Shown: piece by piece, positions 1 to 25,868 of the stretch
Layout: the number at the start of each line of letters is the position of its first letter
Numbering within the stretch: the stretch's first letter is position 1
From: Candidatus Hydrogenedentota bacterium
GTDB lineage: Bacteria > UBA8481 > J006
Assembly (NCBI GenBank): GCA_003697085.1
Contig: RFFU01000144.1
Coordinates: forward strand, 1-25,868
Direction of reading: 5' to 3'
Length of the DNA stretch: 25,868 bases
Position numbers and translations under genes: made by a program
The notes under the pieces: model-generated
Seen by the model: the letters and a program-made list of their open reading frames with translations, nothing else
Database searches by the model: none
What the model was told of the DNA's origin: nothing

Positions 1-1
1 A

Positions 2-1693
2 CTCCAAGTTCAACGCGGCGCCTACGATGCGGAATTGGCGCTGGTTCGCGACCGGCTCAAGGCTCTGCGGGGCGAGATTGCGGAGCTGGAGGAGAAGCGG
101 GAAGCGTTGCGGCTTGAGGAGGCGCAAGCCCGGCGCAACGTAAGCCGAGCGGCCGAGGAGATTCGCGTCTTGCGGGAGCGGATCGACGGATTGGAAGAAG
201 AGGTGGCGGTTCAAAGCGGGACCATTGCGGAACTGCGGGATTTACGGACGGCCCTGGTCCGGAGGCTTTTGGAGACGGAGGACGAGGCGGCGGCCGCCGC
301 CAAACGTCGCTCGGATCTCCAAGCAGAGTGTTTGCGCTTGGAGGCGGACGCGCAGGCGGCCCGCCGTGCGACGGAGGAATTAACCGCGAAGCGATCCGCG
401 CTCGAGGCGGAAATTTCGGAGTTGAGTGAGAACCGGCGGCGGGCGGAGGAGGAATTTTCGGCATTGCGCGAGGCTTGGTGCGAGGACCGCCGGCGGGTGG
501 AGGCGGAACTGGCGGAGCGGATCGAGCAGGAAGGAGCGTTGCAACGTCGTATCGAGGAGATGACCGCGGAGATCGAGCGGGCGGAGCAAGACAGGCGTGT
601 CCTTTTTGATTCCTGCGAGATTCTCAAGACCGAGGCCGGTGAATTGCGCGACGAGGTCGAGAGAACGCGCGCGTTGCGGGAGGAAGGGGAAGCGGAGCGA
701 GCACGTTTGGAAGAGCGGTGCCGTGCGTTGCGGGAGGAGATCGAGCGGAGGAGCGCGGAGGGCACCGAATTACGAGAAAGGTTGGAAGAGGAACGGGCGG
801 CTTTGGAAGGGGCACGTGCGGAAGCGGAGCGGGCCTTGGAGGAACGGGTGGCGCGTCTCCAGGAACTCGAGAGGGAGCTGGCCGCTCTCGAGCGGCGACG
901 CGCCGACGCGCAGACCGCGTTGGAAGCGGCGGAAGGTGAAGCGGCGGCGAGCCGGACGCGGGTCGAGGAACTGATCGCCCGCGCCGCCGCGCTCGAGGCT
1001 CAGGTCAAGATGCACACCGAACAAGCCGAGGGTGTGCGGCGGGAGCGCGAGGCGCTGGAAGAAGAACTCGGGGCTTTGCGGGTCGAACGCGGAGAAGAGG
1101 TTCGCAAGAGGGATCGTTTGAGGGCGGAGATCCAGGAGTTGGGGAGCCGCAAGGAGCGTTTGGAGGCGAAGATCGAGGAACTCTCCCACCGAGGAGACCG
1201 TTTGCGGTCGGAATTGATCGCGTTGGAGAAGGAACGAGCGAGTCGGGCGCAAGCGGGATTGCGAGATCTACGTCTCTTGTTGAAACGGCGCGAGGAAGAG
1301 GAGCGCAAGCGACTGGAAGCGGCGTTGTCGGAATATCGCGAAGAGTTTCGGGCCTTACAAGAAGAGTGGGCGAATGAGGAGCGATTGGGAGCCGCCAGTG
1401 AGGAGTTACGGAAACTGCGTGAGGAAGTTGAGAAGAAGAGGCGTGAGGTGACGAAGGCGGAGCGACAGGTTGCTGCAATGCGTGCCGGATTGGCGAAGTT
1501 GCGCGAGGAGAACGGCCGGAGCCTTTTGGAACGGATTCAGGATTTCGAATCGCATCAGCTCGAGGATCTTCGCCGAAGAATCTCGGAATCCCGCAGCGAG
1601 ATGGACCATCTGCAGAGAGAATGGGAGGAGGAGTTACGCGGGGCGGAGGTCGTGGACAAGCAGTGGTTCGAGATTCGTGCGGCCGTGGAATAG
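2..1693 (+). CDS. Long coiled-coil protein, 5' end outside window (partial)
   Basis: The reading frame is open from the first full codon (base 2) to the TAG at 1691-1693, so the real start lies left of the window; the first in-window start candidate (TTG at 35) is probably internal. About 563 residues are visible. They are almost entirely charged heptad-like sequence rich in Glu, Arg, Leu and Ala, with repeated patterns such as LREEIERR, ALEEEL and RLEAKIEEL, and almost no Pro or Gly, so one long alpha-helical coiled coil is expected. I see no membrane segment, Walker motif or other catalytic motif. Such proteins act as structural rods or scaffolds (SMC-like arms, polar or cytoskeletal proteins, secretion tethers), but nothing here decides between them. 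The N-terminal domain that would define function is missing. No gene overlaps it, and 218 bp separate it from proB. Confidence 0.85.
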   Translation, partial: LQVQRGAYDAELALVRDRLKALRGEIAELEEKREALRLEEAQARRNVSRAAEEIRVLRERIDGLEEEVAVQSGTIAELRDLRTALVRRLLETEDEAAAAAKRRSDLQAECLRLEADAQAARRATEELTAKRSALEAEISELSENRRRAEEEFSALREAWCEDRRRVEAELAERIEQEGALQRRIEEMTAEIERAEQDRRVLFDSCEILKTEAGELRDEVERTRALREEGEAERARLEERCRALREEIERRSAEGTELRERLEEERAALEGARAEAERALEERVARLQELERELAALERRRADAQTALEAAEGEAAASRTRVEELIARAAALEAQVKMHTEQAEGVRREREALEEELGALRVERGEEVRKRDRLRAEIQELGSRKERLEAKIEELSHRGDRLRSELIALEKERASRAQAGLRDLRLLLKRREEEERKRLEAALSEYREEFRALQEEWANEERLGAASEELRKLREEVEKKRREVTKAERQVAAMRAGLAKLREENGRSLLERIQDFESHQLEDLRRRISESRSEMDHLQREWEEELRGAEVVDKQWFEIRAAVE

Positions 1694-1911
1694 GGCGGTG
1701 GAGTAGGAACCCCTTCGTTCTTGAGAGTTTTTCCTTGGGAGAAGGAGCCGAACCAAAGGATGGCCGAACCAAAAGATGTCCGAGTACCATTTGATTTCCG
1801 ATCTTTTTTCGAAAACCGCGTGTGCAGGAAAGAGGCGGAGAGAAAACGGAACGGAATCTGTTTCGCTGAGTTCTTTGCGCTTTGGGGAAGGATTCTTTCG
1901 GCGGTGAATTA

Positions 1912-3030
1912 ATGAAGCGTATTCGAAAACATCTTTCGCCGCGGAGAATTGTTTTGAAGGTCGGCACTCGGTTGCTTTCCGATCCACGGCACAGGTTGGA
2001 TCCCAAGGCGCTTGCGAGGGTCGTCGGCGAGGCGGCGACGGCTCGGAAGCGCGGGATTGACGTTCTTTTGGTTTCCTCCGGAGCCGTAGGAGCGGGAATG
2101 GGAATCCTCGGGCTCGATCTCCCCCCCTCGGCGCTGGTGGAACGCCAGGCCTGCGCCGCGATCGGGCAGGGTGAGTTGATGCATGAATACGCACGTTTGT
2201 TCCGGCGGCGACGGATCTGTGTCGCTCAGATATTGCTGACGCGGCAGGAGATGGCGAACCGCCGTTCTCATCAGAATATTCGTCGCGTTCTCGAACGGCT
2301 GCTTCATCGAGGCGTTCTTCCGATCGTCAACGAAAACGATGTCGTCGCGGCCGATGAACTTCAACTCGGCGACAACGACACACTCGCCGGACTCGTGGCG
2401 GATATGATCGAAGCGGATCTCCTGGTGATATTGACGGATACCGACGGATTGCGGATGCGTCGAGACGGCCGTTGGGGAAAGCGGATTCGGGTCGTGACGG
2501 TGATCACGGAGGAGATGCGACGGGCTGCGGGGGGAGCGGAATCGAAGACCGGGACGGGGGGAATGATCACGAAGGTCCGCGTTGCGGAGCGAATGGCGCG
2601 CGCGGGGCGCCCGACGGTAATCGCAAACGGCGGAACCCCGAATATTCTGAGAAAGGTGTTGGCGGGGGAGGACGTCGGAACCTGGTTTCTTCCGTCTCCG
2701 CGCCGTCTTGTTGCGCGAAAGCGATGGATCGCGGACGGCCTGGTTCCCGATGGAAAGGTAGTCGTGGATGCCGGGGCCGCGGAAGCGTTGCTGAAGCGCG
2801 GATCGAGTCTTTTGCCGAAAGGAGTCGTGGCGGTCGAGGGGGATTTCGGGGAGGGAGCGGCGGTGGAGATCGTGGATGAAGCGGGGGCTGTTCTGGGGCA
2901 GGGGCTGAGTCGGTACGATTCCCGGGCCCTGGCACGAATCCGACGGCGGGACTCTCGGGAGATCGAATCCATCCTGGGATATTCTCGAGGTGACGAGGTC
3001 ATTCACCGGAACGACCTGGTGATCGGCTGA
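1912..3030 (+). CDS. proB: Glutamate 5-kinase with C-terminal PUA domain
   Basis: Catalyses ATP-dependent phosphorylation of L-glutamate to glutamyl 5-phosphate, the first step of proline synthesis, in the cytoplasm. The 372-residue length matches the usual two-domain enzyme (about 367 in E. coli). The amino-acid kinase domain shows LKVGTR (residues 15-20), VSSGAVGAG (54-62), IGQGELM (84-90), VNENDVVA (139-146), LGDNDTLAGL (152-161), LTDTDGL (174-180) and GTGGMITK (214-221). The C-terminal PUA-like domain covers roughly 275-360. I chose ATG 1912 because MKRIRKHLSPRRIVLKVGT matches where the family begins, with GGTGA 6 nt upstream; the frame continues to TTG 1882 but adds nothing conserved. 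proA, the usual partner, is not in this window. Identification by family motifs is strong. Confidence 0.95.
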   Translation: MKRIRKHLSPRRIVLKVGTRLLSDPRHRLDPKALARVVGEAATARKRGIDVLLVSSGAVGAGMGILGLDLPPSALVERQACAAIGQGELMHEYARLFRRRRICVAQILLTRQEMANRRSHQNIRRVLERLLHRGVLPIVNENDVVAADELQLGDNDTLAGLVADMIEADLLVILTDTDGLRMRRDGRWGKRIRVVTVITEEMRRAAGGAESKTGTGGMITKVRVAERMARAGRPTVIANGGTPNILRKVLAGEDVGTWFLPSPRRLVARKRWIADGLVPDGKVVVDAGAAEALLKRGSSLLPKGVVAVEGDFGEGAAVEIVDEAGAVLGQGLSRYDSRALARIRRRDSREIESILGYSRGDEVIHRNDLVIG

Positions 3031-3156
3031 CATCGGAAGAGGAAGTCCTCGGGGGAAGAGGTCGACGAAGAAGGAAACGGAAGAGGGACGGGGAAAAGAG
3101 GGATGGAGAAGGGAAAGAATACCGGGATTCGAGAGGATTTTATCGCCCACCATGTT

Positions 3157-3180
3157 GTCGGATCCGTTCCGACGGTTTTT
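3157..3180 (+). terminator. Candidate intrinsic terminator after proB
   Basis: A 6-bp stem GTCGGA/TCCGAC with a 5-nt loop (3157-3173) is followed by GG and five T residues (3176-3180). It lies 127 nt after the proB stop and before the tRNA promoter, where a terminator would be expected. The T-run is short, so strength is uncertain. Confidence 0.4.
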
Positions 3181-3203
3181 CCAGAAACCGGCCGTTTTCG
3201 TTT

Positions 3204-3232
3204 TTGCTTGGGACGAAGACCTGTGTTAGGAT
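3204..3232 (+). promoter_or_regulatory. Candidate sigma70-type promoter of tRNA-Pro
   Basis: TTGCTT (3204-3209), a 17-bp spacer and TAGGAT (3227-3232) sit so that transcription would begin near 3239, about 9 nt before the mature tRNA 5' end. The match is 3/6 at -35 and 4/6 at -10 with ideal spacing. Position relative to the tRNA is the main support. Confidence 0.5.
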
Positions 3233-3247
3233 GACCGTCGTGGAATT

Positions 3248-3321
3248 CGGGGCGTAGCGCAGCCCGGTAGCGCACCTGCTTCGGGAGCAGGGGGTCGGAG
3301 GTTCAAATCCTCTCGCCCCGA
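3248..3321 (+). tRNA. tRNA-Pro (anticodon CGG), CCA not encoded
   Basis: A full cloverleaf can be folded. The acceptor stem CGGGGCG (3248-3254) pairs perfectly with CGCCCCG (3314-3320). The D-stem is GCGC/GCGC, the anticodon stem CCTGC/GCAGG with loop TTCGGGA (anticodon CGG, proline codon CCG), and the T-stem GGAGG/CCTCT with T-loop TTCAAAT. The C1-G72 pair with discriminator A73 (3321) is the bacterial tRNA-Pro identity pattern. The bases after the discriminator are CGA, so CCA must be added by the nucleotidyltransferase. The gene stands alone between proB and a small membrane-protein gene. Confidence 0.97.
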
Positions 3322-3346
3322 CGAGAATTCATTACGGGGTGACTCT

Positions 3347-3703
3347 ATGGAAGGGCCGAAATCAGATCCGATCGTTCGGGGAATATGGTTGACGATCCTT
3401 GTTATCGTAACCGGAGTGGCGCTGTGGGTCTCGATCATCACGGGCGCGGTTTTCCTCTTTCTGGGCGTTCTGATTCCGATCATCACCTTTATCATCATAA
3501 AATTCATCTTCATGCCCCTCCACAAGGAGAAGATTCAACGGGCGCTCAATGAATCCTTCGGACAGAACGTCGTCCGGATCGCGACGGCGATCATGAATTA
3601 TTTTGAATTTCCGATGACGTTGTTATTGACGATCGCCTTGACGTTGCTCTTCTTCGCCTATTCCGTGATTGCGGTCGTCTTCTGGTTGAACCAGTTTCGA
3701 TAA
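3347..3703 (+). CDS. Small integral membrane protein, function unknown
   Basis: 118 residues. After a short hydrophilic start (MEGPKSDPIVRG) come two close hydrophobic segments at about residues 13-34 and 35-55, then a basic/polar amphipathic stretch (HKEKIQRALNESFGQNV, about 59-75), then a further hydrophobic segment near 87-113 ending WLNQFR. The topology is probably three transmembrane helices. I recognise no family. ATG 3347 is preceded by GGGGTGA at 3336-3342, a good ribosome binding site. The gene begins 25 nt after the tRNA and ends 8 nt before the next coding sequence, so it is likely cotranscribed with it and possibly partly by read-through from the tRNA promoter. It may anchor the downstream coiled-coil protein to the membrane; this is inferred from position only. 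Confidence 0.8.
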   Translation: MEGPKSDPIVRGIWLTILVIVTGVALWVSIITGAVFLFLGVLIPIITFIIIKFIFMPLHKEKIQRALNESFGQNVVRIATAIMNYFEFPMTLLLTIALTLLFFAYSVIAVVFWLNQFR

Positions 3704-3711
3704 ACCGTTCC

Positions 3712-4899
3712 ATGGCGTCTTTCGATTCGGGAGAGACACTTCTCGAACCGGACGAATTTCTCAAGCAAAGCCTGCTCCGGCAGATCGAACAACTGGAGCA
3801 TCGTCTGGAATCGCTCTCGGCGGCGGAGCGAGAAGGCGCGCCGGGTCGTAAGATTCGGGAAGCCTTGGAAAAATACCGCGCGGCGCTCGGAACCGAGACG
3901 CCGGCCGGTTCGACCGAAGCTCCACCGGATCGACGCGTTGAAACGACCCCGTCCTCTCCCACCGGCGATGCAGCGGAGAGGAAGGAAACGCCGGAACGAA
4001 GGCATCCTTTGGTTCCGAAGGGAGCGATCCCTCTACCGATGACGGTGAAGGAAGCCGCGGCTGAGAAACAGGCGCGACGGGCTTCTCCGGTTCTTCCTCC
4101 TCCGTCGTTCGGGAGCGGATCCGCCGAATCTGTGGCACCCCGGCCCTCTTCTCCAAATCCAAAGTCGCCGCCGGGAGGAATGCTCGGGGTGTTACAGAAT
4201 CTTCAACAGGCCGCGCAACAGGGGGGACGGACCGAATCTCCCCAAGAAGCCCCGGAAGAAGAATCGGCTGTCGGGCCGGCGGAGCCCAAGAGCGATTCCT
4301 CAGGGATGCAGGCTTTTTTGAAAAAGGTTCAATCCACCGCGATGGCACCGTCGGGGAAGGAAGATTTCTCGAAGGAAACGCCACCTGTCGCACAGGCTCC
4401 CGCGTCGCCTCCCAATCCTTCAGAACCGAAGGCATCCGAGGCGGGGGGGATGCTGTCCTTTCTCAAGGGCTTGCAGAACAAGCAAAACGGCGGAGGTGCG
4501 GCGGAAGATGTGGGTGCGGAATTTCAGGGCGCGGAGATTACGCATGATCAAGATATGGAGAGGATTCGCGATGAGGAGAGGCGAAAGATCCTGGATCAGT
4601 TGGTAAAGCAGGCTTCAGAGAAGGGCTTCAGCGACATTCATGAAATGTTGGAGTTCAAGAAGCAGCGCCTGGAAGAGAGTCTCGCCGTGGTGGCCAGAAA
4701 GGAAGACGATCTTTCCCGCCGGATCGCGGAAGTCTTGAGGAAAGAAATCAGTGAGATCGAGGAACTGATGAAGCAGAATCCGACGGAGATCGTCGGGAAT
4801 ATGGGAGAGGAATTGAAGGAGATTTTTCGTCCCGGGACTCCGGCGACGAAGGAACTGAAGGACGAGTTGAAGGGGTTGTTTCAAGAACTGGAGAAGTAG
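3712..4899 (+). CDS. Low-complexity/coiled-coil protein with a triplicated short helix motif
   Basis: 395 residues, no signal peptide or membrane segment. Residues 10-60 form a helical/coiled-coil segment; 60-280 are Pro/Ser/Glu-rich and probably disordered; 280-395 are helical and charged (IRDEERRKILDQLVKQ, EELKEIF, ELKDELKGLFQELEK). Inside the disordered part one short motif occurs three times: GMLGVLQNLQ (156-165), GMQAFLKKVQ (198-207) and GMLSFLKGLQ (246-255), consensus G-M-x-x-[FV]-L-[KQ]-x-[LV]-Q, spaced 42 and 48 residues. Repeated short amphipathic helices in a disordered linker usually act as binding motifs for a partner protein. The gene starts 8 nt after the small membrane protein, so the two may work together. 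I do not recognise a family and the function is unknown. Confidence 0.8.
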   Translation: MASFDSGETLLEPDEFLKQSLLRQIEQLEHRLESLSAAEREGAPGRKIREALEKYRAALGTETPAGSTEAPPDRRVETTPSSPTGDAAERKETPERRHPLVPKGAIPLPMTVKEAAAEKQARRASPVLPPPSFGSGSAESVAPRPSSPNPKSPPGGMLGVLQNLQQAAQQGGRTESPQEAPEEESAVGPAEPKSDSSGMQAFLKKVQSTAMAPSGKEDFSKETPPVAQAPASPPNPSEPKASEAGGMLSFLKGLQNKQNGGGAAEDVGAEFQGAEITHDQDMERIRDEERRKILDQLVKQASEKGFSDIHEMLEFKKQRLEESLAVVARKEDDLSRRIAEVLRKEISEIEELMKQNPTEIVGNMGEELKEIFRPGTPATKELKDELKGLFQELEK

Positions 4900-4937
4900 T
4901 CTCCGGAAAGATGCGGGTTGAACATTTGAAAGCGATG

Positions 4938-5009
4938 AAGGGGTGGAGAAGAGAAAAAAAGGAAAATGGCAAAAGGCAAAAGGAAAAAGTGAGGAGAACA
5001 AAGGCGGGG
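4938..5009 (+). repeat. Polypurine dispersed repeat, copy C
   Basis: The plus strand is almost pure A/G with the words ATGGCAAAAGGCAAAAGG and GGAAAAAG, closely matching the tract at 25333-25446. A short hairpin (GGGGA/TCCCC near 5006-5019) and a pyrimidine tract (5029-5054) follow. It separates the gene at 3712 from the exported-protein gene at 5120 and is open in that gene's frame, so it can be mistaken for its N-terminus. Confidence 0.6.
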
Positions 5010-5119
5010 GAGATTCCCCGGAAAACTCGCTGCTTCCCCTTCCCCCTTTTTTCCAATTTTCCGTGTTTTCGGTGTCCGCCGTGAACCCCCGATGGGAAGT
5101 CCCGTGGGGGCTGGCTTGC

Positions 5120-8100
5120 ATGAAACCGGTTTTACAAAAGGTGTTTTATCTCGTCCTCGCGGTTCTTCTTCCGTCATCAACGGTTCTTGCTGCGGCGGAC
5201 CGTTGGGTTTCAGGACCGCGAAAAAGATTTATTCTTGAAAGAGAGAGACTGTCCGACGGTGAAATCAGCCGTGTGGAACGAGGAAGTTTTTCTGTTGAGC
5301 CGCGCCTCTCGTACACCCGCGATTTCCGGAGGAAATCCCGCGTGGTATCGCGCATCGGACTTCGTTGGAAAGGGTTTTTCGCGGAACGATATACACTCCG
5401 TCCGAAGACGATCTTTTGGAATGTGCGGCGGAAACAAGTTCCCGAAATGATGGGAAAGACGAAAATACGTTGGAGCGCCGTGGAAGTTCGAGTGGGGAAG
5501 CGACCCGTGTATTACCAGGAATGGTCGGGCCTTTCGTTGGAAGCGGGAGATTCCTTGATCAGACTCCAACTGCCCGTTCCCCGCGCGGATTGGCGGCGGC
5601 TCTTTATTCGTTTTCTCCTCGAAGTATCCCTTCTTGACGACGAGGGGCGACTCCTTCCAGACGGTACGAAGACGCGTATCCTCGAATGGAAACCGAATTC
5701 CTCGTACTGGAATGTATCGAGGCAGAGACACCTCACACGTCCCCCGCAACCCGGACATCGGAGCCTTGTCGGGAATCGCATCCTCCTCACTCCTCCGCAT
5801 CCCGAACTGGGAGAAACCTTTACCGCCACCGCTTTTCTTGAAAACGAGGAGACGGAAACGGCTCCCGCGGATACCGGCCGTTGGTGGTATGGTTCAAGGG
5901 AGATTCGTGTCTCGCTCCCTTCTCTGGGACCGGGTATGCAGTCCCGCGTTTCAGTTTCATTTAAGGCGGAGGCGGAAACACGCACACTTCGTTTTCGGTG
6001 TTCCGATTTCGAGAAATCCACATTCGTCTCCGCCCGCACTTCCCCTCAGCTTTCCTTGAGAAGGTTGACGGTCCGTACCGCTACGACGGAGGAACCAGTT
6101 GAAGTGCTAATAACCGTCTCGAATACGGGAAGCGCCGCTTCGGAAACATCGTCCGGAGTACTGCATCTCGAGGGGGGCGGGTTCGAAAAGACGATTCTGT
6201 TGCCTCCGGTCTTTCCGCAGGAGACAACGGTCGTCTCGATTCCGTGGTTTCCCGGAGAGGTGGAAACGGGCGTGGCGGTTCTGGAGTCCGGGCGCGGCCC
6301 CTTCGTCCCCGGCGGCTTTGCACTTCTCCGAGCGGGCTTTCACAGACATCCCCCGGATCGCGAGGATCTCCGCATCACGGAAGCCTCGCTCTCCAATACC
6401 GATCTCCCCGGCGCTCCCGCCTCGTTGAAGGCAATCATCGAAAACGACGGAAACGCGGAAACGGACGCGGTGGTTACGATTCGACTTCTCGACGGCTCGA
6501 CCGGCGATACCTTTCTCGATAAACGATTGACGGTAACGGTGAAGCCCGGAAAGGCCGTCTCCGTGACGAGCCCTTATTTCCCGTTGGCGCCGGGAATCAT
6601 GGAGGGAAGAATATCCGCCGGTGATCAAAGGCGGAGTTTCTACATCGACGTTCCACCCCCTCACCTTTCGGAGCCGGGCGAGATTCGATTCGAAGCGCTT
6701 TCCCGCGAAGGGAAATCGGTTCCGCGCGGAGTGGAGATCACCGAAAGAAAGAAAGTTTTCCGATTCATTCTTCCTCTCGATACCGAGGCGAGGAGGGAAC
6801 TCGGAAGGATTCTCGAACTCCGATTTATGAAAAGGACCTGGCCTCGTGATCCGAGGAAATTGGTTCCGCAAAAACGCGAAAAAAACAAGACGGCTCTGAT
6901 GTTGGATTTACGTGGTAACCAATACCGTGACCGCCGGACCGTATCTGCCGGAGACACTGTCGTTCAATGTCCTGTTCCTCTTGAAAGATTGGGAGAGACA
7001 TTGGAGGTCAGGCTCGTTTCCGCCGGCTCCCTCCGCACATTTCTCGTCGGAGAACCGGTTCTTGTCGGACGGTTGAGAGCACGGGAACATGGCATCGTGA
7101 ACTTCGTCGAACGGAGGAACAAGGGTGTCGTGGTCGGTCTCGGCAACAGATCTCGGTTGCGGCCGATTCCCGTCGTTACGCTGGCGATCGGCTTGGGAAA
7201 CGAACCGGAGAAAACCCGCGTCGTGGCTCTCCAACCGGGGAAAGAGACGGCCGTGTTTTTCCCTCTGAGAGAAGAGGCTTGGAAGAAATGGACTTTGGTC
7301 ACGGTGCGTCTTCCGGAGTCCGTCGAGTCGGGGCCATGGTATCGTCTTTTTCCGCCGCGGGCCCAAACGCCTCCGGAATGGAATACACGAATCCATCCCG
7401 CAGAGATTCGTCCCAGAGGGGAGCGCGCTCTCCTTATCGAAGCGGGGATACGCCGAGCGGATGCCGTCGGGGTTCGATTCGCGCGCAAGAGCGACTTCGT
7501 TGATCCGGCCTTCTCGCTTTCCCTCCAACGTCCCCAAATCACAGCCGAACTTCGCAAAAGGTATCCCAGAGGCGAGACGCTCGTCTTCCTGCTCCCATCG
7601 GACTCGCCGCTCCTTCTTCTCGAACGGGATACGGTTGTCGGTGTGATCAAATCCGTCGGAGAAAAAGAGGCGGAACGGGAGGAAGGGGGGAAACGTTTTG
7701 CGCAACGAGAACCGGGGAGATGGGAGATTTTGGACCTCGGAGGCGACACGCCGGCACCGGGACACCCGATTCTGATTCGATGCCGCCGTGTGGCCGGAGA
7801 CTCGCCCCTGCCCCGCACGACGCTCTGGGCCGCCGTCAATAATCTCTTGCGAATGAGGGTTCGCTGTCCGGCTCTCGAGCCGCATACGACCTACACGTGG
7901 GGGATACCATACAGGGTGCCGCCGAGTGAGACCTTTTCGGTGATCCTCTTCGAGCGAACCGATTCCGCCGGAAAGGTCTTCGTGGCCGAGCAAAGGGAAT
8001 GGGCTGTGCGGCCGGATGCTCCTCCGGGCCGTGCGGAATGGAAATGGACGGTCCCGATAAAGGTTGGACCTTCTCCGAGCGCCCCGCCGAGCATCTTTGA

Positions 8101-8473
8101 GCAGCTGGCGCGGGATGCCTGGCGCGTAACGACCTATTTGGCCCGCCATGGGAAGAAAAAGGTGGTTCTCACTCCTCGCCTAGCGCGCGAGGCCGGGATG
8201 TTGGACGGAGACACCGATATCGAGGCGAGAGCCGAGTTTCGGAAACGGGTTTCGGAACTGGCGAGGCAATGGGAAAACGCGCTCGTGATTCTTCTGGAAG
8301 AACGGTTGCCGATCACGGTCGAAAAAGAGGACATTCTCGAATTGAAGTCGGCGACGGAGAATTTCGGCGAGGTTGTCGCGTCTCCTTTTTCCGTGCCGAA
8401 GGACATCCGGAACGCCGCGCGCCGGCTTTCCGAGGCCATCGACCACGTCATCCCCCGCGGCTGGAGATCTTAA
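5120..8473 (+). CDS. Large exported protein with CARDB/Ig-like domains
   Basis: 1117 residues from ATG 5120. The frame extends upstream to GTG 4943, but those 59 codons are translated polypurine repeat, whereas 5120 begins a classic signal peptide (MKPVLQKVFYLVLAVLLPSS, cleavage likely after VLA or LAA near residues 25-27), preceded by a G-rich ribosome binding site (5106-5111). At least three beta-sandwich units resemble CARDB domains: about 229-320 (FTATAFLENEETETA), about 327-425 (VEVLITVSNTGSAASETSSG) and about 436-520 (LKAIIENDGNAETDAV), each with the typical V-x-N-x-G-x-A or similar core followed by a pause at LPP/KPGK/PGM. The middle (520-1000) is also beta-rich. The last 120 residues are helical and charged. 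No membrane anchor or sorting motif is visible at the C-terminus (ends IPRGWRS). Cell-surface or periplasmic binding/adhesion is plausible, but the substrate is unknown. Confidence 0.85.
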   Translation: MKPVLQKVFYLVLAVLLPSSTVLAAADRWVSGPRKRFILERERLSDGEISRVERGSFSVEPRLSYTRDFRRKSRVVSRIGLRWKGFFAERYTLRPKTIFWNVRRKQVPEMMGKTKIRWSAVEVRVGKRPVYYQEWSGLSLEAGDSLIRLQLPVPRADWRRLFIRFLLEVSLLDDEGRLLPDGTKTRILEWKPNSSYWNVSRQRHLTRPPQPGHRSLVGNRILLTPPHPELGETFTATAFLENEETETAPADTGRWWYGSREIRVSLPSLGPGMQSRVSVSFKAEAETRTLRFRCSDFEKSTFVSARTSPQLSLRRLTVRTATTEEPVEVLITVSNTGSAASETSSGVLHLEGGGFEKTILLPPVFPQETTVVSIPWFPGEVETGVAVLESGRGPFVPGGFALLRAGFHRHPPDREDLRITEASLSNTDLPGAPASLKAIIENDGNAETDAVVTIRLLDGSTGDTFLDKRLTVTVKPGKAVSVTSPYFPLAPGIMEGRISAGDQRRSFYIDVPPPHLSEPGEIRFEALSREGKSVPRGVEITERKKVFRFILPLDTEARRELGRILELRFMKRTWPRDPRKLVPQKREKNKTALMLDLRGNQYRDRRTVSAGDTVVQCPVPLERLGETLEVRLVSAGSLRTFLVGEPVLVGRLRAREHGIVNFVERRNKGVVVGLGNRSRLRPIPVVTLAIGLGNEPEKTRVVALQPGKETAVFFPLREEAWKKWTLVTVRLPESVESGPWYRLFPPRAQTPPEWNTRIHPAEIRPRGERALLIEAGIRRADAVGVRFARKSDFVDPAFSLSLQRPQITAELRKRYPRGETLVFLLPSDSPLLLLERDTVVGVIKSVGEKEAEREEGGKRFAQREPGRWEILDLGGDTPAPGHPILIRCRRVAGDSPLPRTTLWAAVNNLLRMRVRCPALEPHTTYTWGIPYRVPPSETFSVILFERTDSAGKVFVAEQREWAVRPDAPPGRAEWKWTVPIKVGPSPSAPPSIFEQLARDAWRVTTYLARHGKKKVVLTPRLAREAGMLDGDTDIEARAEFRKRVSELARQWENALVILLEERLPITVEKEDILELKSATENFGEVVASPFSVPKDIRNAARRLSEAIDHVIPRGWRS

Positions 8474-8668
8474 GGGAAGGAAAAAACGTCCCTCCAGGGG
8501 GCTGACCAATTACCTATGCATTTCCAGGATTTCTTCGTTTTCTTCTTGCCTCGTAATGAAAGCGGTTGAAAAATAGCGCGTTTTTCAGATTTGAAAGGAT
8601 TGTGAAGAACGTTCCCGAAAGGTTTGCGAGACGGAGAAAAAGTGGGAACGGTTGGAGGTAAAGTCGGC

Positions 8669-8675
8669 AAGGAGG
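8669..8675 (+). promoter_or_regulatory. Strong Shine-Dalgarno fixing a TTG start
   Basis: AAGGAGG ends 9 nt before TTG 8685. This near-perfect ribosome binding site selects that TTG over the in-frame TTG at 8652, and no ATG is available in this frame near the start. Confidence 0.75.
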
Positions 8676-8684
8676 AAAAAGAGG

Positions 8685-9269
8685 TTGGTTCCACACAGCA
8701 TTTTTCTGACGAAGGGGGTGGGACGAGCGAAGGAGAAGTTGGAGTCGTTCGAGAACGCGCTGCGGAACGCGCGAATTGCAAACTTCAACCTTGTCCGGGT
8801 CTCCTCCATCTTTCCACCCCGGTGCAAGATTATTCCCCGTAGTATTGGATTGAAATACTTTTCTCCGGGGGAGATCGTGTTTTGCGTGATGTCGGATTGC
8901 AGCACGAATGAACCGAATCGCCTCGTGGCGGCCTCGGTCGGTCTTGCGATTCCCAAAGATCGGGATCTGCACGGTTATCTTTCGGAGCATCACGCCTACG
9001 GCCAAACGGACGACAAAGCGGGGGACTATGCCGAGGATCTGGCGGCCAAGATGTTGGCCACGACGCTGGGCATCCCCTTCGACGAGGACAAGTCCTGGGA
9101 TGAACGGCGAAAACTGTGGAAACTCGAGAAGAACATCGTGCGTACGACAAACGTTACTCAGTCGGCGATCGGAGCGAAGGACGGGAGATGGACGACCGTC
9201 GTGGCGGCCGCGATTTTGATTACCGAGCCGCGAGGCCGATCGGGACCGAGTCCGAGGGTAACGAAGTGA
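8685..9269 (+). CDS. pdaD: Pyruvoyl-dependent arginine decarboxylase
   Basis: Converts arginine to agmatine and CO2 using a pyruvoyl group made by self-cleavage; it feeds polyamine synthesis or acid/arginine metabolism. From TTG 8685 the protein is 194 residues, like other family members (about 165-195), and begins MVPHSIFLTKGVGRAKEKL, the usual family start. The cleavage site is the Ser-Ser pair in LVRVSSIFPP (Ser40-Ser41), Ser41 becoming the pyruvoyl. The conserved segments NEPNRLVAASVGLAIP (75-90), GYLSEHHAYGQT (97-108, with Glu101 the likely proton donor), AGDYAEDLAAKMLATTLGI (112-130) and WTTVVAAAIL (169-178) are all present, so the enzyme should be active. TTG is supported by AAGGAGG 9 nt upstream. 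Its stop overlaps the GTG start of pgi by 4 nt, suggesting coupled translation. About 210 nt of spacer precede it, with no clear promoter. Confidence 0.93.
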   Translation: MVPHSIFLTKGVGRAKEKLESFENALRNARIANFNLVRVSSIFPPRCKIIPRSIGLKYFSPGEIVFCVMSDCSTNEPNRLVAASVGLAIPKDRDLHGYLSEHHAYGQTDDKAGDYAEDLAAKMLATTLGIPFDEDKSWDERRKLWKLEKNIVRTTNVTQSAIGAKDGRWTTVVAAAILITEPRGRSGPSPRVTK

Positions 9270-10846
9270 ACGATCCAAAAGGCGGAATTCAAGCGATCCT
9301 TGAACGGTGGAGCGCGGAGGAAGTCGTGCCACGTCTGTTCCGAAAGGACTTCACCATATGGGCCGAAAAGGACCTTCCGGAGCTCTCCAAACGGCTCGGG
9401 TGGATCGATCTCCCGGAAACGATGGATCAAACGATGGACGAGGTCTTGCGGATCACCGAAGAAGTTCGCGGAGCGGGTCTTGAAACGGTCGTTCTTCTCG
9501 GAATGGGAGGGTCCAGCCTCGCGCCGGACCTCTTTGCGAAGGTCTTCGGGAATCGCGGGGGCTTTCCTCGACTGACGGTTCTCGACACGACTCACCCGGA
9601 AGCGATTCTCCGTGTCACGGAATCGCTGAACTTCGAAAGTACGCTCTTCATCGTATCGAGTAAATCCGGCGGCACTCTCGAAACAAGAACCCTGATGGAG
9701 TTCTTCTGGCATCGGGTGAAAGAGATCCAAAAGGAACCCGGCCGCAATTTCATCGCAATCACGGATCCGGGAAGTTCACTCGAGCAGACTGCGCGCGAGC
9801 GCGGATTTCGGTCTTGTGTGGAGGCGCCCGCTGATGTGGGAGGACGTTTCTCGGCGTTGACGCCTTTTGGCTTGCTACCCGCGGCGCTTCTCGGAATTGA
9901 TTTGCGGGCTTTGCAGGTTTCGGCGCGGAGAATGAAGTCTGCGTGCGAAGGTTCCACCGGCGAGAAGAACCCCGCGGCGTTGTTGGCTGCGGCCGTCGGT
10001 AAGGAGTTGCAGGACGGTTTTGCGGTACTCCCCCTTGAAACGGACTCGCTCTACGCTCCCTTTGCCGATTGGTTGGAGCAACTGCTGGCGGAGAGCACGG
10101 GAAAGTCAGGACGTGGTATCCTTCCCGTCTTGCGGGAGAAAACGGCGCGGCCGGGCGCTTTTGAGGAGGCGAAGGATGGTTTCGTGGTAAAGATTCACGC
10201 CGCCCAAAAGGAGAAGGGAGAAGAAGCGGAAGAAACAATCGGCGACCTCCGAAACAAAGGGTACGTGATCGCCCTTCGTGATCCGATTGAACTCGGCGGA
10301 GAATTTTTCCGATGGGAGGTGGCCACGGCCTTGCTGGGGGAACTGCTTTCGATCAACCCTTTCGATCAACCGGATGTTCAACTGGCGAAAGACTTCGCAA
10401 AGAAGGTTTTGGAAGGAAAGGGAAGAGGAGAAGAGATCGAGGAAGTTCCGGAGGAGGAGGTTGATCGATTTCTAAAAGAGGCTGTTACGGCTGAAACGCA
10501 GTACATTGCGCTCCAGGCGTTCATCGATCCCTCGGAGGAGAATGCCGTATGGTTGAAGAAAGAGCGGGAAAGAATCGAGAGAAAGACGGGGCGATTCGTA
10601 ACGGTGGGGTTCGGTCCCCGTTTTCTTCACTCGACGGGACAACTTCACAAAGGCGGCCCGGCGTGCGGGGTCTTCGTTCAGATCGTGGATGAAATTCAAG
10701 AAGATTGTCCGATTCCGGGAAAGGAGATGACATTTGGACGCTTGATTCGCGGGCAGGCGGACGGGGATTACCTCGCCTTGCGCCAGCGCGGTCGAAAGGT
10801 CATCCGGATGAAACACGGAATGGAGGATTTCTTCGATCCCCTTTGA
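9266..10846 (+). CDS. pgi: Glucose-6-phosphate isomerase (transaldolase-associated type)
   Basis: Interconverts glucose 6-phosphate and fructose 6-phosphate in glycolysis/gluconeogenesis. From GTG 9266 it has 526 residues. SIS-domain motifs are present: LGMGGSSLAP (78-87), VLDTTHPEAIL (105-115), IVSSKSGGTLETRT (129-142, phosphate binding), AITDPGSSLEQTARERGFR (164-182) and GGRFSALTPFGLLPAALLG (192-210). Near the C-terminus are INPFDQPDVQLAKDFA and TVGFGPRFLHSTGQLHKGGP. These motifs resemble the isomerase half of bifunctional transaldolase/glucose-6-phosphate isomerase proteins more than the classical E. coli enzyme; no transaldolase half is encoded here. I chose GTG 9266 because it overlaps the pdaD stop as GTGA, has GAGGG 7 nt upstream, and begins where homologues begin; the frame is open to 9116 inside pdaD. 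Pairing with pdaD is unusual. Confidence 0.9.
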   Translation: MNDPKGGIQAILERWSAEEVVPRLFRKDFTIWAEKDLPELSKRLGWIDLPETMDQTMDEVLRITEEVRGAGLETVVLLGMGGSSLAPDLFAKVFGNRGGFPRLTVLDTTHPEAILRVTESLNFESTLFIVSSKSGGTLETRTLMEFFWHRVKEIQKEPGRNFIAITDPGSSLEQTARERGFRSCVEAPADVGGRFSALTPFGLLPAALLGIDLRALQVSARRMKSACEGSTGEKNPAALLAAAVGKELQDGFAVLPLETDSLYAPFADWLEQLLAESTGKSGRGILPVLREKTARPGAFEEAKDGFVVKIHAAQKEKGEEAEETIGDLRNKGYVIALRDPIELGGEFFRWEVATALLGELLSINPFDQPDVQLAKDFAKKVLEGKGRGEEIEEVPEEEVDRFLKEAVTAETQYIALQAFIDPSEENAVWLKKERERIERKTGRFVTVGFGPRFLHSTGQLHKGGPACGVFVQIVDEIQEDCPIPGKEMTFGRLIRGQADGDYLALRQRGRKVIRMKHGMEDFFDPL

Positions 10847-10900
10847 CGAAGCCTCAATACGACTTCGATTCCGAGTGCGTCATTCTGATTTCTATTTCCG

Positions 10901-11010
10901 TTGCGGAGCGCGGCGTTGCCGTGGCCTGGGGTTACGTCGGGTTTCCCTTAATCGAAACGGCCCGAAACGCGGAAATTTAGTCGACAATATCAACCCCGGC
11001 GCCGACTTTT
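10901..11010 (+). repeat. Direct repeat R1, left of the MNT/HEPN pair
   Basis: Aligned without gaps to 11791-11900 (offset exactly 890), 91 of 110 positions are identical by my count (about 83%), most differences being transitions. The best-kept core is GGCCCGAAACGCGGAAATTT (10959-10978, one difference) followed by TCGACAATATCAACC. No frame is open through both copies. It looks like a dispersed intergenic repeat; orientation relative to the genes is arbitrary. Confidence 0.85.
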
Positions 11011-11014
11011 GATG

Positions 11015-11020
11015 TATAAT
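11015..11020 (+). promoter_or_regulatory. Perfect -10 box (TATAAT) directly before mntA
   Basis: TATAAT at 11015-11020 ends 6 nt before ATG 11027. A transcript starting at the normal distance would begin at or next to that ATG, giving a leaderless mRNA; no Shine-Dalgarno is visible before the gene, which agrees. No good -35 at 17 bp is seen. The box lies just past the end of repeat R1 and is absent at the equivalent place in R2. Confidence 0.45.
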
Positions 11021-11026
11021 TTCGTA

Positions 11027-11338
11027 ATGATGCTCCAAAAGTCGAAAATTCAGTTTCCAACTCCAGATGAACTGGCAGCCTTCCGCCGTCGAAATCATAT
11101 CGCCAAACTCTCCCTATTCGGTTCCGTCCTCAGGGACGATTTTGATGATCAAAGTGACATTGACGTCCTGGTTGAGTTCGAGCCGAATGTCGTAATCGGC
11201 TTGCGTCTCATCCGAATCCAGAATGAACTCTCGACTCTTTTCGGAGGGCGGAAAATCGATTTGGTCACTCCAAAATTTCTTCATCGTCGAATCCGGAAGA
11301 AAGTGTTGTCCACGGCCAAAGTTCAATATGCGGCATGA
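11027..11338 (+). CDS. mntA: MntA-type nucleotidyltransferase antitoxin
   Basis: 103 residues from ATG 11027 (ATG 11012 and 11030 are in-frame alternatives). This is a minimal nucleotidyltransferase: LFGSVLRDDFDDQSDIDVLVEF (residues 31-51) contains the GS signature (Gly32-Ser33) and the metal-binding DxD (Asp44, Asp46); the third acid is Asp78 in RKIDLVTP. All catalytic residues are intact. In characterised MntA-HepT systems the antitoxin attaches AMP units to the tyrosine of the toxin's RX4HXY motif and so silences it. Here the gene overlaps the downstream hepT by 11 nt (hepT ATG 11328, mntA TGA 11336-11338), the normal arrangement. However, hepT is interrupted, so this antitoxin may have no functional target at this locus. 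The pair sits between direct repeats R1 and R2, which suggests an acquired island. Confidence 0.9.
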   Translation: MMLQKSKIQFPTPDELAAFRRRNHIAKLSLFGSVLRDDFDDQSDIDVLVEFEPNVVIGLRLIRIQNELSTLFGGRKIDLVTPKFLHRRIRKKVLSTAKVQYAA

Positions 11339-11672
11339 TGATTCCCTTTACCTGGAGCATATGTTTGAGATGGCCGTCAAGACTGTGGAGAAGGCCAATC
11401 GTATCGACCGCGAAGGATTCGACGCCGATGAGGACCTCAGGATGGTTCTTGCTCATCTTATTCAGGTAATAGGCGAGGCGGCGCGGCACGTCTCTGTTGA
11501 AACACGCGAATAATATCCCGAGATACCGTGGGTTGAAATTATCGGAATGCGCCACAAAATTGTTCACGACTACCTGGATGTTGACTGGGACATAGTATGG
11601 GACGTCATCTCCACGGACCTGCCGAATCTGGTTTCCTCCCTGGAAAGGATCCTGAAACGGGAGAGTCGTTAG
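11328..11672 (+). pseudogene. hepT: HepT (HEPN ribonuclease toxin) interrupted by an in-frame stop
   Basis: From ATG 11328 the frame encodes MRHDDSLYLEHMFEMAVKTV... for 61 residues and stops at TAA 11511-11513. In exactly the same frame, without any gap, it continues YPEIPWVEIIGMRHKIVHDY... to TAG 11670-11672, giving 114 codons, the normal HepT length. The RX4HXY catalytic motif (Arg75, His80, Tyr82, counting the stop as 62) lies entirely after the TAA, so the 61-residue product lacks the ribonuclease centre. The stop replaces the residue before Y-P-E-I-P-W, normally a charged or polar residue; one base change from AAA, GAA or CAA would produce it. The downstream half is well conserved, so the mutation is recent, a sequencing error, or suppressed. 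The partner antitoxin mntA is intact. Confidence 0.88.
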
Positions 11673-12176
11673 GTTATCCTGACCGATCGCTCGCTCATAC
11701 CCTCCGCAATTTCCCTACATCCCTTCCGCAAGATTTCCTATGCTCCCGGGTGGCCGCTCTCCGATTTAGAACCGCCACGCATCATTTTCGTTGCGGGGCA
11801 CGGCATTGCCGTAGCCTGGCGCTATGTCGGATTTCCCTTGATTGGAACAGCCCGAAACGCGGAAATTTTGTCGACAATGTCAACACCGGCGTCGGTCTTT
11901 TGTGTTTGTTCGTAGTGCGGCACCGGGCGGCCGTTGGCCGGGGTCGGGAGGTTGGCCAACGGCGGCTCTTTGCTGCGTGCGGACGGCGGCGGGCTCCATT
12001 TTCCGTTTCATGAAACTCCCTCCTTTCCGAGCGAAATTCACAACCGGAAGTTGCCCCACTTCAGGCACGCTTGCCGAAGGGACACGCCGCGCCCTTCGGG
12101 CCTGCGTCTTTTCGACAGGCCCCCGTCGTTCCCGGGATGGTTTGCGGCCCGGGGGATGTTGATCGGTGAATATCAG
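11673..12176. other. Gene-free spacer with repeat R2 and hairpins
   Basis: I find no convincing gene in these 504 nt; open frames through it have no family features and read through the repeat. It contains direct repeat R2 (11791-11900), a perfect 10-bp inverted repeat GCCGTTGGCC/GGCCAACGGC (11930-11939 and 11954-11963), an 8-bp inverted repeat CCGAAGGG/CCCTTCGG (12074-12081 and 12092-12099) and a 7-bp hairpin GGGCCTG/CAGGCCC with an 11-nt loop (12098-12122). The last two overlap and are mutually exclusive. They lie downstream of the minus-strand aldo/keto reductase and could end its transcript, but no T-run follows. Confidence 0.6.
11791..11900 (+). repeat. Direct repeat R2, right of the MNT/HEPN pair
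   Basis: Second copy of the 110-bp repeat at 10901-11010, same orientation, ungapped, about 83% identical. Includes CCCGAAACGCGGAAATTT and TCGACAAT in the most conserved part, and a small inverted repeat CACGGC/GCCGTA-like near 11799-11813. Confidence 0.85.
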
Positions 12177-13121
12177 TCACGAGGAGAAGAGCAGATTCAA
12201 TTCGGCAGCGAGGTCGTCCGATATTTCCACGGAGAGAGCGCGGAGATTCTGTTGCAGTTGTTCGGGGCTGCTGGCGCCGAGAAGAATGCTCGAGAGTTGT
12301 TTTCGCCGCAGCAGCCACGCCAGCGCAAGCAGGGGCCGCTCGATGCCCGCCTGTTCCGCCAGAACTCCGAATTTCCGGGACAGTTCAATATTCCTCTCTG
12401 TTAAGATGATCTTTCGTAACCATTCGAGTTGTTCGAGACGGGAGCCGGAGGGAAGACCATCGTCGTATTTTCCGGTGAGCAACCCGGAAGCGAGAGGGCT
12501 GAAGGCGACGATGCCGAGCCCGAGTTCCTCGGTCAACGGAAAGATTTCGTTCTCGACGCGGCGACGAAAGAGAAGATTGTATTGGGGCTGTTCGACTTGA
12601 GGGGGATAGTATCCGTGTTTCTCGCACAAAGTCCACGCGTCTCGAATCTGGTCGGCGCTCCATTCACTGGTGCCCCAATAGAGAATCTTGCCTCGATGGA
12701 TCAAATCATCCATCGCGCGAATCGTTTCCTCCAACGGCGTTTCGGGATCGAAACGGTGGCAGAAATAGATGTCGAGGTAATCGGTTCCGATGCGTTTCAG
12801 TGAACGGTCGATGGATTCGCTGATGTGTTTTCGGGACAGGCCGCGATCATTGATGTCGTCGCTGAAGGGGAAGAAAACCTTGCTCGAGATGACGAGTTCG
12901 TGGCGGGGATACTGCCGGAGTATTTTTCCAACGGCACGCTCCGCTTCTCCCTTCGCATAGACGTCAGCCAGATCGAAGAAATTGATCCCCGCCTCCCTGG
13001 CGGTCTCGATGATCTTCCTCTGCACGCCGGCATCGCGTACCTTCTCGCCGAAGGTCGCCCATCCTCCGAATCCCAATAGGCTGACCTTCATCCCACATCG
13101 CCCTAGATTCCTGTACTCCAT
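12177..13121 (-). CDS. Aldo/keto reductase (Kv-beta/YghZ-like)
   Basis: NAD(P)H-dependent reductase of aldehydes or ketones, cytoplasmic TIM barrel; substrate not predictable. From ATG 13121 it has 314 residues, normal for the family. The N-terminus MEYRNLGRCGMKVSLLGFGG is the usual first strand. The catalytic tetrad is complete: Asp50 and Tyr55 in FFDLADVYAKGEAE, Lys81 in VISSKVFF, and His122 in FCHRFDPETPLEET. KILYWGTSEW, IVAFSPLASGLLTGKY and the C-terminal cofactor region SSILLGASSPEQLQQNL are present. The frame is open upstream to 13226, but ATG 13121 has GGGAGGT and GGAGG just before it and fits homologues. The gene stands alone on the minus strand, divergent from the GGDEF gene and convergent with the MNT/HEPN island. 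Confidence 0.93.
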   Translation of the reverse strand: MEYRNLGRCGMKVSLLGFGGWATFGEKVRDAGVQRKIIETAREAGINFFDLADVYAKGEAERAVGKILRQYPRHELVISSKVFFPFSDDINDRGLSRKHISESIDRSLKRIGTDYLDIYFCHRFDPETPLEETIRAMDDLIHRGKILYWGTSEWSADQIRDAWTLCEKHGYYPPQVEQPQYNLLFRRRVENEIFPLTEELGLGIVAFSPLASGLLTGKYDDGLPSGSRLEQLEWLRKIILTERNIELSRKFGVLAEQAGIERPLLALAWLLRRKQLSSILLGASSPEQLQQNLRALSVEISDDLAAELNLLFSS

Positions 13122-13140
13122 CCTCCACCTCCCTCGGTTG

Positions 13141-13168
13141 ATCCTATCTCCGCCTTCTCCTCTCGCAA
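13141..13168 (-). promoter_or_regulatory. Candidate promoter of the aldo/keto reductase
   Basis: On the minus strand, TTGCGA (13168-13163), a 16-bp spacer and TAGGAT (13146-13141) precede the ATG at 13121, leaving a leader of about 13 nt that includes the Shine-Dalgarno. The -10 is the same hexamer as the tRNA-Pro promoter. Support is by eye only. Confidence 0.35.
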
Positions 13169-13220
13169 ACGCCGCGCGTCCTGCTCCCGTTCCTGCCCCG
13201 CGGCCTCGGGAGAGATTTCT

Positions 13221-13236
13221 TTGCAAGCGTTTGCAT
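13221..13236. promoter_or_regulatory. LacI-family-like operator
   Basis: TTGCAAGCGTTTGCAT matches the TGCAARCGNTTGCA pattern of LacI/GalR/PurR-family binding sites, including the central CG. It lies in the divergent spacer, about 50 bp upstream of the candidate reductase promoter and 6 bp before a TTGACA on the plus strand (13242-13247). No LacI-type regulator gene is in the window. One isolated match could be chance. Confidence 0.4.
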
Positions 13237-13612
13237 TTATGTTGACAAAGAAAGGAAAAGTGGTCAAGAATTATGAAGGAAACTCTTCAGCTGCAGTTTT
13301 CTGCGGAGTCTTGCGGTGGGGTTTTGCGGTTCCGCCGCGTTCGAAGCATGCCGGACGCGGTCTCTTGGAGGACTTCCCACGGGTGCCGGGAATTTCCTGC
13401 GAATCTCGGCGGATTTCGCGCGGGTTCCTGTGAGGCTGTTGGGTGAGCAGAAGTGTTTCCAAAAAGGAAGAAGGGAGGCGTGTTGAAAGAGACGGCGCCG
13501 GGGGCACCGGAGACGGAGAGCGGCCTGCGGATCCGTTCGACGAAGAGGTAACCGGAGGGATTTTCGTTCGAACCGGGATCGGCGGAGAAACTGGAGACAG
13601 AGGGGAGCGAGC
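13237..13612. other. Upstream region of the diguanylate cyclase gene, no gene seen
   Basis: These 376 nt hold no open frame with family features. TTGACA at 13242-13247 lacks a good -10 at 16-18 bp. I see no riboswitch fold. The last bases (GAGGGGAGCGAGC) form the ribosome binding site of the next gene. Confidence 0.4.
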
Positions 13613-14827
13613 ATGATGAGAGACACGGAGAGGGATTTGACGTTGCGGTTGGAGGTTGCGCGACTGCGCGAGGAGACGGCGCGACTTCGGCAGGAACTGG
13701 GGCTGAAGAATCAGAACATCAATCTTTTGACGAAGATCAACCGGAATATGCGGGCGGCGCTCTCGGTTCGGGAGGTAAGTTACCTGCTGCTGACGGCGGC
13801 GACGGCCGGAGCGGGGCTGGGGTTCAACCGGGCGGCGCTCTTTTTGCGGGATCCGGATAGCGACCGACTTCGAGGAATAATGGGGATCGGTCCGGACACG
13901 GAGGAAGAAGCGCACCGGGTTTACGAGGACGCGGATCGAAAACGATACGGATTCGATTTCTACATCAACCAATTTTACGAAAGGAATTTTGCGATCTCGG
14001 GGCACTTTCACGACACAGTCGTGCGGGTGGATTGTCCTCCCAGCCGTTCGAATGTCCTGCACCAGGTTTTAGCGGCGAAGATGCCGCGGATTTTCTCGGA
14101 GACGGATGCGCCGGAGTGGAAAGGTGCCGAAGTTCTGGGGGAACTTTTCACGAGTGAATTTTTGGTCGCCTCGATCGCTAACACGACGGAAGCGTTGGGA
14201 GTGATTCTGGTGGACAATTTCTTCACGAACCGTCCCATTATGACGGAAGACGTCTGGGCCCTGCAGACGTTATGCGATTTCGGAGCGTCGATGCTGCTCA
14301 GCGCGCGGCATTACGAAGAGGCGGAGAAGCGCAGCGTGATCGACGATCTGACACGCATCTACAATTACCGCTATTTGCGCGAGAAATTGTGCGACGAGAT
14401 CGAGCGTGGGCGGCGGTACAAACGGCGTTTTTCGGTCATCCTGGCCGACATCGATCACTTCAAGAATTTCAATGACAAGAACGGGCATCTCACCGGGAAC
14501 AAAGCGCTCAAGGATATGGCTCGAATCTTCGCGGAAAATATCCGCACCGTGGACACGGTGGCGCGTTTCGGGGGGGAGGAGTTTATGGTTGTGTTACCGG
14601 AGACGGAGCGGGACGGAGCCAGACGCGCCGCGGAGAAACTTCTTGCCAAGGTGCGAGCCTCTCATTTCACGGGCGAGGAGAATCAACCGCAGGGTCGCGT
14701 GACCTTTTCCGCGGGGGTTGCTTCCTTCCCGGACGATGCCGAGGATTTCGAAGGGCTGATCGAGGCGGCGGACCGACGGCTCTATATCGCAAAAGCGCAG
14801 GGACGGAATTGCATCGTATCGGAGTAA
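13613..14827 (+). CDS. GAF-GGDEF diguanylate cyclase
   Basis: Probably makes cyclic di-GMP from two GTP. 404 residues, no signal peptide or membrane helix, so cytosolic. Residues 4-35 form a short coiled coil, 45-235 a GAF-like sensor domain (VREVSYLLLTAATAGAGLG, RAALFLRD, LGVILVDNF), and 240-404 a GGDEF domain opening with DDLTRIYNYRYL (244-255). The catalytic loop is GGEEF (320-324), an active variant. The inhibitory I-site RxxD is present as Arg311-Asp314, five residues before the loop, so product inhibition is expected. ILADIDHFKNFND (276-288) supplies the metal-binding Asp. ATG 13613 is followed by a second ATG at 13616; a purine-rich ribosome binding site precedes both. It converges on addA with only 20 nt between the stop codons and no evident terminator. 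Confidence 0.93.
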   Translation: MMRDTERDLTLRLEVARLREETARLRQELGLKNQNINLLTKINRNMRAALSVREVSYLLLTAATAGAGLGFNRAALFLRDPDSDRLRGIMGIGPDTEEEAHRVYEDADRKRYGFDFYINQFYERNFAISGHFHDTVVRVDCPPSRSNVLHQVLAAKMPRIFSETDAPEWKGAEVLGELFTSEFLVASIANTTEALGVILVDNFFTNRPIMTEDVWALQTLCDFGASMLLSARHYEEAEKRSVIDDLTRIYNYRYLREKLCDEIERGRRYKRRFSVILADIDHFKNFNDKNGHLTGNKALKDMARIFAENIRTVDTVARFGGEEFMVVLPETERDGARRAAEKLLAKVRASHFTGEENQPQGRVTFSAGVASFPDDAEDFEGLIEAADRRLYIAKAQGRNCIVSE

Positions 14828-14847
14828 TTTCTCCTCGAAGGAATGGC

Positions 14848-17800
14848 TCAAACCCTTTCCGTATCGACGAAAATCAATCGTGTCGTTATCTGTTTTTCGT
14901 CGAGGTTCAATATCCGCGCCAGGGATGAGGAGTACGCTTCCATTTGACCGGCGTATCGTTCCCTTGCCGCGGCGGGATCGTCGTGTCCCGTCTTCCAATC
15001 GATGATCTCCGCAGAAAGAACTCGCTCCTGATCATCGCGGCAAACAACGACGCGGTCGAAAGTGCCCGAGACGATCCGGTCTCTGAGACGAACGGCGAAC
15101 GGGCGTTCGCGCCAGACTTCGACGCAGGTTCTCTTATCTGTTTTCGGCCGCGCCAAAACTTCACGCACAGGCGCTCGTTCCAGTGTGCCGAGGAACTCCT
15201 CGAACAAAGCCGCGGCGGTTTTCCGATCCATATCCGGGACCTCCTCCGCGGCCCTCTTCAGGAACCGCTCCCGTTCGCTTTTCGGATCGGTTTCCTCGAT
15301 CCATACGATCTCGCTGTACCAGAGATGAAAGAGCGTTCCACGCCGGGTTTCCCGATCGTGGGTTCCCACTCGGAAGAGATCAGCGGCCCGAATCTCGCCC
15401 CCCTCCGCCAGCCGGGAAGGGGAGACGCGAAGAAGAAGTCGCCGCTTCGAACCGCCTGCAGTCGAGATTTCCCGCGGCCCGCTTCCCTTGTTCCTCGAGG
15501 TGTCTTTCCGTAGGAGATTTGCTTTTTCATCGGGCGGCAATGTTTCGTACCAATCGGAATCTCCGGCCTCGAAGATCGTTTCTCCCCCCTCTTCGTTTTC
15601 GGAATGTCCGTTGGTGTCTGCGCGGACGGCGAGTGCATGGCGCAGAATCGTGGCCGCGGAGGCGTCTGTCCATCCTTTCCTTCCAAAGCGATCTTCCCAC
15701 TTCTTTGCCGGTTTTCTTTTGGGCTTCAACGGTGGAATAAAAAGATGGAGGGCGTACCGTGCGCGCGTCATGGCGACATAGAGCAGATCGAGAGAGTCAT
15801 CGAGTTTCCGTTTCTCTTCCTGCGAATACGTCTGTTCCAATTCCGGGGAGAGAGCGCGATACGTTTTGGGTATCCGTGGGAGAACGTACTTGATCGGGCC
15901 GCCGCTTCCGTCTCGACAGACGAAAAAAGAGTCTTTGTGGGTTTCGACGAGGCGGAAGTCGAGTTGAGGCAACACGACGATATCGAAGTCGAGCCCCTTG
16001 GAGGCGTGAATCGTCATCACCTGCACGCGCGCTTCCCTCGGTTCGGGAAAGGTTGTTTCTTCCACACGGCGGATGAAGTCGCGAAGGAGAAGCATCGTTT
16101 CAGGAGGTTCGCGGTCCGCGATCTGAATGAGACGGTCGAGACGTCTGGCGCTTCTTTCGTCACAGGAAGCGGCCAACTTCCTCCCCCAGCGGAAAAGGAA
16201 TTCGGCCAGCCCGTCACGGAGAATCTCTTCGCGGAAGAGCCGTGAAATCTTTTCGCGGGTCTCGGGACCGCGAGACCGAATGCCGAGGAATTTTTTGAGC
16301 GGAGAAGAGGCGAGTTCAAATTCAGCGATGGTATCGCCGGGGTGAAGAGCGAGTTTCAGAGCCGCAAGGAGAATTGTGACAGCGGGATCGTCAGCCAGTC
16401 GCGTACCTCCTCTTCCGCCCGCGTTCACGCCCGCCGTTCGCAAGCCGTCGAGAAGAGTCCGTATTCGCGCGTTCGTTCTCACGAGGACCCCGATGCTGGC
16501 TCCCGGCAACTTTTCGTGAAGCGCGGCGATGCGTTGAATTTCCAGGGAAGGTGTTTCCGGCTTTGCGAGCGGCCATTCCTCCTCTTCCTCCGCGTCGTGA
16601 TTCGCTATTCCGCCGGATTCACCGCTCAGAGTCGTAAGTTCGACGTAGCCGGGGCGGGTCGCGTGGTGCGCCGTGTGTTTCTGGTACCGCGCCCGCCACA
16701 TCCGAGCCGCCTCGCTGAATTCCTTCACGGCCGGCGACGCCGCAATCTTGTCGAAAACTTCGTCCACCGTCTCCAGGATCACCTTCGAACTCCGGTAGTT
16801 TTCCGTCAACGAGGACGTCTTTTCTTTCAGAAGAGGAAGATCTGTTTCGAGCCGATCGAAGATTTCGGCGCAGCCGTTTCGCCATCCGTAGATGGCCTGT
16901 TTTCCATCTCCGACACAGAAGAAACTTCCTCGCCGTTTCTTTCCGTTTACGATTCTCTCGGCGAGCGGGCGTAGGAGGCTCCATTGCGTCATCGAGGTAT
17001 CCTGAAACTCATCGAGAAGGATGTGACGCAGTTCCACTCCCCCTTCTTCGGAGGCGGCCTGGATGAGATCTCTACCGTTGCGTGCCGCATCGAGAAGGAG
17101 ATGTGTGAAATCCGAGAAGAAGAGCCGGTTCCGCCGCCGCCTCAAGGCATCGTACCGTTTCCCCACGCCGCTTGCGAATTTCCAGAGGGCCTGCGCTTGC
17201 GCTTGGATTCTCGAGGTGAGAACGAAGCGGACGTGTTCGACCAACGGCTTGAGGCACATCGTCATCTTCGCCGGCAGCGGCTTTCCGTGATAATTACTCT
17301 CCGTCAGTACGGCTTTGAAAAAACCACTGGCGAAGAGATCCTCCCACTTCCGTTCTTTTACTTCTTCAGCGAATTTCTTGAAAGCATTTCGAAGATGCCC
17401 ATTCCAGTCTCCGCTTTCGTTCTTCCAAAGATTTCGCATCCGTTCCAGAACCGCCTCTGTTTCCGTTTCGCTCAATTCTCGGCCGGAAACGGGAAACCGA
17501 CACCAGATTCGTTCCTCCGGAGCCTCGCGGTACGTTTCGTGGAGGGCATCAACCGTCTTCAGGAGATTCGACGTGACGGCCTTTGTCGCCTGGCCTCCGG
17601 AGAAATCGAATACCAAATCGAAGAGTTCTTCCTCCCGTCGCTCCTCGAAAAATTCCGCCAGTACTTCCCAAAGAAGATCCGTGGACCCCGTCCCCTCCTC
17701 TTCCATAACCTCGATTCCGCTTCCCAGACCCAGTTCATAACGAAACCTCAACAGAACCTGATAGAAAAAGGAATCGAGTGTCGAAATTTTCAAGAGATCG

Positions 17801-18102
17801 AGTGTATCGCAGATTTCATCAAGAATTCTCTCCGCCGCGTGTCTTCTTTTCACGGGGACGTCCTTCTCGTCCGAGAAGTCCGGCGTTTTCGGTACGGACT
17901 TCGCGATCGAAAGAAGAACCCGCTCCGCGATCTCGCCCGCCGCTTTTCTTGTGAAGGTCGAGGCAAGGATCGTCGCGGGGGGATCTCCGGCTTCGAGAAT
18001 TTCGAGATATCTCCGGCTCAAGGCATGCGTCTTTCCCGTCCCCGCAGAAGCCTTGAGGATCTTGTGAGAGATGGTGACGGAAGTGTCCCGCCCGTCTTTC
18101 AT
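14848..18102 (-). CDS. addA: AddA-type UvrD/RecB helicase-nuclease
   Basis: ATP-driven helicase with a C-terminal nuclease; with AddB it processes double-strand DNA ends for RecA-dependent repair. 1084 residues. Superfamily 1 motifs: Walker A ASAGTGKT (18-25), motif Ia STFTRKAAGEI (48-58), Walker B LLDEFQDTS (362-370), motif III GDGKQAIYGWR (398-408), motif IV near TENYRSS (433-439) and motif V VMTIHASKGLDFD (695-707). The PD-(D/E)XK nuclease motif is complete: Asp1016, DWKTG with Asp1035 and Lys1037, and QMEAY with Gln1053 and Tyr1057. Both activities should be functional. ATG 18102 overlaps the addB stop as ATGA, so the two are translated together, addB first. RecB is an alternative name, but the RecB-like nuclease in both partners points to AddAB. 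Confidence 0.92.
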   Translation of the reverse strand: MKDGRDTSVTISHKILKASAGTGKTHALSRRYLEILEAGDPPATILASTFTRKAAGEIAERVLLSIAKSVPKTPDFSDEKDVPVKRRHAAERILDEICDTLDLLKISTLDSFFYQVLLRFRYELGLGSGIEVMEEEGTGSTDLLWEVLAEFFEERREEELFDLVFDFSGGQATKAVTSNLLKTVDALHETYREAPEERIWCRFPVSGRELSETETEAVLERMRNLWKNESGDWNGHLRNAFKKFAEEVKERKWEDLFASGFFKAVLTESNYHGKPLPAKMTMCLKPLVEHVRFVLTSRIQAQAQALWKFASGVGKRYDALRRRRNRLFFSDFTHLLLDAARNGRDLIQAASEEGGVELRHILLDEFQDTSMTQWSLLRPLAERIVNGKKRRGSFFCVGDGKQAIYGWRNGCAEIFDRLETDLPLLKEKTSSLTENYRSSKVILETVDEVFDKIAASPAVKEFSEAARMWRARYQKHTAHHATRPGYVELTTLSGESGGIANHDAEEEEEWPLAKPETPSLEIQRIAALHEKLPGASIGVLVRTNARIRTLLDGLRTAGVNAGGRGGTRLADDPAVTILLAALKLALHPGDTIAEFELASSPLKKFLGIRSRGPETREKISRLFREEILRDGLAEFLFRWGRKLAASCDERSARRLDRLIQIADREPPETMLLLRDFIRRVEETTFPEPREARVQVMTIHASKGLDFDIVVLPQLDFRLVETHKDSFFVCRDGSGGPIKYVLPRIPKTYRALSPELEQTYSQEEKRKLDDSLDLLYVAMTRARYALHLFIPPLKPKRKPAKKWEDRFGRKGWTDASAATILRHALAVRADTNGHSENEEGGETIFEAGDSDWYETLPPDEKANLLRKDTSRNKGSGPREISTAGGSKRRLLLRVSPSRLAEGGEIRAADLFRVGTHDRETRRGTLFHLWYSEIVWIEETDPKSERERFLKRAAEEVPDMDRKTAAALFEEFLGTLERAPVREVLARPKTDKRTCVEVWRERPFAVRLRDRIVSGTFDRVVVCRDDQERVLSAEIIDWKTGHDDPAAARERYAGQMEAYSSSLARILNLDEKQITTRLIFVDTERV

Positions 18103-20897
18103 TCCATCGAACTCCCTTCGTTTCGCAGCCGCTCCAATATCTCCGAACGAAACGGATAATTCTCGAGACAGATGTTCCGGTACGGATCGTCTCGGTACGG
18201 CGGCGTACCCGGAGGCCAGAAGGCCCTATCAAGAATTTTCTTGATGCATTCTTGGGCCACTTCAAGAGCAGAAACATAACTCTCGTTATTCCAGTTCTGT
18301 GCAGTGGATAAATATGTGCCTTCCTTCGTGAGGCAGACAAACCCGACGGATAGGTCTTTCCCATCGTTTTTCGTTTTTTCGAGATACGCCGCGCGATAGA
18401 GCGGCAGTTGAAGGTCGATCCACTCGTCGTTCCTCTTATGGCATCGTTCAACATTCTCTTTCTTTTCGAAGGCCTTGTAATCGAGAATACGAACCTCTCC
18501 GTCGGGGCCGAGATCGACCCGATCGATTCGGCCCACGAGCGGAAGGGAGGGGAAAGCCGGAAATCGCAACGAACAGTCCATCTCCACTTGGGAGATTCTC
18601 CATCCGAGGCGGACCTGTTCGGCCTGAAATGCGGCGAACGACGCAAGCCTTTTCCGGATGACTTCTTGTTGGATTCGGATCGCGGGAGAACGAGCGGCCG
18701 AGAATCTCTTCGTCATTTCCTTCTCGAGCGCCGAGACAAGGAATTCCTCGATTTCTTCCGCGTTGGTGGAATCCCGCTTCGTCTTCTCGGAACCGAACTT
18801 CGCGAGGACCGAATGAAGGACGGTGCCGAAGAGCCGTGAGTCGAGCTCGCGCGGGTCCTCGGGAGCAATCGGCTCCGGCAGAAGTTTAGCGAGATAAAAT
18901 CGGTACGGGCAGGCGAGAAACGTTCGAAAGTCGGTCATCGATATCTTCTTCAACGCGAGCGTCTTGATGGGAAGCGGAATCGTCCAGGAATTTCGTTCTT
19001 GGTGATCGATGAGGGGAGGTGCGGTCGTGTCGGCATCGCGGTGGAAGAATTGAAGGATTCGTTCGGCCTTCTTTTCGGCTGATCCTCGGAGAAGAAGCCG
19101 GCTGGGAAGAAGAGGATTTCCCTCGCGATCGAAGCGACCGGAGACGAGGCGGAGTTTATGTCCGTGGGCCAGAAGCGTGAGGTAAAGCAAATCGCGGGCG
19201 AAGCGATGTCGGCGATCCGGCAAACCGAGTCTGGTCCGAAGGGAATCGGGAAGGAGGGGTTGGGAGGGAGGGGCCGAGGGGATGGAGCCTTCGTTGAATC
19301 CGAGGACGATGATCTCGTCTGCGTCATCGTAGGGAACCTCGAGCCAGCCGAGAATCTCGACTTCTTGAGAAGCGGAAGGCTCCGGGAGAGATTCGCCTTC
19401 GAACGAGGCCGAAAGAAGTCCGAGGGCTTCGTCGAGGGTCGTGGCCAGGTTTCGGGAGAGATTTTCCGGCAGCGCGGCCACGGTTTTGATTCGGGAAGCG
19501 AGGCTTTCGAGTGACGCGGCTTCGAGAGCCGCCGGCCCGTATCGGTGAAAGGATTTTTCTTCATAGAGACGTCGAAGCATTTCCGCGATGGCCTTCATTC
19601 TTTCGGAGAGAGGTTCTTCTTGAGAACAGTCGGAAGGAAGAATGTCTTTCGCCCGCGGGAGGATCTTCTGGACGGCGGCTGTCGCTTCGTTCTCGGGCCA
19701 GGAATCGGGCGTGCCGGTGAGAAGCGTCTCTTGCAGAAATCTTTCGAGCGGAACAAGAACAGAAGGGACTTCGATTTTCCGCCGGACGAAATCTTCGAAA
19801 ACGGGATGGCGTAGGAGAGGAAGCAAGGAAGAAAGGCGCGGGCGGGCGGCGAATTCCCGTAGAGCGGCGAGCAAGCGAAAGGGAGAAGTGCGCGAGATCG
19901 GAAGGCCGCCGGCCCAGTGTCCGCGGAGATTATGGACGCAGAGGCGACGCTGAACCTCGGGAACCAGCGCTTCATCTCCCACCCCCACCGTGAGTCGCTC
20001 GCAAGAAAAGTTTTCTTTCTCCGCGATCGTCCGGATTACGGCATAGGCTTGTTCGGCGGGGGAACCGACGGTCTCGATCGCGATCTTTTCGTAGGGTGGG
20101 ATTGCTGACTCCCATTTCGCGGGAAGGAAACGGCCGGTATCGTCGAATCTGTCTTTTTCGGATTCCGGAGCCGGAAGGAGCACGTGCACCGGGCGAGTTT
20201 CGGCAAGAACACGAAGGAGTCGGGAGACGAGCGGGGGAGCGTCGACTGTTCCGGCCAGCAGGAGTGTTCCGTGGATGGCACACCTTCCTTTTTCGATCGC
20301 CTCGATCCGAAGTTGGTGACGATCACGGAGTCCGTTCTTCTCGAGGAGAGCGAGGTAAACGTTTCTGATACGGCATACCGTCTTCCATTGAGCCGTTCGT
20401 CTTTCATTACTCGTCTCGGAGATTTTCGCAAGGACGTCCTCGACAGTGAGACCGGCCGCGGCGAGTTCGGCGTCGAGGGTGGCGAGATCACGGGCGAGAG
20501 AATACCAACCAGCGAGGTCGTCTCTCTCCGGCGGATAGGGAAAGAGCGGAGCAAGGGTGTCACGTTCCATCCTGCGAAGAGCCGCGAGACGACAGAGGAG
20601 CGCGAGGGTGTCTGAGGCGGCGTTTTTATCGGCGGAGGTTGCGCGATCGAGAAGGTCCCCCAAGCCGGCGAAGCGGGGGGGGATCCAGTCGGAAGAAGCC
20701 TTTTCCGTGAGGAGTTCGAGCAATCTCCGCCGGAAGCGCCGTCCCGGGGTAACGACGAAGAGCGAGGAGAGATCGTGGGGATGGGAGCGGAAGCGGTTCG
20801 ACGCACCGGATTCCCTGAACTCTGTTTTGAGGAGGAAGTCGGCGACTTGTGTCAGGAAGGGCGTATCCCACCCGAGAAAATGACGGATAATCGGCAT
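18099..20897 (-). CDS. addB: AddB-type partner with PD-(D/E)XK nuclease
   Basis: Second subunit of the AddAB helicase-nuclease. 932 residues. The N-terminal helicase-like half has FVVTPGRRFRRRL (47-59) where an ATPase would carry GxxGxGKT, so the ATP site is degenerate, as in many AddB proteins. The line EVPYDDADEIIVLGFNEGSIPS is typical of the family. The C-terminal nuclease starts FLACPYRFYLAKLLPEP and GTVLHSVLAKFG, then GRIDRVD (Asp792), ILDYK (Asp806, Lys808) and QLPLY (Gln830, Tyr834), a complete active site. The iron-sulfur cluster of Bacillus AddB needs four cysteines; only the one in LACPYRF and a lone Cys near the C-terminus are evident, so the cluster is probably absent. No Shine-Dalgarno is visible before ATG 20897. 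The dispersed-repeat region lies just upstream. Confidence 0.88.
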   Translation of the reverse strand: MPIIRHFLGWDTPFLTQVADFLLKTEFRESGASNRFRSHPHDLSSLFVVTPGRRFRRRLLELLTEKASSDWIPPRFAGLGDLLDRATSADKNAASDTLALLCRLAALRRMERDTLAPLFPYPPERDDLAGWYSLARDLATLDAELAAAGLTVEDVLAKISETSNERRTAQWKTVCRIRNVYLALLEKNGLRDRHQLRIEAIEKGRCAIHGTLLLAGTVDAPPLVSRLLRVLAETRPVHVLLPAPESEKDRFDDTGRFLPAKWESAIPPYEKIAIETVGSPAEQAYAVIRTIAEKENFSCERLTVGVGDEALVPEVQRRLCVHNLRGHWAGGLPISRTSPFRLLAALREFAARPRLSSLLPLLRHPVFEDFVRRKIEVPSVLVPLERFLQETLLTGTPDSWPENEATAAVQKILPRAKDILPSDCSQEEPLSERMKAIAEMLRRLYEEKSFHRYGPAALEAASLESLASRIKTVAALPENLSRNLATTLDEALGLLSASFEGESLPEPSASQEVEILGWLEVPYDDADEIIVLGFNEGSIPSAPPSQPLLPDSLRTRLGLPDRRHRFARDLLYLTLLAHGHKLRLVSGRFDREGNPLLPSRLLLRGSAEKKAERILQFFHRDADTTAPPLIDHQERNSWTIPLPIKTLALKKISMTDFRTFLACPYRFYLAKLLPEPIAPEDPRELDSRLFGTVLHSVLAKFGSEKTKRDSTNAEEIEEFLVSALEKEMTKRFSAARSPAIRIQQEVIRKRLASFAAFQAEQVRLGWRISQVEMDCSLRFPAFPSLPLVGRIDRVDLGPDGEVRILDYKAFEKKENVERCHKRNDEWIDLQLPLYRAAYLEKTKNDGKDLSVGFVCLTKEGTYLSTAQNWNNESYVSALEVAQECIKKILDRAFWPPGTPPYRDDPYRNICLENYPFRSEILERLRNEGSSME

Positions 20898-21258
20898 AGG
20901 AGAATTCTAGCATGAAATTCCCGGGACACGAAACGAGGGCTGGGAGCGGCGGCGCGCGCGCTGACATGCGCAAGGACAAGGATACATTGGAAAGGCAAAA
21001 GGAAAAAGCCAAAAGGAAAGAGGGGAAGGGCGAGGGCAAGGGCAAAGGCAAGGGCAAGAAAAAGCGAATGGGGAAGGGAAAGGAAAAAGGGAACGGGAAG
21101 CGTGTTCTGGTAGCGGGGGCATCCTGCCTGCAGGAATCCAGCGCAGGTTCTCCAACCGGGGCCGATTGGCACTCGTGGGGGATTCCTCGTCGGGCTCCGG
21201 CCTTCTCGGAATGACATCGGGGCGGGCCACGCGTCCCCGCGCGCGCCGCTGCGCTGAT
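20898..21258. other. 361-nt spacer between addB and the M16 gene
   Basis: Gene-free spacer filled mostly by mosaic repeat copy A (described separately). An open frame at 20912-21214 with AGGAG upstream is a translation of the repeat and is not called. No clear promoter for addB is seen on the minus strand. Confidence 0.6.
20990..21216 (+). repeat. Mosaic dispersed repeat, copy A
   Basis: Modules in order: polypurine start with GGCAAAAGGAAAAAG; a 42-bp purine unit (21040-21081) built of GGGCAA-type hexamers, identical in sequence to the unit in the right-edge copy apart from one extra hexamer there; a GCGTGTTCTGGTAGCG stretch (21100-21115); a TGCCTGC-type hairpin (21115-21131); AGGTTCTCCAACC (21144-21156) lacking the TGCG that completes its hairpin in the right-edge copy; GGGGCCGATTGGCAC; and an inverted copy of the GTCATTCCGAG...GAGGAATCCCC module (about 21177-21216). 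Confidence 0.75.
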
Positions 21259-22488
21259 TTATTTCGGGCCGATGCGGCCCTCGATGAGCGGCGTATTCGT
21301 TCGGCGGATGAACTCCCGCGCCTCCTCCATCGTCAACGAATCGATGATCGCCAGTTCTTCCGCCAAGGAGTGATACGGCAACCCCTCCAGTTCATCGCCG
21401 CCGATGCTCCCCATCCTTCCGAGAATCGATTCCGATCCGAGAATGGTCCGCGTCGAGAATTTCGTCTTTGCGCGATCCCATTCCTCTTTCGAAAATCCTT
21501 CCTCCGCCAACTTCCTCCATTCGTTACCGAGAATCTCTACGCTCTTTTGAACATTCTCGGGAAGCGCCGAGAATCCGATGTAAAAGATTCCGTCCTCGGT
21601 GAAGGAGAGCGTCCCGACGTCCAACGTCTCGACGATTCCCGGAAAGACGAGCGCCCAGAAGAGGCGCGATCCTTCGGAGTCACCGAAGAGAATGCTGACG
21701 ATCTGCGCCAGAAACCGTTCCTTGATGTTCGAGGACGGAGGTCCGGGGAAGGCGCGAACGAAGTGGCACGTCTTGTCTTCGGGCCGCTCGATCTCGAAGA
21801 ATCTCTCTTCCGGGGGGGGCACCGAGGGAGTCGGCCGAGCAACACCACCCTCGGGTAGGGTGATTTCCGAGGCCCACTCCGCCACCTCCTCGATGCGGGC
21901 GGCTCCCGCGACGGCGAGAACGACGTTGCCGCAACGGTAGCGCGCAGCATGGTATTCCCGCATCTGCTCCACGCTCAACGGTCCGATCGATTCCCGTGTC
22001 CCGAGGATTCGGATTCCCAAGGGATGCGAACCGTACCGCTTCTCAAGCATCGTCTCGAAGAGCATAAACTCCGGTCGATCGTTGTACATCTCGATCTCCT
22101 CGAGGATCACCTTCTTTTCGACTGAGAAATCCTCTTCGAGAAACGCCGGATCGATCATCTCGCCCAATAACGCAACCGCATCGCGCGCAAATTCCGGGAG
22201 AACCTGCGCGTAGAAGACGGTCCGCTCCCAAGAAGTGTAGGCGTTGGCGCGGGCGCCCATCCGATCGAGTTCGCGGGAGACGGCCAGGGCGTCACGTTTT
22301 TTTGTCGTCTTGAAGGCCATATGTTCGAGAAAGTGAGAGACACCGGCGATTTGGGGAACCTCGTCCCGCGCGCCGGTTCGGACGAAGAAGCCGACGCCGA
22401 CCGACAACGCCGTCGGTCGATGCTCGACAAGGATGCGCAGGCCGTTCGAAAGTGTCCTCCGGGCGAATTCCGTCACCGTTTCCTCCAT
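21259..22488 (-). CDS. M16 zinc peptidase, catalytic type
   Basis: Zinc metallopeptidase of the pitrilysin/processing-peptidase family, probably degrading or processing peptides. 409 residues, two M16 halves. The inverted zinc motif HXXEH is intact as HFLEH (His52, Glu55, His56), with the third ligand among Glu130/Glu131 in VILEEIEMYND. The second half contains GSRLFWALVFPGIVET (273-288); the R...Y residues that bind substrate in active M16 dimers are replaced (Val281 and Thr288 at the equivalent places). No signal peptide. ATG 22488 overlaps the end of the preceding M16 gene by 16 nt. The neighbour has the complementary residues, so the two probably work as a heterodimer. It is the last gene of a three-gene minus-strand unit starting with methylmalonyl-CoA mutase. 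Confidence 0.92.
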   Translation of the reverse strand: MEETVTEFARRTLSNGLRILVEHRPTALSVGVGFFVRTGARDEVPQIAGVSHFLEHMAFKTTKKRDALAVSRELDRMGARANAYTSWERTVFYAQVLPEFARDAVALLGEMIDPAFLEEDFSVEKKVILEEIEMYNDRPEFMLFETMLEKRYGSHPLGIRILGTRESIGPLSVEQMREYHAARYRCGNVVLAVAGAARIEEVAEWASEITLPEGGVARPTPSVPPPEERFFEIERPEDKTCHFVRAFPGPPSSNIKERFLAQIVSILFGDSEGSRLFWALVFPGIVETLDVGTLSFTEDGIFYIGFSALPENVQKSVEILGNEWRKLAEEGFSKEEWDRAKTKFSTRTILGSESILGRMGSIGGDELEGLPYHSLAEELAIIDSLTMEEAREFIRRTNTPLIEGRIGPK

Positions 22489-23711
22489 TCAGGACCGAGC
22501 GTAAGGACGAACGGATCGCGGAAAGGATGATTTGCGAGAAAGTCGTTCAGGCCTTCGGGCGTTACCGCCGCGATCTCCTCCAGAATTTCATCGGCCGAGC
22601 GGGCGCGACCGCGGTAGAAGAGGTCGGTGGCAAGCGTTCCGCTTCGAGCACGGGCCGATTCGAGCGACATCACGACGCGCGAACGCAGCTGCGTACGCGC
22701 CCGCTTAAGTTCCTCCGCGCTCACGCCTTCTCCAAGCCGCACCATCTCCTCCACGAGCACCCGCAGCGTCTCCTCCGCCCGCTCCGGTGTCGTTCCGGCG
22801 TAGGCGTAAACGGTCCCATAGGGCCGGAACGCAGAGTGAAACGCGCGGACGGAGTAGACAAGCCCGCGCTTTTCTCTCACCTCCACGAAAAGCCGCCCGC
22901 TCATTCCTCCGGAAAGGACGGCCGTTGCGAGGGACACCTTGATGAAGTCGGGATCGGAGAAGGGAATGGAGGGAAAGGCGGCCGCGATCTGAACCTGCGC
23001 TCCCGTCTCCTTCTCTACGTGTTCCGCGCCGCTCTTCCGTTCCGGAGAGATCTGCGGGAAGGAGGCAGGCTCGCGATTCGGGAAGTCCGTGAAGACCTTC
23101 TCGATCAGGGACAACGTCTTTTCCGTCTCGATCTTCCCGGAAGCGGCTACGATGAGGTCACGAGAGGGGAGAGCGCGTGCAGCTTCCCTCAACTCTTCGA
23201 TTTCGATTTGAAGAATTTCTTCCGGAAACGAACCAAAGGGGCGATGGTACGGAGGGGGATGGTAACGGCGTTTCAACTCGACGAAGACCTTCTCGGCGGG
23301 ATCGTCGTCGATGGCAAGAGCGGATTGATAGACGAGTTGGCGGGCGGCGGGGAGTTCGGCGGGATCGAGCCGAGGGGCGGCCAGCATCTCCTTCATCAGA
23401 GACAATCCCTTCTCGAAATGGCGCGGGAGGAGGGAGCCGGAGATGGTGAGGTACTCCGAGGACGCATCGAAGGAGCGGTCGAGTCCGATTTCGTCCATCG
23501 CCTCGACAAAGGCTCGAGCATCGAGGTGTTCGGTTCCGCGCGAGAGCATCTCGACCAGCACGGTCGCCTCGCCGCACCGCCCCGGGCGATCATCGATTTC
23601 GCCGCGCGGAACAAGAATCATGAAGGAGGCCGATTCGAGATCGGGAAGGGGAGCGACGGCGGCCAGAATGCCGTTCGACAGCCTCTGGACTTCGGGATGA
23701 TCAGCCGGCAT
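22473..23711 (-). CDS. M16 peptidase homologue, non-catalytic partner
   Basis: 412 residues from ATG 23711 ([20 protein letters not shown]); the frame runs further upstream to 24080, but that part lies inside the mutase gene and resembles nothing. The M16 fold is recognisable, but the zinc motif is lost: [11 protein letters not shown] (50-60) stands where HFLEHMxFKGT would be, so all three HXXEH positions are changed (Thr50, Val53, Glu54). In contrast the substrate-binding segment is kept: [18 protein letters not shown] (272-289, with Arg280 and Tyr287). This is the pattern of the inactive subunit in two-subunit M16B enzymes. It overlaps the mutase stop by 11 nt and the active M16 start by 16 nt, which strongly suggests coupled translation in equal amounts. 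Confidence 0.92.
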
Positions 23712-25305
23712 AGGTTCCAAAGACGTTTTTGAGGCGCGCGACGATCTCGCCGACCGTCGCGCCGGCTCGGACGGCGGCGAGAACAGGTGGAACGATATTC
23801 TCCTCGGAACGCGCGGCGCTTTCGAGCGAGGCGAGGCTCTTCTCGACCTCGGCTCCACTCCGCCCGGCACGGAATTCCCGGAGACGTTCCCTCTGCCGTT
23901 TCTCGATCGCGGGGTCGAAGCGAAAGAGTTCCGGCGGCGGTTCCTCGATCGTAAAGCGGTTGACACCGACCACGACACGTTCCCCGGATTCGACCGCCCT
24001 CTGATAACGGTAGGCCGCCTCGCGGATTGCCTGCTGCGGATACGCGGCCTCGATCGCCTCCAGCATTCCCCCCATCGCATCGATTTTCTCGATCAAACGC
24101 GAGGCCTCTTCCTCGATCCGCCGCGTCAACTCCTCGACGTAATACGAACCTCCCAGCGGATCGACGACATCGGCCACCCCCGTTTCATACGCGATCACCT
24201 GTTGAGTCCGCAACGCAAGGCGAGCCGAGGCCTCCGTCGGCAGCGCCAGCGCTTCGTCCCGCGCGTTGGTGTGAAGCGATTGGGTTCCCCCGCAGACCGC
24301 CGCCAAAGCCTCGATTGTTGTTCGTACGACGTTGCAGTCGATCTGTTGCGCATTGAGGCTCGAACCGGCCGTCTGCGTGTGAAACCGTAACTGCATCGAC
24401 TTCGGATTTCGAGCGCCGAAGCGTTCTTTCATGATCCGCGCCCAGAGGCGGCGGGCCGCGCGGAACTTCGCGATCTCTTCGAAGAAATCCATCTGGCAGT
24501 TGAAGAAGAAGGAGAGGCGCGGAGCGAAATCGTCAACGGTAAGAGAAAGATTCTTTCGGCGGATCTGCTCCAACATCGCCTCGACGTACGCAATCCCGTC
24601 GGCCAGCGTGAACGCGATCTCTTGGATCGCGGTCGATCCCGCCTCGCGAATGTGATAGCCCGAGATGGAGATCGTATTCCAGCGCGGCATCTCGCGCGAG
24701 CAGAACTCGAAGATGTCCGTCACGATCCGAAGAGACGGTTTCGGCGGAAAGATATAGGTTCCCCGCGCGATGTACTCCTTGAGAATGTCGTTCTGGATCG
24801 TGCCGCCCAACGCCGAGCGGGGAACGCCGTTCTTCTCCGCAACCGCGATGTAAAGCGCAAGAAGGATGACGGCGGTGGCGTTGATCGTCATCGAGGATGT
24901 GACGCGGTCGAGAGGAATTCCCTCGAGAAGAATCTCCATATCCGAAAGCGAATCGATCGCGACCCCCACCTTCCCGACCTCGCCCTCCGCCAACGGGTCG
25001 TCGCTGTCGAGACCGATCTGGGTGGGAAGATCGAAAGCGATCGAGAGACCGGTCTGCCCCTGCTCGAGCAGAAAACGGTAGCGGGCGTTCGATTCCACCG
25101 CGTCGCCCATCCCGGCGTATTGCCGCATCGTCCAGAGGCGCCCCCGGTACATCGTCTGGCGGATCCCGCGGGTGAACGGATATTCCCCCGGTCGCTCCCC
25201 TTCGGCGGGACCGTAATAATCCGCAATCGGAATTCCCGACAGCGTCTCGAAGTGATCCTTCCGAGTCAATGGACGAGAAGATTTTTCTTGCGTTTCTTCA
25301 GACAT
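23701..25305 (-). CDS. mcmA: Methylmalonyl-CoA mutase large (catalytic) subunit
   Basis: Adenosylcobalamin-dependent interconversion of (R)-methylmalonyl-CoA and succinyl-CoA. 534 residues from ATG 25305; it contains the substrate barrel but no B12-binding domain, so a separate small subunit is needed and is not in the window. [15 protein letters not shown] (51-65), [38 protein letters not shown] and [15 protein letters not shown] are family hallmarks. Tyr63 (in RQYAG) and Arg181 (in IARGTYI, 118 residues later) are at the positions of Tyr89 and Arg207 of the Propionibacterium enzyme, which bind the substrate carboxylate; isobutyryl-CoA mutases have Phe and Gln there. This supports methylmalonyl specificity. 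The frame is open upstream to 25782, but only through repeat sequence. No strong ribosome binding site is seen. It heads an overlapping unit with two M16 genes. Confidence 0.93.
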
Positions 25306-25332
25306 CGAGCGGTCACTGTAGCACGAGGGAAT

Positions 25333-25446
25333 AAGGAAGGCAAAAGGGAATGGAGAAGACAGAAGGCAAAATGCAAAAGGCAAAAGGAAAAAGGGAAAAG
25401 GGAAAAAGGGAAAAAGGGAAAAAGGGAAAAGGGAAGAGGGGAATGG
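25333..25446 (+). repeat. Polypurine tract with AAAAAGGG tandem repeat, copy B
   Basis: Between 25382 and 25443 the plus strand contains no pyrimidine (62 nt). Seven GGG runs separated by 4-5 A residues form an imperfect 8-bp tandem repeat (AAAAAGGG). Before it come GGCAAAATGCAAAAGGCAAA words shared with copies A and C. Such a strand can in principle form a G-quadruplex or triplex. It lies directly upstream of the mutase gene start. Confidence 0.85.
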
Positions 25447-25461
25447 AGTGAGAACCGAGGA

Positions 25462-25584
25462 GCGCGGGCATCTTGCCTGCAGGAATCGAGCGCGGACGAA
25501 GGCATGGCATGGGGCGCAGGTTCTCCAACCTGCGGGGCCGATTGGCACCGCGGTTGTCATTCCGAGCGCCAGCGAGGAATCCCC
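25462..25584 (+). repeat. Hairpin dispersed repeat, complete copy B1 (empty intron site)
   Basis: Modules: hairpin GCGGGCA/TGCCTGC (25464-25480); GGACGAAGGCATGGCATG (25494-25511); a perfect 8-bp hairpin CGCAGGTT/AACCTGCG with loop CTCC (25515-25534); GGGGCCGATTGGCAC; and TGTCATTCCGAGCGCCAGCG...AATCCCC (25556-25584). It is the uninterrupted version of the sequence split by the intron at 25783/25784. Confidence 0.8.
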
Positions 25585-25602
25585 TCCACGCGGTATCCCG
25601 AG

Positions 25603-25783
25603 GGAAGGGCAAGGGCAAAGGCAAGGGCAAGGGCAAGAAAAAGCGAATGGGGAAGGGAAAGGGCAAAGGCAAGGGCAAGAAAAAGAAAATGGGGAAGGGA
25701 AACGAAAAAGGGAACTTGAAGCGTGTCCTGGTAGCGCAGGCATCCTGCCTGCAGAAATGCGAGCGGGACGAAGGCATGGCATG
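25603..25783 (+). repeat. Mosaic dispersed repeat, copy B2, interrupted by intron
   Basis: Two tandem purine units of 48 and 42 nt (25613-25660 and 25661-25702), differing by one GGGCAA hexamer and two bases, are followed by GAAAAAGGGAAC, GCGTGTCCTGGTAGCG, a perfect 7-bp hairpin GCAGGCA/TGCCTGC (25736-25752) and GGACGAAGGCATGGCATG (25766-25783). At that point, where copy B1 continues into its second hairpin, group II intron sequence starts. Confidence 0.8.
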
Positions 25784-25868
25784 ATAGGGGTAGGAAGGAC
25801 CGGTTCTCCCGGTCCCTCCCCCCTCCGAACCGTACGTGCGGATCTCCCGCATACGGCTCTCCGGTCAG
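25784..25868 (-). mobile_element. 3' end of a group II intron (domains V-VI), rest beyond window
   Basis: Read on the minus strand, the edge sequence runs into a domain V hairpin (25859-25827), a domain VI hairpin with stem GGACCGG/CCGGTCC, and ends CCTACCCCTAT. The adenosine in CTACCCC (complement of T25791) is the eighth base from the proposed 3' splice site at 25784, the usual branch-point place, and the end in AT fits the AY rule. The 3' exon starts CATGCCATGCC. The reverse transcriptase and 5' half lie right of the window. Comparison with copy B1 indicates insertion 3 nt after a stable hairpin, which is how class C introns choose targets. Confidence 0.88.
25827..25859 (-). ncRNA. Group II intron domain V
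   Basis: 33 nt on the minus strand. The lower stem GAGCCGTA/TACGGTTC contains the catalytic AGC triad (bases 2-4); a two-base bulge (C24, G25) follows on the 3' side; the upper stem TGCGG/CCGCA closes a small GAGAT loop. This is the diagnostic catalytic helix of group II introns; the usual length is 34 nt. Confidence 0.9.

Follow-up and report, generated by a model that had tools for sequence, protein, structure and literature searches.

The window, i.e. the whole stretch of 25,868 nt analyzed here, accounts for contig C47 in full (25868/25868 bases) of a source genome that is represented by 145 contigs, comprises 3.2 Mb and is ~95% complete. At its right edge, an Rfam search of the window detects, on the minus strand, domains 5 and 6 of a group II intron (RF00029, Intron_gpII; 25784-25861, 59.8 bits, E 1.2e-9), in agreement with the identity proposed in the preliminary description; the match runs to the last base of the intron, the complement of position 25784. 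Positions 25862-25868 (minus strand) hold intron sequence immediately upstream of domain 5 that is identical in contigs C144, C136 and C100 and is truncated by the contig end, 85 nt into the intron, with the 5' exon of this particular copy lying beyond it. On the other side of the boundary, 25733-25783 (minus strand) is the 3' exon, which represents the distal half of an intron-interrupted repeat copy, B2. The distal half of an unoccupied copy, B1, recognized by its match to B2, is located at 25461-25511 (minus strand); the two halves are identical in 41/51 positions, compared to only 5/34 in the next 34 nt across the boundary. Both include GGACGAAGGCATGGCATG, at 25494-25511 and 25766-25783, and B2 is indeed interrupted at an exact base, the repeat match ending precisely at the 3' end of the Rfam intron. 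Therefore the 25783/25784 boundary is the 3' splice point of the intron. It is neither a chance nor an assembly coincidence, given that in C144 the same intron end is joined at this very base to another copy of the repeat, followed by different DNA downstream.

The unoccupied copy B1 preserves the empty site. On the intron strand, it reads CGCAGGTT GGAG AACCTGCG CCC|CATGCCATGCC (CCC|CATGCC), that is, a perfect 8-bp hairpin (25515-25534, minus strand) followed by a CCC spacer (25512-25514, minus strand) that contributes the last exon bases (IBS1) and is found in the same place as the CCC or CTC preceding the intron in C110, C89 and C120. Comparison of B1 and B2 places the insertion point between 25511 and 25512 (minus strand), 3 nt past the end of the stem, exactly as originally described. 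A second, imperfect and unoccupied copy of the hairpin was identified at 21143-21160 (minus strand) from a repeat match at 21016-21172 together with a hairpin scan of L009. Purine-rich, low-complexity tracts, built of GGCAAA/GGGAAAA units with a 12-nt spacing, lie beside the repeat copies in the window (25335-25450 and 25602-25710), and similar tracts adjoin the repeat at several other loci of the genome.

Intron sequence is present in six further contigs of the same genome (C144, C136, C100, C120, C89 and C110), each of which is cut in or near the intron, as expected where a multi-copy element disrupts assembly; RF00029 is also matched in C136, C144 and C100. The four intron 3' ends available (C47, C144, C136 and C100) all terminate in CTAT. 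Downstream of them, C47 and C144 both continue with CATGCCATGCCTTC, i.e. the |CATGCCATGCC part of the repeat, whereas the 3' exons of C136 and C100 are CAGGTAACGG and CTATGGATCG, respectively. The ends of C47 and C144 are shared over 99 nt and then diverge, a pattern suggestive of a break in the assembly and not of a true biological terminus. The three intron 5' ends all start with GTGCG. In C110, the junction is CGCAGGTTGAAGAACCTGCG CCC|GTGCGCCC, with the intron start extending as GTGCGCCCATGAGCG; in C120, it is CGCAGGTTGGAGAACCTTCG CTC|GTGCGCCC; and in C89, TGCGGGCAAGGATGCCCGCG CCC|GTGCGCCC, where the hairpin is that of a different repeat but has the same size and spacing. Thus, the 5' exon that had been predicted, a hairpin and CCC followed by GTGYG, is found in C110 and, but for CTC, in C120, and the ends conform to the GUGYG...AY signature of group II introns. 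A hairpin directly precedes the intron in 3/3 of these 5' ends, and therefore the intron appears to read the structure and the last few exon bases, not the sequence of the hairpin. The expectation that all copies would occupy the same base of one repeat does not hold, considering the different hairpin in C89 and the divergent 3' exons of C100 and C136. We infer how the 5' and 3' ends pair into copies, and only those of C120 and C100 overlap (72 identical nt); the EBS1 of the C100 intron, GAGCGAA, pairs 7/7 with TTCGCTC of C120. Domain 5 of the copies in this genome carries an AGC triad. Contig C91 of the same genome (L035:1308-1396) contains the remnant of a different group II intron (44.4 bits) that ends in CTCTAC.

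The reverse transcriptase (RT) gene that was anticipated upstream of domain 5 has not materialized: a profile search of the contigs detected no RVT_1 domain in the source genome assembly. In C100 and C136, the sole copies that are readable into the ORF, only the first ~55 and the last ~27 residues of the RT are encoded, the ~365 residues between these termini are missing, and the left edge of the deletion, GGAGGTAA, is the same in both. This common edge in copies that reside at different sites suggests that a derivative already devoid of the RT underwent copying, presumably with the RT supplied in trans, and the lack of the RT core likewise makes movement in trans likely. At the right edge, the two deleted copies (L034:1501-2157 and L031:1-295) differ by ~36 nt, as though one were descended from the other. 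Since the interiors of the C47, C144, C89 and C110 copies are unassembled, the genome may still harbor an intact copy; with no RT gene assembled, present activity of the intron in this genome is only putative.

What, then, does the genome offer to such an element? Searched for as CGCAGGTTNNNNAACCTGCG with at most 2 mismatches, the hairpin has 110 matches in the genome, versus 1 for the reversed control. Among 34 sampled repeat hairpins, a set that includes the two occupied sites in C110 and C120, the tetranucleotide that follows the stem's GC core is GCTC in 12 and GCCC in 11, the two forms that are found beside the intron. Furthermore, C28 contains an unoccupied site that is identical to B1 over ACCTGCGCCCCATGCC. 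Two dispersed palindrome families, CGCAGGTT..AACCTGCG and GCGGGCA..TGCCCGC, are the commonest suitable sites in this genome, and so dispersed palindromic repeats provide a ready supply of landing sites. The suggestion that the repeat serves as a landing pad accordingly gains support from these counts as well as from the junctions, exon pairing and host repeats of relatives described below.

A search of 98 related genomes with the intron DNA produced a match of any kind in only five, the source genome included, of which one other contains a whole relative with a frameshifted RT. When the RT of a relative was used to scan 84,980 species genomes once, 80 loci in many phyla were obtained. The 5' ends of these introns were set by the motif GTGCG...GGTGAAAGTCC, which is blind to hairpins. 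A stem scoring >=7 and ending 0-6 nt before the intron is present at 83% of 54 such 5' junctions, compared to 5.1% of 16,549 control positions taken from these flanks; the 5' exon sequences vary between copies and the stem is kept. Alignment of the introns, with each position assessed for complementarity to the 5' exon of the respective intron, pointed to a single EBS1 position, near nt 177 of the intron, within CGAGCCTGC[EBS1]. It pairs with the last 4 exon bases in 52/57 introns (<=14 in 20 shuffles) and over 5 nt in 42/56 (shuffle maximum 10), with the proviso that some relatives, e.g. L113 and L114, are not independent and the shuffles take no account of this. No comparable complementarity exists further upstream (shifts of 2-13 from IBS1, best 7/57), and hence there is no sign of an IBS2 covarying with an EBS2. 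A second column, at nt 265 of the source intron, tracks the first base of the 3' exon, as expected of EBS3-IBS3 (Fisher p = 3.5e-5). The RTs of the relatives comprise RVT_1 and GIIM domains and lack an endonuclease domain.

The repeats of the host genomes were examined as well. In seven hosts with an intron at ATTCCSGC or a related palindrome, the palindrome is present in 32-213 copies (reversed control, 0), whereas five genomes in which the introns use other target hairpins have 1-3 copies of ATTCCSGC-type palindromes. Another target, GCGGACA..TGTCCGC, is represented by 155 copies in one host and by only 3 in the host of L134, and therefore dispersed repeats are a frequent but not an obligatory substrate.

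Could this be an ordinary class C intron that inserts after intrinsic transcription terminators? The preliminary description assigned the intron to class C, and the mode of targeting fits that assignment. Group IIC introns, such as Er.IIC of E. rectale and GsI-IIC, insert just after a DNA hairpin, with 4-5 bp of EBS1-IBS1, a one-base EBS3-IBS3, no EBS2 and an RT without an endonuclease domain (PMC10190682, PMC4424553). Judging from sequence, the targeting here is of the same IIC type and geometry, with a hairpin, a spacer, a short EBS1-IBS1, a one-base EBS3-IBS3 and no EBS2; the RTs of the relatives also lack the endonuclease domain, and the best-scoring RT references are the class C structures 7uim (206 bits) and 6ar1 (195). 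The ribozyme and the RT phylogeny, however, speak against class C. The domain 5 triad is AGC in 39/40 relatives, as opposed to CGC in group IIC (PMC7923331). In an RT tree that includes few references, taken from the structure database, and carries a long-branch warning, the class C references form a clade of their own (100/99), apart from the present family (93/88), which has an N-terminal extension of ~55 residues. The targets also differ, in that they are often dispersed palindromic repeats, the one at hand being repeated 110 times, and lack T-runs: within the 10-nt stretch spanning the junction, no T-run exceeds 3 in any of 36 reconstructed empty sites, and 24/36 contain no T-run >1 (the site in the window reads CCCCATGCC). 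The terminator interpretation of the target hairpins was rejected for want of T-runs, and on the whole we regard an ordinary class C intron at terminators as unlikely.

Another scenario, which we consider highly improbable, is that, after one insertion, the intron was copied along with the repeat by recombination between repeats. It would explain why C47 and C144 have in common both the intron end and the distal half of the repeat. Against it stand the location of C89 in a different hairpin, the differences between C120 and C110 in the loop and the last bases, the match between each relative's EBS1 and its own site, and the recurrence of the pattern in unrelated phyla, at hairpins that are likewise unrelated. 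Sequence-based retrohoming into a long IBS1 + IBS2 target, with incidental hairpins, can be all but dismissed: EBS1 and EBS3 pairings exist as in IIB introns and the AGC triad is IIB-like, but the EBS2-IBS2 pairing that defines group IIB was not found at the shifts searched upstream of IBS1, and 5' exons differ between copies with the stem preserved.

The explanation that accommodates these observations, and that we hold to be very probable, is that the window contains one copy, out of four or more in this genome, of a mobile group II intron lineage that chooses its targets by hairpin structure and uses dispersed repeats as landing sites; at the sequence level, the junctions, the enrichment of hairpins, the covariation of EBS1 and EBS3 and the dispersal of the hairpin are demonstrated. 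Extrapolating from what is established for group II introns without an endonuclease, the intron ribonucleoprotein would recognize a small hairpin formed in single-stranded DNA, probably at the replication fork. EBS1 would contribute 4-7 intron bases that pair with the exon immediately below the stem, EBS3 would contribute a single base that pairs with the start of the 3' exon, and reverse splicing would occur 0-5 nt after the stem. Nascent DNA would then prime reverse transcription, which is compatible with the lack of an endonuclease domain in the RTs of the relatives, and the RT-deleted copies would be mobilized in trans. Landing would probably be mostly intergenic; provided that the repeats are largely confined to the spaces between genes, such insertions should be of little consequence to the host.

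Several known elements resemble this lineage in part. In IIC-attC introns, the attC hairpin of integrons is a repeated, structured target (PMC7923331), and so the landing pad is of the same general kind, but those introns have a TTGT/T consensus in attC whereas here both the hairpin and IBS1 vary from host to host. The g6, U1 and U2 introns are reported to follow predicted terminators closely and to branch near class C in the RT phylogeny (PMC8919778); compared by description only, they resemble the present introns in these respects, and g6, U1 or U2 may be this lineage. The basal group of class F (Ge.ur.I1, So.us.I2, Pe.th.I2 and c-Ku.st.I1), again compared by description only, overlaps in host range (Kuenenia, Acidobacteria and deltaproteobacteria) and likewise lacks an endonuclease domain (PMC3552965); the intron types described as adjoining terminators in PMC8919778 do not include class F. 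Landing in extragenic palindromes is otherwise familiar from REP-targeting insertion sequences and from a P. putida group II intron, for which one table row from 2006 lists 2/9 copies as REP-associated; unlike the case described here, REP-targeting elements are mostly transposases (PMC1525189).

Targeting by a hairpin and short pairing has been regarded as a peculiarity of class C, and reviews mention terminators and attC as structured targets (PMC4424553). The present findings extend hairpin-directed insertion from terminators and attC to dispersed palindromic repeats, which are common in many bacterial genomes, and suggest that the targeting of hairpins does not depend on a class C ribozyme. 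If this is the case, a hairpin together with no more than 4-5 bases may determine the target choice of such introns, and REP-like repeats would acquire a role as safe havens for retroelements. A more general proposal, to which we would give roughly even chances, is that a non-IIC lineage with an AGC triad, present in many phyla, targets hairpins by short pairing while its EBS1 evolves to match the bases that come after the dispersed palindromes of each host, which would give it renewable safe sites, and that its RT-deleted copies spread in trans.

Some minor observations on the relatives can be added. CGC was found only in L116 (L116:2568-2648), where it replaces AGC in domain 5 together with a matching change of GTT to GTG on the other strand, a hint that the lineage can exchange one triad for the other. 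In L092 (3001-6917), two introns of the family are arranged head to tail: the first ends in CTAT, and the second begins at the next base with GTGCGCCTCC and has its own domain 5-6 match at 6839-6917. Finally, Acido-Lenti-1 RNAs (RF01687; L139:723-768 and L104:292-336) are located within a few kb of family introns in two unrelated hosts.
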